A stretch of 64,000 nucleotides of DNA from Haloterrigena alkaliphila. GTDB taxonomy: Archaea > Halobacteriota > Halobacteria > Halobacteriales > Natrialbaceae. Within the stretch, counting starts at the first letter, position 1, and every line of letters starts with the position of its first letter. Of the stretch, positions 1 through 64,000 are shown piece after piece. Below the pieces are notes generated by a model, which worked only from the letters and a program-made list of their open reading frames with translations, made no database searches and was not told where the DNA came from. Location: positions 372,001-436,000 of the forward strand of contig NZ_CP071462.1 in the NCBI RefSeq assembly GCF_017352155.2, given 5' to 3'. A program made the translations under genes and the position numbers.

Positions 1-968
1 TCGGTCTCGATCTGGAGGTCGCCGTGGTGGCGTTCGACCTCGCCCTCGAGGACGACGGCGTCGTCGACGTCGACGTCGGGGTAGGCGCGGACGCCGGCCT
101 CCTCGAAGGCGGCGCACTCGACGGTGGCCGTCTCGTCGCGCAGTTCGAACACCGTCGGGCCGCTGGTCTGGCGGACGCCGGTGATCTCGCCCTCGAGGCG
201 GACGACGCTGCCGATCTGGTTCTCGATGGCGTCGATCGTGGTGCGGTTGAGCGCCGATTCGGCCTCGGGTTCGGCGTCGGCGGCGTCGTCGGTCGCCGGC
301 GCCGAGCCGGTGGTGGCCGTCTCGGTGGCGACGGACGCGCTGCCGCTGCCGGCCGCGACGGCCTCCGGCGCGTTCGGCGTCGCGGACGTCTCGTCGGACG
401 GGCCGGTGTCGTCGGCGGCCGCCTGCAACTCGCCCGCCTCGACCTCGTCGGGCGACTCGGGTTCGGGTTCGGGCTCGGGTTGCGACTCGGACCCGGACGC
501 CGACTCGGACGCGGCGGCGGAACCGGACGACTGGTCGGCGTCGGCCTCGGATTCGTCGACCGCCGAGTCGGATCCGGCGTCGTCGACGTCCTCGGGCAGC
601 ACCTCCTCGTCGCCGGTGTCGATCAGTTTGCCGCGGAACTCGCGTTCGCGCTGGCGGATCGACCAGCCCAGGTCGACGTTGCCGTTGTCCCGGACGTCGA
701 GGACCTGAACGAAGACGTCGTCGCCCGACTCCCAGTCGAGGCTCTCGAGTCGCTGGTCGAGTTCGCTTCTGTGCAACAGACCGGTCACGTGGGCTCCGAT
801 GTCGACGAAGACACCGAAGTCGGCGTAGCCGTCTACGGTCCCCCGGTAGTACCGACCGGGAGTCAGCTGCGAGGCTGCCGAGCCACGGAATTCGAACACC
901 GCGTCCTCCTCGTGACTCTCGCAGATCTCGCCGTCGACGGCTGTGCCGCAGATGATACAGTTACCCAT
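1..968 (-). CDS. Archaeal RecJ-like DHH nuclease, N-terminal part (runs off the window)
   Basis: The reading frame starts with ATG at 968 and stays open to base 1, so only about 322 N-terminal residues are visible. The protein begins with a Cys-rich zinc-binding segment (CIICG, then C and H about ten residues later), followed by an S1 RNA-binding domain at roughly residues 30-110 (the stretch RYYRGTVDGYADFGVFVDIG is typical). A long acidic Ser/Glu/Pro linker (about 130-245) leads into an OB-fold domain near 255-320. This order matches the archaeal RecJ-like exonuclease family with Zn finger and S1/OB domains (COG1107), which act in DNA repair or RNA turnover. The DHH catalytic domain would lie outside the window, so nuclease activity is inferred from family architecture only. 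Confidence 0.8.
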   Translation of the reverse strand, partial: MGNCIICGTAVDGEICESHEEDAVFEFRGSAASQLTPGRYYRGTVDGYADFGVFVDIGAHVTGLLHRSELDQRLESLDWESGDDVFVQVLDVRDNGNVDLGWSIRQREREFRGKLIDTGDEEVLPEDVDDAGSDSAVDESEADADQSSGSAAASESASGSESQPEPEPEPESPDEVEAGELQAAADDTGPSDETSATPNAPEAVAAGSGSASVATETATTGSAPATDDAADAEPEAESALNRTTIDAIENQIGSVVRLEGEITGVRQTSGPTVFELRDETATVECAAFEEAGVRAYPDVDVDDAVVLEGEVERHHGDLQIET

Positions 969-1060
969 CTATTCGGACCAAGCGGTTTCGCCCTAAAACG
1001 GTTGTCGAAATGCGTTCGCCCGCTACTGGGGGCTGCCCGGCGGACGCGATGGCCGCGCCG

Positions 1061-1324
1061 TCAGTCGAACGCCGGCGACTCGGCCTCGAGCGTCTCGATG
1101 TCGTCGGCGATTTTTCGCACGTCCTCCGGGAACAGCGACACCTGAACCTCGCTGCCGTCGGCGTCCTCGAAGACGAGTTTGACCCGCTTGTCGCCGAACT
1201 CGCGGGCCTCGGCGTCCTCGACCTCGAACAGCTTGACCGTCGCCGACTTGTTCGCCGGACCGACGTTCTTGATCGATCCGTCGTTCAACTCTATCATGAA
1301 CTCCTCGAGCGTCAGCGAGAGCAT
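1061..1324 (-). CDS. Conserved small haloarchaeal protein, function unknown
   Basis: An 87-residue acidic protein starting MLSLTLEEF and ending AESPAFD. The start at 1324 was chosen because the open frame upstream has low-complexity, non-protein-like composition. It appears to be a compact beta-rich domain (IELNDGSIKNVGP, KLVFEDADGSEVQVSLFPED) with a short C-terminal helix. I recognise no motif or catalytic residue. It is divergently arranged with the metallo-hydrolase at 1575 and is probably cytoplasmic. Codon use is like its neighbours, supporting a real gene. Confidence 0.6.
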   Translation of the reverse strand: MLSLTLEEFMIELNDGSIKNVGPANKSATVKLFEVEDAEAREFGDKRVKLVFEDADGSEVQVSLFPEDVRKIADDIETLEAESPAFD

Positions 1325-1574
1325 GGTCGCCGTACGGGCCGGGGGTAAAAAACGACACGGGGACGGCCACCGGCCATCGGTGCCGGTGCCGGTGACCATC
1401 CCGACGTTCGCGCCGGCGACGCCCCGGCCAGCGCCCGATAGCCGAGGGGGCCGATATCTCACGGTCGGGACGATCGATCTCCCGTAGCCGAGGGCGTTCG
1501 ATCGACAGATTCTCGGCCGGTTTCGGCCCGCTCGGCCACTTTTAAGTTGCGTTCGGCCGAACGAATCGCACGCA

Positions 1575-2297
1575 ATGCAAGTCACCTGGCACGGCCACTC
1601 GACGTGGCACGTCACCGTAGGGGAGACGGAACTGTTGATCGATCCGTTCTTCGACAATCCGAAGACGGACCTCGAGCCGGCCGACGTCGACGCGCCCGAC
1701 TACGTACTGTTGACGCACGGCCACGCCGACCACATCGCCCACGCCGGCGAGTTCTCCGACGCGACGCTGGTCGCGACGCCCGAGATCGTTTCCTACTGCG
1801 AGGACGAGTTCGGCTTCGAAGACGCCGTCGGCGGGATGGGGATGAACCTCGGCGGCACCGTCGAGTGTGGCGACGCGTACGTGACGATGGTCCGTGCCGA
1901 CCACACGAACGGGATCATGACCGACTACGACGCGACCGGCGGGATGCCCGCCGGCTTCGTGATCTCCGATACGAAACCCACCCAGATCGAAGACGAGGAG
2001 TCGACGACCTTCTACGACGCCGGCGACACCTCGCTGATGACCGAGATGCGCGAGGTCATCGGCCCGTACCTCGAACCCGACGCCGCCGCGGTTCCGATGG
2101 GCGACCACTTCACGATGGGGCCCCAGCAGGCCGCCATCGCCGTCGACTGGCTCGACGTCGACGTCGCCTTCCCGCAACACTACGACACGTTCCCGCCGAT
2201 CGAGCAGGACCCCGAGGAGTTCGAGAGCGAGGTCGCCGGCACCGGCAGCGACGCCGAGGTCGTCGCGCTCGAGGGCGACGAGACCTACGAGATCTGA
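1575..2297 (+). CDS. Metal-dependent hydrolase, UPF0173 / metallo-beta-lactamase fold
   Basis: A 240-residue protein of the usual length for the UPF0173 family of metallo-beta-lactamase-fold hydrolases. The Zn-binding HxHxDH motif is at residues 48-53 (THGHADH), preceded by the family's N-terminal HGHSTWH; further likely ligands are the His of ADHTNG, the Asp of FYDAGD and the His of MGDHFTMGP. These make a binuclear metal site very likely, but the substrate of the family is unknown. A TATA-like TTTAAG lies about 32 nt before the start, consistent with a short-leader transcript. Cytoplasmic; no signal peptide. Confidence 0.9.
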
Positions 2298-2474
2298 AGC
2301 GCCGTCGCTGATCCCGATCCGAGGCTCGTTTTTTCGACACGCGTCTCGAGAACTGCGTTCGAATCGGACCGTCAGTTGGCGGGAACCCGTTCGAGACAGC
2401 GGGCTGCGGAATGGGATCCGCGGAATATACCGAAGAACCCGAGTTTTATTCCGATAGAGCCCGTCGCTTCGAGC

Positions 2475-3050
2475 ATGGACGAGCCGCGCTCGGATCTGAA
2501 GGCGGACGCCGACGAACGCGCGGAGTCACCGGATTTCGAGTCACTGACGCCACCTCGAGAGTTGGTTCGTGGTGAGCGAACGCGCGACGACTTCTTCGAC
2601 GCCGTTCTCGGACTCGACAGCCCGGCGACGATCAGCGACATTGCGGATCGGGCCGGTCACGGCACGGACGCGGCGCGGGAGTACCTCGAGTGGTTCGAAC
2701 GGATGGGGATCGCGACGCAGGTCACCGAGTCGCCCGCGACCTACGAACGCAACCAGGAGTACCTTCGCTGGCGTCGGATCCAACGGCTCCGAACTCAGTA
2801 CACCACTGACGAACTCCTCGAGTATCTGTCGGCAGAGACGGAGCGCGACGAGGAGTACGCTGACCGGTTCGACGTCGACTCCCCGGACGCGGTTTCGATA
2901 ACGGCGCACGCGTCGGAAGTCGATCGAACGGTGGAAGACGTCTGGGAGGACGTCACCGCGTGGCAGACGACTCGACGACGGATCGCCCTCCTCGAGCGAG
3001 CGATCACGACCGGCTCCGGTGGATCCTCCGAGGAACGGACCGCCGTATGA
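2475..3050 (+). CDS. Winged-helix protein (DUF7342-like), putative antitoxin/regulator of the next gene
   Basis: A 191-residue acidic protein. The middle (about 45-95) has a winged-helix pattern (SPATISDIADRAGHGTDAAREYLEWFERMG), followed by a helical C-terminal half. I know this as a haloarchaeal family usually found directly upstream of a DUF6516/TumE-like gene. Its stop overlaps the next gene's start (ATGA, 3047-3050), so the two are almost certainly translationally coupled. The ATG at 2475 was preferred to one about 100 nt upstream because the intervening residues (Arg-rich, then a Pro-rich stretch) are unlike haloarchaeal protein. By context it is an antitoxin or autoregulator; this is inference. 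Confidence 0.65.
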   Translation: MDEPRSDLKADADERAESPDFESLTPPRELVRGERTRDDFFDAVLGLDSPATISDIADRAGHGTDAAREYLEWFERMGIATQVTESPATYERNQEYLRWRRIQRLRTQYTTDELLEYLSAETERDEEYADRFDVDSPDAVSITAHASEVDRTVEDVWEDVTAWQTTRRRIALLERAITTGSGGSSEERTAV

Positions 3051-3493
3051 CCGACCGGAGCGACGAGGGGGCGAGCGCCGACGGCAACGGCGCACCGGTC
3101 GATTTCGATCGCCTCGACCTCCTCGCCGAACGGCTCTCGACGGACGATCGCTTCACGCAAGTCGAGGCGACCCCCGACTTCGCACCGGACCGAGTAGCGT
3201 GCGTCTACGATCCCGGGTTCTATCCGCGCAGCGTTCGCGAGGCGAGACTGGAAATCGTCTGGTTCGAGAACGGCGACTTCACCGTTCACTATCACGAGGA
3301 CCACGCCGAGGGGACGTTCGACCATCGATGGGATCGACATCCCTCCGATCATAACACCCGGGATCACGTCCATCCCGGACCCGATGCGCCGACACCGGGA
3401 ACGAACGTGTCACATCCGTCCGACTGGCGTGACGTCCTCTCGACGGTACTCACAGCAATCGAGGAGCGCCAACGCGGCTTCTGGACGGAGTGA
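3047..3493 (+). CDS. TumE-like (DUF6516) protein, putative toxin of a toxin-antitoxin pair
   Basis: A 148-residue protein beginning at the ATG that overlaps the upstream stop. The core LEIVWFENGDFTVHYHED, followed by RWDRHPSDHNTRDHVHPGP and a C-terminal LSTVLTAIEER, matches the DUF6516 family, some members of which (TumE) are described as RNA-degrading toxins paired with a DNA-binding antitoxin. The cluster of conserved His, Asp and Trp residues is the likely functional site. Here the partner is a winged-helix protein rather than the classical TumA. An alternative in-frame start at 2960 would overlap the upstream gene by 91 nt and is less likely. Toxicity is not shown by sequence. Confidence 0.65.
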   Translation: MTDRSDEGASADGNGAPVDFDRLDLLAERLSTDDRFTQVEATPDFAPDRVACVYDPGFYPRSVREARLEIVWFENGDFTVHYHEDHAEGTFDHRWDRHPSDHNTRDHVHPGPDAPTPGTNVSHPSDWRDVLSTVLTAIEERQRGFWTE

Positions 3494-3628
3494 GACCGGC
3501 GAACCGTACGAACTGTGAGGTGAGCGGGCGCGTCGACGGACGACGGACCGTCGATCACCGACGGCTGGGCGTTTCTTCGAAAGAAAGAGTGCTGCCGCGA
3601 GTCCTCAGTCGTTCCCGCTCGTGTCGTA

Positions 3629-4201
3629 TCAGCTATCGCTCTCGGAGCGGCCGCCGATCCGGTAGCGCGTCTCGAGCGGATAGCGCTCGTATCGGGCCAG
3701 CACCAGATGGAGGCCGATGGCGACGGCGAGCAGTCCGAAGTTCCAGACCGGCGAGTCGTAGTAGATCACGTCGACGATCACCGGGTCGGAGTAGACCGGC
3801 CAGAACGGTTTGATCGGTGGGGCGATGTCCGGCGCGGAGAGGATGTCCGCGAACAGGTGGCTGACGCCGCCGGTAAGCAGTCCCGCCGTCGCGAAGACGA
3901 AGACCGTCTCGCTCTCGATTTCGGTGCTTCGGATCCGTCGGTGGGCGTTGAACCAGTCGGTGAGATACCGGGCGGCGATCGCACCGACGAGGACGCTGAT
4001 CAGCACCACGAACAGCAGGGAATGCGTCATCCCGTGGTGAGTGATCGGGAGGTAGCCCTGCAGGACCAGATCGACGTCCGGGATCATCGCCGTCACCATC
4101 GCAAACGCCGTGAACGCGATCGCTCCTCGCCGTCCCCAGACTAGCCACGCCGGTGCGGCGAACAACAGCGCCATGCCGAAGTGCCCGGTGACGTCAACCA
4201 T
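3629..4201 (-). CDS. Membrane-bound metal-dependent hydrolase, YdjM/DUF457 family
   Basis: A 190-residue integral membrane protein with about four hydrophobic segments (starting near residues 8, 26, 60 and 150). Conserved His/Asp positions typical of the YdjM/DUF457 family are present: GHFGMAL near the N terminus, MIPDVDL, HHGMTHSLLF and GGVSHLFADIL. Such proteins are predicted metal-dependent hydrolases of the membrane. It stands alone on the minus strand between two plus-strand genes. The substrate is unknown. Confidence 0.85.
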   Translation of the reverse strand: MVDVTGHFGMALLFAAPAWLVWGRRGAIAFTAFAMVTAMIPDVDLVLQGYLPITHHGMTHSLLFVVLISVLVGAIAARYLTDWFNAHRRIRSTEIESETVFVFATAGLLTGGVSHLFADILSAPDIAPPIKPFWPVYSDPVIVDVIYYDSPVWNFGLLAVAIGLHLVLARYERYPLETRYRIGGRSESDS

Positions 4202-4612
4202 CGGTACTCGAGTGACCGATACCGTCGAGTGATTCGAGGGTGCGATACGACCGGCGTCCCGGTGCCGGGAACTCGCGACGACCGCATGGCAGCGCCGAGA
4301 GAGGCGAACCCGCTCGTTCGCGACCCGTGAGGGAACACCGTCGCGCGCCGTCCCGCGGCGGCGTGACGACGCCGAGTCCGTTCGCCGATTCCCTGTCGGA
4401 TCGCATCATTGTTCGTCCGCGAACGTTTCGTACGAACTGATAAATCGAATCGCGCTGCAAACGCAGGGTCCCGTTCTCGGTGCGACGACGCGCTCGCCAC
4501 GTCGTCGTCCGATCGACGAACCGCGCTCGTAGACGCGGTTCGCGCTCGCTGGCTCGCACCGGCAGTACACCACCAAACGTTTACAGCGTCGCTCGTGGAC
4601 GACTCGAGTGCT
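4202..4612. other. Intergenic region, 411 bp
   Basis: Divergent spacer between the membrane hydrolase and the OsmC gene. No convincing gene was found in any frame. GTTTACA about 30 nt before the OsmC start is a plausible TATA-type element. Near 4409-4440 a short TTCGT...ACGAA inverted pair occurs, of unknown meaning. Confidence 0.5.
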
Positions 4613-5008
4613 ATGGCGAAGCAGGTCACCACCGTCTCCGAGGAGGGATACAGCGCCACGAACGAGACCCGGGAGTTCGAAACGACGATCGACGCCACCG
4701 GCGAGGAGGCGCCGGACACGCTCGAGGCCCTACTGGCCGCCTACGGCTCCTGTTACGTCCCCGCACTGCGCGTCGGCGGTCAGCAGCGCGACGCCGACGA
4801 CCTCGGGCGGATCGAGATCGACATCACGGGCGAACTGAACGACGACGACAAACTCGAGTCCGTCCAGTTCGACATCCGCGTCGAGGGCGACGTCGACGAG
4901 GACACCGGCGAGGAGATCATCGAGCGCGCCTTCGAACTCTGCAAGGTCCACGACGCGCTGAAGGACAGCCTCCACGCGGAGACGAGTTTCGAGGGCAACG
5001 CCGCCTGA
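4613..5008 (+). CDS. OsmC family peroxide-detoxification protein
   Basis: A 131-residue OsmC/Ohr-fold protein. The two conserved cysteines expected for thiol-dependent peroxidase activity are Cys47 (in YGSCYVPALRVGG) and Cys110 (in FELCKVHDAL). The ATG at 4613 gives the normal family length; an upstream in-frame start at 4409 would add an Arg/Ser-rich non-conserved leader. Members reduce organic hydroperoxides. Cytoplasmic, apparently monocistronic. Confidence 0.85.
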   Translation: MAKQVTTVSEEGYSATNETREFETTIDATGEEAPDTLEALLAAYGSCYVPALRVGGQQRDADDLGRIEIDITGELNDDDKLESVQFDIRVEGDVDEDTGEEIIERAFELCKVHDALKDSLHAETSFEGNAA

Positions 5009-5010
5009 AC

Positions 5011-5073
5011 GCGTCAGTAGGCGACGTTGAGCGTGTCGGAAGGCGACGTTGAGCACGTCAGCAGGCGACACCG
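5011..5073 (+). repeat. Three imperfect tandem copies of a 20-22 bp unit
   Basis: Directly after the OsmC stop, a unit with the core GTCAG-AGGCGACGTTGAGC appears three times (starting near 5011, 5031 and 5053); the third copy diverges at its end. The copies lie in the spacer before the lipoprotein gene. They may be a local slippage duplication; no function is visible. Confidence 0.5.
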
Positions 5074-5227
5074 TCGAGGACCACGCGAGGAACGCGATCC
5101 GAGTGCAACGTCTCGAGTACCGGCGATCCCGTCGGTCCGGCCGTCCGGCCGATCCGTCGCCACCGGCGACAGTAACCGAGACCGACCGGTCCGAACCCAC
5201 ATGGTCGGCGGCCTCGTCGGAACGGGT

Positions 5228-6328
5228 ATGCGACGCCACCGCGGTCTCGTGGTCGCGACGGTCGCCGGAGCGCTCGTCCTGTCGGGATGTCTCGGTGCGA
5301 TCGCGCCGAGCGACGGTGCCCAGGACGCCCCCGACGCGACCGACGGCGAGCTCGAGATCCACCACATCGACGTCGGACAGGCCGACTCGACGCTGCTGAT
5401 CACGCCCGAGGGGGAGACGATTCTGATCGACACGGGCGACTGGCGGGCCGACGGTCGGGAAGTCATCGACTACCTCGAGGCCGAAGGCATCGACCGGATC
5501 GACCACTTGGTCACGACCCACGGTCACGCCGACCACATCGGCGGTCATCCGGCCGTCATCGAACACTTCGAGGAGCGCGGCGAGGGCGTCGGGGCCGTCT
5601 ACGACCCCGGCGTCGCGTCCACGAGTGCGACCTACGACCGCTACCTCGACGCGGTCGAGGAGTACGACGTCTCGCTCTATCAGGTCACCGCCGGCGACTC
5701 GTTACCCCTCGAGGACGAGTCGGTCGACGCGACCGTGTTGAACCCACCCGAGGACGGCGGGGACGACATCGACGCCGACGGCGTCGTCCTCGCCGTCGAG
5801 TACGGCGGCTTCTCGTACCTGACGACGGGCGACGCCGAGGAGACCGCCGAGCGGCGCCTCGTCGACGAGCGCGCGGAGGACCTCGCGGCCGACGCCTACC
5901 AGGCCGGCCACCACGGCTCTTCGACCTCGTCGACGGCGCCGTTCCTCGAGGCCGTCGACCCCGAAATCGCGGTCGTCTCGAGCGCGCTGGACTCCCAGTA
6001 CGGCCACCCCCACGACGAGGTGCTCGAGGCGTTCGCCGACCGCGGGATCGAGACCTACTGGACCGGCGTCCACGGCGATATCGTCCTCGAGACCGACGGC
6101 GAGAACGTCTCGGTGACGACCGAACGCGAGGGGCCGACCGATCCGGCGGCGCTGCTCGAGCGAAAGCACGAGGCGCAGTCGTCGTCCTCGGTACGGGGAC
6201 CGCTCGAGCACTCGTCGTCGCTCCAGCCGCGACCGCCGCTCGAGGAACCTGCGCCGGTTCGGCCGGCGCTCGGACAGCCGCCGGCACCGGTGGTTGATGG
6301 TGTTCCCGCCCCTACTCAGGGACGATGA
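5228..6328 (+). CDS. ComEC/Rec2-like metallo-beta-lactamase-domain lipoprotein
   Basis: A 366-residue protein with an N-terminal MRRHRG, a hydrophobic stretch and a lipobox LSGC (Cys21), so it should be exported and lipid-anchored; the RR pair hints at the Tat route. After an acidic linker, a metallo-beta-lactamase domain of the ComEC C-terminal type begins (HHIDVGQADSTLL), with HGHADH metal ligands at residues 98-103, a later TGDAE and GHHGS motif. This soluble domain resembles the nuclease-like module of ComEC, but the membrane channel part is absent. The C-terminal 70 residues are Pro/Ser-rich. An alternative ATG is at 5201. The stop overlaps the next start by 4 nt, indicating an operon with the DUF3006 gene. 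Confidence 0.85.
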   Translation: MRRHRGLVVATVAGALVLSGCLGAIAPSDGAQDAPDATDGELEIHHIDVGQADSTLLITPEGETILIDTGDWRADGREVIDYLEAEGIDRIDHLVTTHGHADHIGGHPAVIEHFEERGEGVGAVYDPGVASTSATYDRYLDAVEEYDVSLYQVTAGDSLPLEDESVDATVLNPPEDGGDDIDADGVVLAVEYGGFSYLTTGDAEETAERRLVDERAEDLAADAYQAGHHGSSTSSTAPFLEAVDPEIAVVSSALDSQYGHPHDEVLEAFADRGIETYWTGVHGDIVLETDGENVSVTTEREGPTDPAALLERKHEAQSSSSVRGPLEHSSSLQPRPPLEEPAPVRPALGQPPAPVVDGVPAPTQGR

Positions 6329-6639
6329 CCGAGACCTACACCGCGGTCCTCGATCGAATCGTCGACGGCGAGACGGCCGTGCTCCTACTCGAGGTCGACG
6401 GCGCGGTGGTCGACGAGCGCGTCCTCGACGTCGACCGCCTTCCCGAGGACGGCCGACACGAGGGGGCCGTCTTCGATCTGGAACTCGAGGACGAGGGGGA
6501 AGACGGAGACGAGGAAGGGGACGCGAAGGAGAGCGACCCCATCCGCGAACTGACGTATCGGCCGTCGGCGGAACGGGAGCGACGGGACGACGCGCAGGAC
6601 CGGTTCGACCGTCTCTCCGAACGACTGCCGGACGAATAA
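6325..6639 (+). CDS. DUF3006 family protein
   Basis: A 104-residue acidic protein beginning TETYTAVLDRIVDGETAVLLLE, the characteristic DUF3006 beta-barrel start (RI-DG--AVLL), followed by a Glu/Asp-rich segment (about 52-70) and a charged helical end. DUF3006 genes often sit beside ComEC-like metallo-beta-lactamase genes in bacteria and archaea, exactly as here with a 4-nt overlap. The function is unknown; context suggests a partner of the lipoprotein. Confidence 0.85.
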   Translation: MTETYTAVLDRIVDGETAVLLLEVDGAVVDERVLDVDRLPEDGRHEGAVFDLELEDEGEDGDEEGDAKESDPIRELTYRPSAERERRDDAQDRFDRLSERLPDE

Positions 6640-6981
6640 CGGTTGGAGACGCGTCTCGAGGCGACGGGAGCGAAATGGGGGAGTCGGAAGCAGATGGTCG
6701 AAAGCAGGAGCGCGTTGGGGGGAGGCGTGGAGCGAAGACGGGGGTGGTGCCCCGTGGTGGTTCGGGATGGGTGGGATGACACAGCAGCGGAACGTCGCCC
6801 GTCGGTGACGCGGCGCCGCTGCATCTTCTCGGTTCGGGAGACTGTGCAATAGCCGCGGTGCCAAACAATATTGGGATGGGTGGTGAGACGTCGCGTATCG
6901 AGTCGTCGACCACCGATCGAGGTGCGTCTCCCGCGGGTCCCGATGGTCAGGTTCAAGGCGTTCCTCGAGGCAGATGCGGAC
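6640..6981 (+). other. G-rich intergenic region, 342 bp
   Basis: No credible gene was found. The plus strand from about 6640 to 6780 is strongly purine/G-rich with runs of five to six G (6717-6722, 6740-6744) followed by three G3 runs at 6764-6775. An AACAATATTG element near 6867 could be a TATA region for the downstream gene, though it is about 105 nt before the preferred start. Confidence 0.5.
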
Positions 6982-7485
6982 ATGCTACGATCGTTCGACG
7001 GAAAAGAGCCACAGGTCGCCGACTCGGCGTACGTCGACGAGGCCGCGGTCGTCATCGGCGACGTGGTCATCGAGGACGACGCCAGCGTCTGGCCGAACAC
7101 GACGATCCGCGGCGATCACGGGCGGATCGTCGTGGCCGAGGGCGCGAACATTCAAGATAACGCCGTCCTCCACGAGCACGCCGCACTCGAGCCCTACTCG
7201 ACGGTCGGTCACAGCGCAATCGTCCACGACGCGACCGTCGCCGAGCGCGGGCTGGTCGGCATGAACGCGGTCGTCCTCGACGGCGCGCACGTCGGTGAAG
7301 GAGCGGTCGTCGCGGCCGGCAGCGTCGTGACGGAAGGGACCGAGGTCCCGCCCTCGACGCTGGTCACCGGCGCGCCCGCGGAACCGAAGACCGAGATCGA
7401 GGACGGGTCCCACCTCGAGGCGACGGCCGACCGCTACGTGGAACTCTCGCGGAAATACGCCGAAACCTCCGAACGAATCGACTGA
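6982..7485 (+). CDS. Gamma-carbonic-anhydrase-like hexapeptide-repeat protein
   Basis: A 167-residue left-handed beta-helix protein with hexapeptide repeats (AVVIGDVVIEDDASVWPNTTIRGD, GANIQDNAVLHEH, VGHSAIVHDATVAERGLVGMNAVV, VVAAGSVV). Two of the three His ligands of gamma carbonic anhydrases are apparent (DNAVLHEH and VGHSAIVHD), together with the conserved Arg/Asp of TIRGD. The YrdA/CaiE-type subgroup is well populated in haloarchaea, and carbonic anhydrase activity is not certain. The start MLRSFDG at 6982 fits the family; another in-frame ATG lies at 6943. Confidence 0.85.
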   Translation: MLRSFDGKEPQVADSAYVDEAAVVIGDVVIEDDASVWPNTTIRGDHGRIVVAEGANIQDNAVLHEHAALEPYSTVGHSAIVHDATVAERGLVGMNAVVLDGAHVGEGAVVAAGSVVTEGTEVPPSTLVTGAPAEPKTEIEDGSHLEATADRYVELSRKYAETSERID

Positions 7486-7536
7486 CTCCGATCCGTTTTT
7501 GCGGCGAGTCGGTGGCGCTCGAGCGTCCTGCTCGTG

Positions 7537-7560
7537 CAGCGCGCGCCACCGCACGCCGGA
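7537..7560 (+). repeat. Short fragment of a dispersed intergenic repeat
   Basis: The 17-bp CAGCGCGCGCCACCGCA followed by CGCCGGA is shared with the elements at 55384-55400 and (inverted) 60850-60866. Only this end of the larger repeat is present here. Confidence 0.55.
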
Positions 7561-7671
7561 CCTGTGGCGGTATCGATCCGTGGATCGAAGACGCTCGTCG
7601 CGAGCGTCTCGACGACTCGAGCGAGCCGCCCGATGAAAACCCTGATAGCGCCCCCGTGCGAAGCGATAGCC

Positions 7672-8139
7672 ATGAGCGACACATCGTGGACGGATCGGAT
7701 CGTCGGTGCGCGGATGACCGTCGATCAACAGTTCTCCTCGCGGATCACCGAGTCGCAGTTCTCGAGCCAGCAGTGGAGTCTGATCATGACCGCGACGGAG
7801 TTCGAGATCCACGAGGCCGACGACCCCGACCGTGCGCAGCTCGTCGCCAACACCGAGCAGGTCGAACAGGTGATCCCCGAACTCGACAACATGCCGACCG
7901 GGATGGGTGCGATGGGGGGTCCGGGACCCAACCAGCAGGACCGCTCCGGCGATGGCGGCGTCCTCGGATCGATCAAGGACGCCCTCGGCATGGGCGGCGG
8001 TGACGACGGCGGCTCCGACGCCGAGAAACGACGGGCGGCCGAACGGCTCACCCAGGAGTACGCCGACGAACTCCAGTCCCACCTCGAGTCCGAGGGCCGG
8101 TGGGAGTCGGTCCGGCGGGCCGCCGCGGGCGACGAGTGA
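7672..8139 (+). CDS. Conserved haloarchaeal protein (DUF5799-like)
   Basis: A 155-residue acidic protein starting MSDTSWTDRIVGARMTVDQQ. The N-terminal half (to about residue 75) is well ordered and contains WSLIMTATEFEIHEADDP and VIPELDNM. A Gly/Met/Asp-rich linker (about 76-115) and a C-terminal helix follow. It matches the family I know as DUF5799, found only in haloarchaea; no biochemical function is known. No signal peptide or membrane segment is seen, so it should be cytoplasmic. Confidence 0.75.
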   Translation: MSDTSWTDRIVGARMTVDQQFSSRITESQFSSQQWSLIMTATEFEIHEADDPDRAQLVANTEQVEQVIPELDNMPTGMGAMGGPGPNQQDRSGDGGVLGSIKDALGMGGGDDGGSDAEKRRAAERLTQEYADELQSHLESEGRWESVRRAAAGDE

Positions 8140-8229
8140 GCCAAAAACGCGACGGGACACCACGGTTTCACCCGTCCCGACCCGACGCAAGCCACAGCAC
8201 CTTTAGGGACGGTTCACTACGGTAGGGGT

Positions 8230-8520
8230 ATGACCGAGGAAGTCGAGACGACGACCTTCGAGATCAGCGCCGACGACGGCACGACCGACGACATCACGAT
8301 CCCCGCGGGGCTCGTCGACCTCGTCGCCGAGGGCGATCAGAGCGACGCCGAAACGATCGGCGACATCGCGCTGCTCTCCTTCGCCAGCCGCGCCCACCAC
8401 ATCGTCCACCACGGCGAGGACGCCGACGCGGAACTCGAGGCCCAGGAAGCCCGCGTTATGGAACTGTTCGAGGAACGCTTCGGCGTCACCTACGGCGAAG
8501 CGACCGGACACCAGCACTGA
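8230..8520 (+). CDS. Small conserved haloarchaeal protein (DUF7545-like)
   Basis: A 96-residue acidic protein. The first third looks like a beta-rich segment (FEISADDGTTDDITIPAGLVDLV), the rest helical with a His-rich patch (RAHHIVHHGEDAD) and ending MELFEERFGVTYGEATGHQH. I have seen this family only in halophilic archaea and cannot assign a role; the DUF number is from memory and uncertain. A CTTTA element about 30 nt before the ATG suggests a leaderless transcript. Confidence 0.65.
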   Translation: MTEEVETTTFEISADDGTTDDITIPAGLVDLVAEGDQSDAETIGDIALLSFASRAHHIVHHGEDADAELEAQEARVMELFEERFGVTYGEATGHQH

Positions 8521-8720
8521 CCGACGAAACGTCAGTCGCGAGGAGCCTCGAATACGACCGCCGAATCGCGCCGAGAATCGACTCGAGCGGAATTTTCCGA
8601 CCGTCGCGACCGAAACGGAAGCGACGCGTTCGATCGTCACCGTCGCCGCTGCCGCGGTAGCAGCGAAAACGGACGGAACGACCCGGCGCTGATTTCCCTA
8701 ATAGAAGAAGTGCCGCGAAC

Positions 8721-11700
8721 CTACGCCGCGGACGCGTTCCCGTCCGATTCCGTCTCCGGCCCCGGTGCGTCGGGTTCGGCCGGCGTCTCTGATTCGGTCG
8801 GCGCCTCCGGTTCGGTCGGTTCCTCGGGTGTTTCTTGCGTTTCGGCGGGCTCCTGCGCTTCTGCGGACGGATCCGATTCGGCCGGCTCAGACGGCTCAGT
8901 CGATTCGGCGGGCTCTGCCGGTTCCGTCGGTTCAGCAGGCTCCGTCGGTGCAGCGGGTTCCGTCGAGTTAGCCGATTCTCCGGCGTCGGCGGGCTCCGTC
9001 GGCTCAGTCGGTTCCTCCGGTTCGGTCGGCTCATCGCCCGTCGGCTCCTGTGTCGCCGTCGTCTCGGATTCCTCGGGGGCGTCCTCGATCCCGACCGTCT
9101 GATTGGACGGGTCGGCCGACTGGATCTCGCCGGCCGGCGGCGTCTCGGCGGTCAGCGTCTCCTCGTAGTCGTAGTGGCTCAGCCCGACCTCCCAGACGAG
9201 TCGCTCGTCGTCGCTCTCGGGCGTCCACTCCACGGTGAAGTTGTTGGCCCCGGGCTCGAGTTCCTCGACGGGGACGTCGTCGGTGGTTCCCTCGACGAAC
9301 TCGCTGTCCGCGAACAGCTGGGCGTCGTTCGGGTTGTCGTAGCCGAACGTGACCGCGATGCCGTCCTCGGTGGGCGTCGCGTTCTCGACGGAGATAGTCG
9401 GCTGTTCGGGCCGGACCTCGTCGAGGCACTCGCGCCCCTGCGGGTTCGGGTGGTCGATATCGCCCGCTATCGCGTCCGGCGAGGCGAAGCCGGTCATCGC
9501 GGCGCCGAACTCGCCTTCGGGCACCGTCACGTTCGCGCCGTCGTCCGTCTCTGCGACCGCGAACTCGTCGCCGGTCTCGAACGTGACCGTTCCCTCGAGC
9601 GGCGCGTCGACGTGGTCGCCGACCGTGATCGCGTACTCGCCCATCGAGTTCCCGAAGCCGCTCGACTCGTAGAAGCCGGTCGCGACGACGATGGTGTCGC
9701 CGTCCTCGAACGAACCGGTGACCTCGGCCCGCGAGCAGTCGACGAACTCGGCCTCGAACGCCGTCGACGGCTCCGTTTCGTTCGCGACGGTGTACTCGAG
9801 GGTGTCGGTCGCCAGTTCCGCCCCCGCTCCGTCGACGACGCTCACGTCGAGCGTCGCGTTCTCCTCGAGCGACGGCTCGAGGTCGAGCGTCTCGTTCGAA
9901 ACCGCTTCGCCCGCCGCGAACGTGTCGGTCGCCGCGCGTTGCTCGCCGTCCGCGTCGGTGACGGTCAGGCCGTACTCGACCGACGCGTTCGCCGACTCGA
10001 CGGTGAGGTTCTCGCCGTCACCCGTCTGGTCGGCCACTTCGAGGGTTGCCGACGGCTCCGACTCGTTCGATTCTTCGGCTTCAATCGGTTCCTGTAGAGC
10101 GATATCTCCGTCGTTATCGAGAACGACAACCTCGTCTCCGGAAGCGTTCCAGACCGGACGTTCAATACCCCAGTGTAGAGTCTCTTCCGTATTCTCGCCA
10201 GAACCCGTAACGATCGTCACTTCCGCATTAGGTTGAAGCACGAAGCCGTCAGGAAACTCCAATGCGCTTCCACCGCCGGGGGTATCGACGATTCCCTCGT
10301 TCAATCGATCCTGTAGTGTCCACCCCGAGAAGTCGATGGTATTGTTGCCGGTGTTCTGTAACGTAACGTATTCATCCGATTGATTCCCCTCACCAACGTC
10401 GATCTCGAAGTCAGTTACTGCAAGTTCTGCCTCGTTAGCAGTAGTGACGAGATTATCGTCCTCCTCCTCGAGCGCGTACTCGATCGAGTCGTTCGCCAAC
10501 ACCGCGTCGTCGTCTGCCGCGCGGATCGAGACGTCGACGGTCGCGTTCTCCGAAAGCGGCGGCTCGAGGTCGAGCGTCTCGTTCGAGACCGTCTCGTTCG
10601 CCTCGAACGAATCGCTGTCGACGCGGTCGCCGTCGTACTCGGCCGAGAGGACGTACTCGACGGTTGCGTTCGCCTCGTCGACGACAAGCGACTCGCCGTC
10701 GCCGGTCTGATCGGTCACCGAGAGCGTCGCGTTCGGTTCGCCCGGGTCCATCTCGTTGGGCTCCTCCGGTGTGTCACCGCCGCCAACCGTGACGAGCGCC
10801 GTATCGAGCACCGGCGAGCCGCTGGAACCGACGTAGGGGTCGTCCTCCGGGCCGTCGCTCTCCGCGTACTGGAAGGTTCCGTCGCCGGTCGTATCGTGGT
10901 GGACCACCGCGACCAGTGACTGGTCGCTCTCGATCGATTCTTCGAGGTCGACGCTGACATTGCCGTATTCGCCGGCCTCGAGCGAGTCGGACGTGCCGAT
11001 CACGGCGGCCGGATCGGCGGCGGCGTCGCTCGGGTAGATCGCGACGAAGCCGCCGTCGGAGAGGTCGACCTCGTCGACGACGACCGACTCGCCGTCGCTC
11101 TCCTGATCGTCGAACGTGATCGACGCCTCACCCTCGCGTTCCTCGACGTCGTCGAGACGCTGTTCGAGGTCGTCCTCGAGGTACTGCTCGAGTTCGCCGA
11201 CGTCGTCGATCCCCTCCTGGGCCACGTACGCGGTGGCGTCCGCGGCGGTCTCCTGGGTCAGAATCTGGAGTTGCGTGATACTGATCCGCTGGTACTGGAT
11301 CACCTGAGCGATCTCCTGACCAGTGCCACGGGCCGCGAACTGGATCTGTTCGACGGTCGCCGACTGGTACTGGGAGAGGGCGCCGCTGGCGCTGCCACTG
11401 GCCAGCATCTGCACCTGCGTGACGTCGACGACCTGTTTCTGCAGAACCGCACCCTCGCCAGCGCCGAACGCGGCGGCCTGGATCTGCGTGATCGAAATCT
11501 CCTGGTACTGGACGGCCGACTCGATCGCGCCCTGGGACGCGCCGAACGCGGCGTACTGAATCTGCGTGATCGAAATCTCCTGTTGCTGGACGAGGACCCC
11601 GCCCGCGGCGCCGTCGGCGGCGGCCTGAATCTGCTCGACCGTGGCCGACTGACTCTGGTGGATCGAACCCTTGGCGGCGCCGAACGAGGCCTCCTGAATC

Positions 11701-12827
11701 TGCGTGATCGAGATGCGCTGGACCTGCTCGGCGCTGACCGTCTGGAGTCGTTTCAACGAGCCCTTGGCCGCACCGTGGGCGGCCGCCTGGGTCTGCTCGA
11801 CGGTCACCTCCTGGCGCTGGACGAGCGCGCCCTTCGCGGCCCCTATCGCGGCCTTCTGGACCTGCTTGATGTCGATCCGCTGGTACTGTTCGGCTTCGTC
11901 GCGTTGCTCCTCGTCGACGGCCGCCTCGGAACTGCCCTCGAGCGCGCCGGAGGACGCGCCGGCCGCCGCGTTCTGGACGTGTTCGAGGGTGACCCGCTGG
12001 CGCTGTTCGACCGTGATCGTCTGGTACTGCTCGAGGGCGCCGTACGACGCCCCCTGCGCGGCTTCCTGGATCTTCGGCGTCGAGTCGACGCCCGACTCGC
12101 CGGCCTCGTGGGCGGCCCCCGCGGCGGCGCCGCGGGCCGCGACCTGCAGTTGCTCGACCTCGACGCGCTGGCTCTGGGCCATCGACCCGTGGGTCGCGCC
12201 CCACGCCGCGCTCTGCAGTTGGCTCGCCTCGACGGACTGGTGCTGGGCGAGGGCACCGTCGGTCGCCCCGCCGACGGCGTACTGGACCTGCTCGGCCTCG
12301 ACCGCCTGTTCTTGCATCAGCGAGCCGTGCACGGCGCCCGCCGTGGCCGACTGCACCTGTTCGGCGTCGGCCCCCTGATGCCGGGTAACCGACTCGCGGG
12401 CGCCCTCGACGGCCGCCTCGCGCTGTTCCTGGGTCACCTCGACGCCCTGGGACTGGGCGAGTTCGATCCCCTCGTCGACGCCGGCCTCGACCGCGTCGAC
12501 CTGCTCCTGTGCGAGCGACGCGCTCGCGTCGGCGCCGCCCTCGGCACCCTCCGCGTCGGTGCCGCCTTCAGCGCCCGAGCCGTTCGCGTTCGCCTCGGTT
12601 CCGTCGGCGTCGGTCGTCGGTTCCATCGACACCAACTCGAGCGACTCGCCGTCGTCGGTATCGGTCTCCGTCGACTCGGTCTCGCCGTTCTCCTGCTGGA
12701 CGGATTCGCTACCGCCGTCGTCGAACGGACCGACGCTGACGCCCAGCAACGGCAGCGCCAGCACGCTCGTGACCACCAGGATCGCGACCGCGACCGCCCC
12801 GATCGCGGCACCGAGGCCCTGGTTCAT
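8721..12827 (-). CDS. Giant exported repeat protein: 23-residue Gln/Ala/Gly repeats, DUF7282-like, lamin-tail-like and Pro/Glu tail
   Basis: A 1368-residue protein. Residues 1-30 form one hydrophobic N-terminal segment (signal or anchor). Residues about 36-115 are acidic linker. Residues about 125-535 hold roughly fifteen copies of a 23-residue unit with the pattern Q-x-[VI]-x-[VI]-x-Q-x-Q-x-A-A-x-G-A-x-x-G-[AS]-[LI]-x-Q. A DUF7282-like beta domain follows (about 575-670). Two related about 90-residue domains, both starting with TL-V-DQTGDGE (about 697-790 and 925-1015), bracket a lamin-tail-like domain (about 797-918, EYVTLQNTGNNTIDFSGW). The tail from about 1240 is Pro/Thr/Glu-rich with repeated EPTEP. 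I see no C-terminal anchor, so it is probably held by the N-terminal segment or secreted. Function unknown; a surface or adhesion role is inference. Confidence 0.85.
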   Translation of the reverse strand: MNQGLGAAIGAVAVAILVVTSVLALPLLGVSVGPFDDGGSESVQQENGETESTETDTDDGESLELVSMEPTTDADGTEANANGSGAEGGTDAEGAEGGADASASLAQEQVDAVEAGVDEGIELAQSQGVEVTQEQREAAVEGARESVTRHQGADAEQVQSATAGAVHGSLMQEQAVEAEQVQYAVGGATDGALAQHQSVEASQLQSAAWGATHGSMAQSQRVEVEQLQVAARGAAAGAAHEAGESGVDSTPKIQEAAQGASYGALEQYQTITVEQRQRVTLEHVQNAAAGASSGALEGSSEAAVDEEQRDEAEQYQRIDIKQVQKAAIGAAKGALVQRQEVTVEQTQAAAHGAAKGSLKRLQTVSAEQVQRISITQIQEASFGAAKGSIHQSQSATVEQIQAAADGAAGGVLVQQQEISITQIQYAAFGASQGAIESAVQYQEISITQIQAAAFGAGEGAVLQKQVVDVTQVQMLASGSASGALSQYQSATVEQIQFAARGTGQEIAQVIQYQRISITQLQILTQETAADATAYVAQEGIDDVGELEQYLEDDLEQRLDDVEEREGEASITFDDQESDGESVVVDEVDLSDGGFVAIYPSDAAADPAAVIGTSDSLEAGEYGNVSVDLEESIESDQSLVAVVHHDTTGDGTFQYAESDGPEDDPYVGSSGSPVLDTALVTVGGGDTPEEPNEMDPGEPNATLSVTDQTGDGESLVVDEANATVEYVLSAEYDGDRVDSDSFEANETVSNETLDLEPPLSENATVDVSIRAADDDAVLANDSIEYALEEEDDNLVTTANEAELAVTDFEIDVGEGNQSDEYVTLQNTGNNTIDFSGWTLQDRLNEGIVDTPGGGSALEFPDGFVLQPNAEVTIVTGSGENTEETLHWGIERPVWNASGDEVVVLDNDGDIALQEPIEAEESNESEPSATLEVADQTGDGENLTVESANASVEYGLTVTDADGEQRAATDTFAAGEAVSNETLDLEPSLEENATLDVSVVDGAGAELATDTLEYTVANETEPSTAFEAEFVDCSRAEVTGSFEDGDTIVVATGFYESSGFGNSMGEYAITVGDHVDAPLEGTVTFETGDEFAVAETDDGANVTVPEGEFGAAMTGFASPDAIAGDIDHPNPQGRECLDEVRPEQPTISVENATPTEDGIAVTFGYDNPNDAQLFADSEFVEGTTDDVPVEELEPGANNFTVEWTPESDDERLVWEVGLSHYDYEETLTAETPPAGEIQSADPSNQTVGIEDAPEESETTATQEPTGDEPTEPEEPTEPTEPADAGESANSTEPAAPTEPAEPTEPAEPAESTEPSEPAESDPSAEAQEPAETQETPEEPTEPEAPTESETPAEPDAPGPETESDGNASAA
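11225..12455 (-). repeat. DNA encoding about fifteen 23-residue Gln/Ala/Gly repeats
   Basis: In-frame degenerate repeats of 69 bp within the large exported protein gene. Units are recognisable by VEQ-Q-AA-GAA-G or ISITQIQ-AAFGA, with two insertions (near residues 235-255 and 300-315). Copies differ mostly at third positions and exposed residues, indicating old duplications kept under protein-level selection. Confidence 0.8.
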
Positions 12828-13362
12828 GATTCGGCCCCTCCGCTGCCCGTGTGGCTGCCGTTCGGACTCCGTTTCGGCGGCAGCGTCACAGCCTGTCCGC
12901 TCCCCCTCCTCACGAGGGGTGATTGGCCTCGGCTACCGACCGATCGCTCGAGAAACCGCGTTTCGCGCCGGTCCCGTTTCGACGTGCAGCGTGTCCCTAC
13001 CGAACTGTCGTGCAACCCCGGTTCGAACCGTCGACATACAGATAGCATCGGTTTCCCATCATCGGTCCGAACGACTGCATAAGCCCCGCGGTCGTTTCGG
13101 TCAGAAATCGAACGTAATAGGCCATTACGCCCCTCACGATCGTCGTCGTCGTGGCTGCAGACGGACGGGTAGCCCGACTCTCGTGGGAATCCGCGTTCGT
13201 CGTCGGTGCCGACACCGCACCGGTCCGACTGTCGGGCGGAAGCGCGCTGTTTCGCCGTTCCTTGCGGCGCCGGCGTCGTACCGACCACCCGGAACTGACA
13301 GCGGGCTGTCTCTTCCTTCGGAAACCGAAGTGTTGAACTCGGTTTACGAGAGTGCCACTCGT
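12828..13362. other. Divergent intergenic region, 535 bp
   Basis: Spacer between the large exported protein and bioY. I find no convincing gene. A 42-codon minus-strand frame starting MAYYVRFLTETTAG near 13125 is possible but unsupported. The bioY-proximal end carries an inverted repeat listed separately. Confidence 0.45.
13322..13345 (+). promoter_or_regulatory. Perfect 7-bp inverted repeat upstream of bioY (candidate operator)
   Basis: AAACCGA at 13322-13328 and TCGGTTT at 13339-13345 are perfect inverted copies separated by 10 bp, ending 17 nt before the bioY ATG. Position and symmetry fit a repressor operator overlapping the transcription start. Biotin-dependent control is inference from the gene that follows. 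Confidence 0.45.
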
Positions 13363-13950
13363 ATGGCAACGGAACGAAACGCAGTCGAACTCGTCGAGGG
13401 GGACGTCGTCAGGCAGTTCGCTCGCGCGGCGGTGCTCGCGGCGCTGGTCGGGGCGTCGATATTCGTGACGATACCGTACCCGTTCTCGCCGGCGCCGATC
13501 ACGTTACAGGTGCTGTTCGTCTTCCTCGCCGGACTCGTGCTGGGGCCGGTCTGGGGAGCCGTCTCGATGCTCTGCTATCTGACCGCCGGCGCGGCCGGCC
13601 TGCCGGTCTTCTCCGGGATGGAGGCCGGGTTCGGTCCGCTGGTCGGACACACGGGCGGCTTCCTCTGGTCGTACCCGGTCGCGGCGGCGCTGATCGGCGC
13701 CGTCGTCCACCGGGGCACCGACCTCCGGAACCCCGCGGACGTCCCCCTGCCGATCGTCGTCGTCGCGCTCGTCGCCGGAACGATCGTCATCTACGGCATG
13801 GGAGCGGGGTACGCGGCGTGGCTCCAGCACCTCGAGCCCTGGGAGGCGATCGCCGGCTACGCGCTCCCGTTCGTTCCCGCGGAACTGCTCAAGATGGTCG
13901 CCGCGATCGCGATCGTCAGGACGGGGCGACTCGAACCGGTCGACTCGTGA
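13363..13950 (+). CDS. bioY: BioY biotin-binding S component of an ECF transporter
   Basis: A 195-residue integral membrane protein with about six hydrophobic helices. Family motifs include PFSPAPITLQVLFVFLAG (biotin-site loop), GPVWGAVSMLCYLTAGAAGLPVF and the long HTGGFLWSYPVAA segment. BioY binds biotin with high affinity and delivers it through an energy-coupling module. The next two genes supply that module, so the locus is a dedicated bioYMN system. It starts at ATG 13363, just after the inverted repeat. Confidence 0.93.
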   Translation: MATERNAVELVEGDVVRQFARAAVLAALVGASIFVTIPYPFSPAPITLQVLFVFLAGLVLGPVWGAVSMLCYLTAGAAGLPVFSGMEAGFGPLVGHTGGFLWSYPVAAALIGAVVHRGTDLRNPADVPLPIVVVALVAGTIVIYGMGAGYAAWLQHLEPWEAIAGYALPFVPAELLKMVAAIAIVRTGRLEPVDS

Positions 13951-13987
13951 TCGCTCGAGCGCCGTCGACCGTCCCGGCGAGGACGCG

Positions 13988-14698
13988 ATGATCGAGTTCC
14001 AATCGGTCTCGTACGCGTTCGACGACGTGCCCGTTCTCGAGGACGTCTCGCTCACCGTCGACGACGGCGAGTTCGTCCTCCTCGCCGGCGCCAACGGCAG
14101 CGGGAAGACGACGCTGTTGCGCCACTGCAACGGGCTGTTGACGCCCGACGCGGGCGCGGTGCTCGTGAACGGGACGCCGGTCGCTGACGACCTCGTCGGC
14201 GCCCGCTCGAGCGTCGGCATGGTCTTCCAGCACCCCCGCGACCAGTTCGTCGCCGCGACGGTCGGCGCCGACGTCGCCTTCGGCCCGGAGAACCTCGGTC
14301 TCGAGCGCGACGCGATCGACCGCCGCGTCACCGAGGCCCTCGAGGCCGTCAACATGGCCGGTCGCGGGGACGAGCGCATCGACGCGCTCTCGGGGGGCGA
14401 ACAGTCTCGCGTGGCCATCGCCGGCGCGCTCGCGATGAACCCCACCCATCTCGTCCTCGACGAACCGTTCACCGGTCTCGACGATCCGTCTCGACGATCG
14501 GTCCTCGACCGACTCGAGGCGCTGTCGACCGACGGCACCGGAATCCTGCTCTCGACGCACGACCTCCGGGACGTGCTCGAACTGGCCGACCGCGTCGTCG
14601 GCATGGCCGACGGTCGGATCGTCGTCGACGACGACCCCGCACGCGCGCTCGAGGCGCTGTCCGATCTCGCGGTTCGCGTCCCCGACGTCGACACCTGA
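13988..14698 (+). CDS. bioM: ECF transporter ATPase (BioM/EcfA)
   Basis: A 236-residue ABC ATPase: Walker A GANGSGKTT at residues 34-42, Q-loop MVFQHPRDQF, signature LSGGEQSR, Walker B LVLDEPF and the His-loop LSTHD. It powers the BioY/BioN complex on the cytoplasmic membrane face. It begins 37 nt after bioY and ends 29 nt before the next gene, consistent with one operon. Assignment to biotin rests on the neighbouring bioY. Confidence 0.92.
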   Translation: MIEFQSVSYAFDDVPVLEDVSLTVDDGEFVLLAGANGSGKTTLLRHCNGLLTPDAGAVLVNGTPVADDLVGARSSVGMVFQHPRDQFVAATVGADVAFGPENLGLERDAIDRRVTEALEAVNMAGRGDERIDALSGGEQSRVAIAGALAMNPTHLVLDEPFTGLDDPSRRSVLDRLEALSTDGTGILLSTHDLRDVLELADRVVGMADGRIVVDDDPARALEALSDLAVRVPDVDT

Positions 14699-14727
14699 CC
14701 GTTCGCGTCCGCTTCGACCTACCGACG

Positions 14728-15432
14728 ATGCTCACCTACGAATCCGACGACACGCTGGCCCACCGACTCGACCCCCGCTCGAAGCTAGCGGTCCAGCTCG
14801 GGTTCGCCGCGACCGCGCTGGCCCATACGGAGCTTCCGGCACTGGTCGCCCTCTCCGTCGTGACAGCGCTGATCTTGTTCGCCGCTCGCGTCTCGTTGCT
14901 CGAGACGCTGTACGCCTACCGCTTCGCGCTGGTCTTCCTCGCGCTCGCGCCGCTGCTCGCCGCCGTCACTCTCGGATCGCCGTGGATCGACCGCGCGGAC
15001 GGGCTGGCCTCCGCGCGGGCGAGCTACCGCGTCCTGCTCGTCCTGCTCGTCAGCGCGGCCTACGTCCGCTCGACGCCGGTCCGCGCGTCTCGAGCGGCGA
15101 TACAGCGGACGGTTCCCGGCAAACCCGGTCAGCTACTGGGCGTCGGCGTCGCCCTCGTCTTCCGGTTCCTCCCGGTTCTGCAGGCCGACCTCCGGACGAT
15201 CCGCGACGCGATGGCGGCCCGACTTGGCGATCAGCGCAGCGCCGTCGACCGCGCGAGTACGCTCGGGCTGCTGGGCCTCACGCGGGCGTTCGACCGGGCC
15301 GACCGCCTCGCGCTCGCCATGCAGGCGCGGTGTTTCGCGTGGAACCCCACCCTCCCCGCGCTGGCGCTCTCGCGGCTCGATTATCCCGTCCTCGCGGCCG
15401 CCGTCGTCCTCGCGCTCTCGGCGCTGGTGTAG
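14728..15432 (+). CDS. bioN: ECF transporter transmembrane coupling subunit (BioN/EcfT)
   Basis: A 234-residue membrane protein with about five hydrophobic helices. The N terminus LAHRLDPRSKLAVQLGF is the typical EcfT start. The first coupling motif is visible as DAMAARLGDQ (A-R-G type), and MQARCFAW supplies the second. It links the ATPase to the substrate-binding BioY. Third gene of bioYMN. Confidence 0.9.
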   Translation: MLTYESDDTLAHRLDPRSKLAVQLGFAATALAHTELPALVALSVVTALILFAARVSLLETLYAYRFALVFLALAPLLAAVTLGSPWIDRADGLASARASYRVLLVLLVSAAYVRSTPVRASRAAIQRTVPGKPGQLLGVGVALVFRFLPVLQADLRTIRDAMAARLGDQRSAVDRASTLGLLGLTRAFDRADRLALAMQARCFAWNPTLPALALSRLDYPVLAAAVVLALSALV

Positions 15433-15518
15433 TGCTCGAGCGCCTGCAACGGCGCGCAGTTCCCCAACGTGGGCATTCCGGCCTGTGCTTCATTACCGCA
15501 GGCGTGCCACCTCTCATC

Positions 15519-17045
15519 ATGGAGGAGTACGATTTTCTGGTCGTCGGTTCCGGGTCGGGGTTGGACGTGGCGAACGCGGCCGCCCAGCGGGGCCAGTCGG
15601 TCGCCGTCGTCGAAAAGGGACGGCTCGGCGGTACCTGCCTCAACCGCGGCTGTATCCCCTCGAAGAAGCTGCTGTACCGCGCGGAGGTCCTCGAGACGGT
15701 CGAGCGCGCCGAGGAGTTCGGCATCGAAGCCTCGGTGGACGACGTCGCCTTCGCAGAGATCGTTCGAGAGGTCAACGAGGACGTCGCGGAGAGTTCCGAA
15801 TCGATCCGCCGGGGTCTCGAGTCGTCCTCGCAGCACGACCTCTATCAGGCCGAAGGCCGGTTCGTCGACGACCGGACGCTCGAACTCTCGGGCGGCGACC
15901 GCGACGGCCAGCGGGTGACCGCCGAGACGGTCCTCGTCGCGGCCGGGACCCGGCCCGGCGTTCCGGCGGTCGACGGCATCGAGGACGTCGGTTACCTGAC
16001 GAGCACGGAAGCGCTGCGACTCGAGGAACCGCCCGACCACCTCGTCGTGATCGGCGGCGGCTACATCGCGGCCGAACTGGGCCAGTTCTTCGGCGCGTTC
16101 GGTAGCGACGTCTCGATCGTCGGCCGTCGACCGCAACTGCTGCCCGACGCCGACGAGGAGGTGGCCGCCGAGTTCACCGACCGCTTCGCCGATCGGTTCG
16201 ACGTCTATACGGGATACGAGGCCACCGCGGTCTCGTCGTCGAACGGCGAGGTGACCGTCGAAGCGGAACCGTATCCGGGTCCCGAAGCAGAGGCGGAAGC
16301 GGAGTCGACTCCGCATCCGGGGCCCGAGAGCGGCGAGGGGGTGGCCGAGCGCGTCACCGTCACCGGCGACGAACTGCTCGTCGCGACCGGACGCGTCCCG
16401 AACACCGACACCCTGAACGTGAGCGCGGCGGGGATCGAGACTGACGAACTGGGCTTCGTCGAGACCGACGAGTACCTGCGGACGACCGCCGAGGGGGTCT
16501 GGGCGCTCGGTGATATCGTCGGCGAGTACCTGCTCAAGCACAACGCCAACCACGAAGCGCAGGCCGTCGCGCGCAACCTCTTCGGCGACGACCTCGAGCC
16601 GGTCGACTACACCGCGATGCCCTTCGCCGTCTTCTCCTCGCCCGAGGTGGCTGGCGTCGGCGCGACCGAGGGGGAACTGCGGGCCGCCGATCGCGACTAC
16701 GCCAAGCGAACGTACCGGTACGAGGAGACGGCCCGCGGCTCGGCGATGAACGCAGAGGGGTTCGTCAAGCCGCTCCTCTCCCTCGAGGGCGAGATCCTGG
16801 GCTGTCACATCGTCGGCCCGAACGCGTCGAACCTCATCGAGGAGGTCGTCGTCGCGATGACTGCCGGGTCGGGGACGGTCCGGGACATCCGCGAGTCGGT
16901 GCACATCCACCCCGCGCTATCGGAGGTCGTTCAGCGGGCGTTCTCGGGGCAGTTCACCCGCGGCGGTCGTGACCACGATCACGGTCACGATGGGGGCCAC
17001 GAGCACGATCACGAGGGGGGCCACAGCCACGATCACGACCACTAA
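15519..17045 (+). CDS. Dihydrolipoamide-dehydrogenase-like flavoprotein with His-rich C-terminal tail
   Basis: A 508-residue class I pyridine nucleotide-disulfide oxidoreductase. The N-terminal FAD motif (VVGSGSGLDVANAA), the redox pair Cys40/Cys45 (GGTCLNRGCIPSK), the NAD(P) motif (VIGGGYIAAELGQ) and the C-terminal catalytic His464/Glu469 (HIHPALSE) are all present, so it should be active. Two unusual parts occur: an acidic Pro/Glu insertion near 250-275 with two similar PxPGPE segments, and a 27-residue tail with ten His alternating with Asp/Glu/Gly. Such a tail could bind Ni, Zn, Cu or Hg ions. It is not beside any 2-oxoacid dehydrogenase gene, so the substrate may be another disulfide or a metal, as in mercuric reductase relatives. 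Confidence 0.85.
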   Translation: MEEYDFLVVGSGSGLDVANAAAQRGQSVAVVEKGRLGGTCLNRGCIPSKKLLYRAEVLETVERAEEFGIEASVDDVAFAEIVREVNEDVAESSESIRRGLESSSQHDLYQAEGRFVDDRTLELSGGDRDGQRVTAETVLVAAGTRPGVPAVDGIEDVGYLTSTEALRLEEPPDHLVVIGGGYIAAELGQFFGAFGSDVSIVGRRPQLLPDADEEVAAEFTDRFADRFDVYTGYEATAVSSSNGEVTVEAEPYPGPEAEAEAESTPHPGPESGEGVAERVTVTGDELLVATGRVPNTDTLNVSAAGIETDELGFVETDEYLRTTAEGVWALGDIVGEYLLKHNANHEAQAVARNLFGDDLEPVDYTAMPFAVFSSPEVAGVGATEGELRAADRDYAKRTYRYEETARGSAMNAEGFVKPLLSLEGEILGCHIVGPNASNLIEEVVVAMTAGSGTVRDIRESVHIHPALSEVVQRAFSGQFTRGGRDHDHGHDGGHEHDHEGGHSHDHDH

Positions 17046-17122
17046 CCCCGGAATCTCGGTCCGGGGTCCCAGGGTACTCGATCCCGGCGGTGATGCATCG
17101 AGCGCACACGGGCGCCGGCCCG

Positions 17123-17129
17123 TTTTATG
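17123..17129 (+). promoter_or_regulatory. TATA box of the DsrE-like gene
   Basis: TTTTATG centred about 28 nt upstream of the ATG at 17155, the spacing expected for a leaderless haloarchaeal transcript. It supports the chosen start. Confidence 0.55.
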
Positions 17130-17154
17130 CGCAGGTCGCCTGCGTTCGAGTGCA

Positions 17155-17511
17155 ATGGTAAACGCAGCCATCGTCATTCTCGCGGGCACCGAATCGCACG
17201 CAGATACCGGTCGACTGGTCAACGGCCTCGAGGCAGCCAAGGAGTTCTCCGAGAACGACGAAGACGATCTGGAACTCATCTTCGACGGCGCCGCCACGCA
17301 GTGGGTCGAAGAACTCGAGGACGAGAACCACGACTACCACGACCTCTATCGGTCCGTCCAGGACGAAGCGGCCGTCTGTGACTACTGCGCCGGAGCGTTC
17401 GATGCCGACGACGCGGTCGAGGACGCGGGCCTCGTGCGCATCGACGAGAACGACGGGCATCCCAGCATGCGGTCGCTGGTCGACGACGACTACGAGATCA
17501 TCACGTTCTGA
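17155..17511 (+). CDS. DsrE family protein
   Basis: A 118-residue acidic alpha/beta protein. The start VNAAIVILAGTESHADTGRLVNGLEAAKEF and the segment LELIFDGAATQW are typical of the DsrE/DsrF-like fold. Cys residues in VCDYCAGAF (CxxC, middle of the protein) could be the sulfur-relay site. Homologues are common in haloarchaea, but their partner is unknown. A TATA box sits 28 nt before the start, suggesting its own promoter. Confidence 0.75.
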   Translation: MVNAAIVILAGTESHADTGRLVNGLEAAKEFSENDEDDLELIFDGAATQWVEELEDENHDYHDLYRSVQDEAAVCDYCAGAFDADDAVEDAGLVRIDENDGHPSMRSLVDDDYEIITF

Positions 17512-17819
17512 GATCCCTCGAGAGCCCCTCCTCGAGCCGAGAGTTCGAACGATCGATCGGGACTCGAGGCGCGGCGTACCCGCGAGCCTCGATCGACCCG
17601 CCGGTACCCGCTCGACGCCGCCATCCGGTACTGACCCTTTTCGCCGACGTTCAAACCGGTAAGAGAGGGTTAGCCGCGTCGATCTCGACCGGGATCGCTC
17701 GGGTGCGCCCGGGCTCGGAACGAGTCCTACAAAAGTATTACGTGAATGAGCACTTGCCGTGCCACAACGATTCTCTCCTTTCTTTTCCCGAATCGACGGG
17801 CATCCAGGTGTGGTAACAC
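17512..17819. other. Intergenic region, 308 bp
   Basis: No gene seen. The part from about 17720 (ACAAAAGTATTACGTG) is AT-richer and probably contains the promoter of the cupredoxin gene. Confidence 0.45.
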
Positions 17820-19268
17820 ATGACGAATAAAAACGATTCGAACGACGGCGTAGCGCGGCGAGCGCTGCTCGCAGCCGGCGGCGCGACGACGTTCGGTGCG
17901 CTCGTCGGACGCGTCGGGGCAGGATCGAACCGGCCGGCGTTCGACCAACACGAGACTGACGACGGCGGCGACGGGACCGCCGACTCCGGGCACGGCGTCA
18001 CGGTGCGACAGGAACCGGGCAACGCCTTCTACTGGGTGCTGCCGGGCGAGCGGCGGCTGAGCCCGCAGGTGTTCGGAACGCCCGAAAACCCGCTGCGAGG
18101 GACCGACCTGCTCGAGGCGCGCATCGAACAGGCGAAGGGGATGCCGGAACCGCTCGACGAGGCGATTCCGCAGCTCCTGCAGGACCTTCCGCCGCTCGTG
18201 GCCGCGCCGGAGGAGGCCCGGGAACCGATCGAAGACGGAGAGTCGGACGGCATCGCTCAGGAGCGGTTTACCGAACCGACGCTGTACAGCGATAATGCCG
18301 AAGTGACCAGCGGTTCGTTCGAGATTACCTACCACGATCACCAGCCGTACGATCTCCCCGGTAAACCGGGCGAGACGACCGATGCGGTCGACCTCGACGC
18401 GCAGTTCACCGACCCGGCGGGCAACGAGTACGAAATCGAACACGACCACGTCGTGCAACCGCCCATTCCCGGCTACGAGACGGGCGGGGGCGTCCTGCAG
18501 GGCCAGCAACTTCACGGGATCACCGGGACCGGCTCGCCGCTGTTTCCACAGGCGTACACCTACGGCGCGTCGTGGGGCGTCGGTAACGTCAACGTCAACG
18601 GAGAGTTGGCAACCGAGGATGGGTTCCGCGTCATCCACTTCATGACGACCCAGACGGTGCGCGACGAGCGATACCGGATGCCCCTCGACGAGGAACTGCC
18701 GCTCACGCCTGACGAGACGATCGCGGGGCGGATCCACCACACGCACGGCGTGGTGTTACCGATCCGACCGACCGACCAGGGACCCGTCTACGACCCGGTG
18801 CCGACCGCGATGGAACTCCCCAACGGCGAGACCCAGCCGTTCATCCACGCGATGTGGGAGCAGGAGGAACTCGTCGAGGGACCGTTCGACGACTGGGAGT
18901 ACCCCGGGCAGGAGCAAAACGAGGCGTCGGAGTCCGAGGGATCGGACGGCGGAGACGCCGACTTCCAATTGGTCGGCGAGGCGTCGGCGTGGCAGGGCGC
19001 TGCGCCCGACGCGATCTCCGGCGAAGCGAATCCGACCCTGCAACTCGAGGCCGGAACCGAGTACGCGCTCGTCTGGGAGAACGGCGACGGGCTCCAGCAC
19101 AACTTCGCGATCGAAGACGCGAACGGGGAGGACCTCCTCGCGTCCGAACTCGTCAGCGAGCAGGGGGCCACGCAGACGGTCACGTTCACCGCTAGCGAGG
19201 AGATGAGCGAGTACTACTGTCAGGTCCACCCCCAGAGCATGCGGGGCGGAATCGAGGTCGGAGGGTAA
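17820..19268 (+). CDS. Tat-exported protein with C-terminal halocyanin-like cupredoxin domain
   Basis: A 482-residue protein. The N terminus VARRALLAAGGATTFGALVG is a Tat signal (twin Arg plus hydrophobic stretch), so it is exported folded. Residues about 55-360 form a domain I do not recognise, with several His (HDHQPYDLPGKPG, IEHDHVV, GRIHHTHGVVLP). Residues about 390-482 are a plastocyanin/halocyanin-like type 1 copper domain with ligands His427 (LQHNF), Cys467, His470 and Met474 (YYCQVHPQSM). It likely transfers electrons at the outer membrane face. The large His-bearing N-terminal domain suggests an additional redox or metal function. Confidence 0.8.
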   Translation: MTNKNDSNDGVARRALLAAGGATTFGALVGRVGAGSNRPAFDQHETDDGGDGTADSGHGVTVRQEPGNAFYWVLPGERRLSPQVFGTPENPLRGTDLLEARIEQAKGMPEPLDEAIPQLLQDLPPLVAAPEEAREPIEDGESDGIAQERFTEPTLYSDNAEVTSGSFEITYHDHQPYDLPGKPGETTDAVDLDAQFTDPAGNEYEIEHDHVVQPPIPGYETGGGVLQGQQLHGITGTGSPLFPQAYTYGASWGVGNVNVNGELATEDGFRVIHFMTTQTVRDERYRMPLDEELPLTPDETIAGRIHHTHGVVLPIRPTDQGPVYDPVPTAMELPNGETQPFIHAMWEQEELVEGPFDDWEYPGQEQNEASESEGSDGGDADFQLVGEASAWQGAAPDAISGEANPTLQLEAGTEYALVWENGDGLQHNFAIEDANGEDLLASELVSEQGATQTVTFTASEEMSEYYCQVHPQSMRGGIEVGG

Positions 19269-21134
19269 CTAGGGGCTATCGCTCGGGAGCCCGACCGGAT
19301 CGCCGAGCCGAATCCCCATCGGCGCCGGTCCGGGCGTCTCGTTCCCCCGCACGTAGCCGAGATAGATGGCGCTGTTGACGATCCCGATGTGGCTGAACGC
19401 CTGCGGGAAGTTCCCGAGGTGGGCACCCGTTTCGGGATCGATCTCCTCCGCGACCAGTCCGAGCGGGTTCAGGTACTCGAGCACCGTCTCGAACCGCGAC
19501 TGTGCCTCGTCGACGCGTCCGGAGAGCGCGAGCGCGTCGACGAGCCAGCACGAGCAGAGGACGAACGCGCCCTCGTCGCCCGGGAGGCCGTCGTCGCCGT
19601 CGTACCGCTGGACGAACACCTCGTCCTCGACTAACGTCGCCTCGGTCGCGTCGATCGTTCCCTGCACGCGGTCGTCGTCGAAGGGCAGGAAGCCGACGAT
19701 CGGGAGCAACAGCCCCGTCGCGTCGAGCGCGTCCGACCCGTAGGACTGGACGAACGCGCCGACGTCCTCGTCGTAGCCGTTCTCGAGGACATCCGCTTTG
19801 ATCCGCTCGCGGCTTTCGCGCCACTCCTCGAGGGGTGCGTCGTAGCCGCCGTCGGTCGCGAGCGCGATCCCGCGATCGAGGGCGACCCAGCACATGACCT
19901 TCGAGTAGACGAAGTGCTCGTCCCCGCCGCGGACCTCCCAGATGCCCGCGTCCGGTTCGTCCCAGATCTCGCGAACGTAGTCGACGATATCGCGGATCCG
20001 CTCCCATTCGTCGGCGTCCAGTTCGCGACCGTGTCGGTGCATCTCGTCGACGGCCAGCAGGAGTTCCCCGTAAGTGTCGTGTTGGCGCTGCTCGGCGGCC
20101 CCGTTCCCGATCCGGACCGGACGGGAGTTGCGATAGCCCTCGAAGTGCTCGAGTTCTCGCTCCTCGAGGTCCGACTCGCCGTGAAGGCTGTACAGCGGCT
20201 GGATCGCTTCGGGATCGTCGGCCTGACAGAGGTCCATGAACCAGTCGAAGTAGTGGTTCGCCTCGTCGGCCGTGCCGAGGTTCATCAGCGCCTGGACGGT
20301 GAATCCGGCGTCTCGCAGCCAGTTGAACCGGTAGTCCCAGTTGCGGACGCCGCCGATGTCCTCGGGAAGCGAGGTCGTCGGCGCGGCGGCGATGGCCCCC
20401 GATTCGGCGTGGGTGAGGAGTTTGAGGACGAGTTCGGAACGAACGACCGGATCGTGCCACGCTCCCTCGAACGCGCAGTCGCCGTCGTCGCAGCTGTGGG
20501 CCCAGTCGGTCCAGAACGCGAGCGTCTCCTCGAGCGCGGCCTCGGGATCCGTGTCCGCGTCTTCGGCGCCCGTACACCGGAGCATGAACCACTCCTCGTC
20601 GCCGTCCTGGAGCGACAGTTCGCCGGTGACTCGACCGTCTCCGATCTCGAGGTCAGTCGGGCTCTCGAGCAGCGTCCGTTCCTCGTCTCCCTCGGCGAGA
20701 ACGCCCCGCTCCGTGGATTCGATCGACGTCTCCGCGCGACCGTAATCGAACCGCGGCTCGAGGTCGACCGCGAGATCGACGGGTCCGTCCGAGCAGGCGA
20801 GTTTGCGGTAGAGGACTTTCTTCGGGTGGCCGGTTCGTCCGGCCGGCGGCAGGAAGTCCGTCATCGTCACCGCGCCGTCGTCGGTTCGAAAGGTCGTCTC
20901 GAGGACGTTCGTGTCGTCGACGTACCGCCGGTCCGTCTCGAAGGAGTCGCTCGGCGCGATCCGGAACCGGCCGCCGCGCTCGGCGTCGAGGACCGCCGCG
21001 AGGATGCTCGGCGACTCGAGGTGCGGGAACGGGAACCAGTCGACCGAGCCGTCCGGCGCGACGAGCGCGCACGTCTCGAGGTTGCCGACGAGGGCGTAGG
21101 CCTCGATCGGCGGATAGGCGTCGGACTCAGTCAC
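19269..21134 (-). CDS. Glycoside hydrolase family 15 (glucoamylase/trehalase-like)
   Basis: A 621-residue protein from a GTG start at 21134; the only ATG in frame (21260) would add 42 residues without similarity. Residues 1-235 are the beta-sandwich domain typical of archaeal GH15 enzymes. The (alpha/alpha)6 catalytic domain begins near 255 with GGVRNWDYRFNWLRDAGF, the family substrate-binding motif. The catalytic acid is likely Glu in GIWEVRGGDEHF, and the base lies near NPLGLVAEEIDPETG; FPQAFSHIGIVNSA is the conserved C-terminal motif. No signal peptide is present, so it probably acts on intracellular alpha-glucans or trehalose. Enzyme specificity cannot be told. Confidence 0.88.
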   Translation of the reverse strand: MTESDAYPPIEAYALVGNLETCALVAPDGSVDWFPFPHLESPSILAAVLDAERGGRFRIAPSDSFETDRRYVDDTNVLETTFRTDDGAVTMTDFLPPAGRTGHPKKVLYRKLACSDGPVDLAVDLEPRFDYGRAETSIESTERGVLAEGDEERTLLESPTDLEIGDGRVTGELSLQDGDEEWFMLRCTGAEDADTDPEAALEETLAFWTDWAHSCDDGDCAFEGAWHDPVVRSELVLKLLTHAESGAIAAAPTTSLPEDIGGVRNWDYRFNWLRDAGFTVQALMNLGTADEANHYFDWFMDLCQADDPEAIQPLYSLHGESDLEERELEHFEGYRNSRPVRIGNGAAEQRQHDTYGELLLAVDEMHRHGRELDADEWERIRDIVDYVREIWDEPDAGIWEVRGGDEHFVYSKVMCWVALDRGIALATDGGYDAPLEEWRESRERIKADVLENGYDEDVGAFVQSYGSDALDATGLLLPIVGFLPFDDDRVQGTIDATEATLVEDEVFVQRYDGDDGLPGDEGAFVLCSCWLVDALALSGRVDEAQSRFETVLEYLNPLGLVAEEIDPETGAHLGNFPQAFSHIGIVNSAIYLGYVRGNETPGPAPMGIRLGDPVGLPSDSP

Positions 21135-21344
21135 CGATATCACCCGCGGTACGGACCGAGGTGACCGACGCGACGGAACCGATAAGGGGACCGTTGTACA
21201 TACCGGTTCGTTCGGCGGCCAGCAGGAAAAATGCGGCCCGTGCACAGTGCGAATCGGCAATACTACAGAACTAGAACTGACCGTTCTCGAAAGCTATCAT
21301 AGAGCGAAGTTTCACGGGCTTGGCGGCCGTGTTACGTTCGAACC

Positions 21345-21785
21345 ATGGAATACGTTCCGAAGCTCGTCTACGACGATGACTGTTACTTCTGTACGTGGTC
21401 CGCGACGTTCGCCGTTCGCCGAGGGAATATCCAGCCGGTCAGGCTCTCGGAAGTCCAAGACGGGGAGTCGCGCCTGAGAGACTTCGAACGCGAACACCTT
21501 CCGGAGGACTTCGAGGAGTGTGCGCAGTTGCTCACCGAAGACGCGGTGTACTCCTGTGGCGCCGCGACCGAGGAAGCGCTCGTCATCGCGGGGGTCCTCC
21601 CCAGACGGCCGATCGAGTTCCTGCGACGGTTCACGACGTACAACTGGCTCCGCGAGAAGACCTATCACACGCTCTCGAACAACCGCGGTATCGTCGCAAA
21701 CGTGTTCGGCAGGGATCCGCCGGTCAGCGACCACGTCCCGGAGGAGGACGTCTATCCGGACCGGGCGTCCGGGAAACGGGGGTAG
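21345..21785 (+). CDS. DCC-family (DUF393) thiol-disulfide oxidoreductase-like protein
   Basis: A 146-residue protein. LVYDDDCYFC at residues 7-16 is the DCC family signature, a thioredoxin-like CxxC (Cys13, Cys16) preceded by Asp. The remainder (GAATEEALVIAGVLPRRPIEFLRRF) is helical and typical of the family. It is divergent from the GH15 gene and directly precedes an SDR remnant. The redox partner is unknown. Confidence 0.8.
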   Translation: MEYVPKLVYDDDCYFCTWSATFAVRRGNIQPVRLSEVQDGESRLRDFEREHLPEDFEECAQLLTEDAVYSCGAATEEALVIAGVLPRRPIEFLRRFTTYNWLREKTYHTLSNNRGIVANVFGRDPPVSDHVPEEDVYPDRASGKRG

Positions 21786-21790
21786 CCGAC

Positions 21791-21940
21791 CGGAGCGAAT
21801 CCACCGAGTCGAACGTCATCGTGATCACGGGCGCGTCGGCGAGCGTCGGTCGGGCGACCGCGCGGGCCTTCGGCGAGCGAGGCGCGCGGGTCGGACTGTT
21901 CGCCCGCGGCGAAGACGTCCTCGAGGCGCACCGGGCTACG
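21791..21940 (+). pseudogene. Remnant of a short-chain dehydrogenase (N-terminal coenzyme-binding part)
   Basis: About 45 codons encode SNVIVITGASASVGRATARA followed by FGERGARVGLFARGEDVLEA, the Rossmann start of an SDR including a TGxxxxxG motif. There is no ATG, and after about 21940 the similarity stops where the convergent intact SDR gene ends (stop at 21936-21938). The rest of this gene has been lost. Confidence 0.7.
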
Positions 21941-22742
21941 GTTCGGGCGGCTCGAACGTGTTCGGCGGGCCGGTCGGCGAGAGAGTCTGTCCCGTCACGA
22001 ACGAGGCGGCGTCGCTCGCGAGGAAACGGACGAGGTCGGCGACCTCGTGAGGCGAACCGACCTCCCGAGCGACCGCGTCTCGGTCCGGAATCTCGTCGAG
22101 ACCGAACGCCTCGCGGACCGGCGTCGCGATGAATCCGGGCTCGACCGCGTTCACGCGGACGTCGTCGTCGGCCCACTCGACGGCGAGCGTCCGGGTGAGG
22201 GCGCTGACGCCCGCCTTCGCGGCGCTGTACGGGCCCATCCCGGCGACGCCGTAGCGACCGGCCATACTGGACGTGTTGACGATCGCCCCGCCGTCGCTCC
22301 GGAGCGCGTCGGCGAACGCGCGGGTGACGTTGTACGTGCCCGTGAGGTTCACCTCGACGATCCCGCCCCAGTCCTCGGGGGCGACCTCCTGCAGGGGCCC
22401 GCCCTCGCCGGCCCCGCCCGCGTTGTTGACGAGGACGTCGACGGTGTCGAACTCCTCGAGCGTCGCCTCGGCGAGCGTCTCGACGTCCTCGCGATCGGTG
22501 ACGTCGCACTCGACGGGATGGACCGAGCCGGGGAGGTCGGCCCCGTTGAGTTCGTCCGCGACGGCCTCGACGTCGTCCCGCGTCCGCGAACAGATGACGA
22601 CGTCGGCGCCGTCCGCGACGAACGTCTCCGTAATCGACCGTCCGATACCGCTCGAGGCACCCGTCACGACGGCCGTCTCACCGGCGACGCTGGAGTGTTC
22701 GCGAACGGACTCCGTCGTCCTGATCTCGTCTGCTACTGGCAT
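21936..22742 (-). CDS. Short-chain dehydrogenase/reductase (SDR)
   Basis: A 268-residue classical SDR. The coenzyme motif TGASSGIG lies near residues 27-34, NNAG near 106, the catalytic Ser in NTSSMAGRYG and YxxxK in YSAAKAG. The end (PSPTGPPNTF-type) is slightly longer than in FabG proteins. It is NAD(P)-dependent by family; the substrate is unknown. Its 3' end abuts the remnant of another SDR on the opposite strand, so the pair arose by rearrangement or gene loss. Confidence 0.88.
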   Translation of the reverse strand: MPVADEIRTTESVREHSSVAGETAVVTGASSGIGRSITETFVADGADVVICSRTRDDVEAVADELNGADLPGSVHPVECDVTDREDVETLAEATLEEFDTVDVLVNNAGGAGEGGPLQEVAPEDWGGIVEVNLTGTYNVTRAFADALRSDGGAIVNTSSMAGRYGVAGMGPYSAAKAGVSALTRTLAVEWADDDVRVNAVEPGFIATPVREAFGLDEIPDRDAVAREVGSPHEVADLVRFLASDAASFVTGQTLSPTGPPNTFEPPEP

Positions 22743-22868
22743 CGCGCACGCTATCGGTCCTCGCGGGAAAAGACGCGGGGCTGCCCTCTCATAGTCGGGG
22801 ATCCGACCGCTCGCTCGCCATTGTGACCGGAACGAACGACGCGCCCTCGAACCGTCGCGAGCGCCGTC

Positions 22869-24218
22869 TTACTCGAGGCCGTCGAACATCTCGTCGTAAT
22901 CGTCGGGACGGACCGGCCCCTCGAGTATCGGATCGTCCGTCTCGTGCATCCACGTGGCGAGCGTCGACTCCAGCTTGGCTCGCACTTGTTCGTAGTCCGC
23001 CTCGTCGGCGACGTTCTCCCGCTCGTGCGGATCGGATTCGAGGTCGTACAGTTCCTCGAACACCCGCGACGGGCGGCCGTAGCGGCCCCGAACCTCCTTC
23101 CCCGCTCGGCTCGCGTAGACGTCGTTCGGGAGGAACACGCGCGGGTTATGCCAGAAGTTCCTGATGTACTTGAACCGCTCCGTCCGGACGGCCCGAATCG
23201 GGTTGTACGTTCCGTGCCAGGTGATCTCCGCAAATACGCGGTCGCGCGGGGAGTACGTCCGGGCGTCGTCGAGCAGCGGGACCAGACTGTAGCCGTCGAT
23301 GTCGGCCGGCGTCTCGCCGATCGCGAGGTCGAGAACCGTCGGCATGACGTCCACGTTGCTCACCAGTTCCTCGTAGACCGTCCCGCCGTCGATCAGCGGC
23401 GGGTATCGCGCCAGCAGAAACGCCTCGACGCCCGGATCGTAACAGGTGCCCTTCGCCCGCGGGAACGCGATACCGTGTTCGGTCGTGAACAGCACGAGCG
23501 TCTCCTCCTCGAGGCCCGCCGACTCGAGGGCATCGAGGATCGTTCCCAGGGCGTCGTCGACGGCGTACACCATCCCTCGCATGGCCGCGAGGTCCTCGCG
23601 AATGCCCGGTTCGTCGGGCAGGTAGCCGGGTACCTCGATCTCGTCTGGGTCGTCCGCGTCGTAGCGATCGCCGTACCCGTAGAGGACGGCCCCTTCCTCC
23701 TCGTCCGGTTCGTCCGTCTCCAGCCGGTGGGCCTCGAAGAACCCCACCGACGCGAAGAACGGAGAGTTGAGCCCGCTGTTCAGGTACTGCGAGAGGGTGT
23801 CCGCGACGTCGGCCGCGCGGTTGACCGAGTGCAACTCCGGAGCGACGTTCGGAGAGAGGCGACCGGCCGTGTGGATCTCGTCGTACCCGATATTCTCGGG
23901 CGACTCCGAGATGTGCTGGAGGCCGAACAGGTGGGTCTCGTAGCCGGCGTCCGACAACCGCTGTGGAAGCGTCCGCTCGGTGTCGAGTTCCCAGTCAGTA
24001 TGCGCCAGTCCCAGGAGCCCGTTCACGTGGGGATAGCAGCCGGTGAAGAGGCTACTGCGGCTCGGCGAACACTGCGGTGCGGTCGTGAAGTGATTGGCGA
24101 ACCGGGCGCCCTCGTCGGCCAACCGCTCGAGGTTCGGCGTCTCGATGTCGACGTCGTAGCACCCGATGTATTGCCCGAGGTCGTGGCAGTGGATCAGCAG
24201 CACGTTCGGCGAGTCCAT
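22869..24218 (-). CDS. Sulfatase family protein (formylglycine-type)
   Basis: A 449-residue alkaline-phosphatase-superfamily sulfatase. The modification motif CSPSR has its Cys at residue 50, which would become formylglycine. Metal-binding residues appear in IHCHDLGQYIG (Asp13) and LFTTEHGIAFPRAKG (replacing the usual DHG). The C-terminal YDLESDPHERENVAD is the common sulfatase ending. No signal peptide is seen, so it should act in the cytoplasm. It is divergent from the alpha/beta hydrolase at 24375. It could act on sulfate esters or, by family breadth, on phosphonate esters. Confidence 0.87.
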   Translation of the reverse strand: MDSPNVLLIHCHDLGQYIGCYDVDIETPNLERLADEGARFANHFTTAPQCSPSRSSLFTGCYPHVNGLLGLAHTDWELDTERTLPQRLSDAGYETHLFGLQHISESPENIGYDEIHTAGRLSPNVAPELHSVNRAADVADTLSQYLNSGLNSPFFASVGFFEAHRLETDEPDEEEGAVLYGYGDRYDADDPDEIEVPGYLPDEPGIREDLAAMRGMVYAVDDALGTILDALESAGLEEETLVLFTTEHGIAFPRAKGTCYDPGVEAFLLARYPPLIDGGTVYEELVSNVDVMPTVLDLAIGETPADIDGYSLVPLLDDARTYSPRDRVFAEITWHGTYNPIRAVRTERFKYIRNFWHNPRVFLPNDVYASRAGKEVRGRYGRPSRVFEELYDLESDPHERENVADEADYEQVRAKLESTLATWMHETDDPILEGPVRPDDYDEMFDGLE

Positions 24219-24374
24219 TGGTACTCTTTCACGGGAGAGAGCCGGTTAAACCCGCAGGCTCGTGGCGGATTTCGGAACCGGGTCGACCTCGCCGATCGAT
24301 CGGCTCGGCCGTCGCGGGAACGGCCGGCGACCGACCGGCACAGCACTTTCACGGGTACCGTCGAACGAGCGCAC

Positions 24375-25205
24375 GTGAACCACGATACCTGGTCCGAGTC
24401 GCAAGCGGAGGCGATCGTCACCGTCGACGGCCACGAGCTGTCGGTCGCGTACCGCGACGAGGGAGACGGAGAGCCAGTCGTGTTTCTCCACGGTATCCCG
24501 ACGTGGTCGTTTCTCTGGCGGCGGATCGCGCCGCAGTTGTCGGATCGGTTCCGGACGATCGTCCCGGACTTCGTCGGCTACGGAAACAGCGATCGGCGCG
24601 ACGCGTTCGACCGCTCGATCCGCGCTCAGGAGCAGGCCGTCGCCGATCTCGTCGATCAGTTGGGACTCGAGGCGTTCCACGTCGTCGGGCACGACCTCGG
24701 CGGCGGAGTCGCGCTCCGGTACGCCGCGCATACCGAGGGGCGGATCGACAAATTGGTCCTCTCGAACGCGACGGCGTACGGCTCCTGGCCGGTGGAGTAC
24801 ATCACCTCGCTGGGACTGCCGCGGACGCTCGAGATGGATCCCGACGCGTTCCGCGAGCGACTCGATCGCGCGTTCGTCGACGGACTCGAACGGGCCGACC
24901 CGGAGCCGGAGTGGGTCAGCGGAATGACCGCGCCATGGCTCCGAGACGACGGACAGCGGGCGCTGGCCCGCGCCTCCGTGGCGACGAACACGAACCACAC
25001 GACCGAGATCGAGTACGATGCCATCGACGTCGATCTGTTGTGTCTGTGGGGCGCGGCGGACGAGGAACAGCCGGTCGAGGACGGCCGACGACTCGTCGAC
25101 GATATCGGCGGCGAGGTCGTCGCGCTCGAGGACGCCGGTCACTGGGTGACCGAGGACCGGCCGGACGCGTACCGCGACCGCCTCGAGGCGTTTCTCACCG
25201 GGTGA
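24375..25205 (+). CDS. Alpha/beta hydrolase with Asp nucleophile (haloalkane dehalogenase/epoxide hydrolase-like)
   Basis: A 276-residue protein from a GTG start (VNHDTW), chosen because it aligns with the paralogue at 27747-28583 (MDYETW). HGIPTWSFLWRRIAPQ is the oxyanion region typical of haloalkane dehalogenases, and the nucleophile is Asp in GHDLGGG (near 106). The catalytic His is in DAGHWVTED. The Trp that normally follows the nucleophile in haloalkane dehalogenases is replaced by Leu, so dehalogenation is uncertain; an epoxide or ester substrate is possible. It sits close to a HAD type II dehalogenase-like gene. Confidence 0.83.
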   Translation: MNHDTWSESQAEAIVTVDGHELSVAYRDEGDGEPVVFLHGIPTWSFLWRRIAPQLSDRFRTIVPDFVGYGNSDRRDAFDRSIRAQEQAVADLVDQLGLEAFHVVGHDLGGGVALRYAAHTEGRIDKLVLSNATAYGSWPVEYITSLGLPRTLEMDPDAFRERLDRAFVDGLERADPEPEWVSGMTAPWLRDDGQRALARASVATNTNHTTEIEYDAIDVDLLCLWGAADEEQPVEDGRRLVDDIGGEVVALEDAGHWVTEDRPDAYRDRLEAFLTG

Positions 25206-25310
25206 GGGACCGTCGAGGAAGACGGTGACGAGGAAAACGGAATTTCGCTGTGTGTCGCTTCAGCACACGACCGGGTCAGCATTATACCCCGTGGGGTCGT
25301 CGTCTACGTG

Positions 25311-25793
25311 ATGCCAGGGAAGTCACCGAGTGACGACGACGGAAGGGACGCTACCGGTACCGACAGCCGACGGCTGCTCGCCGACGGTGGATCGGACGAC
25401 GGACTCGTAACCGTGGAGAGCGACGCCGACGTCGAGACGTCCGTCGAACGCGTGAGAGACGCCATCGAAGGTAACGACGACCTCGGTCTGCTGGCGGAGT
25501 TCGACCACGAGGCCAACGCCGACTCGGTCGATCGCGACCTCGAGCCGACGACCGTGCTGGTGTTCGGCAACCCGGAACTGGGAACGCCGTTGATGCAGGC
25601 GGGCCGGACGCTGGCGATCGATCTCCCGCAAAAACTGCTCGTTACGGAACGAGCGGACGGTACCGTCACGGTAACCTACAATGATCCGACCTATCTCGCG
25701 GACCGACACGGCGTGGAGGATCAGGACGACCGCCTGGATACCGTCTCGGACGCACTGTCATCGCTGGCCGCCGTCGCGGCCGGACGGGAGTAA
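25311..25793 (+). CDS. DUF302 domain protein
   Basis: A 160-residue acidic protein (a GTG immediately precedes the ATG). After an acidic, Ser-rich N-terminal 30 residues comes a DUF302 domain: VESDADVETSVERVRDAIEG, then VLVFGNPELGTPLMQAGRTL, then DLPQKLLVTE and VTVTYNDPTYLADRHG. All four blocks are characteristic of the family. Function unknown; small, cytoplasmic. Confidence 0.85.
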   Translation: MPGKSPSDDDGRDATGTDSRRLLADGGSDDGLVTVESDADVETSVERVRDAIEGNDDLGLLAEFDHEANADSVDRDLEPTTVLVFGNPELGTPLMQAGRTLAIDLPQKLLVTERADGTVTVTYNDPTYLADRHGVEDQDDRLDTVSDALSSLAAVAAGRE

Positions 25794-25849
25794 CGAACTC
25801 GTCGAGACTCCGGATTCCGATCAAAAGCGATGGCGATCCCTCTCGGCGG

Positions 25850-26155
25850 TCACAGTTCGACCGGCGACGACGATTCGACGTCGAAGCGGGTGACGTCCGG
25901 TTCGCCCGCAAGCAGATCCGGGAGCGCTTCCTCGAACGCCTGAAAGTGGTCGGTCTCGGCGTGCGCGCCGAAGGCGGCTTCGTCCTCGTACCGTTCGAAG
26001 AACCGGAACACGTTCGGCTCTTCGACGTCCGTCGCGACTCGATAGTCGATAATACCGTCCTCCTCCCGGGAGTCTTCGGCTAGATCCCGTACGAGTTCGA
26101 GGGCCTCGTCGCGGCTGTCCGGCTCGACCGGAAACGTCGCGTGGATAACGAGCAT
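25850..26155 (-). CDS. Antibiotic biosynthesis monooxygenase (ABM)-domain protein
   Basis: A 101-residue ferredoxin-like-fold protein beginning MLVIHATFPVEPDSRDEALE. Motifs typical of ABM/YgiN-type proteins are visible: EEDGIIDYRVATDVEEPNVFRFFERYEDEAAFGAH followed by HFQAFEEALPDLL. Members are cofactor-free monooxygenases or heme/quinone-handling enzymes. The ATG at 26155 gives family length; an earlier frame start at 26215 adds a non-conserved Cys-bearing leader. Confidence 0.82.
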   Translation of the reverse strand: MLVIHATFPVEPDSRDEALELVRDLAEDSREEDGIIDYRVATDVEEPNVFRFFERYEDEAAFGAHAETDHFQAFEEALPDLLAGEPDVTRFDVESSSPVEL

Positions 26156-26222
26156 CGCACTTACCTCGACCGACGAGCCACAAAGTTCTATCCCGGTCGT
26201 GCACTGATCGTGCATTCCGTGA

Positions 26223-26609
26223 TTTAGACGGGGTCTGCACTCCGCCTGCTGCGCAATCGACGCGGAACAGCTCCAGACGTTCAGCGAGGTCGCCTACGAC
26301 CTCTGGTTCAACGACAACGTAGACATTCTGCCGGTCACCACCGACCCCCTGCCGCGCGTCGCCGAGATGCGCGATCGGTACGACCTCGATATCCAACTGC
26401 ACGCCGATCCGGACGGCGAGGTCGCCGACCGGTACAGCGGGACCGAGGAGACGAGTCACGGCCTCATCGGTATCTCGCGCGTGTACGTCATCGACGAGGA
26501 GGGGACGGTCCGTTTCGAACAGGTCGCGGACCATCCGGCCGACCGCACCTACGGGAACTGGGTCCGGTACTTCATCCGGAACGACTACGAGGACCCGTTC
26601 GGCGAGTAG
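26223..26609 (+). pseudogene. 5'-truncated peroxiredoxin-like (redoxin/AhpC-TSA) gene
   Basis: The frame is open from 26223, directly after an in-frame TGA at 26220-26222, to a stop at 26609, about 128 codons. It encodes a redoxin C-terminal part: SACCAIDAEQLQTFSEVAYD, FNDNVDILPVTTDPLPRVAE, then VADRYSG, SRVYVIDEEGTVRFEQV and NWVRYFIRNDYEDPFGE. The Cys pair may be the peroxidatic site, but the preceding beta strands and start codon are missing. A short ATG-initiated product from 26367 (80 residues) would lack the active site. I call it a decayed gene. Confidence 0.72.
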
Positions 26610-26684
26610 CCGATAGTTCGGCCGTTGACACCGGTTTTCCGGAATACACGAGAACTATGCGTCTCGTTCCCGTATACCAACCGT

Positions 26685-27368
26685 ATGGCGTTCGCTCCCG
26701 ATCGCGTCACGACGATCACGTTCGATTCGTACAGCACCATCGTCGACGTCGATGCCGCCGTGCAGGCCCTCACGGATCACGTCGACGACCCCGAACCGGT
26801 ATCGACGCTGTGGCGACTCCGATCGCTCGAGTACACGCTCGTCGCGAACTACCTCGACGCGTACCAACCGTTCTACGAGATGAACCGGGACGCGCTCCAG
26901 TACGCGCTGGACGTGTTCGACGTCGATATCACGGAAGATGAACGCGACGAGGTACTGGCGGTCTACCACGAACTCGAGGTCTTCGACGACGTTCGAGACG
27001 GGATCGAACGGCTCCACGAGGGCGGCTACGATTGTTACGTGGTCTCGAACGGGGACCCGGACATGCTGTCTTCGATGGTCGCCCACGCCGGTATCGACGA
27101 TCTCCTCGCGGATACGATCAGCGCCGACGAGGTCGAGACGTTCAAGCCCGCCGCCGAACTCTATCGCCACGCGGCAGCGAGAACTGGAACACCGATCGAC
27201 GAAATCGTTCACGTTACCGCCGGCTGGTACGACGTCATGGGAGCGAAACACGCCGGCATGCAGGGTGCGTGGGTCGACCGGAAGGGACGGCCGTGGGAGG
27301 CGGTCGCTGGAACGCCGGATCTGACCGTCGAATCGTTCTACGAACTCGCAAATGCACTCGGCGTCTAA
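26685..27368 (+). CDS. HAD superfamily hydrolase, haloacid dehalogenase type II-like
   Basis: A 227-residue HAD-fold enzyme. Motif I is FDSYSTIVDV (nucleophile Asp, general acid region), motif II VVSNGD, motif III Lys in ETFKPAAELYRHA, motif IV region VTAGWYDVMGAKHAG. Spacing matches L-2-haloacid dehalogenases, but the usual SSNxWD near motif IV is replaced by TAGWYD, so the substrate could be different. It lies between two haloalkane-dehalogenase-like hydrolases, which would make chemical sense for stepwise dehalogenation. Confidence 0.85.
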   Translation: MAFAPDRVTTITFDSYSTIVDVDAAVQALTDHVDDPEPVSTLWRLRSLEYTLVANYLDAYQPFYEMNRDALQYALDVFDVDITEDERDEVLAVYHELEVFDDVRDGIERLHEGGYDCYVVSNGDPDMLSSMVAHAGIDDLLADTISADEVETFKPAAELYRHAAARTGTPIDEIVHVTAGWYDVMGAKHAGMQGAWVDRKGRPWEAVAGTPDLTVESFYELANALGV

Positions 27369-27746
27369 TACGACTCGCCCAACGACGTGGTACCGCCGTT
27401 TGAGTGGACCTCTACTAGCGGCGACACAGATTCGATACGGAGGAGGGAGTCGGGATTGCGAGCGATCCGAGGCAGTATCCGGGGACGACGCCGTACGCGA
27501 CGGGCGACGACAGAAACCCGATAGCCATCCGGCGGTCGGATCGTCTATCGAGCGCCGTCATCACCTAGAATCCAGCACCGATAGGAACGACACCACCTCG
27601 TAGATGACCGCCCGGAGGGTTCGCAACCTACTTCCGGGAGATCTCGCGGTCGGAGATCGTTCGAGACCGACCACGGCTTCGGACTCGAGCGATGGATCGA
27701 CGACCCGATCGAAACCGCGTGTGAAGCGGGATAGTCGTGCCCCGAT
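27369..27746. other. Intergenic region, 378 bp
   Basis: Convergent spacer between the HAD gene and the minus-strand hydrolase. I see no gene, tRNA or clear repeat; several short frames are broken by stops. It may contain decayed sequence. Confidence 0.5.
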
Positions 27747-28583
27747 TTAGGCCCCGTCGAGGAATTCGCGGAGCCGATCGCCGTAGGCGTCGGGCCGATC
27801 GGCCATGACCCAGTGACTCGCCTCGTCCAACCCGACGAGTTCGGCGTCGGAAACGTCTTCTTCCAGCCGCTCGGCGTACTCGATGGGCTGGAACTCGTCC
27901 TCGGCGCCCCACAGGAGGAGCGTTCGAGCCGAAATCTCGCTCGGATCGATCTCGGTCGTGTGACTCGTGTTGGTCCCGATCGCGTTGCGCGAGAGCGAGA
28001 CGATCGCTGCTTCGGAGTCCCACGGGTCGAGCATCCCGTCGACGAATTCTTCGCTCGGGTCGTCGTAGCGGGTCTCACGGAAGACCCCTTCGAGCATTTC
28101 TCGGGCGTCGTCGACGCTCATCTCGTCGATGGTCGCGGGCAGTCCGAGATCGAGGATCGTCTCGATCGGCCAGGAATCGTAGCAGACGGCGTTCGAGAGG
28201 ACGAGGTTCTCGACCGCGTCGGGTTCGTGAGCGGCGTAGCGAAGTCCCACGCCGCCGCCGAGGTCGTGCCCGACGAACGAGAGGGGCTCGAGGTCCAGTT
28301 CGTCGACTAACCCGTCGATCATCGCCTCCTGGGCGCGGATCGAGCGATCGAAGCCGTCGTGCATCGCCGAATTCCCGTACCCGACCATGTCCGGGACGAT
28401 CACTCGGTACTCGTCGGACAGCGGCGGTGCGACGTCGCGCCAGAGGAACGACGACGTCGGAATGCCGTGGCAAAACAGTATCGGTTCGCCGTCACCGTCG
28501 TCGTAGTAGGCGACCTCGAGGTCGTGCTCGTCGACGCTGACGGTCGTCGTCTCCTGCTCGTCTGCCCACGTCTCGTAATCCAT
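27747..28583 (-). CDS. Alpha/beta hydrolase, paralogue of the gene at 24375
   Basis: A 278-residue protein closely similar along its length to the hydrolase at 24375-25205: both have TW near the start, a GDGEP loop, HGIPT-SFLWR, VPD-VGYGNS, FDRSIRAQE, GHDLGGGV-LRYAAH and TNTSHTTEI/TNTNHTTEI. The Asp nucleophile (GHDLGGG) and C-terminal His (ASHWVMAD) are kept, again with Leu after the nucleophile. The two copies are on opposite strands about 2.5 kb apart, probably an old duplication. Substrate unknown. Confidence 0.85.
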   Translation of the reverse strand: MDYETWADEQETTTVSVDEHDLEVAYYDDGDGEPILFCHGIPTSSFLWRDVAPPLSDEYRVIVPDMVGYGNSAMHDGFDRSIRAQEAMIDGLVDELDLEPLSFVGHDLGGGVGLRYAAHEPDAVENLVLSNAVCYDSWPIETILDLGLPATIDEMSVDDAREMLEGVFRETRYDDPSEEFVDGMLDPWDSEAAIVSLSRNAIGTNTSHTTEIDPSEISARTLLLWGAEDEFQPIEYAERLEEDVSDAELVGLDEASHWVMADRPDAYGDRLREFLDGA

Positions 28584-28721
28584 GACGTGCCACGCTGCAA
28601 CGGCGAGGTCATTAGCGGTTGGGGTCGGTCGGAATTCGGACGTGTTCGCGGGCTCACTCGAGAGACGCCGTGATCGGCTCGCCCGCGTTCGTCGCCGTCG
28701 TTTCGAAGTTCGCGACCGAGG

Positions 28722-29000
28722 TCACCGTGACGCCGCTTCTGCAAACCGCTCGTCGTTGAGGGAATACACGTTCTGTCTGGCGTCCATGAACGATATTTCC
28801 GAGGTGACGAGGTCGCGGTCCTCGAGTTGGTTCAACGCGTAGCGAACCGTCCGAGCGGGTAACATCGTTTCCTCCGCGAGTCGGGACTGAGTGAGGGTCC
28901 CTTCGTGAACGAGGACGGTCAACACGAGTTTGGCGCTCGGCGGAACGTCCTTGGCGGCTTCCGGTGCGGTGTTCGTCGACAGGGCGGGCGTATCGCTCAT
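28722..29000 (-). CDS. Winged-helix transcriptional regulator (MarR-like)
   Basis: A 92-residue protein starting MSDTPALSTN. The core SAKLVLTVLVHEGTLTQSRLAEETMLPARTVRYALNQLEDRDLVTSE is a winged helix-turn-helix with the recognition helix at LPARTVRYALNQL, followed by a wing (ISFMDARQNVYSL). Single-domain haloarchaeal regulators of this size are common. It lies beside the alpha/beta hydrolase and may control it; this is inference from position. An ATG 12 nt further upstream is also possible. Confidence 0.8.
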   Translation of the reverse strand: MSDTPALSTNTAPEAAKDVPPSAKLVLTVLVHEGTLTQSRLAEETMLPARTVRYALNQLEDRDLVTSEISFMDARQNVYSLNDERFAEAASR

Positions 29001-29168
29001 GTATCGGTCCACTCGCCGCGAAGCGATTTCAATAGCTCTCGACCGTGCATCAGTCGCGCACAGACGCGACGGAGATACCCACTCGGGTTTCAGTACCGCG
29101 ATGCGTGAACGAGTACGACGGCCCGGTGATCGGCTCCGTCTCAGGCCTGAACGTGGTGAACGCGGGTT

Positions 29169-29297
29169 TCAACGGTCGCGAATCGCCCAGTGAGCCGCGA
29201 CGGGACCGCCCGTCTCGAGTTCCTCGAGGAGCGTCGGGAACTCCCGAGCGACTCGTGGAACGCGAGACAGGTCTTCGCGCCACAGATCGAGAGACAT
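29169..29297 (-). CDS. Possible 42-residue protein
   Basis: A short frame in an otherwise empty 348-bp spacer: MSLDLWREDLSRVPRVAREF, then PTLLEELETGGPVAAHWAIRDR. Codons are haloarchaea-like (third positions mostly G/C; many Glu/Leu/Arg), and it reads as an amphipathic helical protein. It may be a real small gene or the start of a decayed larger one. No homologue is recognised. Confidence 0.35.
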   Translation of the reverse strand: MSLDLWREDLSRVPRVAREFPTLLEELETGGPVAAHWAIRDR

Positions 29298-29348
29298 GTC
29301 TCGGACTAGCATGAAAGGCTTTACTGCGGGGACGGTGTATCGAGATCA

Positions 29349-29876
29349 ATGGCACCCTTCGAGTCCGAACTCGCCGTGTACACCTGTCAGTCGTGCGGCG
29401 AGTGCCAGTTGGCGTCCGCGGCGCCGACGTGTTGTGGGGAACCGATGGACGAGATCGACGAGACGGTTCCCGTCGAATCGCCGGACGAGTCGCATCTCAT
29501 GCGGGCCGTATTCGACATCTCCGAGACGGAACTCGAGGTCTGTCGGCACCTGATGTCCGAGAACGAACTCACGGTCGACGAACTCACGGGACTGGTCGAT
29601 CGGGACCGAAGCGTCGTCACTCGCCATCTCAACCACCTCGTCGAACTAGGGATGGTCGAGAAGCACTCCCGCGTGCTCTCTAATGGCGGCCGCGTGAACG
29701 TCTACTCGCATCGATCGGCGGACGCGGTCCGTCGACAGTTCAAACTCGGGCTGTACACGTGGCTGACCGACGCCGTGGACGTCATCGACGACCTCAGCGA
29801 GGACAAGATCGAGCGACTCGTCGGGGGAGCGGACGAGGACGACCGCGGTCCGGTCATCGTCGAAGAGGACGAGTAA
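29349..29876 (+). CDS. Transcriptional regulator with N-terminal zinc ribbon and winged HTH
   Basis: A 175-residue protein. Residues 10-30 form a Cys-rich ribbon (Cys13, Cys16, Cys19, Cys28, Cys29). Residues about 50-125 form a winged helix of TrmB/ArsR type (ETELEVCRHLMSENELTVDELTGLVDRDRSVVTRHLNHLVELGMVEK, then a wing with NGGRVNVYSH). The end is helical and acidic. It probably binds DNA under metal or redox control. Divergent from the MarR-like gene and convergent with the NADH oxidase, its possible target. Confidence 0.8.
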   Translation: MAPFESELAVYTCQSCGECQLASAAPTCCGEPMDEIDETVPVESPDESHLMRAVFDISETELEVCRHLMSENELTVDELTGLVDRDRSVVTRHLNHLVELGMVEKHSRVLSNGGRVNVYSHRSADAVRRQFKLGLYTWLTDAVDVIDDLSEDKIERLVGGADEDDRGPVIVEEDE

Positions 29877-29986
29877 CGTCGCCACGACCTGCTCGGACGC
29901 GCACCGCTCGAAGAGACGGACTCGCCGCTATCGAGCGTTGTCGAGAACGCAGTGCTATCGAACGACAGCGACGCTTCTACGGCCCG

Positions 29987-31465
29987 TCATCGCAGTTCCC
30001 CGCCGAGCACCTTCGCGGCGACGAGCACGGGATCCCACGTCGTGTTGAACGGCGGCGCGTACGCGAGGTCGTAGTTCTCGAGTTCGAAGACGGTGGCGCC
30101 CGCCTCGAGGGCGCCGACGACCGCGTGACTGCGGTGGACCGCGCCCTCGCCGTACTCGCTGACCAGACTCGCCCCGAGCACGCGTCCCGAGTCACGGTCG
30201 GCCGTCAGCGTGACGGTGACGTCGCCGCCCTCGGGATAGTAGCCCGCGCGCGATTTCGCGGTGATGGTCTCGCTGACGGGGTCGAATCCGGCTTTTCGGG
30301 CCTCGTCGGGATCGATGATCCCGGTCCGAGCCGCTTCGACGTCGAATGCCTTCACGGCGGCCGTGCCGGCGACGCCGCCGCCCTCCGAGGGTGTTCCGGT
30401 GACGGTCTGGCCGACCGCACGGCCGTGTCGGTTGGCCGTCAGCGCCAGCGGCGCGTACGTCGGCTCACCGGTCACGACGTGGGTGGCCTCCGCGCAGTCG
30501 CCCGCGGCGTAGACGTCAGGTGCGCTCGTCTCGCGGTAAGCGTCGGTCGCGATCGCGCCCGTCGGCCCGATCTCGAGGCCGGCGTTTTCGGCGAGGGCCG
30601 TCCGCGGGCGAACGCCGGTTCCGAGCAGGACCATATCGACCGGGACTCGCTCGGTTTCGGTGACGACGGCACCGACCTCGCCGGCGTCATCGGACTGCGT
30701 CCGATTGCTCGAGGGACTTCGCCCCTCGCTGTCGTCGGACGCCCCGCTGCCCGCGAGTTCACGGACTTCGCTTCCGAGATAGAGGGTTACGTCCTGGTCG
30801 CGGAGGTGGGCGGCCACCGCCTCGCTGGTCGCCTCGCTGAACCCCTTCAGGACGCGATCACCGCGCTGGAACAGGTGGACTTCGAAGTCGTTCGCGGCCA
30901 GCGCTTCGGCCATCTCGATACCGATGTAGCCACCGCCGACGACGGCGACCGGGCCGGTGCAGTCCTCGAGGTACCGGCAGGCCGGCCCCCGGTCCGGCTG
31001 CTGGAACGACTCGTCGCTGCGGGCGCGGGCGACGTACTCCCGGAGTTCCTTTCCGTCGCTCATCGACCCGAGCGTGTAGACGCCCTCGAGGTCGACGCCG
31101 CCGATCGGCGGGACGACCGACTCCGCGCCCGTCGCGAGCAGCAGGTGATCGTACGGCTGGACGACGTCTCCATCGTCACTCTCGGCCGTAACCGTCCGCT
31201 CGTCGGGATCGATCGCGACGACCTCGTGGCCCGTCCGCAGGTCGATGTCGCGTTCCTCGCGGAACTCCTGCGGTGTGACCGAGACCAGCGCCTCGAGCGA
31301 CTGGATCTCTCCTTTGACGTAGTAGGGCAGCCCGCAGGCGCCGTAGGAGACCCACTCCCCCTTCTCGAAGACGACGATCTCGAGGTCGGAATCCTCGCGT
31401 CGGGCCTTGCTCGCCGCGGCCATTCCCGCCGCGTCACCGCCGACGATGACGAAGGTATCCGTCAT
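29987..31465 (-). CDS. NADH oxidase / CoA-disulfide reductase-type flavoprotein
   Basis: A 492-residue class III pyridine nucleotide-disulfide oxidoreductase. FAD motif GGDAAGMAAASKA (from residue 9), single redox Cys44 in YGACGLPYYV, NAD motif VVGGGYIGIEMAEA, and a second FAD motif VYAAGDCAEA. A single active-site Cys instead of CxxxxC marks this as NADH oxidase, CoA-disulfide or persulfide reductase. Loop after the NAD domain contains a Ser/Asp-rich insertion (SGASDDSEGRSPSSN). The start MTDTFVIVGGD at 31465 was preferred to one 15 nt upstream. Confidence 0.88.
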   Translation of the reverse strand: MTDTFVIVGGDAAGMAAASKARREDSDLEIVVFEKGEWVSYGACGLPYYVKGEIQSLEALVSVTPQEFREERDIDLRTGHEVVAIDPDERTVTAESDDGDVVQPYDHLLLATGAESVVPPIGGVDLEGVYTLGSMSDGKELREYVARARSDESFQQPDRGPACRYLEDCTGPVAVVGGGYIGIEMAEALAANDFEVHLFQRGDRVLKGFSEATSEAVAAHLRDQDVTLYLGSEVRELAGSGASDDSEGRSPSSNRTQSDDAGEVGAVVTETERVPVDMVLLGTGVRPRTALAENAGLEIGPTGAIATDAYRETSAPDVYAAGDCAEATHVVTGEPTYAPLALTANRHGRAVGQTVTGTPSEGGGVAGTAAVKAFDVEAARTGIIDPDEARKAGFDPVSETITAKSRAGYYPEGGDVTVTLTADRDSGRVLGASLVSEYGEGAVHRSHAVVGALEAGATVFELENYDLAYAPPFNTTWDPVLVAAKVLGGELR

Positions 31466-31483
31466 GGACGGATCGTCCACGGC

Positions 31484-31910
31484 TCACCTTGTAACTGTGC
31501 GGTCGGCGGCTCTCGCGGTCTCGAGAAGCGCAATCGCTAGGCAGACGCCGTCCGGTCCCTGGAGGTCGATGCCGCCGTTACCGTCGATCACTTCGCCGGT
31601 GACGTCTCTCGACTCCTCGCTCGCGAGACAGCGGACGAGTCCGGCGATCTCATCGCCGGTCGCGAACCGCTCGAGCGGGATGTCCTCGCGCAGGCCGCCC
31701 CGAACGTTCTCGGAGAGCGCGTCGACCATCTCCGTCCGCGTGAAGCCGGGGGCGATACAGTTGGCCGTCGTCCGCGTTCTGGCCAACTCGAGCGCGAGCG
31801 ACCTGGTGACGGTGAATCAGCGAGATGATCCGGTACCCGAAGAGACCGCTCGTGACCGTAGCGTAGTTGGCCTGTTCGACGGTGCCCTGCTTGTCGACAA
31901 CGCTCGAGCC
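31484..31910 (-). pseudogene. Decayed FabG-like 3-oxoacyl-ACP reductase (SDR), 5' part missing and frameshifted
   Basis: From 31910 downward, one frame encodes GSSVVDKQGTVEQANYATVT then SGLFG, the catalytic Ser...YxxxK region of FabG with Lys altered to Thr. After an insertion of about 25 nt the frame changes to TRSLALELARTRTTANCIAP, then GFTRTEMVDAL and DVTGEVIDGNGGIDL, a normal FabG C terminus. The Rossmann N-terminal half is absent (an in-frame TGA precedes GSSVV). It reads past the usual stop to 31484. The gene is certainly inactive. Confidence 0.78.
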
Positions 31911-31950
31911 GCATCATTTCGCCGCTTCGACGACGATCGAATCTCGAGTG

Positions 31951-34900
31951 TCACTCAGCTGCTGGAAGCGTAAACGAGAACGTGGAGCCTTCGCCCGGTT
32001 CGCTTTCGACCCAGATTTCCCCTTCGTGTCGTTCGACGATCCGCTCACAGAGTGCGAGACCGATACCGGTTCCGCTGTGTTCTTCCTGACTGTGAAGCCG
32101 GTCGAAAACGGTAAAGATGCGGTCTTGATCGTCAGGATCGATCCCGATACCCTCGTCTTCGACCGAGATGACCCATTTTTGACCACGTCGTCTGGCACCG
32201 ACGTGCACCCGCGGCGGCTCGTCGCCGCTGTACGTAATCGCGTTCGAGAGCAGATTCTGGAAGACCTGCCGCATCTGGGTGTCGTCACCCTTTACCCGTG
32301 GAAGTCGTTCCGTCGTGATTTCGGCGTCGGTCTCTTCGATTTGTATCTGTAAGTTATCTACTACGTCACTGAACACGTCTTCTAACTCGATCGGCTCGAT
32401 CGGGTCGCCGCGCGTCTCCACCCGGGAGTACGCGAGGAGGCCGTCGATCATCTCGCGCATCCGTTCCGCTCCGTCGACTGCGAACTCGAGGAACTCTCGC
32501 CCGTCCTCATCGAAGGCATCGGCGTAGCGGCTCTCGAGCAGTTGGAGATAACTCGTCACCATCCGTAGCGGTTCCTGTAAGTCGTGTGAGGCGGCGTACG
32601 CGAATTGCTCGAGCCGTTCGTTCGATTCCTCGAGCTTTTCGACCGTTGCTTCGAGTTTGCGCTGGGACTTCCGGCGTTCAGTAATGTCGGTCAGCGTCAC
32701 GACCGCGCGACTTACGTCCCCCCGCTCATTTCTGACCGGCATCCCGTGTTCCATGATGATTCGCCGGCCATCATCGAACGTCGTGATCTCGTAGACGTTC
32801 GGCTCCATCACCTCCTCGCCCTGAAGCACCTGATACATCGTCCAGTCTTCGGGCTCGACTCCCTCACCAGAGTCCGCCCACACCGCGGAATACTTTTCGT
32901 AGTCCTCGAAACCGTCCGCGTTGAAGACGTCTCCGCCCCAGATCTCTTTTGCCGTGTCGTTTGCCCGAATCATCGAACCGTCCGCATCGGAGACGACGGC
33001 ACCGACGGGAAGCACGTCGAATAACGTCTCGAGTTGCTTGCGTTGCTCCTGGGCCTCGAGTTCCGCCTGTTTCCGTTCCGTAATATCGGTCAGTGCGCCG
33101 GGGAATGTAATCGGATCTCCGTCCTCGTCGCACTCGACGTGGCCGCGTGCCACGACCCAGCGGAGTTCCCCGTCGGCGTTCCAGACCCGATACTCCTCTT
33201 CGTATTCGTCACCGGATTCGACGGCTTCCTGAATCTTCCGCTCGACGCGCTCGCGGTCGTCTTCGTGAATTGACGAGGTGATCCGTTCCAGCGGGACTCC
33301 CTCTCGGGCCGCGTCCGGATCGACGCCGAACGTCCTGGCGAACGACGCGCCGGTAACGAACGTGTCTTCGGGGATCCGCCACTCCCAGGTGCCGACCGCA
33401 CCGGCCTCCGTCGCCGCCTCGAGTTGGGCCTTCGCATCCTCGAGATATCGCTCGCGCTCCTTCTGCTCGGTGATATCCTGGGCCATCGTCATGCCCGCGA
33501 AGACGTCGCCGCGCTCGTCGGTGATCGGCACCGAGCGGAGCACCCACTCTCGACCTTCGTAACAAAGTTCAATCGATGCTTCCTCGCCCTCGAGCGCCGC
33601 TTGGAACGCGGGTTCGAGGTCGTCGACGGTTTCGTCGGGCCAGACGTCTCGGAAGTTCTTCCCCTCGAGATCGTCGGGGTCGACGGGAATCCAGTCGAAC
33701 CCCTGTCCCGCTGCCAGCGTGTACTCGAGGTCGTGGTCGAACAGCGTCACGAGACCGTTCGGGAAGTACTCCGCGAGCGTCCGGTACCGTTGTTCGGACT
33801 CCTTCCGGGCTTGCTCGCGCTTCTTGCGTTCGGTCACGTCGCGGAAGTAGACCGAGATGCCGGTCTCGGAGGGATAGAGATTCGCCTCGACCCAGAAGTC
33901 GAGCGTGTCGTAGTAAAGTTCGTAGCTGGTCGCTTCCTGTTCGTCCCGGGCCGTATGGAAGGCCTCCCAGACGTCGTCGATTTCAGCAGCGGACGGAAAC
34001 ACATCCCAGAGGCGTTTACCGAGCAACTCCTCCTCCGAGTGCTGGAGGAGTTCTTCGGCGCGCTCGTTGACGTGCGTGAAGTGGAAGTCTTCATCGACCG
34101 CGTAGAAGGCGTCAGAAATCCGTCCGAGCATGCGCTGGAGTTCGCTTTCGAGTTCCTGTTCGCGCTCCCGTCGGTCGGTCATATCGCGAGTCACCTTCAG
34201 ATATCCGCGATGGGTTCCGTCCGCGTCCCGGACCGCCGAGATCGTCACGTTCGCCCAGAACCGCGTGCCGTCCTGCCTGACGCGCCACCCTTCGTCTTCG
34301 ACGGAGCCGTTCTCGAGAGCCCGCTCGAGGTTTCGCTCGGGGACGCCCGCATCTCGGTCTTCTTCGGTGTAAAACGTCGAGAAGTGTTCGCCGAGAATCT
34401 CGTTCCGATCGTACCCTTTGATCCGCGACGCACCTTCGTTCCAGCTCACGACGGACCCATCGGAATCGAGGCGGAAAATCGCGTACTCTTCGACGGCGTC
34501 GGCCAGCGATCGAAACTCCTCTTCGCTCTCCCGCAAGGCGTCTTCCGAACGCTTCCGATCGGTGATGTCGTAATAGAGTTCGATCCGACCACCGGCGTAC
34601 TGGCCGGTCTCGACGGGTTTGCTGTAGTGCTCGAGCCACCGTCCCTCGCGGTCGTCGTCCGCCGTGAGTCGACACTCGAACCGCTCGGTGTAGCTGTTGT
34701 CCTCGTAGACGCCCGAAACGGTTTCTTCGAAGCGTTCCGGGTCGGCGAAGTTGTGTTTCATCGTCTCTTCCAGCACCTGTCGTTTGTCGCGCCCGATGAT
34801 CTCGTTTCGATCGAGGCCGAAGTATTCCTCGGCCGTTTCGTCGATCCAGGCGACCTCGAGGTCGCCATCGATTACGAAGGCTCCGATATCGGACTCATCG

Positions 34901-35382
34901 AGTACGGTAGCGATCGATTCGTACGAGTCTCGTGTCGACTCGAGCGTGTCCAATCGGTGTTTCTGTTCGGAGAGATCCCGGGCGACGCCGATCGTCCCTT
35001 CGAACTCACCACCATCCATGAGCGGGTTGATTCGAAGTTCGCACGGTACTGTCCCGCCATCGGCGGTCTGGATACCGAGTTCGAGCGTAGCAATACTGTC
35101 GTCTTCCGCAGTCACTCGAGTGCGGATTTCGCGTTCGATGTCGACGATGTCGTTTTCGGCGAGAACGAGTGAGACGTGTTCGCCGAGAAGTTCATCCCGA
35201 GTGTAGCCGGTCGTCTCGACGATAACCTCATTAACCGCGACAAATCGGCCGTTGGAGTCGAGTTGGTAGATCCCGTCGTCGATCGTGTTAACAAGCGTCT
35301 GATATCGTTGCAGAGCCACATCGTTTTCGGCATCCCCCCAAAATGATCCTTCAGAAGCGTCCGCTCGTGTTCCCATAGTCAC
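31951..35382 (-). CDS. Seven-PAS-domain sensor histidine kinase
   Basis: An 1143-residue protein. I count seven PAS/PAC units (about 25-140, 155-275, 285-405, 415-520, 530-640, 650-765, 780-895), most ending in a PAC-type D-TERK or D-TDRK motif. Then come a short coiled coil, the HisKA domain with phospho-acceptor His933 (ASHDLQEPLRM) and a HATPase domain: N box NLLSNAITYSG, G1 DEGIGIDPDD, G2 GTGIGLALC. No membrane segment or response-regulator domain is present, so it is a soluble sensor acting on an unlinked regulator. PAS ligands (heme, flavin) cannot be read from sequence. It lies next to tRNA-Thr in the accessory region. Confidence 0.92.
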   Translation of the reverse strand: MTMGTRADASEGSFWGDAENDVALQRYQTLVNTIDDGIYQLDSNGRFVAVNEVIVETTGYTRDELLGEHVSLVLAENDIVDIEREIRTRVTAEDDSIATLELGIQTADGGTVPCELRINPLMDGGEFEGTIGVARDLSEQKHRLDTLESTRDSYESIATVLDESDIGAFVIDGDLEVAWIDETAEEYFGLDRNEIIGRDKRQVLEETMKHNFADPERFEETVSGVYEDNSYTERFECRLTADDDREGRWLEHYSKPVETGQYAGGRIELYYDITDRKRSEDALRESEEEFRSLADAVEEYAIFRLDSDGSVVSWNEGASRIKGYDRNEILGEHFSTFYTEEDRDAGVPERNLERALENGSVEDEGWRVRQDGTRFWANVTISAVRDADGTHRGYLKVTRDMTDRREREQELESELQRMLGRISDAFYAVDEDFHFTHVNERAEELLQHSEEELLGKRLWDVFPSAAEIDDVWEAFHTARDEQEATSYELYYDTLDFWVEANLYPSETGISVYFRDVTERKKREQARKESEQRYRTLAEYFPNGLVTLFDHDLEYTLAAGQGFDWIPVDPDDLEGKNFRDVWPDETVDDLEPAFQAALEGEEASIELCYEGREWVLRSVPITDERGDVFAGMTMAQDITEQKERERYLEDAKAQLEAATEAGAVGTWEWRIPEDTFVTGASFARTFGVDPDAAREGVPLERITSSIHEDDRERVERKIQEAVESGDEYEEEYRVWNADGELRWVVARGHVECDEDGDPITFPGALTDITERKQAELEAQEQRKQLETLFDVLPVGAVVSDADGSMIRANDTAKEIWGGDVFNADGFEDYEKYSAVWADSGEGVEPEDWTMYQVLQGEEVMEPNVYEITTFDDGRRIIMEHGMPVRNERGDVSRAVVTLTDITERRKSQRKLEATVEKLEESNERLEQFAYAASHDLQEPLRMVTSYLQLLESRYADAFDEDGREFLEFAVDGAERMREMIDGLLAYSRVETRGDPIEPIELEDVFSDVVDNLQIQIEETDAEITTERLPRVKGDDTQMRQVFQNLLSNAITYSGDEPPRVHVGARRRGQKWVISVEDEGIGIDPDDQDRIFTVFDRLHSQEEHSGTGIGLALCERIVERHEGEIWVESEPGEGSTFSFTLPAAE

Positions 35383-35793
35383 CCATGTCTACTTGCAGTG
35401 AAAAACCTCTCGTCGTACGGTCGGCACCTGGTCTCGACTTCGTGCCGGTTCTTTCGGTATCGGTACGACCGACGAAACCCTCGAGACCGAGAAATATCGC
35501 CACAGAGACAATTACTTCGGCACATCCGGTAGCGGTTAGCAACTCGTCGAGTGGGACGGAGGTCGGTCTCGAGGTGGAGTCGACGTTGGCGACAGTAACG
35601 GCTGGGGATCGAATATCGCAGTTGCTATCAGAGTGATCTCATATAGAACGGGTGTCTCTCCCGAGTACAACTGTTTCGCGTAGAAGGCAAGCCGGCGGAG
35701 GGATTGTGAACCACGGTCGGAGCGAGCTCCTCCCTGATTCAAATCCGCCACAGCTTGCTTCGCTCCTCACGTGATGTTCGTCGCAGAAGACAA
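35383..35793. other. Intergenic region with tRNA-related repeats, 411 bp
   Basis: No gene is convincing here. From 35682 onward it contains a copy of the tRNA-Thr 3' end (separate entry) and at about 35735-35750 a TGATTCAAATCCGCC segment resembling a T-arm in the other orientation. Confidence 0.5.
35682..35712 (+). repeat. Imperfect direct copy of the tRNA-Thr 3' end plus flank (att-like)
   Basis: This 31-bp stretch matches 35785-35814 with two substitutions and one inserted base. The matched part is the last 21 nt of the tRNA gene plus about 9 nt beyond its 3' end. Duplicated tRNA 3' ends are the hallmark of integration at a tRNA attachment site. The two copies lie 103 bp apart, so any integrated element is gone or truncated. 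Confidence 0.6.
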
Positions 35794-35866
35794 GCCGGTG
35801 GAGGGATTTGAACCCTCGACCTAATCCTTACGAAGGATTCGCTCTGCCAGTCTGAGCTACACCGGC
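35794..35866 (-). tRNA. tRNA-Thr(CGT)
   Basis: A 73-nt cloverleaf read on the minus strand. The acceptor stem pairs GCCGGTG with CACCGGC; the D arm has GCTCAGACTGGCAGAGC; the anticodon stem AATCC/GGATT closes the loop TTCGTAA with anticodon CGT (Thr, reads ACG); the T arm is GAGGGTTCAAATCCCTC. No CCA is encoded, as usual in haloarchaea. No intron is present. Confidence 0.93.
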
Positions 35867-36006
35867 ACGCTCGCTTCGCTCGCGTCCCGAGCCTTGCCTC
35901 GGTTCCCTCGGCAAGACACCGGCACGGTGTGTCTATTCATAGGTTCGATGCCGGCCATAAGGATTGCGAATCGTCGCGCACGTGCGAAGGGGTCGCGTGC
36001 CTCGAG

Positions 36007-36987
36007 TCAGCGCTCGAGGCGCACGTCCAGACAGACGTTCAGTTCGTGGGGCGCGTAGGACCGTACGACGCGCTCCGTCTCGACGGTGACGTCGTACGCC
36101 GGTTCAGCGGCGTCGCGGATCGCGCGCTCTCCCGGGCCGAACGGGTCGTCCTCGTGCTGGATGTCGTAGTAGTGGAGGACGCAGTCGTCGCCCGCGACGG
36201 CGACGGCCGACTCGAGGAATTCGTCGGCGCTGTGGGGGAGGTTCATCACGACGCGGTCGCCCCAGTCCGCGTACTCGGGGGCGACCTCGCGGACGTCTTC
36301 GCAGACGGCGGTCACTCGATCCGCGACGCCGTTCCGGCGCGCGTTCTCGCGCAGGTAGTCGATCGCGTCCGGGTTAACGTCGACGCCGACGCACTCGGCG
36401 CCGCGCTTCGCGACGGGGATCGCGAACGGGCCGACGCCGGCGAACATGTCGAAGGCGTGTTCGCCCTCGGAGACCTGTTCCGTAACTCGGTGGCGCTCGG
36501 TCGCCAGCCGCGGCGAGAAGTACACCGCAGCGAGATCCAGCAGGAACTCGCAGCCGTACTCGCGGTGGACGACCACCGTGTTCTCGCCCGCGAGCAACTC
36601 CCAGTCGCGGACCCGCGTCTCGCCTTTCACCTTCGAGGCCTTGTTCAACACCGTCTCGAGGGGCAGATCCGACGCCACGATGGCGTCCGCGATCGCACGG
36701 GCGCGCTCGGGATCGTCCTCGTCGATCAGCGCCGCCCGTCCGAGGCGCTCGTAGGAGGGTTCGAACCCCAGCAGGTCGGCGGGCGTCGTCTGGGTCTCGC
36801 GCTCCTCGAGCGGTCGGGAGACGACCTCGAGGTCCTCGGGGACCGCCGCGGGGTCGGCGACCGGCACGTAGAGGCTGCCGTCTTCGACGGTCAGTTCGTA
36901 GTCGTCGTCGATCAGGTCCGCGTCCGCGAGTCGCTGGCGCGCGGCCTCCCCTTCCTCGCGCGGGACGCGGACGCACGGCACGTCCAT
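36007..36987 (-). CDS. trm5: tRNA (guanine-37-N1)-methyltransferase Trm5
   Basis: A 326-residue class I SAM-dependent methyltransferase. Residues 1-75 form the D1-like N-terminal domain; then a linker domain with LPLETVLNKASKVKGETRVRDWELLAGE, which is typical of Trm5. The SAM site begins with FDMFAGVGPFAIPVAK, followed by VGVDVNPDAIDYLRENA; the catalytic motif is NLPHSADEF. Trm5 makes m1G37 next to the anticodon, preventing frameshifting. Length matches archaeal Trm5b. Confidence 0.9.
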   Translation of the reverse strand: MDVPCVRVPREEGEAARQRLADADLIDDDYELTVEDGSLYVPVADPAAVPEDLEVVSRPLEERETQTTPADLLGFEPSYERLGRAALIDEDDPERARAIADAIVASDLPLETVLNKASKVKGETRVRDWELLAGENTVVVHREYGCEFLLDLAAVYFSPRLATERHRVTEQVSEGEHAFDMFAGVGPFAIPVAKRGAECVGVDVNPDAIDYLRENARRNGVADRVTAVCEDVREVAPEYADWGDRVVMNLPHSADEFLESAVAVAGDDCVLHYYDIQHEDDPFGPGERAIRDAAEPAYDVTVETERVVRSYAPHELNVCLDVRLER

Positions 36988-37133
36988 ACCCCCACGGAGC
37001 CGTCGAACCGCCGTAACGGTGACGTTTCGCCGCGCGGTCCGAGGTTTCGCTGCGCGGTCCGAGTCGCGACCGGGTCGCTCGAGGATCGGCGAGTGGAGTG
37101 AACGTTTTCACGCAGCCGACGCTATGGGTCCCT

Positions 37134-37553
37134 ATGCGAGAGTTGACGACCGTGGAGACGGTCCACGAGGAGGGGTCGTGGCTGTTCACGGTACGAGATC
37201 AGTACGGCGAGCAGGACGAGGTCATCCTCGTCCCCTGCGACGACGGAGCCGAGGCCTGGATCAACCGCTGTACGCACGAGGCCCAGCGGTTCGACACCGG
37301 TCGCGGCGTGCCGATGCGCGACGGCCAGATCATCTGTCCGAAACACGGCTCGATGTTCGATTCGTGTTCCGGCTACTGCGACAACGGCGAGGCCGCCGAC
37401 ACCACGCTTCCGGCGGTCGACATCACGGTTCGCGACGACGGCCGGATAGTCCTCGACGACGACGAGTTCACGTTCGTCGGCGAGGGCGGTATCGACGACA
37501 ACGAGGACGGCGGCGACGACGGTCCCGCCTCGACCTCGCACATCGGCTTTTGA
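37134..37553 (+). CDS. Rieske [2Fe-2S] domain protein
   Basis: A 139-residue soluble Rieske protein. The cluster ligands are Cys46/His48 (RCTHEAQRF) and Cys68/His71 (CPKHGSMFD). No membrane anchor or signal is seen, so it is a ferredoxin-like electron carrier rather than a respiratory Rieske subunit. The C-terminal 30 residues are acidic and Gly-rich. The ATG at 37134 was chosen because the cluster domain then begins at the usual distance. Confidence 0.88.
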   Translation: MRELTTVETVHEEGSWLFTVRDQYGEQDEVILVPCDDGAEAWINRCTHEAQRFDTGRGVPMRDGQIICPKHGSMFDSCSGYCDNGEAADTTLPAVDITVRDDGRIVLDDDEFTFVGEGGIDDNEDGGDDGPASTSHIGF

Positions 37554-37573
37554 GTCCGTCGTCGCGCGGGGGC

Positions 37574-37579
37574 TTATTT
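37574..37579 (+). promoter_or_regulatory. TATA box of the RidA-family gene
   Basis: TTATTT about 27 nt before the ATG at 37602, fitting a leaderless transcript. Confidence 0.5.
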
Positions 37580-37601
37580 CACTGCGCTGTCTGGTCTCCG
37601 T

Positions 37602-38075
37602 ATGGACCGCCAGACCGTCTCGAGCGACACCGAGTGGGAACCGAAGGTGGGCTACTCGCGGGCCGTCCGCGCGGGCTCGCACGTTCACGTCGCCGGGACG
37701 ACCGCGACCGACGAGGACGGGAGCGTCGTCGCGCCCGGAGATCCCTACCGGCAGACGGAGCGCGCCCTCGAGATCGTCGCGGACGCATTGGCGGAAGCCG
37801 GAGCGAACCTCGAGGACGTCGTCCGAACCCGCATCTATACTGTCGACCGTAACGGTTCGTGGAGTCGCCGAGCAATCCGGCGAATCCACCGCGCTGACTT
37901 ACAGTCGACAGTATACGTCACCGACATCGACGACTGGGAGGCGATCGGACGCGCACGCGGCGAGGTCTTCGGCGAGATCCGTCCCGCAGCCAGCATGGTC
38001 GAGGTCCAGCGGCTGATCGACCCCGACCACTGCGTCGAGATCGAAGCGGTGGCGATCACCGACGACGGTCGGTGA
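37602..38075 (+). CDS. RidA/YjgF-family protein interrupted in frame by a 76-bp palindromic element
   Basis: A 157-residue protein. Residues 1-79 match the RidA start (GYSRAVRAGSHVHVAGTTAT, ALEIVADALAEAGANLEDVVRTRIY) and the last part resumes VTDIDDWEAIGRARGEVFGE and ends VEIEAVAITDDGR. Between RIY and VTD lie 26 extra residues rich in Arg/Ser, encoded by the mobile element at 37838-37913. Without them the protein would have the standard length of about 131. The usual catalytic Arg (P-R-S-x-V) is Ala here (RPAASMVEV), so this is a non-deaminase subgroup or the enzyme is altered. Whether the insertion allows folding is unknown. Confidence 0.82.
   Translation: MDRQTVSSDTEWEPKVGYSRAVRAGSHVHVAGTTATDEDGSVVAPGDPYRQTERALEIVADALAEAGANLEDVVRTRIYTVDRNGSWSRRAIRRIHRADLQSTVYVTDIDDWEAIGRARGEVFGEIRPAASMVEVQRLIDPDHCVEIEAVAITDDGR
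37838..37913 (+). mobile_element. 76-bp palindromic MITE-like element with TA target duplication
   Basis: The ends TACTGTCGAC...GTCGACAGTA are perfect inverted repeats; including four more bases the arms agree at 16 of 17 positions when the flanking TA is counted. An inner stem pairs 37859-37870 with 37878-37889 (one mismatch) around a 7-nt loop. TA occurs on both sides (37836-37837 and 37914-37915), the target duplication of IS630/mariner-type transposition. Removing the 76 bp plus one TA restores a normal RidA reading frame exactly (78 bp = 26 codons). It encodes no transposase, so it needed one in trans. Confidence 0.8.
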
Positions 38076-38163
38076 CCCGCCGCGTTACGCCGACCCGACG
38101 ACCGCGTGGCAGGCGCAACCAACCGCATTTTCACTCTCGAGCCCGTCATCTGGGCCGATAGGG

Positions 38164-38364
38164 ATGACCTCGACAGGCAATCGCTCGAAGCTGCTGAAGA
38201 ACGCGAGTACCGTGACGACGCTGATCGACGCAGTAATGGAGTTTTCGAAGGGCCGACGCGCCAGCGGCGTCCTGCTGCTCGTGGCCGCCGCGCTCTCCTC
38301 GCGCGTGCCCGGGTTGGGGACGGCCACGTCGCTGCTCCTGCGGGCGTCTCGCCGACTTCGATAA
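38164..38364 (+). CDS. Small conserved membrane-associated protein
   Basis: A 66-residue basic protein with one hydrophobic segment (ASGVLLLVAAALSSRVPGLGTATSLLLRA) after a polar N terminus (STGNRSKLLKNASTVTTLIDAVMEFSKGRR). Proteins of this shape, with a VPGLGTA motif, occur widely in haloarchaea. The basic charge is unusual for this proteome and suits membrane contact. Function unknown. Confidence 0.7.
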   Translation: MTSTGNRSKLLKNASTVTTLIDAVMEFSKGRRASGVLLLVAAALSSRVPGLGTATSLLLRASRRLR

Positions 38365-38439
38365 CGCGCCGCCGACGCCCCACCGTCGCGCACGCCGCGT
38401 CTCGAAAGCGTATTCCGGTCGCTGGCACTACCACCGGCC

Positions 38440-39228
38440 ATGCTCACCTTCATCGGCCTCGGGCTCTACGACGAGCGGTCGATCACCGTCGAGGGCCGGG
38501 AGGCGCTGCGAACCGCCGACCGCGCCTACGCCGAGTTCTACACTAGCGAGCTGCTCGGCGCGAGCGTCGCGGACCTCGAGGAAGCCCACGACACCAACAT
38601 CGAGGTCCGCGACCGCGCCGGCGTCGAACAGCACCCCGACGATATCCTCTCGGCCGCGGAAACGGAAGACGTGGCCTTTCTGACCGCGGGCGACACGATG
38701 ATCTCGACGACCCACGTCGACCTGCGCCTGCGGGCCCACGACCGCGAAATCGAGACGCGGGTGATCCACGGCGTCACCGCCCAGACGGCCGCCAGTTCGC
38801 TCACCGGCCTCCAGAACTACCGTTTCGGGAAAGCGACGACCCTCCCGTTCCCCTACGCCCACGGCGCCGACGGGCTTCCCGCCAGCGTCACGAACACGAT
38901 CGACGCGAACCGCGAGGACGGCCTACACACCGTCGTCTACCTCGACATAAAAGTGGGCCACGAGCGGGCCGCGGAGGACGAGTACATGACCGCCGACGTC
39001 GGCGCCGAACTGCTCGCCGAGACGTATCCCGATCTCGTCGGCGTCGTCGTCGCCCGCGCGGGCAGTCCCGGTCCGCTCGTCGAGGCCGGAACGATGAGCG
39101 AACTCGCCGAGCGGGAGTTCGGCGACCCGCTGCACCTGCTCGTCGTTCCCGGGGAGTGCCACCTCCTCGAGGCCGACGCGCTGGTCGAACTCGCCGACGC
39201 CGATCGGGACGCGCTCGACGTCGTCTGA
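38440..39228 (+). CDS. dphB: Diphthine synthase
   Basis: A 262-residue SAM-dependent methyltransferase of the tetrapyrrole-methylase-like fold. The start MLTFIGLGLYDERSITVEGRE, the GDTMISTTHVDLRLRA motif and LNYRFGKATTLPFP-type block (LQNYRFGKATTLPFPYA) are diagnostic of DphB/Dph5. It methylates the modified His of elongation factor aEF2 on the path to diphthamide. Length is typical of archaeal DphB. Confidence 0.95.
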   Translation: MLTFIGLGLYDERSITVEGREALRTADRAYAEFYTSELLGASVADLEEAHDTNIEVRDRAGVEQHPDDILSAAETEDVAFLTAGDTMISTTHVDLRLRAHDREIETRVIHGVTAQTAASSLTGLQNYRFGKATTLPFPYAHGADGLPASVTNTIDANREDGLHTVVYLDIKVGHERAAEDEYMTADVGAELLAETYPDLVGVVVARAGSPGPLVEAGTMSELAEREFGDPLHLLVVPGECHLLEADALVELADADRDALDVV

Positions 39229-39329
39229 GACGGGGTGCGAGGCCGTGACTGAGACAGGGCGCACGGCGTCGTCTGAGACGCGTCGCGAGTCGTCGATCCC
39301 CGTCCCTCGAGCGCGGTCGAACGCGTGGC

Positions 39330-39336
39330 TATTTAT
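39330..39336 (+). promoter_or_regulatory. TATA box of the four-helix membrane protein gene
   Basis: TATTTAT lies about 28 nt before the ATG at 39359, supporting that start and arguing against translation from 39245. Confidence 0.55.
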
Positions 39337-39358
39337 GCCCGTAGTGGGAGTCGGGACC

Positions 39359-40216
39359 ATGAGCGGTCGGGAGCGCACGGACGAACCGAGCGAGCGGGAC
39401 GACGCGGTCGACGCGAGCGCCGCCACCGACTCGAGCACCGCGATCGGTGACGCCACGGCGAACGGGAATCGCGAACTGGACCCGGAGACGGTCGCGATCG
39501 CCCGCGACGAACTCCAGCGGACCTTCGACTACCAGGTCGAGCGCCTCCGGGAGATCGACGGCAAGGCCATCGAGATCTTGAAGGCGAACCTCCTGCTGAT
39601 CGGGCTGGTCGTCACCGGCGGCTCGATCGTCTTCCAGACCGAGATCGACGTCGCGGCCTTCGCGAACCTCTTTACGATCGCCGGCACGCTGCTCCTGCTG
39701 GTCTCGACGGGACTGGCGGGGGTGACCTACATCGCCTCCAACCTCCGGGGCGGCGTCGACGGCGACGCCGTCGAGGTCGCGCTCGCGTCGGCTCGAGCCG
39801 CCGCGCCGTCGGACGCGAACCGGTTCGAGGAGCGCCTGCTGCGCAGCTACGGCCGCTGGATCGAGTACAACGCGCGGGTGACCGCGGTCAACGACATGTT
39901 CGCGACGATCACGGTCCTCATGGTGATCGCCGGGCTCGTCTACGTCGCCGCCGGCATCGCCGTCGGCGCGGTCGGCCCGTCGACGGTCGTCTCGGTGCTC
40001 TCCTTCCTCGTGCTGACGGTCGTGCTGGGCTGGCTCGGCGCCTTCGCGTACTACATGGATCACCTCGGCGTGAGCGAGGAGTCCTGGGAGGGGACGTTCG
40101 ACGGCGTCCGCCTCTCGAAGGGCGTCACCCGGAAGCGGGGGCTCTCGACGCTCCGGACGATGCGCAGCGAGCGCGACGAGGCGGAAGCGGCCGAAGCGGA
40201 ACGCGACGCGCCGTAG
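39359..40216 (+). CDS. Haloarchaeal membrane protein with four transmembrane helices
   Basis: A 285-residue protein. An acidic N-terminal tail (1-55) precedes a helix (RTFDYQVERLREIDGKAIEIL), two close transmembrane helices (ILKANLLLIGLVVTGGSIVF and FANLFTIAGTLLLLVSTGLA), a cytoplasmic helical stretch (FEERLLRSYGRWIEYNARV) and two more helices (MFATITVLMVIAGLVYVAAG, STVVSVLSFLVLTVVLGWLG). The C-terminal tail is charged. The layout with a helical linker resembles small SLATT/Pycsar-type effector membrane proteins, but I would not assign that. Apparently monocistronic. Confidence 0.75.
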   Translation: MSGRERTDEPSERDDAVDASAATDSSTAIGDATANGNRELDPETVAIARDELQRTFDYQVERLREIDGKAIEILKANLLLIGLVVTGGSIVFQTEIDVAAFANLFTIAGTLLLLVSTGLAGVTYIASNLRGGVDGDAVEVALASARAAAPSDANRFEERLLRSYGRWIEYNARVTAVNDMFATITVLMVIAGLVYVAAGIAVGAVGPSTVVSVLSFLVLTVVLGWLGAFAYYMDHLGVSEESWEGTFDGVRLSKGVTRKRGLSTLRTMRSERDEAEAAEAERDAP

Positions 40217-40238
40217 GACCTGATTCCGCCGGCGACGG

Positions 40239-41330
40239 TTATCCTTGCAGGACGCCCTCGAGTTCGTTCAGGAAGTCACCCGGCACCTCGACGTGGGGCG
40301 CGTGGCCCGTATTCCCGAAGACGACCTCCTCGAACTCGCCGCCCGCGTCCGCGTACTCCTCGAGGACGGCGCGGGTCTGGTCGACCATCGGCTGGGGCGG
40401 GAAGACGTCCTCGCCGGGCCAGTCGGGGACCTGCCCCATCCGGCCGAGCGTGCCGACGTCGAAGACGGACTCGTTGGAGACGATCTGATCCGAGTCGCCG
40501 CGAATCCACAGCACGGGCGGCTTCTCCTCGGGATCGATCTCGGTGATCTCATCGAGCGAGCAGTACTTCGGCGAGATGGCGTTGTTGACCCCCGTGTCGC
40601 CGGGTGCGGCGCCGGGCCAGTGCTCGCACTCGGTCGCGTTACCGGGGTAGTTCTCGTCGCCGGTTGCGGTGTCGAGCATCCCCGTCAGGTACGACTCCTC
40701 GCTCTCCTCGTCGAACACGTAGCTGGGATCGACGTAGAACGTCCGCAGGACCTTCCGGGGCGAGGACTGCCCCTCCTCGCCGCGGTCCCGATCCGCGAGG
40801 CCGGCGACGAACTCCTCGTTGCCGAGGCCGCCGCCGGAGCCGGCGTAGTCGTCGAAACACGGCGTTCCCTCCTCGTCCTTCGTCCCCCCGAAACCGTACG
40901 GCGAGAGCGGATTGAGCAGGACGAGCGAGTCGACCTGCTCGGGGTTGTCGATCGCGTACCGCATCGCCGCTCCGCCGCCGTTCGACCAGCCGACCAGCGT
41001 GACGGGGTCGGCGAGCTCGAGTTCGCCGAACAGCGCGCGGAGGTCCGCCTCGAAATCGCCGAGGCCGTTCGTCGCATCGATCGGCTTCGTTTCCGAATCG
41101 CCGTACCCCCGCAGGTCGGGCGCAATCGCGTGATAGCCGGCCGGGAGTTCCGTCATCACGTCCTCGAAGAAACGAGACGAAGAAACGTTACCGTGAATGA
41201 ACACCACCGTCCCGCCGGCATCGTCAGCACCGTTCGGAGCGCCGGCCTCGAGGTAGTGTGTCTCGAGGCGATCGGTGTCGACAGTGTGGGAATCGATGCC
41301 GGCGAGGGTGTCGTCTCGCGTCTGGAGCAT
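40239..41330 (-). CDS. Alpha/beta hydrolase
   Basis: A 363-residue alpha/beta-fold hydrolase starting MLQTRDDTLAGIDSH. The oxyanion region is VVFIHGNVSSSRFFEDV, the nucleophile Ser is in VGWSNGGGAA, the acid lies in IRGDSDQIVSN, and the His is in GNTGHAPHVEVP. A Cys-bearing cap (residues about 150-270, with CFDDYAGSGGG and ATECEHWPGAAPGDTG) is longer than usual. Soluble and cytoplasmic; substrate unknown. Confidence 0.83.
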   Translation of the reverse strand: MLQTRDDTLAGIDSHTVDTDRLETHYLEAGAPNGADDAGGTVVFIHGNVSSSRFFEDVMTELPAGYHAIAPDLRGYGDSETKPIDATNGLGDFEADLRALFGELELADPVTLVGWSNGGGAAMRYAIDNPEQVDSLVLLNPLSPYGFGGTKDEEGTPCFDDYAGSGGGLGNEEFVAGLADRDRGEEGQSSPRKVLRTFYVDPSYVFDEESEESYLTGMLDTATGDENYPGNATECEHWPGAAPGDTGVNNAISPKYCSLDEITEIDPEEKPPVLWIRGDSDQIVSNESVFDVGTLGRMGQVPDWPGEDVFPPQPMVDQTRAVLEEYADAGGEFEEVVFGNTGHAPHVEVPGDFLNELEGVLQG

Positions 41331-41391
41331 AGCCCCCGATACCACGTTCCCCCTGATAACTCCCGGTCCGGCACCGGCAGCCGACGCCGAA

Positions 41392-41886
41392 TCAGAACCG
41401 ACCGAGGAGGTCGTACAGTTCCGCTTCGGTCGCGTTGCCGTCTCTGATCGCCTCTCGAGGTGATCTGGGCCACGGGGTCGATTCGACGGTCTCGAGCGCT
41501 GTCGTCGGTGACAGTCCCCGTTCGCGGACGAGCCACGCCGCCGCGACGACGCCCGTACGGCCGAGCCCGGCGTTGCAGTGGATCGCGGCGCGGTGGCCGC
41601 CAGCCGTCATCGACTCGAGGATATCGACGGCCCTCGTGAGACGGTCGACTTCGGGGAGGTAGCGGTCCCGAATCGGGACGTGTGCGGTCTCGAAGGTCCC
41701 GTCGTAGGCGGCCGGGACTCCCCAGCGTGACGCCTCGCTCTCAGAGAGGAGACAGAGCACGGCGGACACGCCGCGATCGGAGAGGACGTCGGTCCACGCC
41801 GCGAGGTCGCCGCCGAGGTGGCCGGGCCGACAAGCCCCGAAGATCGGGACGTCGTCGGTGATAGGGCCGAAGTTCGCCGTCGTCAT
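41392..41886 (-). CDS. Dual-specificity/tyrosine phosphatase-like protein
   Basis: A 164-residue phosphatase. The P-loop HCNAGLGRTG provides catalytic Cys104 and Arg110, and Asp in IRDRYLPEVD (near 74) is a candidate general acid. Size and motifs match archaeal dual-specificity phosphatases. The ATG at 41886 gives a compact catalytic domain; an upstream frame extension has no family similarity. Targets are unknown. Confidence 0.85.
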   Translation of the reverse strand: MTTANFGPITDDVPIFGACRPGHLGGDLAAWTDVLSDRGVSAVLCLLSESEASRWGVPAAYDGTFETAHVPIRDRYLPEVDRLTRAVDILESMTAGGHRAAIHCNAGLGRTGVVAAAWLVRERGLSPTTALETVESTPWPRSPREAIRDGNATEAELYDLLGRF

Positions 41887-42010
41887 GACACCGCGTACGA
41901 CCCTGTGGTACTTGAAAGCACACGCGACGATGGCGTCCGCGACGGTTGGACGCGACTGCGGCGTCCGCAAGGAAGAGTGCACGATCGAAGGGATGGCTCG
42001 GAGAGCGCGG

Positions 42011-43273
42011 TCAGTCGTCGCTCGCGGCGTCGGCGGGGGAACCAGCGTGGGCCGACCGACTCCGGAGCGAGGCCCCGACGAGCGCAGCGATGGCGGCGCA
42101 GCCGGCGATGACGGCGAACAGTACCGCGGGCGTCGAGTGAGTCAGGACGACCCCCGCCAGCGAGGCGCCGACCGCGCCGACCCCGAAGATCGCGGTGTAG
42201 GAGTAGCCGAAGGAGAGTCCCCTCGACTCCGCGGCGGTGTACGCCGAGACGGCTTCCTGATTGATCGGGGCGATCGCGAAGGCCGCGAATCCGAGGAGTC
42301 CGGCGACGGCGAGGAGCGGGACCAGCCCAGCGTTCGCCGCCGGAACGAACGCGATCGCGATCGCAGCGAGAACGGCGTATCCCCCCAGCAGCGCCGTCTC
42401 GACTCGGATCCGGTCGACGAGTTTTCCCCCGACGTACTGTCCGACGCCGCCGAGGAGCAGGAGTCCGGAGTAGACGTACTGGCTCGGCTCGAACGCGCGA
42501 TCGAACGCCGTCACCGGATCGAACAGGGGCAGGTCGGCCAGAATGTCCGGCAGGAAGGTGAACGCGGCGCGGTAGTACAGCCCGTACAGGATTCCGGTCA
42601 GGAACACGAGGGCGAACCCGCCGGTGAACAGGCGCTTCGAACTGGCGACGAACGCCGCGAGGTCGCGGGGCTGGTCGCCGTCGGCCGTCCCGTCGTCTCC
42701 CCCGCGGGCGGCGGCCCCGGCAGTCTCATCGAACGTGAGTCGGAGTCCGACGGCCGTCGCGACGAGGGCCGGAACGACGAGCAGCGCGGCGACGGCTCGC
42801 CAGCCGACGAACGCGAGAAGCACCGCCGCGAACAGCGGTCCGATCGCGACGCCGACGTTCCCGGCCGCGCCGTGGTAGGCGAACGCCGTCCCCCGTTCCT
42901 TCGTCCCGCGGCTGATGAGCGCCAGCCCCGCCGGATGGTAGAGGCTCGCCGCGAGCCCCCACAGCAACAGCCCGATCGTCAGGACAGCGAGGGTCGGGGC
43001 GACGCTCACGATCCCGAACGACGCGGCCATCCCGAGCAGACACGCGGCGACGAGCCGCCTCGAGCCGAACCGGTCGGCGAGCAGCCCGCTCGGGAGGGCG
43101 CCGATCCCGATCAGCGCGTAGCTCGCGCCGACGATGGCGCCCAGAAACGCCGCCGTCGTCGAGAACGCCTCGAGCCAGATCACGACGAAGATCGGGAGCA
43201 CCAGCTCGTACGTGTGGAACGTCGCGTGGCCGAGCATGGCGAACGCGGTCACGACCCGATCGTTCCGATCCAT
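42011..43273 (-). CDS. Major facilitator superfamily transporter
   Basis: A 420-residue membrane protein with about twelve hydrophobic helices. The loop after helix 2 (GLLADRFGSRRLVAA) is the MFS A-motif, repeated in the second half as GGKLVDRIRVETALL. The central cytoplasmic loop (ARGGDDGTADGDQPRDLAAF) joins two six-helix halves. Substrate is not deducible; it is a single gene, convergent with nothing in an operon. Confidence 0.88.
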   Translation of the reverse strand: MDRNDRVVTAFAMLGHATFHTYELVLPIFVVIWLEAFSTTAAFLGAIVGASYALIGIGALPSGLLADRFGSRRLVAACLLGMAASFGIVSVAPTLAVLTIGLLLWGLAASLYHPAGLALISRGTKERGTAFAYHGAAGNVGVAIGPLFAAVLLAFVGWRAVAALLVVPALVATAVGLRLTFDETAGAAARGGDDGTADGDQPRDLAAFVASSKRLFTGGFALVFLTGILYGLYYRAAFTFLPDILADLPLFDPVTAFDRAFEPSQYVYSGLLLLGGVGQYVGGKLVDRIRVETALLGGYAVLAAIAIAFVPAANAGLVPLLAVAGLLGFAAFAIAPINQEAVSAYTAAESRGLSFGYSYTAIFGVGAVGASLAGVVLTHSTPAVLFAVIAGCAAIAALVGASLRSRSAHAGSPADAASDD

Positions 43274-43356
43274 GCGCCGTGTACGTCACCCGATTTACAA
43301 AAATGCGACCGTTTTCGGCCGAAATCGGTGCTTCGAGCCGACTCGTGCCGATCCGC

Positions 43357-44337
43357 CTACAGACGGTCGACGATCGCCTCGGTCACGTCCGCCGTCGAGG
43401 CGTCGCCGCCCAGATCCGGCGTCCGCGGGCCGTTCTCGAGCGTGTCCTCGACGGCCGCGTGGACGGCCTCGCTCTCCGCGTCGTAGCCGAGGTACTCGAG
43501 CAACATCGCCGCGGAGATGATCGTGGCGGCCGGGTTCGCGACGCCCTGACCGGCGATGTCGGGCGCGGTGCCGTGGACGGGTTCGAACAGCGCGCGGTCG
43601 GGGCCGACGTTGGCGCTGGGGAGCAGGCCGAGGCCGCCGACCAGTCCCGCGGCGAGGTCCGAGAGCACGTCGCCCGCGAGGTTGGGGCAGACGACGACGT
43701 CGAACTGCTCGGGGTCGAGACAGACTCGCGTCGCGAAGGCGTCCATCAGCACCTGATCGGTCTCGACGCCGTTCTCGTCGGCGACCCGCTTGACGGTGTC
43801 GCGGAAGAGGCCGTCAGTCTCGCGCATGACGTTGGCCTTGTGGACGATCGAGAACCCGTCGTGCTCGCCGTCGGCGACGTAGTCGCAGGCGAACTCGGCG
43901 AGTCGCGCCGAGGCGGACTCGGTGACGACGCGGGTCAGCGTCGAGACGTCCTGCGTCAGGCGGTCCTCGTGGCCCGCGTAGACGCCCTCCGTGTTCTCCC
44001 GGAGGAAGACCAGATCCGTCTTGGGGCGGACGGCGTCGATGCCGGGATACGCCTTCGCCGGTCGGATGTTGACGAAGGAATCGACCGCCTCCCGAAGCGG
44101 TAGGATGACGTCGGCAGCGGTGTCGCCGGCCGCGCCGAACAGCGTCGCGTCGGCCGACGCCGCGAGGTCGTAGGTCTCCTGAGGCAGCGCCTCCCCCGTC
44201 TCTTCTAACACCGCGTCGCCCGCGTCCGCCTCGACGAACTCGAAGTCGATCTCGAGGGCCTCGAGGACCTCGACCGCGGCGGGGGTGACTTCCTGCCCGA
44301 TTCCGTCGCCCGGGATGACGGCGATCTCGTGGGTCAT
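43357..44337 (-). CDS. leuB: 3-isopropylmalate dehydrogenase
   Basis: A 326-residue beta-decarboxylating dehydrogenase: start [20 protein letters not shown], substrate loop [12 protein letters not shown], catalytic Lys in [15 protein letters not shown], Mg-binding Asp in [14 protein letters not shown], and NAD region [18 protein letters not shown]. It catalyses the third step of leucine synthesis. Homoisocitrate and tartrate enzymes share the fold, but the leuCD genes nearby support LeuB. It is separated from leuD by a transporter gene. Confidence 0.93.
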
Positions 44338-44415
44338 ACTCACCCCTCTCTTGGGGTGCGAAAAGAGGGTGTCGATACCGGGAGCGGTCCCTGACGGCGG
44401 GAATCGGACGTCCAA

Positions 44416-45330
44416 TCAGGGGGAGCCGACGCCCGTCGAGAACCCGATCGCCTCGGCGATCGCGCGTCGCTTGAGCAGGACGAAGCCGACGGCGACCACC
44501 ACGAAGCCGACGATGGTCAGGAGGCCGATCTCCTCGCCGAGCAGGAAGACGCCGGCAACCGTCGCCACGATCGGGACCAGATAGCCGATCAGCGCCGCCT
44601 CGAACGCGCCGTGTTGCTCGAGGATCCGGAAGTAGATCATGAAGGCGACGGCGGTCGCGAAGACCCCGAGGTAGAGCAGGGCGCCCATCGAGACGGGGCC
44701 GATCACGTCGGCACTGAGACCCTCGCCCCGACCGAGGCTGACGGCGTGGAGGACGAGGCCGCCGACGAGCATCGACCAGCCGACCAGCGGCAGTTGCTCG
44801 AGGGTCGGACCGGCCCGCTGGATCAGGACGCCGCCGAGCGCGACGCTGCAGACCTGCCCGACGATGAGCAACCGCGACGCGGTATCGCCGGCCAGCAGAT
44901 TCCCCGGATCGGGCTGGACGACGAGGCCGACGCCGACGAAGCCGATGGCGGCGCCGACGGCCCCCAGCGGCGAGAGCCGTTCGCCCAGCAGCGGGATGGC
45001 CCACAGTGCGGTGATGATGGGGACCAGTCCCTGCAGGATCGCGGCGACGCCGCTGGGAACCGTCTGCTGGCCGAGAAAGAGCAGGCCGTTGCCGGCGATG
45101 AGAAAGACGCCGCCGCCCGCGACGGCCGCCAGATCGTTCCGCGCGGTCGGCCGCCACTGCTCGACTCGGAGGACGGCCGCGGTCAGCAACAGCAGCGCGG
45201 CGATGTCGTACCGGGCGGCCGCGAAGAGCAGCGGCGGCAGGTGCTCGAGACCGACCGAAATCGCCGGAAAGGAAAACCCCCAGAGGATCGCGAGCAGGAC
45301 GAAAAGCGGTGCGTCGAGAGAGCGAGACAT
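44416..45330 (-). CDS. EamA/DMT-family transporter
   Basis: A 304-residue membrane protein with about ten helices and two EamA repeats (starting APLFVLLAILWGFSFPA and LLIVGQVCSVALGGVL). The signature AAILQGLVPIITALWAIPLLGERL is typical of drug/metabolite transporters. Its place between leuB and leuD, on the same strand, suggests a function linked to branched-chain metabolism such as amino acid or keto acid export; this is inference. Spacing of 78 nt to leuB allows co-transcription. Confidence 0.9.
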   Translation of the reverse strand: MSRSLDAPLFVLLAILWGFSFPAISVGLEHLPPLLFAAARYDIAALLLLTAAVLRVEQWRPTARNDLAAVAGGGVFLIAGNGLLFLGQQTVPSGVAAILQGLVPIITALWAIPLLGERLSPLGAVGAAIGFVGVGLVVQPDPGNLLAGDTASRLLIVGQVCSVALGGVLIQRAGPTLEQLPLVGWSMLVGGLVLHAVSLGRGEGLSADVIGPVSMGALLYLGVFATAVAFMIYFRILEQHGAFEAALIGYLVPIVATVAGVFLLGEEIGLLTIVGFVVVAVGFVLLKRRAIAEAIGFSTGVGSP

Positions 45331-45513
45331 AGACGACTGTAGCCGTCAGTCCCCGAAGTATCTCGCGATTTCGGCCGTCACCTTCCGGTTCAGGCGTGTT
45401 ATCACGGAACAAGTGCCACTACGGAGTAACCCGTCGCTCGAGACCGATGGGTATCGAGGGACGACGCGATCGAACGGAAACGAGTGAAAACGAGGTTCGA
45501 AATCGAACGCCGC

Positions 45514-46149
45514 CTACTCGGCTTCGGGAATCGCTTCGTCCTCGACGTAGGGGAGTTCCCGCGCCTTCTTCCGGACCGCGCCGGCGTTGGACTTCATCAG
45601 CGCCGTCGTGTCCCAGACGCCCTCGACGAGGGCCTTGCGCTGGGCGTCGTCGACGGTCACGTCGATCGTCTCGCCGCCGTAGGTGACCGCCTCGGCCTCG
45701 ACGTCGATCTCGATCTCGCCGTCGGGATTCGCGTCGACCCAGTCCTGCAGTTCCTGAATCGTCTCGCTGTCGGCGGTGACGGTCGGAATACCCAGCGCCA
45801 GACAGTTGCCCGCGAAAATCTCGGCGAAGCTCTCGCCGATGATCGCGTCGATCCCCCAGCGCATCAGGGCCTGGGGCGCGTGCTCGCGCGAGGAGCCACA
45901 GCCGAAGTTGCTGTTGACGACCATCACCGAGGAGTCCTGATACCGATCCTCGTTGAACGGGTGCTCCTTCTGGTTGTCGTCGTCGTCGAAGCGCAGATCG
46001 AAGAACGCGAACTCGCCGAGGCCGTCGAAGGTGACGACCTTCATGAACCGCGCGGGGATGATCTGGTCCGTGTCGATGTCGTTGCCCCGAATCGGGACGC
46101 CCGAACCGGAGACGTAGTTGACTTCTGGAATCTCGACTTCGTCGGTCAT
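45514..46149 (-). CDS. leuD: 3-isopropylmalate dehydratase small subunit
   Basis: A 211-residue swivel-domain protein. Motifs [38 protein letters not shown] and [12 protein letters not shown] are diagnostic of LeuD. It pairs with LeuC to isomerise 2- to 3-isopropylmalate. The start overlaps the leuC stop by 4 nt, so the two are translationally coupled for equal dosage. Confidence 0.95.
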
Positions 46150-47567
46150 GCGAGGTTCACCTCCTTCAGATCGCGTACGTCGGAGACTTCCCCGGTGATC
46201 GCCGCGGCGGCGACCATCCGCGGGCTCATCAGCACCGTGCGGCCATCTTTCGATCCCTGCCGGCCGACGAAGTTCCGGTTCGAGGAGGAGGCGCAGGCCT
46301 CGTCGCCCTCGAGCTGGTCCTCGTTCATGCCCAGACACATCGAACAGCCGGCGTTTCGCCACTCGAAGCCGGCTTCCTCGAAGGTGTCTTTGAGGCCCTC
46401 TTCCTCGGCGGTCTTCTGCACGCGCTGGCTGCCGGGGACGACCATCGCGCGGACGTCGTCGTGGACCTGCCGGCCCTCGACGATCTTCGCCGCGCGGCGC
46501 AGATCGGGCAGGCGGGCGTTCGTACAGGAGCCGAGGAAGGCCACGTCGATGTCGTACCCCTCCATCGTGTCGCCGGGTTCGACGCGCATGTGCTCCTGGG
46601 CGCGTCGGGCGGTGTCCTGCTTGTCTGCGGGCAGGGATTCGGGTTCCGGAATCGGCTCGGTGACGCCGACGCCCTGACCGGGCGTGGTGCCCCAGGTGAC
46701 CACTGGCTCGAGTTCGTTGGCGTCGATGTGGACGACGTCGTCGTACTCGGCGTCGTCGTCCGAACGGATGGACTCCCAGTAGGGCTTGAGTTCCTCGAAC
46801 TTCTCCGGGTTCTCCTGGAAGTAGTCCGTCTGCTCGAGCCACTCGTAGGTGGTCTCGTCGGGGTTGACGTAGCCCGCGCGGGCGCCGCCCTCGATGGACA
46901 TGTTACAGATCGACATCCGGCCTTCCATCCCGAGGCTCTCGATGGCCTCGCCGGCGTACTCGTAGACGTAGCCGACGCCGCCCTCGGTGCCGAGTCGGCG
47001 GATGATCTCGAGGATGACGTCCTTCGCCTCGACGCCCTCGCCGAGTTCGCCGTCGACCTGGATCTTCCGCACTTTCTGTTTCTCCATCGCGACGGTGCCC
47101 GTCGCGAGCACGTCGCGGATCTGGGAGGTCCCGATCCCGAACGCGAGCGCGCCGAACGCGCCGTGGGTCGAGGTGTGGGAGTCCCCGCAGACGATCGTTT
47201 TCCCGGGCTGGGTGATCCCCTGTTCCGGTCCGATGACGTGGACGATCCCCTGATCGCCCGTCGTCGGGTCCGAGAACTCGATGCCGGCCTCCCGAACGTT
47301 TTCCTCGAGTTCGGCCATCATCTCCTCGGCCGCGTCCTCCTTGTAGGGGCGGGACTGATCCGCCGTCGGGACGATGTGGTCGACCGTCGCGTGGGTCAGT
47401 TCCGGGAAGGCGACCTCGAGGTCGCGCTCGCGGAGCATCCCGAACGCCTGCGGACTCGTGACCTCGTGGATGAGGTGAAGCCCGACGAACAGCTGATCCT
47501 GTCCCGTCGGCAGCGTGGTGACTTTGTGTCGATCCCAGACCTTGTCGTACAGCGTGCCCTCGCTCAT
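46146..47567 (-). CDS. leuC: 3-isopropylmalate dehydratase large subunit
   Basis: A 473-residue aconitase-family protein. [4Fe-4S] ligands are Cys in [13 protein letters not shown] and the pair in [12 protein letters not shown]. Other motifs are [39 protein letters not shown]-type ([20 protein letters not shown]) and [22 protein letters not shown]. It forms the heterodimer with LeuD. Its start overlaps the stop of the small upstream ORF by 4 nt. Confidence 0.95.
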
Positions 47568-47851
47568 TCCTCGTCCTCTACGGTGGTGGTCGGTTCGCGG
47601 CCGCGTTCGAAGACGCGGTTCGCGTCCGCGGCGTCCTGTGGCGGCGTGTGATCCACGTCCGCCATCGTGTCGGTCGGTTCGTCGTCTGTGCGTCCGTTCG
47701 AATCGGTCGCGGCCCGGTCGGTGTTCTCGGTCCCGCCGTCGGTGACCACCGTCGGCCCGCGACTGAACAGCCGGCCAGCCGTCTCCCCCGTGTAGGGGTT
47801 GGTGTGGCTGACGTCGGCCATCGTCTCGGATGTCGTGTCGTTCTCGTTCAT
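47564..47851 (-). CDS. Small conserved ORF between ilvC and leuC with duplicated motif
   Basis: A 95-residue hydrophilic protein, 17 nt after ilvC and overlapping leuC by 4 nt. It contains a direct repeat: [20 protein letters not shown] followed by SRGPTV, and [20 protein letters not shown] followed by ERGREP. The rest is acidic, Thr/Asp-rich linker. The strict position within the leucine/isoleucine operon and the repeated motif suggest a regulatory or assembly factor, but nothing is known to me. No zinc motif or membrane segment. Confidence 0.72.
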
Positions 47852-47868
47852 TGGTCGGGTGCTCGGTC

Positions 47869-48927
47869 TCAGTCGTCCGCCTGCACCTGGACGGACTCGT
47901 CTTCGTCTTCGGTCTCCGCTTCGTCGTCGGCCCACGCGAACAGGTCGCGCAGGCGCTCGCCGACCTGTTCGATCTCGTGGTTCTTCTCCGCTTCCCGGAG
48001 CTGGTTGTAGCTCGGTCGACCCGCCTGGTTCTCGAGGATCCACTCGCGGGTGAACTCGCCGTTTTGAATCTCCTCGAGCGTCTCCTCCATGTTCTCGCGA
48101 ACGTTCTCGTCGACGATGCGGTCGCCCCGGGAGAGGCCGCCGTACTCGGCGGTGTCGCTCACGGAATCCCACATCTCGGCGTGGCCGCCCTCGTACATCA
48201 GGTCGACGATCAGTTTGAGTTCGTTCAGGCACTCGAAGTAGGCGATCTCCGGCGAGTAACCGGCGTCGACCAGCGTCTCGTAGCCGTGCTTGACCAGCGA
48301 GGTGACGCCGCCACAGAGGACGGCCTGCTCGCCGAAGAGGTCGGATTCGACCTCCTCCTGGAACGTCGTCTCGATGACACCCGCTCGAGTGCAGCCGATC
48401 CCCTTCGCGTAGGCGAGCGCGCGTTCGGACGCCTCGCCCGTAGTGTCCTGATAGACCGCGAGCAGCCCCGGCGTCCCCTCGTCGTTCTCGTAGTTCCGGC
48501 GGACGAGGTGACCCGGACTCTTGGGCGCGACCATCGTCACGTCGACGTCTTCCGGCGGCTCGATCTGGTTGTAGTGGATGTTCAGCCCGTGGGCGAACTG
48601 CAGCGTGTCGCCGGCCTCGAGGTTCGGCGCGATGGCGTTCTCGTAGACGTCCGCCTGCACGGTGTCGGGCACCAGCACGGAGACGTAGGAAGCCTGTGCG
48701 ACCGCGTCGGCGGGCGTCTCGACCGTCAGCCCGTCGGCTTCGGCGGCCGAGCGCGAGGACGATCCCTCGCGGAGGCCGACGACCACGTCCACGCCGCTGT
48801 CGTTCAGGTTCAGCGCGTGGGCGTGGCCCTGGCTCCCGTAGCCCAGCACGGCCACGGTCTCGTCGTCGAGCGTCGATACGTCTGCGTCGTCGTCGTAGTA
48901 AATGTCGGTGGTGAATTCGTCAGTCAT
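47869..48927 (-). CDS. ilvC: Ketol-acid reductoisomerase
   Basis: A 352-residue enzyme. The NADPH-binding motif is [15 protein letters not shown]; metal-binding residues lie in [15 protein letters not shown] and [19 protein letters not shown]. It converts acetolactate or acetohydroxybutyrate to the dihydroxy acid. A C-terminal acidic extension (after [11 protein letters not shown]) is typical of halophiles. The start overlaps the ilvN stop by 8 nt. Confidence 0.96.
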
Positions 48928-49579
48928 CGTCTGCTGGAATTTCCTGCTGGTTCGCCTCGTCGGCGGCCGATTCCGTCGCGCTCACGGGCGCCGCCGTCTC
49001 GTCGGTGCCCCGCGCTAGCGCCGTCGCCCCGGTTCGTGAGATTTCGCGGATCCCGAACTGGCCGAACGTCTCGATCGCGGCCTCGATCTTCTGGCGGGCG
49101 CCCGTGATCTCGAACGTTGCGGTTTCGGGACTCGAGTCGACGGTCTTCGCGTCGTACATGTCGGCGACGGCGTTGACCTGTGCCGGGTCGTCGGCCTCGA
49201 CTTTGATCAACGCCAGTTCGCGTTGCATCGCGTCGGGCTCGAGTTCGCGCGCCGAGATCACCGGGACGAGCTTTCGCAGTTGTTTCTTGATCTGGTCAAT
49301 GCCCGGGTCGGGCTCCTCGACGACGACCGTGATCCGCGCGCGGTCGTCGTCTTTCGTCGGCCCGACGGTCAGGCTCTCGATGTTGAACTGGCGCCTCGAG
49401 AACAGCCCCGAGACGTCCGAAAGCACGCCGGGTTCGTGCTCGACCAGCGCGGAGATGACGGTGCGCCGGGGCAGGTGGGTCGCTTCGACCTCGGGGTCGA
49501 TGCGAATGCCCTGCTTGTTGCGTCGACCCGCGGGGGTCGGTCGCTCCTCCGGAGCCGGGCCGTCTAATCCCCGTTTCAT
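48920..49579 (-). CDS. ilvN: Acetolactate synthase small (regulatory) subunit
   Basis: A 219-residue protein. After a basic N-terminal tail comes an ACT domain (about 40-110: [33 protein letters not shown]) followed by the ALS small-subunit C domain ([14 protein letters not shown]). It binds branched-chain amino acids and confers feedback inhibition on IlvB. The C-terminal 30 residues are acidic linker. Overlaps ilvB by 4 nt. Confidence 0.94.
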
Positions 49580-51399
49580 AGCTGGTCCTCCGCCAGTGCG
49601 AACTGGCCGTTGTCGCCGCCGCTCGGAACCATCGGGTAGACGTTGGCGTCGGGATCGATGTGGACGTCGATCACGGACGGGCCGTCGTAGGCGATCGCGT
49701 CCGCGATGGTGTCGGCGACCTCGTCGTACTCGTCGATGCGGAAGCCGGCCGCGCCGAACGCCTCCGCGAGTTTGTCGAATTCGGGCATCCAGTTGTACTC
49801 CGACGCGGCGTGTCGGCCCTCGAAGAAGGCGTCCTGCCACTGTCGGACCATGCCGATGTACTCGTTGTTGAGCACGGCGACCGTGATGTCGAGCTCCTCG
49901 CGGACCGCGACCGAGAGCCCCTGCATCGTCATCAGGAACGAGCCGTCGCCGTCGATACAGACGACGTCCTGATCGTCGTCGGCCGCGAGACGGGCGCCGA
50001 TCGCCGCGGGGAGTCCGTACCCCATCGTCCCGAGGCCGTGACTCGAGACCCACGTGCGGGGCTCGGTGAACGTCCAGTACTGGCAGGCCCACATCTGGTG
50101 TTGGCCGACGCCGGTGGTGACGATGGTGTCGTCGTCGGTCGCCTCGTCGAGCGCCTCGACGACGAACTCCGGCTGAACGGGACCGTCCTCGGGCGCATCG
50201 TAGGCCATCGAGTAGTCGGACTTCCACTGCTGGCACTGGGCGCGCCACTTGGTCGCTTCCGGCGAGGAGTCGACCGCCTCGCGCAGTTGCTCGACGACCG
50301 TCTCGGCGTCACCGACCAGCGGGTAGTCCGCGTGGATGTTCTTCGAGATCTCCGCGGGATCGATGTCGACGTGGATCAGTTCCGCGTCGGGCGCGAAGGT
50401 CTCGATGCCGCCGGTCAGGCGGTCGTCGAACCGCGTGCCGATCCCGATCAGCGTGTCGCAGTGGGTGATCGCCATGTTGGCGTAGCCGGTGCCGTGCATC
50501 CCCGCCATCTCGAGCGATAGCTCGTGGTCCTCGGGGAACGCGCCGATGCCGGGCATCGTGGTGATCACCGGGATCTCGTGTTCGATCGCGAACTCGCGGC
50601 AGGCCTCGCTGGCCTCGCCCTTGATGACGCCGCCGCCGAGTAGCATCGCGGGCTTCGCGGCGTTCTCGATCCGCTCGGCCGCGGCCGCGACGAGTTCCTC
50701 GTCCGCGCGTTCCTGCACCCGATAGGTGTCGGGCGTCTTCGGCGCGTCCGGCTCGCGGTCGGTCTCGCCCTTGGTGACGTCCTTGGGGAGGTCGACCAGC
50801 GTCGGCCCCGGACGGCCCTCGCCGGCCAGCGCGAACGCCTCGCTGACGTCGCTCCCGACGCGGTCCGAGTCGCTCGCGAAGGTGTTGTTCTTCGTGATCG
50901 GGGTCGTGACGCCCGTCGTATCGGTCTCCTGGAAGGCGTCGTTGCCGACGAACTCCGTCGGGACCTGCCCCGTCAGCGCGACCAGCGGGTCCGAGTCCAT
51001 GTCGGCGTCCGCCAGTCCCGTGACGAGGTTGGTCGCGCCCGGCCCCGACGTCGCCAGACAGATACCCGGTTCGCCCGAGACGATGCCGTAGGCGTCGGCC
51101 GCGTGGGCCGCGCCTTGCTCGTGGGCCATCGTCACGTGGCGAATGTCCGAATCGTAGAGCGCGTCGTAGACGGGCATGATCGCCCCGCCCTGCACGCCGA
51201 AAGCGTACTCGACGCCCGCGTTCTCGAGCGCGCGGACGACGGCCTCGGCGCCGTTCGTGACGGGTTCGGCCTGCTCGGTCGGCGTCGACTCGGTGTCGGC
51301 GTCGAGCTCCTTGGCCGCGTCCGGGGCCGCACTGTCCGTGATCTGGTCGTCGTCCTGTTCTTCGTCCGCCGGTGTGACCTTTGCTGCGCGTTCGCTCAT
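49576..51399 (-). CDS. ilvB: Acetolactate synthase large (catalytic) subunit
   Basis: A 607-residue ThDP enzyme. An acidic N-terminal extension of 50 residues is followed by YAFGVQGGAIMPVYDAL, the catalytic Glu in HEQGAAHAADAYG, the FAD-binding middle domain and the ThDP motif GDGSFLMTMQGLSVAVREEL...NN. It condenses pyruvate with pyruvate or 2-oxobutyrate. First gene of ilvBNC-leuCD. Its ATG overlaps the stop of a 21-residue upstream ORF. Confidence 0.96.
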   Translation of the reverse strand: MSERAAKVTPADEEQDDDQITDSAAPDAAKELDADTESTPTEQAEPVTNGAEAVVRALENAGVEYAFGVQGGAIMPVYDALYDSDIRHVTMAHEQGAAHAADAYGIVSGEPGICLATSGPGATNLVTGLADADMDSDPLVALTGQVPTEFVGNDAFQETDTTGVTTPITKNNTFASDSDRVGSDVSEAFALAGEGRPGPTLVDLPKDVTKGETDREPDAPKTPDTYRVQERADEELVAAAAERIENAAKPAMLLGGGVIKGEASEACREFAIEHEIPVITTMPGIGAFPEDHELSLEMAGMHGTGYANMAITHCDTLIGIGTRFDDRLTGGIETFAPDAELIHVDIDPAEISKNIHADYPLVGDAETVVEQLREAVDSSPEATKWRAQCQQWKSDYSMAYDAPEDGPVQPEFVVEALDEATDDDTIVTTGVGQHQMWACQYWTFTEPRTWVSSHGLGTMGYGLPAAIGARLAADDDQDVVCIDGDGSFLMTMQGLSVAVREELDITVAVLNNEYIGMVRQWQDAFFEGRHAASEYNWMPEFDKLAEAFGAAGFRIDEYDEVADTIADAIAYDGPSVIDVHIDPDANVYPMVPSGGDNGQFALAEDQL

Positions 51400-51461
51400 C
51401 GATTGCCTCCCGCCGCGTGGCGGCGTGTGTCGGTCGCGCTGGGTGTAGAGTGGTGTGTCAT
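51396..51461 (-). CDS. Possible 21-residue upstream ORF overlapping ilvB
   Basis: A short frame MTHHSTPSATDTRRHAAGGN plus Arg ends with TGA overlapping the ilvB ATG (ATGA). It is His/Thr/Arg-rich, not rich in Leu/Ile/Val, so it does not look like a classical attenuation leader. The tight overlap suggests translational coupling if translated. No homologue is recognised. Confidence 0.35.
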   Translation of the reverse strand: MTHHSTPSATDTRRHAAGGNR

Positions 51462-51749
51462 CTGCTGGATGTGCTGTCGCTGTGAAAACGATGCGACGAA
51501 TTTCGGTCCGGAGCTACGAGGTACTAGAGAGGGGGCGAGAGCGCCCCTACAATACGAATCGAAGCGAACGCGCTGGTGTCGGCCGAGTTGCGAGCCGACA
51601 GCGAAGCGCGGACCGTCATTACTGATGACGTAGGACCCTCGAGGGACATAATGGTTGCGAGTCTCACGGGTCGTGCAAGTGTTGCGATTCGAATCGCTCG
51701 AGCGCGACAGCAGGGGCTCGCGGGCGGTGGCAAACGAGGCGGCCATCCC

Positions 51750-52983
51750 TCAGACGCGCACCTCCTCCGTTTCGGACTGACGTTCGATGTCAGCCTCCTC
51801 CGCGAAGCGCTCGAGGTCGTCGACGGTGACGCGGCGCTTCTCGGCCCCGTAGTCCTTGACGCGGCGGGTGACCGCCGTGACCTGCTCGTCGGTCGGCTCG
51901 AAGCCGAGCTCGTGCAGGCGCTCGCGGACCGAGTGGGTCCCGGTGTGTTTCCCCATGACGAGTCGGCGCTCGGCACCGACCATCTCCGGAGTCATGACGC
52001 CGGGTTCGAAGGTATCGGAGTTCTCGATGATGCCCGCGGCGTGGATGCCGCTCTCGTGGGAGAACGCGTTGTCGCCGACGACGGGCTTGTTGCCCGGCGT
52101 CCCCATGCCGCTCTTCTCTTCGACGACGTTCGAGAGTTCGGTGATGCGCGTCGTGTCGATGCCCGTGTCGCACTGGTAGAGCGACTCGACGGCCATCACG
52201 TACTCCTCGTAGGCGGCGTTACCGGCGCGCTCGCCGATCGAGTTGACCGAGACCTGCGCCTGGTCGGCGCCCGCCTCGATACCGGCCAGCGCGTTGGCGG
52301 TGGCCAGTCCGAAGTCGTCGTGGGTGTGGACGTCGACCCGCGCGTCGGTGTGGGCACAGACCTTCTCGATCATGGCCTTGAACCGGGTCGGGGTGGCGAC
52401 GCCACACGTGTCCGGGATGTTGATCCAGTCGACGCCGACCTCGCTGACGGCCTCGATGATCTCCATCAGGAACGGCTCGTCGGTTCGCGTCGCGTCCATC
52501 GGCGAGAACATGCAGGTAGTTCCCGTCTCGACGACGCGTTCGACCGATTCGACTGCGCGCTGTACGACTTCGTCCCGCGTCGCGTGCATGGAGTCCTCGA
52601 TCTGAACGTCGCTGGTGCTGACGAACGTGTGCACCATTTCGACGCCGGAATCCAGTGCGGCCTCGATGTCCGCGTCGACGACGCGGGCTAACCCGCAGGT
52701 CGTCGTCGAGGTCGATGACGCGATATCACGAACGGCTTCGAACTCCGCGTCCGAGTTGACCGGGAACCCGGCCTCGATAACGTGGGTTCCCATCTCGTCC
52801 AGAATGGACGCGATCTGCCGTTTGTCGTCGTAGGAGAACGACGTTCCGGGCGACTGTTCACCGTCCCGGAGCGTCGTATCGAAGACACGTGCTGACTCTA
52901 TTTCGTCAGTGGAATCTAACGTGCCCTGGAAGAACTCGACCCCCCTGACTGGTGTCAGAGGACGGGTTGTCTTGTGAAGACAT
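51750..52983 (-). CDS. leuA: 2-isopropylmalate synthase (or citramalate synthase), with apparent +1 frameshift near the start
   Basis: An alpha-isopropylmalate synthase family enzyme of about 410 residues. ATG at 52983 (MSSQDNPSSDTSQ) lies 28 nt after a TATA box but runs out of frame; the catalytic start VEFFQGTLDSTDEIESARVF, then DTTLRDGEQSPGTSFSYDD, follows in the next frame. The frames join if the run of six bases at 52940-52945 (G on the coding strand) had five. Downstream the gene is intact: metal and substrate residues in VHTHDDFGLATANALAG, GNAAYEEYV, HESGIHAAGI. An in-frame ATG at 52793 would lack the active-site motif. The position next to ilvBNC-leuCD favours LeuA. Confidence 0.85.
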
Positions 52984-53527
52984 TGTGTCTGAATCCGACG
53001 GGCGACGAAGTATATAAACCTAACGCTGAGGCTACGGGGCGAGTCATGCTACTACAACTCATACTATCGTCAGCGATCGGAAAACCGTACGACACCAACG
53101 CCCTAATACGTCACCATATGTCCTATTATCATACTACGCTCGAGGCGCGTCGCCCGCGAGCGACATCCGAATCGTCCCGAATATCAGGCGGTGACCGGCC
53201 ACCATCGCTGGCGCGCACTCGGCGAGTAGACGTTCGGTCGGGATTACGTCTCGGAGCGGGGTGCTGAAACGAAACCATCGATTATCTGGGGGGCGATACC
53301 GGACATTCGTCCAACTATTTCGCACCCCGCGCTGAACGGCGGTCCCGCCGGAGCAACCCTGAGAGGGCCGAGGAGGCGTCGTCTCGGACGACCGAGGGCG
53401 TAATCGGGGCGTCGCGTTCACGGACGCCGATGGCGAACGGCGACGGAACGCGAGACGCCGGGACGGAAATGAATCACGCAGGCGCGCGTGTCAAGATTTT
53501 ATCCGTCGCCGTGGTAGATCGAGCGGC
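52984..53527. other. Divergent intergenic region, 544 bp
   Basis: Upstream of leuA and the ferritin-like gene. The part 53011-53140 is notably AT-rich for this genome and contains the leuA TATA box and three copies of TCAT[A/G]CTA[C/T] (near 53044, 53060 and 53128). No convincing gene. The right half contains no feature I can name. Confidence 0.5.
53011..53018 (-). promoter_or_regulatory. leuA: TATA box of leuA
   Basis: TTTATATA on the minus strand, a near-ideal archaeal TATA box. The expected transcription start falls about 4 nt before the ATG at 52983, so leuA is leaderless and that ATG is the genuine start. Confidence 0.7.
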
Positions 53528-53983
53528 ATGACGACCGACGAGATTACGGACCTCCTGACGGAGGCCTACAACGACGAACTCGAGACCGTAATGAACTACC
53601 TCTCGAACGCGATCGTCCTCGACGGCATCCACGCCGAGGAGGTCAAGGAGAGCCTCGAGGAGGACATCCAGGAGGAACTCGACCACGCGCGGCTGCTCGG
53701 GGAGCGCCTGAAGCAACTCGACGAGGCGCCGCCCGGCTCCGAGCAGTTCGAGGCCAAACAGCACAGCCTCCAGCCCCCCGAAGACACCACCGACGTCCAG
53801 TCGGTCATCGAGGGCGTCCTCGAGGCCGAAGAGGGCGCGATCGAGACCTACCGATCGCTGGTCGACGCCGCCGACGAGGCGAACGACCCCGTCACGGAGG
53901 ACGTGGCGGTGACGATCCTCACCGACGAGGAGGCCCACCACACCGAGTTCCGCGGGTTCCAGAAGGAGTTCCCCATGGACTGA
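53528..53983 (+). CDS. Ferritin-like/rubrerythrin-type four-helix protein
   Basis: A 151-residue all-helical protein. Putative di-iron ligands are Glu in NDELETVMNYL, the EELDHARLLGERL helix, EEGAIETYRSLV and DEEAHHTEFRGF. Spacing matches bacterioferritin/DUF2202-like ferritin-fold proteins. It probably binds iron and takes part in peroxide or iron handling. Cytoplasmic. Confidence 0.8.
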   Translation: MTTDEITDLLTEAYNDELETVMNYLSNAIVLDGIHAEEVKESLEEDIQEELDHARLLGERLKQLDEAPPGSEQFEAKQHSLQPPEDTTDVQSVIEGVLEAEEGAIETYRSLVDAADEANDPVTEDVAVTILTDEEAHHTEFRGFQKEFPMD

Positions 53984-54074
53984 TCGGTTCGACTCGATCG
54001 CCGCCGCGGACGATCGTAGACGGTCGAAGACCGCGAGCGACCGAAGGGAGCGAGCGGGCCGAGGAACCCTCGAG

Positions 54075-54093
54075 GCCGCGCCATCGGCGCGGC
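54075..54093 (+). repeat. Hairpin: 8-bp stem, 3-nt loop
   Basis: GCCGCGCC, ATC, GGCGCGGC form a perfect stem-loop between the ferritin-like and DUF5779-like genes. It may be part of a transcription end or a repeat. Confidence 0.5.
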
Positions 54094-54118
54094 TGAGGGG
54101 GTGACGCAGGCTTTTCAT

Positions 54119-54169
54119 CGAAGTTTTGCCGAGGGCGCGCCGAAGGCGCGCCCGCAGAGCAAAAGTTCG
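54119..54169 (+). repeat. Two-tier hairpin upstream of the DUF5779-like gene
   Basis: An inner perfect hairpin (GGGCGCGCC-GAA-GGCGCGCCC, 54133-54153) is enclosed by a second stem TTTTGC (54124-54129) / GCAAAA (54159-54164), extended by CGAA/TTCG with one mismatch. It lies 41 nt before the next start codon. It could act as a terminator, RNA structure or DNA-protein site. Confidence 0.5.
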
Positions 54170-54209
54170 GAGGCGAACGTTTTTCTCGCCGCAGTTCGAG
54201 CCCCCTCGT

Positions 54210-54500
54210 ATGAGCGACTTCGACCTCGACCTTCGAACCGTCGAGGAACACATCGACGACGAACTCGAGATCGAGGGGAGCATCGTGCTCGGCACCCTCG
54301 ACGGAACGACGCCCGACGGCGAGTGGCTCGAGGCCATCTCGAAGGGAAACGTCCTCGTCCTCAACGTCGAGGGCGACGTCAACGAACTGGCGGCCGGGTT
54401 CGCCCGCGACATCAAGGAATCGGGGGGTAACCTCGTCCACTTCCGGGGCTTCCTGCTCGTGACGCCGCCGGGCGTCGACGTGAGTACGGATCGACTGTAG
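54210..54500 (+). CDS. Conserved haloarchaeal protein (DUF5779-like)
   Basis: A 96-residue acidic protein: LRTVEEHIDDELEIEGSIVLGTLDG, LEAISKGNVLVLNVEGDVNELAAGFARDIKESGGNLVHFRGFLLVTPPGVDVSTDRL. The pattern of strands and one helix suggests a small alpha/beta domain. I know it as a haloarchaeal family (DUF5779) without function. Confidence 0.72.
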   Translation: MSDFDLDLRTVEEHIDDELEIEGSIVLGTLDGTTPDGEWLEAISKGNVLVLNVEGDVNELAAGFARDIKESGGNLVHFRGFLLVTPPGVDVSTDRL

Positions 54501-54579
54501 GCCTCGGAAACCGACGGTACGCCGCGAGAAAGAAGCCGATTGCGTGGGGCTGCTCCGCGCCGCGGGTCCGCGCTCGTCG

Positions 54580-55077
54580 CTAGTCCGAGGCCTCGAGTTC
54601 GCCGTAGTCGAACTGCTCGCCCTTCTCCGAGAGCGTCTCGAGTTCGTCCTGCTCCTCGCGCAGCGTCTCCTCTAACGTGTCTGCGACGTCGTCCATCCCG
54701 AGCTGATCGGCCATCGGGATGAGGTTGCCGTAGGTGGCGATCTCGTAGTGTTCGGACTTCTGGCCGGCCGCGATGTTGAACCGATCGATGGCCTCGTCGC
54801 TGGGGTCCTGATCCATGAACTCCTCGTGGGCCTGGATCATCGCCTCCACGATGGGGTCTTCCTCCGCTTCGGGCTCGGCGTCGAGCTGGTCGAACACCTG
54901 CTCGATGCGCTCGACCTGGGTCTCCGTCTCCTCGCGGTGCTCGGCGAAGCCGCTCTTGAGCTCCTCGCTCGAGGAGCTCTGCTCGAGTTCCTCGAGGGCG
55001 TCGAGGAGTCGTTGTTCGGTGTAATACGCGTGCTTGAGTCCGGATACGAAGAGGTCTTCGGTTGAGTCGATGCTCAT
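54580..55077 (-). CDS. DUF892/YciF-like ferritin-fold protein
   Basis: A 165-residue four-helix protein. The start IDSTEDLFVSGLKHAYYTEQRLLDALEELEQ is typical of YciE/YciF (DUF892), followed by FAEHREETETQVERIEQVFDQL and the third helix QKSEHYEIATYGNLIPMADQLG. Iron ligands are likely among the Glu/His of these helices. Members are linked to stress responses. It is the second ferritin-like gene in 2 kb. Confidence 0.87.
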   Translation of the reverse strand: MSIDSTEDLFVSGLKHAYYTEQRLLDALEELEQSSSSEELKSGFAEHREETETQVERIEQVFDQLDAEPEAEEDPIVEAMIQAHEEFMDQDPSDEAIDRFNIAAGQKSEHYEIATYGNLIPMADQLGMDDVADTLEETLREEQDELETLSEKGEQFDYGELEASD

Positions 55078-55429
55078 GGGTGATCCATCTGGTGGGACAG
55101 CGTTGGAATCGATAAAGCGCGGGCTTGCGCTGGGCAGGGATTCGCCCGATCGACCGAACGCGTGAGGAAAGCAGGTCTCGAGACGGAACGACGATATCGA
55201 GAGTTACGCCCGGAGAACTCGTACACTCGAGCGAGCGACTTGCACTGGCAACAGGGAATCGCCACGCCCTCCCCAACCGATTCACTCGCTCTCCGAGGGG
55301 TTCACTGCGTTCACCCCTCGTCCCGCTCGCTCATCCCTCGCACGTACTCACCGACGCGCCTTCGCAGTGCTCAGGCGCGTCGCCAGCGCGCGCCACCGCA
55401 CATCGGTACGTCTCGCGTGGCAACGGCCC
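55078..55429. other. Intergenic region with a dispersed repeat, 352 bp
   Basis: No gene identified. Most of it is repeat-like sequence (55246-55400, separate entry), with clusters of CTCGC and TCATCC. Confidence 0.5.
55246..55400 (+). repeat. Dispersed intergenic repeat, copy 1
   Basis: The first 44 bp (55246-55289, starting TGGCAACAGGGAATCGCCAC) match the inverted copy at 60907-60950 with two substitutions. The end (55384-55400, CAGCGCGCGCCACCGCA) matches 60850-60866 inverted and 7537-7553. The middle differs in length between copies. No coding potential or transposase is visible. Confidence 0.7.
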
Positions 55430-56113
55430 CTACGTCGTGAACGTCAGGACGTGGCCGTCCGGATCGCGGACGACGACCTCCTCGTCCGCAACGCGATCGA
55501 CGCGGCTGACGCGGTCGCTGACCGCCTCGAGCGCGCCGGTCGGTTCGCTGGTCTCGAACCCCAGATCGACGTGGACGCCGCCGCGGGCGTCCGCGATACC
55601 GAGGTGGGGCTCCCAGAGTTCCAGCGCCATCGGGCCGTTCATCCGAACTCGTTTGCGCTCGTCACCCACGTCGACCGTCTCGAATCCGAGTTCGGTGTAG
55701 AACGCCTCGGCGCGCTCGAGGTCCTCGACCTCGAGGACGACCTCGAAGATGCCGTCGATGCCGGGGCCGTCGACGCCCTGCTGGCCGAGTTCGACGCAGT
55801 TGCCGTCGGGGTCGTACAGGTACAGCGACTTCGCGGAGCCGAACGCGACCTCCTCGAGGTCGTAGTCGGCGCTCAGTCGGTCCCACCACTCGTCGTACTC
55901 CGCGTCGGGGATCGAGAACGCGTAGTGGGTGTGCAGTCCGCCCCGCGGGACGGCCTCGGGTCGCCGGAGGACGAGATCCGTCTCGCCCGCGGCGAACGCG
56001 AGTTCGTCCGCCCGCCGCTCGCGCAGGGACAGCGCCAGCGTCTCCTCGTAGAACGACCGCGCCGGCTCGAGGTACTTGACCTCGAGCGCGAGCCAGGACA
56101 GGCCGGTGAGCAT
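55430..56113 (-). CDS. VOC-family (glyoxalase/extradiol dioxygenase-like) protein
   Basis: A 227-residue protein with two vicinal-oxygen-chelate modules: first LSWLALEVKYLEPARSFYEET...LYLYDPDGNCVELGQQ, second IFEVVLEVEDLERAEAFYTEL...VVVRDPDGHVLTF. Metal ligands would be His/Glu near HTHYAFSI and CVELG. Substrate unknown; similar haloarchaeal proteins are annotated as catechol-2,3-dioxygenase-like. The ATG at 56113 starts the first beta strand; it is divergent from the next gene. Confidence 0.85.
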   Translation of the reverse strand: MLTGLSWLALEVKYLEPARSFYEETLALSLRERRADELAFAAGETDLVLRRPEAVPRGGLHTHYAFSIPDAEYDEWWDRLSADYDLEEVAFGSAKSLYLYDPDGNCVELGQQGVDGPGIDGIFEVVLEVEDLERAEAFYTELGFETVDVGDERKRVRMNGPMALELWEPHLGIADARGGVHVDLGFETSEPTGALEAVSDRVSRVDRVADEEVVVRDPDGHVLTFTT

Positions 56114-56187
56114 GGTGGGACGTACACCGAACAGCGGTATAGAAGCGTCGCCTACGCTTTTACCCGCCGCGGTCGTACTCACGGGGT

Positions 56188-56871
56188 ATGTCCTTCCGTA
56201 TCGACGAGTCCGCGACCGAGTTTCGGGAGATCGACCGCTTCGACGGCGGCGTCGGCTGGATCGCCCATCCCGACGAGGAGATGCAGCGAGCGAGCCACGC
56301 CCTCGCGATCGACGGCGAGGTCTGGGTGGTCGATCCCGTCGACGCCGACGGACTCGACGACCTGCTCGCCGAGTTCGGCGACGTGACCGGCGTCGTCGTC
56401 CTGCTCGACCGCCACACCCGCGACGCCGAGGCGATCGCGGACCGGCACAACGTTCCGGTCTACCTCCCGCGAATCTTCGAGGGCGTCACGGACGAGATCG
56501 AGGCCCCGGTGGCGCGCTTCTCCGACGAACTCTCGGACACCGGACTCGAGGCCCACACGGTGGTCGACAACCGCTTCTGGAAGGAGGTCGCCCTCTACGA
56601 TTCCGAGAACGGAACGCTCGTCGTCCCCGAGTCTGTCGGCACGGCCGACTTCTTCCGCGCCGGGCGCGAACGCCTCGGGGTCCACCCGATGCGGCGGCTC
56701 ACGCCGCCGCGGGAGGAACTGGGCGGGTTCGCCCCCGAACGGATCCGCGTCGGGCACGGGTCCGGTATCGAGACGGACGCGGCGGGCGCCCTCGAGGACG
56801 CGCTCGAGAACTCGCGGCGGCGCGCCCCGCAGGCGTACGCGAGAATGGCGTGGCAGTTGCTTCCCGTTTGA
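56188..56871 (+). CDS. MBL-fold-like conserved haloarchaeal protein with degenerate metal site
   Basis: A 227-residue protein with a metallo-beta-lactamase-like order of strands (GWIAHPDEEMQRASHALAID, EVWVVDPVDADGLDDLLAEF, VTGVVVLLDRHTRDAEAIAD). The expected HxHxDH is reduced to DRHTRDA, so the metal site is incomplete. The C-terminal half has a GHGSGIETDAAGALEDALE block. Possibly a non-catalytic or one-metal relative; the function is unknown. Confidence 0.72.
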   Translation: MSFRIDESATEFREIDRFDGGVGWIAHPDEEMQRASHALAIDGEVWVVDPVDADGLDDLLAEFGDVTGVVVLLDRHTRDAEAIADRHNVPVYLPRIFEGVTDEIEAPVARFSDELSDTGLEAHTVVDNRFWKEVALYDSENGTLVVPESVGTADFFRAGRERLGVHPMRRLTPPREELGGFAPERIRVGHGSGIETDAAGALEDALENSRRRAPQAYARMAWQLLPV

Positions 56872-56957
56872 GGCGGGAGTCGGTCCTCGTCGCGAGCAGA
56901 CGCGTCCCGCCCGAACCGAGCCCCGCGGCCGAGCGGGCACACAACTAACTACTATCG

Positions 56958-57407
56958 GTGCTTACGGGAGATGTGGTCTACATCACGCGCGCGCTCGTCG
57001 ACGTGCTGCTGGATCTGGCCAGCGACGCGGATCCGGATCGCGTGACGACCGGCGTCTCGATCACGTCCGCGGGCGATCTCGAGGGCAGCGCGACCGAAAT
57101 CCCGGCCGAGACGCCCGTCTTCACGGACTTCTTCCTGCCCGATCCCGACAACCCCGTCAACGCCGTCTTCGGCGTCGACCTCTCAACGCCCGCCCGACAG
57201 GCTCAGGGGCAGTTCGTCTCCCATCCCGTCCGGGAACTCGAGGTGACCAAACGGGACGACCTCGCACAGGTGATCTTCGTCGCCGTTCCCCCGTGGGAAC
57301 TCGGCGAACGGACCTTCGCCGCCTTCGACCGGTCCGGCGAGCGCCAACCGCTCGAGGTCGTCGACGCCCAGCCGCCCGACCAGTCGCTGTCCGACCGATC
57401 GCAGTAG
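56958..57407 (+). CDS. Conserved haloarchaeal protein of unknown function
   Basis: A 149-residue acidic protein from a GTG start (another GTG lies 15 nt on). VVYITRALVDVLLDLASDAD opens with a helix; VTTGVSITSAGDLEG, FTDFFLPDPDNPVNAVFGVDL and VIFVAVPPWELGERTFAAFDRSG suggest an alpha/beta domain. Similar proteins occur across haloarchaea; I recognise no catalytic residues. It follows the MBL-like gene by 86 nt. Confidence 0.62.
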   Translation: MLTGDVVYITRALVDVLLDLASDADPDRVTTGVSITSAGDLEGSATEIPAETPVFTDFFLPDPDNPVNAVFGVDLSTPARQAQGQFVSHPVRELEVTKRDDLAQVIFVAVPPWELGERTFAAFDRSGERQPLEVVDAQPPDQSLSDRSQ

Positions 57408-57434
57408 AAAAACGGCCGCGCGTCAGGGCCGACG

Positions 57435-57584
57435 TCACCGGACCGGCGTCGCGCCCGGGAGCGCGTCGACCCCGACGGTCGGGCAGTTACCGTCGTCGAT
57501 TATTCTGTCGACGATGCCGCCGCGCTTCGACTCGCGCTCGTCGTCGTCGTCCGACGGCGTTGGGAAGTCGGGAACGTGTGGCAT
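57435..57584 (-). CDS. Possible 49-residue protein
   Basis: A short frame starting MPHVPDFPTPSDDDDERESK followed by RGGIVDRIIDDG, then CPTVGVDALPGATPVR. Acidic/charged composition and codon use are haloarchaea-like, and it occupies an otherwise empty gap beside the ribbon-helix-helix gene. One Cys only. Not recognised; could be real. Confidence 0.45.
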   Translation of the reverse strand: MPHVPDFPTPSDDDDERESKRGGIVDRIIDDGNCPTVGVDALPGATPVR

Positions 57585-57630
57585 AGACTCGACCTCCACG
57601 TCTCACTAGGCCGCTCGAAGCTGAAAACCC

Positions 57631-57840
57631 TCACTCGAGGTAGCCCAGTCCGCGCAACTGCTCGGTGATCTCCTCGAACTCGGCTTCGGTGAGTTCGCCC
57701 TCCTTCTGGTGCTGGATGACGATGCTGCGGAGCAGAAACCGCACGAGATCGCTCGTGCTCTGGAAACTGGTTCCCTCGATCGTCTCGTCGACGCGGTCGG
57801 CGAGATCCTTCGGGATCGAAACCGTGGTGTACTCGGTCAT
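57631..57840 (-). CDS. Ribbon-helix-helix (CopG-type) DNA-binding protein
   Basis: A 69-residue protein. TTVSIPKDLADRVDETIEGTSFQSTSDLVRFLLR has the beta strand and two helices of the RHH fold; the residues TVSIP form the DNA-contacting strand. The C-terminal extension is helical (LTEAEFEEITEQLRGLGYLE). Such small dimers repress their own or neighbouring genes; no toxin gene is adjacent. Confidence 0.85.
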   Translation of the reverse strand: MTEYTTVSIPKDLADRVDETIEGTSFQSTSDLVRFLLRSIVIQHQKEGELTEAEFEEITEQLRGLGYLE

Positions 57841-58008
57841 ACGCGATACTCCGTCGCCGTCGTCAAAGGCGTGTCGACAGCGCGACTCGATGGCGTTTCG
57901 ACGGCATAACTCGGTAGCGTTCCAACGGCGTGAGTCCGCCGCGGTTTCACGGCCCGCTCCCCGACAGTCTTCGTAGCGGTTTTGCTATCGGACGCGCTAC
58001 TGGTACGT

Positions 58009-58338
58009 ATGGGAGTCCGGCCACCCTCGGGCGGAGACGACGACGAACCGGAGAGCATCGAGTTCGGCATCGCCGCCGTCGACGCTCGGCTGAGAGACGC
58101 CGACCTCTCGTTCCCGGCGACGAAAGCCGACGTCGAAGCCGAGCTCGGTCACGAACGAATCCCCTACAACGTCCACGGTGACGACGTCGCGCTGGGCGAA
58201 ATACTCGCGACGGTCGAGACCGCGGAGTTCCGGTCCCGGCAGGAACTGCTCAACGCGCTCCACGAACCGTTCGAGGAGTACCGCCGGAACCACTCCGGCG
58301 GCGTCTTCCAGCAGGTTCGCTCGATGCTGCCGTTCTGA
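58009..58338 (+). CDS. Conserved haloarchaeal protein (DUF5789-like)
   Basis: A 109-residue protein. After an acidic Gly/Asp start comes FGIAAVDARLRDADLSFPAT, VEAELGHERIPYNVHGDDVALGEILATVETAEFRSRQELLNALHEPFEEYRR. This resembles the family I know as DUF5789, restricted to haloarchaea. Probably cytoplasmic; function unknown. It is convergent with aglJ. Confidence 0.72.
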   Translation: MGVRPPSGGDDDEPESIEFGIAAVDARLRDADLSFPATKADVEAELGHERIPYNVHGDDVALGEILATVETAEFRSRQELLNALHEPFEEYRRNHSGGVFQQVRSMLPF

Positions 58339-59367
58339 CTACGTTCCGTCGTCGTCTCGCTCTCGGTTTCTGCCGGCGATCTGCTCGAGACGGCGCCGCT
58401 GTTCCCGGTGCAGGGAGAGGAGCATGTCCGAGAGGACGCCGAACATGAGCAACTGGACGCCGAGCAGGATCGCGGCCGCCGAGACCAGCGCCATGATCTC
58501 GTGGCCTTGCTGGTACTGAATCCACTCCCAGAGGACGTACGACGCGACGGCGCCGCCGGTGGCGATGCCGCCGATGCCGAAGCTCCCGAAGTAGAACAGC
58601 GGGTTGTTCGTCTTGGCCAGCGAGTACAGCGCGAGCAGAATCGTCCCGCCGTCTCTGACCGGGTGGAGGTTGGTCTCGGACTCCTCGGGCCGGGCGGTGT
58701 AACTGACCGGGACGACGGCCGTGTCGACGCCGTGTTTGACGCATTCGACGGCGAGTTCCGTCTCGAGCGTGAAGCCGTCCGAATCGATCGAGATGCGGTC
58801 GAACGACTCGACCGTAAAGGCGCGGTAGCCGGAGAGGATGTCGTCGTAGTCGGCGCCGTGAATGAACCGGAACGAGCGGTTGATCATCCGGTTTCCGAAG
58901 CCGTTCAGCGACTTCATGGCGTCGTCGTCCATGTTCGCGAATCGGTTGCCGATCACGTGCTCGTAGCCCCGCGAGAGGGGTTCGAGCATCGTCTCGGCGT
59001 CGGCGGGATCGTACGTGCCGTCGCCGTCGACCATCAGCACGTAGGGAACCTGGACGTACTCGAGGGCCTCGCGGACGGCCTGTCCCTTCCCATCGCCGGA
59101 CTGGACGAAGACGTGGGCGCCGCGGTCGCGGGCGATCTCGCGGGTCTCGTCGGTCGAGTCGCCGTCGGCGACGAGCACGTTGGTGTACCCCGCCTCGTGA
59201 AAGCCGTCGATGACGTCGCCGATCGTGGCCGCCTCGTCGAGGGTCGGAATGAGCACGCAGACCTCGTCGGCTGCGATCTCCTGCGTGTCGCGGCTCATGG
59301 CGATGACCTCACCGTCGCCGCCGGAGATCTTCGCGTCCGCGCGAACCGCGTCATCTTGCATCGCCAT
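58339..59367 (-). CDS. aglJ: AglJ-type glycosyltransferase for S-layer N-glycosylation
   Basis: A 342-residue GT2 enzyme. VCVLIPTLDEAATIGDVIDGF opens the nucleotide-sugar fold, the DxD-type metal motif is MVDGDGTYDPADAETMLEPL, and DILSGYRAFTVESF and GFTLETELAVECV are Dpm1/AglJ hallmarks. Two transmembrane helices end the protein (IGGIATGGAVASYVLWEW, IMALVSAAAILLGVQLLMFGVL). In Haloferax AglJ adds the first sugar to dolichol phosphate. Starts at 59361 or 59298 are alternatives. The aglM gene beside it makes UDP-glucuronate for the pathway. Confidence 0.88.
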   Translation of the reverse strand: MAMQDDAVRADAKISGGDGEVIAMSRDTQEIAADEVCVLIPTLDEAATIGDVIDGFHEAGYTNVLVADGDSTDETREIARDRGAHVFVQSGDGKGQAVREALEYVQVPYVLMVDGDGTYDPADAETMLEPLSRGYEHVIGNRFANMDDDAMKSLNGFGNRMINRSFRFIHGADYDDILSGYRAFTVESFDRISIDSDGFTLETELAVECVKHGVDTAVVPVSYTARPEESETNLHPVRDGGTILLALYSLAKTNNPLFYFGSFGIGGIATGGAVASYVLWEWIQYQQGHEIMALVSAAAILLGVQLLMFGVLSDMLLSLHREQRRRLEQIAGRNRERDDDGT

Positions 59368-59455
59368 TCATTCCCCCGCGACGGCGCAAAAGGGTACTGA
59401 TACACCATTGCCGGGCTTATTAGTGCCATTCCGGCTCGAGCGACAGTCATCCATG

Positions 59456-60745
59456 CTACCAGGTGAGCCCCTCGTAGATCTCGAGGGCCTCCCGATCGAC
59501 GTCGATCCGGCGGCCGTCGACCAGCACCCGGCGGGCCATCCCGTCGAACGCGAGGTCGTCGAACTCGGGCCAGTCGGTCGCGACTACTGCGCCGTCGGCG
59601 CCCGCGAGCGCCTCGTCGGCCGAGTCGGCGTACTCGATCTCGGGATAGTCCGGGCGGACGTTCTCGACGGCGACCGGGTCGTAGGCGACGACGTCGGCAC
59701 CACGCTCGCGCAGGTGCTCGATCACGTCGAGCGCGCGGGACTTGCGCACGTCGTCGGTGCCGGGCTTGAACGAGAGGCCCAGCACCGCGATGCGCGCGCC
59801 CTCGAGCGGGACGTGCTCGGCGAGCAGGGCGACGAGCCGGCGGGGTTGCTCGTCGTTGACCGAGACGGCCGCGTCCAGTAGTTCGGGGTCGTACCCCTGT
59901 TCCCGGGCGCCGGCCCGCAGGGCGTTGACGTCCTTCGGGAAGCAGGAGCCGCCCCAGCCCAGCCCCGAGCGCATGAATCGCTCTGAGATGCGGTCGTCTA
60001 AGCCGACCGCGTCGAGCACCTCGTAGGCGTCCGCGCCGTACTCCTTCGAGATGTTGCCGAGGTCGTTGACCAGCGAGACCTTCGACGCGAGGAAGGCGTT
60101 GTTCGCGTACTTGATGAGTTCGGCCTCCCGGATATCAGTCTCGACGAGATCCGTCTGCTTGCCCTCGAGAATCGGCGAATAAAGCTCGCGCAGCGTCTGG
60201 GCGGCCCCGTCGCTCGAGGCGCCGATCACGACCTTGTCCGGCTCGAGGAAGTCCGCGACGGCCGTGCTCATCCGCAGGAACTCGGGGTTCATCGCGAGTT
60301 CGAGTCCGTCGCCGATCTGGCGGCCGGATTCGTCCTCGAGGATCGGGCCGACGACCTCCTCGGTAGTCCCGGGCAAAACCGTGCTCTTGACGACGACGAG
60401 GTGGTCGCCGTCCTTTTCGGCGAGCGCGCGGCCGAGCGATTCGGCGCCGGCCCGCATGATCGCCAGATCGAGGCTGCCGTCGTCGGCCTGTGGCGTCGGG
60501 AGACAGAGGAAGGTGACGTCGGTCTCGCGGACCTCGTCGTAGTCCGTGGTCGCGCGAAGACTCGTGCCCGCGTGTTCGGCGATGCGCTCCTCGAGGCCCG
60601 CCTCGTGGATCGGCGCCTCGCCGGCGTTGATCGTCGCCACGATCTCCTCGTCGATCTCGATGTTTACAACGTCGTGGCCGATATCCGCGAGGCAGGCGGC
60701 GATCGTCGTCCCGACGTAGCCGCTGCCGACGATAGAAACGTCCAT
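59456..60745 (-). CDS. aglM: UDP-glucose 6-dehydrogenase
   Basis: A 429-residue NAD-dependent dehydrogenase. MDVSIVGSGYVGTTIAACLADIG is the Rossmann start; STVLPGTTEEVVGPI and EFLRMSTAVADFLEPDKVVIG are family motifs; the catalytic Cys is in GWGGSCFPKDVNAL; the C domain has LGLSFKPGTDDVRKS. It converts UDP-glucose to UDP-glucuronate for S-layer glycans (AglM in Haloferax). UDP-mannose/GDP-mannose dehydrogenase relatives are an alternative, but context favours AglM. Confidence 0.9.
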   Translation of the reverse strand: MDVSIVGSGYVGTTIAACLADIGHDVVNIEIDEEIVATINAGEAPIHEAGLEERIAEHAGTSLRATTDYDEVRETDVTFLCLPTPQADDGSLDLAIMRAGAESLGRALAEKDGDHLVVVKSTVLPGTTEEVVGPILEDESGRQIGDGLELAMNPEFLRMSTAVADFLEPDKVVIGASSDGAAQTLRELYSPILEGKQTDLVETDIREAELIKYANNAFLASKVSLVNDLGNISKEYGADAYEVLDAVGLDDRISERFMRSGLGWGGSCFPKDVNALRAGAREQGYDPELLDAAVSVNDEQPRRLVALLAEHVPLEGARIAVLGLSFKPGTDDVRKSRALDVIEHLRERGADVVAYDPVAVENVRPDYPEIEYADSADEALAGADGAVVATDWPEFDDLAFDGMARRVLVDGRRIDVDREALEIYEGLTW

Positions 60746-61055
60746 GCAGTATGGACGGATAGCTGTCGTTAGATGCTTTTTGGGTTGGGACCGCGAACGG
60801 CCGGTCAACAGAGTCGCTCTACAGACCACGTAGCCTAACCATCCGGCGTTGCGGTGGCGCGCGCTGTCGGCGTCTCGAGCGATAGCGAGGGCGCCGACGA
60901 TAGCGTGCGAGCGAATCGGTTGGGGAGGACGTGGCGATTCCCTGTTGCCACGATAGCAGAACGCGCGTTTTCGACCTCATCCCCCTCGAACCGCACGTCC
61001 CAGTCACTCAGTACAAGGACACTCAGATTGCGAAACCGGTCTCAAAACACCAGTC
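60746..61055. other. Intergenic region with inverted repeat copy, 310 bp
   Basis: Lies between the start of aglM and the end of the first esterase. It holds the second copy of the dispersed repeat (60850-60950). No gene seen. Confidence 0.5.
60850..60950 (-). repeat. Dispersed intergenic repeat, copy 2 (inverted)
   Basis: 60907-60950 matches 55246-55289 in inverse orientation over 44 bp with two substitutions; 60850-60866 matches the other end of copy 1 perfectly. Between them the copies differ, and this one is about 54 bp shorter. Confidence 0.7.
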
Positions 61056-62051
61056 TCATTCGAGCGATTGCCGCAGATCCCGAACGGCGTCCTCGTAGGC
61101 CTCGTGGGCGCGCTCGAGGTTCACCGGGTCGGAAAACATCCCGAAGAAGCCGTGGATCACGTCGTCGTAGTGGTAGTGGGTGACCGGGACGCCGTCGGCC
61201 TCGAGGCGGTCGGCGTAGGCCGCGCCGTCGTCCCGCAGCGGGTCGAACCCGGCGGTGATCACCGTCGCCGGCGGCAGCCCCGAGAGGTCGCGAGCGCGCC
61301 GGGGCATCGCGTAGACGTTCCCCTGATCGAGCTCGCGCTCGAAGCGGTGGTCCCGGAACCACTGCATGTCGTCCGTGGTGAGGAAGTAGCCCTCGCCGTT
61401 CTCCTCGTAGGCGTCGGTCGCGGTCACGTCGCCCGTGCTGGGGTAGATCAGCAACTGGTGGGCGATCTCCGGACCGTCCTCGTCGCGAGCGAGCAGCGTC
61501 ACTCCGGCCGCGAGGTTGCCGCCGGCGCTGTCGCCGGCGACGACGAGTCGCTCCGGGTCGGCGTTCAGGTCGGGCGCCGCCTCGGCGGCCCACTCGAGGG
61601 CGGCGTAGCAGTCCTCGAGGTCCTCGGGGAACGGGTGTTCGGGCGCGAGGCCGTAGTCGACGCTGACGACGGGGTAACCGGAGTCGGCGGCGAGTTTCCG
61701 GCAGGTGTCGTCGTGGGTCTCGACGCTGCCGACGACCCAGCCGCCGCCGTGGAAGTAGAGGAGGAGCGGCCGGTCGGAAGCGGGTTCGGCGCCGCTGTCG
61801 TCCGCCCCGTCCTCGCCTGTAGTACCGGGCTCGTAGATCCGGATCGGTATCTCGCCGTTCGGGCCGTCGATCGTCCGGTCCTCGACCGACGCCACCTCGA
61901 CCGCCGGCTTGCCGCCGGCGCGCAACTCCTCGAGCATCTCGCGGGCCTCCTGGGCCGACACCTCGTCGAACGAGGGAGAGTCCAGCGACTCGTAGACCTC
62001 GAGGAACTGCGTGACCTCCGGATGGGGTTCGGGTGCGCGAGTTGGTGTCAT
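61056..62051 (-). CDS. HSL-family esterase/lipase (alpha/beta hydrolase)
   Basis: A 331-residue alpha/beta hydrolase of the hormone-sensitive-lipase group: oxyanion motif LYFHGGGWVVGSV, nucleophile Ser in GDSAGGNLAAG, acid Asp in ITAGFDPLRDDG and His in DVIHGFFGMF. No signal peptide. It begins MTPTRAPEPHPEV, almost identical to the next gene's start. Likely a short-chain carboxylesterase. Confidence 0.9.
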   Translation of the reverse strand: MTPTRAPEPHPEVTQFLEVYESLDSPSFDEVSAQEAREMLEELRAGGKPAVEVASVEDRTIDGPNGEIPIRIYEPGTTGEDGADDSGAEPASDRPLLLYFHGGGWVVGSVETHDDTCRKLAADSGYPVVSVDYGLAPEHPFPEDLEDCYAALEWAAEAAPDLNADPERLVVAGDSAGGNLAAGVTLLARDEDGPEIAHQLLIYPSTGDVTATDAYEENGEGYFLTTDDMQWFRDHRFERELDQGNVYAMPRRARDLSGLPPATVITAGFDPLRDDGAAYADRLEADGVPVTHYHYDDVIHGFFGMFSDPVNLERAHEAYEDAVRDLRQSLE

Positions 62052-62192
62052 AGTACGGTACTCTCATCGTCGGGAACAAAAAGGTATCCGCATCGGCAGG
62101 CGCGGCGTGCTCTCAGTCGGTTCCGGTGCCTCGCGGTCGGTTCCGGTGCGCTCGCGATCGGTTCACGAGACTGGCGTTACGGCCCGCTGGGC

Positions 62193-63149
62193 TTACTCGA
62201 GGGCGGCCTCGAGGTCGTCGGCCACCGCGTCGTAGGCCTCGTGGGCGCGCGTGAGGTCGACCGAGCCCTCGACCATGCTGACGAAGCCGTGGATCATGTC
62301 CTCGTAGTGGTGGTGCGAGACCGGGACGCCGGCGGCCTCGAGGCGCTCGGCGTAGGCCGCGCCGTCGTCCCGCAGCGGGTCGAAGCCGGCGGTGACGACC
62401 GTCGCGGGCGGCAGCCTCGAGAGGTCGGCCGCCAGTCGCGGGCGGGCGTAGACGTTCCCTTTGTCTACCTCGCGATCGAAGTAACAGTCCTCGAACCACG
62501 CCATCCCGTCCCGCTCGAGGAAGTAGCCCTCGCCGTTCTCCTCGTAGGCCTCGGTCTCGGTGACGTCGCCGGTGATGGGGTAGAACAGTACCTGGTGGGC
62601 GATTTCGGGGCCGCCACGGTCCCGCGAGCGCAGGGCCGTCGCCGCCGCGAGGTTGCCGCCGGCGCTGTCGCCCGCGAGGACGATGCGACCGCGGTCGCCG
62701 CCCAGCGTCTCGATTTCGTCGGCGGCCCACTCCAGCGCGGCGTAACAGTCCTCGAGAGCGGCCGGGAACGGGTGCTCGGGCGCCAACCGGTACTCGAGGC
62801 TGGCGACGGTGTAGCCGGTCTCGGCGGCGAGTTTCCGACACGTCTTGTCGTAGGCGTCGACGCTCCCGAGGACGAAGCCGCCCCCGTGGAAAAAGAGGAT
62901 CGTCGGCCGCGGGGTCTCGCCCGCGGGCTGGTAGATGCGGACCGGGAGGTCCCCGCCCGGGCCGTCGATCGTTCGGTCTTCGACCGACTCGACGGCGATC
63001 GGGTCGCCCTCGGCGGCGAACATTCCCTCGAGGAGTTCGCGCGCCTCCTCGACCGGCAGTTCGTGCAGATCGGGCGCGTCCGGCGAGTCGAGCAACTCGA
63101 GGAGCGGTTCGACCTCCGGGTGGGGTTCGGGTGCGCGTGACGGTGGCAT
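62193..63149 (-). CDS. HSL-family esterase/lipase, tandem paralogue
   Basis: A 318-residue protein closely related to the previous one along its length: LFFHGGGFVLGSV, GDSAGGNLAAA, VTAGFDPLRDDG and DMIHGFVSMV. The start MPPSRAPEPHPEV aligns with its neighbour. The two were clearly produced by tandem duplication and are separated by 141 nt. Substrate differences cannot be read. Confidence 0.9.
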   Translation of the reverse strand: MPPSRAPEPHPEVEPLLELLDSPDAPDLHELPVEEARELLEGMFAAEGDPIAVESVEDRTIDGPGGDLPVRIYQPAGETPRPTILFFHGGGFVLGSVDAYDKTCRKLAAETGYTVASLEYRLAPEHPFPAALEDCYAALEWAADEIETLGGDRGRIVLAGDSAGGNLAAATALRSRDRGGPEIAHQVLFYPITGDVTETEAYEENGEGYFLERDGMAWFEDCYFDREVDKGNVYARPRLAADLSRLPPATVVTAGFDPLRDDGAAYAERLEAAGVPVSHHHYEDMIHGFVSMVEGSVDLTRAHEAYDAVADDLEAALE

Positions 63150-63232
63150 GCCACAGGCCACTCAGTGACAGAATAAAAAGGTGTACGCATCGGCACTCCG
63201 GAGCGCTCGCCCGACGGGTCCGTTCCACACCG

Positions 63233-63239
63233 CTTATTT
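63233..63239 (+). promoter_or_regulatory. pyrE: TATA box of pyrE
   Basis: CTTATTT about 28 nt before the ATG at 63264, fitting a leaderless transcript. Confidence 0.55.
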
Positions 63240-63263
63240 CGGTTCGGTGCGGCCCTTCGAGCA

Positions 63264-63791
63264 ATGACGAACGAGGCACTCATCGCAGCCCTGCGCGAGG
63301 CGGAGGCCGTCAAGTTCGGCGAGTTCGAACTCTCCCACGGCGGTACCAGCGAGTACTACGTCGACAAGTACCTCTTCGAGACCGACCCGGACTGTCTCGA
63401 GGCCATCGCCGCGGCCTTCGCCGAGCGACTCGAGGCCGACGACAAACTCGGCGGCGTCGCCCTCGGCGGCGTTCCCCTCGCGGCGGCCACCAGCGTCGCC
63501 GCCGGCGTTCCCTACGTCATCGCGCGCAAGCAGCGCAAGGAGTACGGCACCGGGAACCTGATCGAGGGCCGCCTCGAGGAGGGCGAGGAGGTCGTCGTCG
63601 TCGAGGACATCGTGACGACGGGGACGAGCCTCGTCGAGGCCGTCGAGGCGCTCCGGGAAGCGGGCGCGACCGTCGATCGCGCGCTGGTCGTCGTCGACCG
63701 CGAGGAGGGCGGCCGCGAGAACGTCGAGGACGCCGGCGTGGAGATGGAGGCGCTGGTGACCGCGAGCGAGTTGTTAGCGGACCGGGACTGA
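63264..63791 (+). CDS. pyrE: Orotate phosphoribosyltransferase
   Basis: A 175-residue type I phosphoribosyltransferase. [20 protein letters not shown] holds the orotate-side Lys, [16 protein letters not shown] the catalytic loop, and [18 protein letters not shown] the PRPP-binding motif. It makes OMP in pyrimidine synthesis. Length is normal for archaeal PyrE. Confidence 0.95.
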
Positions 63792-63822
63792 GTGCTCGCC
63801 GACGCGCTCTCCGGTCGCTCGA

Positions 63823-64000
63823 TCAGAGATCGATCGTCGCCGTCTCCGTCGCCGTATTGCCGTTCGTATCGGTGACCGTGAGTTCGACCTCGTAGCGTTC
63901 ACCGTGTCCCTTGCGAACGCGATGACCGTGTTCGCCCGCGGCGTTCGAACCGCTCACTCCGGTGGATTCGGAGATCGATCCCCAGCCGTCACCGGTCAGC
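63823..64000 (-). CDS. C-terminal end of a PKD-type beta-domain protein (partial)
   Basis: The frame enters the window at 64000 and stops at 63823, giving about 59 residues. The end HGERYEVELTVTDTNGNTAT followed by ETATIDL is the closing strand pattern of a PKD or similar Ig-like domain, common in secreted haloarchaeal proteins. The start and other domains lie outside the window. Convergent with pyrE, 31 nt apart. Confidence 0.65.
   Translation of the reverse strand, partial: LTGDGWGSISESTGVSGSNAAGEHGHRVRKGHGERYEVELTVTDTNGNTATETATIDL

Follow-up and report, generated by a model that had tools for sequence, protein, structure and literature searches.

How did a gene for a conserved protein in Haloterrigena alkaliphila come to hold a palindrome, and what has this done to the protein? 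The gene (37602-38075, + strand) lies in the window, by which we mean the whole 64,000-nucleotide stretch analysed, and is an uninterrupted frame of 157 codons assigned to the RidA/YjgF family (Ribonuc_L-PSP) from the ORF itself, from a PF01042 match (99 bits) that is divided by the insert, and from flanks that are 84-87% identical to the ortholog in Haloterrigena salina. A sequence-only reading of the locus had proposed that a small mobile element inserted here in frame, and that removal of the element plus one TA would leave a normal RidA sequence. Excision of these 78 bp does give back ...VVRTRIYVTDIDDWEAIG..., and the empty site, which that reading had suggested seeking in close relatives, is found exactly and with a single TA in H. 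salina (L073, genome G003): its sequence is ...cggatcTAcgtcaccgac..., and that of the window ...cgcatcTA[76 bp]TAcgtcaccgac.... The same residues in many distant orthologs would have spoken against that reading; the 26 extra codons occur in none of 34 RidA relatives (genome contigs from haloarchaea and bacteria).

Insertion would have been at a TA dinucleotide within a tyrosine codon (TAC), in the Haloterrigena lineage after its split from H. salina, and in a phase and orientation that happen to be stop-free. Because 76 bp plus a 2-bp duplication make 78 bp, the frame is kept and exactly 26 codons are gained, as had been claimed. The stronger claim, that the element became coding sequence, holds to the extent of an open in-frame reading: the 157-aa protein is predicted, with IYTVDR and STVYVTDIDDWEAIGR as its junction-spanning peptides.

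An AlphaFold model of the predicted protein (30 sequences; pLDDT 78.8) keeps the RidA fold intact, and only residues 85-107, which are most of the insert, fall below pLDDT 50, giving the insert the appearance of a disordered loop. The best PDB match is Rv2704 (3i7t; TM 0.95 by target length), so that both domain and structure place the host gene in the RidA/YjgF family. In the model, insert residues T80-V81 continue the beta-strand as VTD would have done; TVD, with which the insert opens, may thus replace the VTD lost from the strand's end, with the remainder tolerated as a loop. Tolerance of the insert is, on this model, plausible. The alternative is that the insertion destroyed the gene, the frame being open only through recency and the predicted protein being non-functional – a pseudogene in waiting. 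It draws on a near-invariant His that is Arg in the window's gene, on a second RidA-like gene in the same genome, on the interruption of a core strand by the insert, and on the avoidance of genes by most copies of the element. Against it, there is neither stop nor frameshift, the predicted fold is kept, and the substitutions accumulated since the split (polarised with two outgroups) are alike in the two lineages: six nonsynonymous and seven synonymous for the window, six and six for H. salina. These few sites give no sign of relaxation in the window lineage. We consider gene destruction a serious prospect, somewhat short of an even chance; it concerns the consequence of the insertion and is compatible with a MITE origin.

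The element itself occupies 37838-37913 and lies on the - strand, its canonical orientation being set by an asymmetric motif of the family (GTCAGYG) that follows the left terminal repeat; on that strand the copy scores 86.7 bits with a covariance model. A TA stands on each side (37836-37837, the target duplication or original target, and 37914-37915) where the empty site has one. The terminal inverted repeats, TACTGTCGACCGTAA (37838-37852) and TTACAGTCGACAGTA (37899-37913), are complementary at 14 of 15 positions, and with the TA included the outer match is perfect over 12 bp, GTCGACAGTATA (37904-37915) being the exact reverse complement of TATACTGTCGAC (37836-37847). Further in come one mismatch, a GTAA/TTAC pairing, an asymmetric internal loop and then an imperfect inner stem (37860-37888; TGGAgTCGCCG / CGGCGAaTCCA), whose arms, TGGA.TCGCCG (37860-37870) and CGGCGA.TCCA (37878-37888), enclose a 7-nt loop (37871-37877); among related copies this stem is kept as GGATTCGCCG/CGGCGAATCC. 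Folded as DNA, the 76 bp reach -24.1 kcal/mol compared to -12.9 +/- 2.2 for shuffled sequences (z -5; none of 200 as good). The palindrome, its termini, its TA flanks and its second stem are all as the sequence-only reading described them. The segment is thus a short imperfect palindrome with terminal inverted repeats and without a transposase, which is to say a MITE. That the palindrome is more than chance follows from homologous copies elsewhere, which have the same ends and target duplications.

A further prediction concerned the genome that holds the window (G000; 4.27 Mb, 99.8% complete), where other copies and an IS630 transposon with the same ends were expected. Neither expectation was borne out closely: BLAST of this genome found no copy other than the window's, inverted pairs of TACTGTCGAC were absent elsewhere in it, the covariance model added three much weaker matches (52, 37 and 36 bits), and a DDE_3 (IS630) transposase was detected neither here nor in the close relatives G001 and G003. 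With only this genome to go by, the question of mobility would stay undecided, and proof comes therefore from relatives.

Among 125 Natrialbaceae genomes, BLAST-level matches (the weaker ones partial) are present in 21 and covariance-model matches in 86. Plasmid records hold more copies, in Haloarcula, Halomicrobium, Halobellus, Haloplanus and Haloferax, so that the family extends from most Natrialbaceae to Haloarculaceae and Haloferacaceae: three haloarchaeal families in all. Copies measure 74-79 bp, with an additional 108-bp class that has the same ends and a different core. The consensus of the window's subfamily is TACTGTCGGCTGTAAGTCAGTG..GGATTCGCCG....CGGCGAATCC...CAnAACnGTTACAGCCGACAGTA; other subfamilies start TACTGYCGGACAGAAGTCA, TACTGCCGGACGTAAGTCGTG or TACTACCGGCTGTAAGTCATTC. 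Patterns made from the exact ends occur hundreds of times and the reversed control pattern essentially never; for Natribaculum breve (G048) the figures are 188 and 0. Those 188 matches (95 forward, 93 reverse) amount to some 95 copies, of which dozens are identical. When 63 copies were extracted from this and two further genomes (G049, G122), 36 were found to be identical, being two strings that represent one element in its two orientations, which implies a recent burst. On these sequence comparisons the element is a member of a real mobile family, with copies at unrelated loci in many genomes. No convincing match to it was found in viral contigs or phage records, and Rfam holds no family for it. 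RNAalifold returned no structure from a first, too loose alignment; a cleaner alignment with a given structure was used for the family thereafter.

The target duplications bear on how the copies arrived. Both flanks read TNA in 129 of 167 distinct copies, and in 119 of these the middle base agrees between the two sides, where base frequencies alone would give 42.6 (P about 2e-45). Another 13, the window copy among them, have TA on both flanks. As a rule the family thus duplicates 3 bp, TNA, with TA as the minority form; in N. breve identical copies are flanked by either, showing that one system makes both. IS630 elements normally duplicate TA, and the TA flanks had been read as an IS630/mariner-like signature. 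For the window copy this stands (TA on both sides, one TA at the empty site); across the family TNA predominates.

Which transposase would make such duplications? The IS630 loci examined first were of top-scoring types that end in TAGTAACC... or TAGTGTC..., unlike the MITE, and for this reason the search at first seemed negative; pairs of exact terminal repeats at transposon distance were also absent, for subfamily A across the 125 Natrialbaceae genomes and likewise from G098. The matching type was found on plasmids of N. breve. It is a transposon of the IS630 family and measures about 1070 bp, its bounds set by comparison of copies, with the ends TACTGTCAGCC (also given as TACTGTCAGCCAAAAAT) and TACTCACGGACATAAGT. 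Its two overlapping ORFs both pass the NF033545 model (transpos_IS630) and between them carry HTH and DDE_3 domains, the latter in one ORF; of ten copies delimited, eight have TNA duplications and one has TA. The end TACTCACGGACATAAGT is identical at 14 of 17 positions to an end of the MITE in the same genome, TACTGCCGGACGTAAGT, a score reached by 33 of the 3058 plasmid 17-mers that start with TACT, the 33 including the MITE ends themselves. The likeness runs further inwards (..GTACGTAAAGA in the transposon, ..GTCGTGAAAGA in the MITE). This transposon, the one with the best-documented ends, goes with another subfamily than the window's, to whose end it matches at 12 of 17; an IS630 end from G078, TACTGTAGGCCGGAAGT, with TA flanks, matches the end of the window's subfamily at 14 of 17. 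Agreement between transposon and MITE ends is thus partial throughout (12-14 of 17). From the anatomy of the elements we name IS630 with good confidence as the probable mobilising family: 37838-37913 would be a non-autonomous MITE moved in trans by DDE_3 transposases, the window copy presumably by an IS630 relative now absent from its genome. Natrialbaceae have further IS630 types: those with TAGTGTCTAGGG and TAGGGATCAGCAG as ends (G048, G103; L190, L205, L192) likewise have TNA duplications, and the type ending in TAGTAACC has CTA/TAG at its flanks. To judge by these flanks, what is duplicated seems to vary inside IS630.

A TNA target and a 3-bp duplication are also the properties of the IS1031 group of IS5 (PMC12016507), and a transposase of this group could on both counts have moved the family. 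Transposase families beyond IS630 were covered as samples. Members of the IS1031 group differ in being autonomous IS5 transposons, and in the 30 loci from four genomes where IS5-type transposases were considered as partner, the ends do not match: no DDE_Tnp_1 element has TACTG ends. In contrast, an IS630 with TACTG ends and TNA or TA duplications exists in N. breve, the genome with the largest burst, which makes IS1031-type mobilisation improbable. The idea that the insert is no mobile element, being instead a feature of a RidA lineage or a hairpin made in place by duplication and inversion, has in its favour the want of another close copy in its own genome and is contradicted by the empty site, by the absence of the segment from all the RidA relatives, and by homologues of the element that sit, with clean duplications of 2-3 bp, at unrelated loci of other species; we give it next to no weight. 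The best explanation, with a probability of roughly 0.88, is an IS630-mobilised MITE that inserted in frame into a RidA-family gene, much as the sequence-only reading had it: the empty site, the related loci, and a relative's IS630 with matching ends and duplications all agree with it.

Most copies are elsewhere than in genes. About 93-95% are intergenic: a first set of 107 contained 101 copies between genes, five that ran over the end of a gene and a single one, that of the window, within a gene. When both sets are joined, 12 of 163 sites fall in predicted genes after healing, compared to 106 expected for random TNA; genes were called with a simple codon-usage caller trained on the window, and some of the 12 are artefacts of that caller. 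Besides RidA, two genuine-looking in-frame insertions were found, both in N. breve, in an ATP-grasp gene (L383) and in a hypothetical gene (L359), bringing the number to three. These two unrelated proteins read the same 27-aa segment, ILPDVSRERFSPSRGGENLHTVTSDSI, one element having entered both genes in an identical frame. Another N. breve copy (L351) breaks the frame of a gene that, from its sequence, we take to be radical-SAM-like. Open frames running over copies were also considered as evidence of many fusions, and were rejected when codon scoring showed them to be mostly spurious high-GC frames. Where the TNA duplication is concerned, it coincides with the predicted stop codon of a neighbour in 29 of 118 copies (G098, G048, G103 and others), compared to 15.9 expected from nearby noncoding TNA sites (z 4.2). 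Where an element inserts at TGA or TAA, the stop is made anew and no harm is done.

Small palindromes that are translated as part of protein genes are known from Rickettsia, where palindromic elements (RPE) of about 150 bp were mostly in frame within ORFs in one reported set (PMC10969869). The haloarchaeal elements resemble these in being stop-free, in-frame insertions in conserved protein genes (RidA, ATP-grasp, the hypothetical gene), although here the evidence is an open frame and a predicted protein, and differ in that most copies are intergenic, with the 12 of 163 just given and three in-frame insertions only. It might be argued that the family is nevertheless an archaeal counterpart of RPE, repeatedly donating peptide segments, with some fusions kept as functional protein: a 78-bp or 108-bp element together with its 3-bp duplication amounts to whole codons (one of 78 bp always adds 27), and at least one phase is stop-free (1-2 of six in three 78-bp consensus elements, four in the window element, three in the 108-bp class). 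We think this unlikely. There are nonetheless three clean archaeal cases of a mobile palindrome turned into predicted in-frame protein sequence, the RidA case being backed by an empty site. With them the question raised by RPE, whether inserts of this sort are neutral, tolerated or of use, can be put to the test in culturable organisms.

Nearest among haloarchaea are the SMRs and MITEs of Haloquadratum walsbyi, multicopy repeats of 80-110 bp with prominent inverted repeats (PMC3119063). The SMRs have no target duplication and no transposon match, and SMR-A targets PATEs and IS605-type elements (PMC3119063); the present family, in contrast, makes 2-3-bp duplications and matches IS630, and so is not of the SMR kind. 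With IS630-family MITEs it shares IS630-like terminal inverted repeats, lack of coding capacity and TA duplication, and differs in that both it and its partner transposon have mostly the 3-bp TNA, with TA in the minority. The kind is therefore already known, both as IS630-type MITEs and as coding palindromes in Rickettsia; the family is apparently undescribed, no description being found in the open-access literature searched. Haloarchaea thereby gain a large, recently active MITE family, tied to a partner IS630 whose TNA duplication is unusual.

Some copies have features of their own. Those of 106-108 bp in G098 (L258, L260, L287 and others) share the terminal repeats and have an unrelated palindromic core, which leaves only about 20 terminal bases in common. 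In six genomes of genus g15 (L117, L118, L120, L126, L129, L132) a variant of the element occupies one conserved site, its copies there being orthologous and each preceded by the words ATCCCTGTCCTGGCG, which also end a nearby tRNA-Ser gene; with this gene about 150-260 bp upstream at the two loci checked, the site looks, by sequence, like an attachment-site remnant. Finally, one copy in the window's own genome (G000:C1:3078356-3078434, L135) lies upstream of a cysteine-synthase-like gene and stops about 30 nt short of its ATG, and copies in two other genomes (L170, L175) are in the same place. Compensatory changes among the three affect both stems, for example TTTG/CAAA to TTTA/TAAA. The right end of the copy supplies a TATA-like AGTATA, and it may thus have been co-opted as a promoter or regulatory hairpin.
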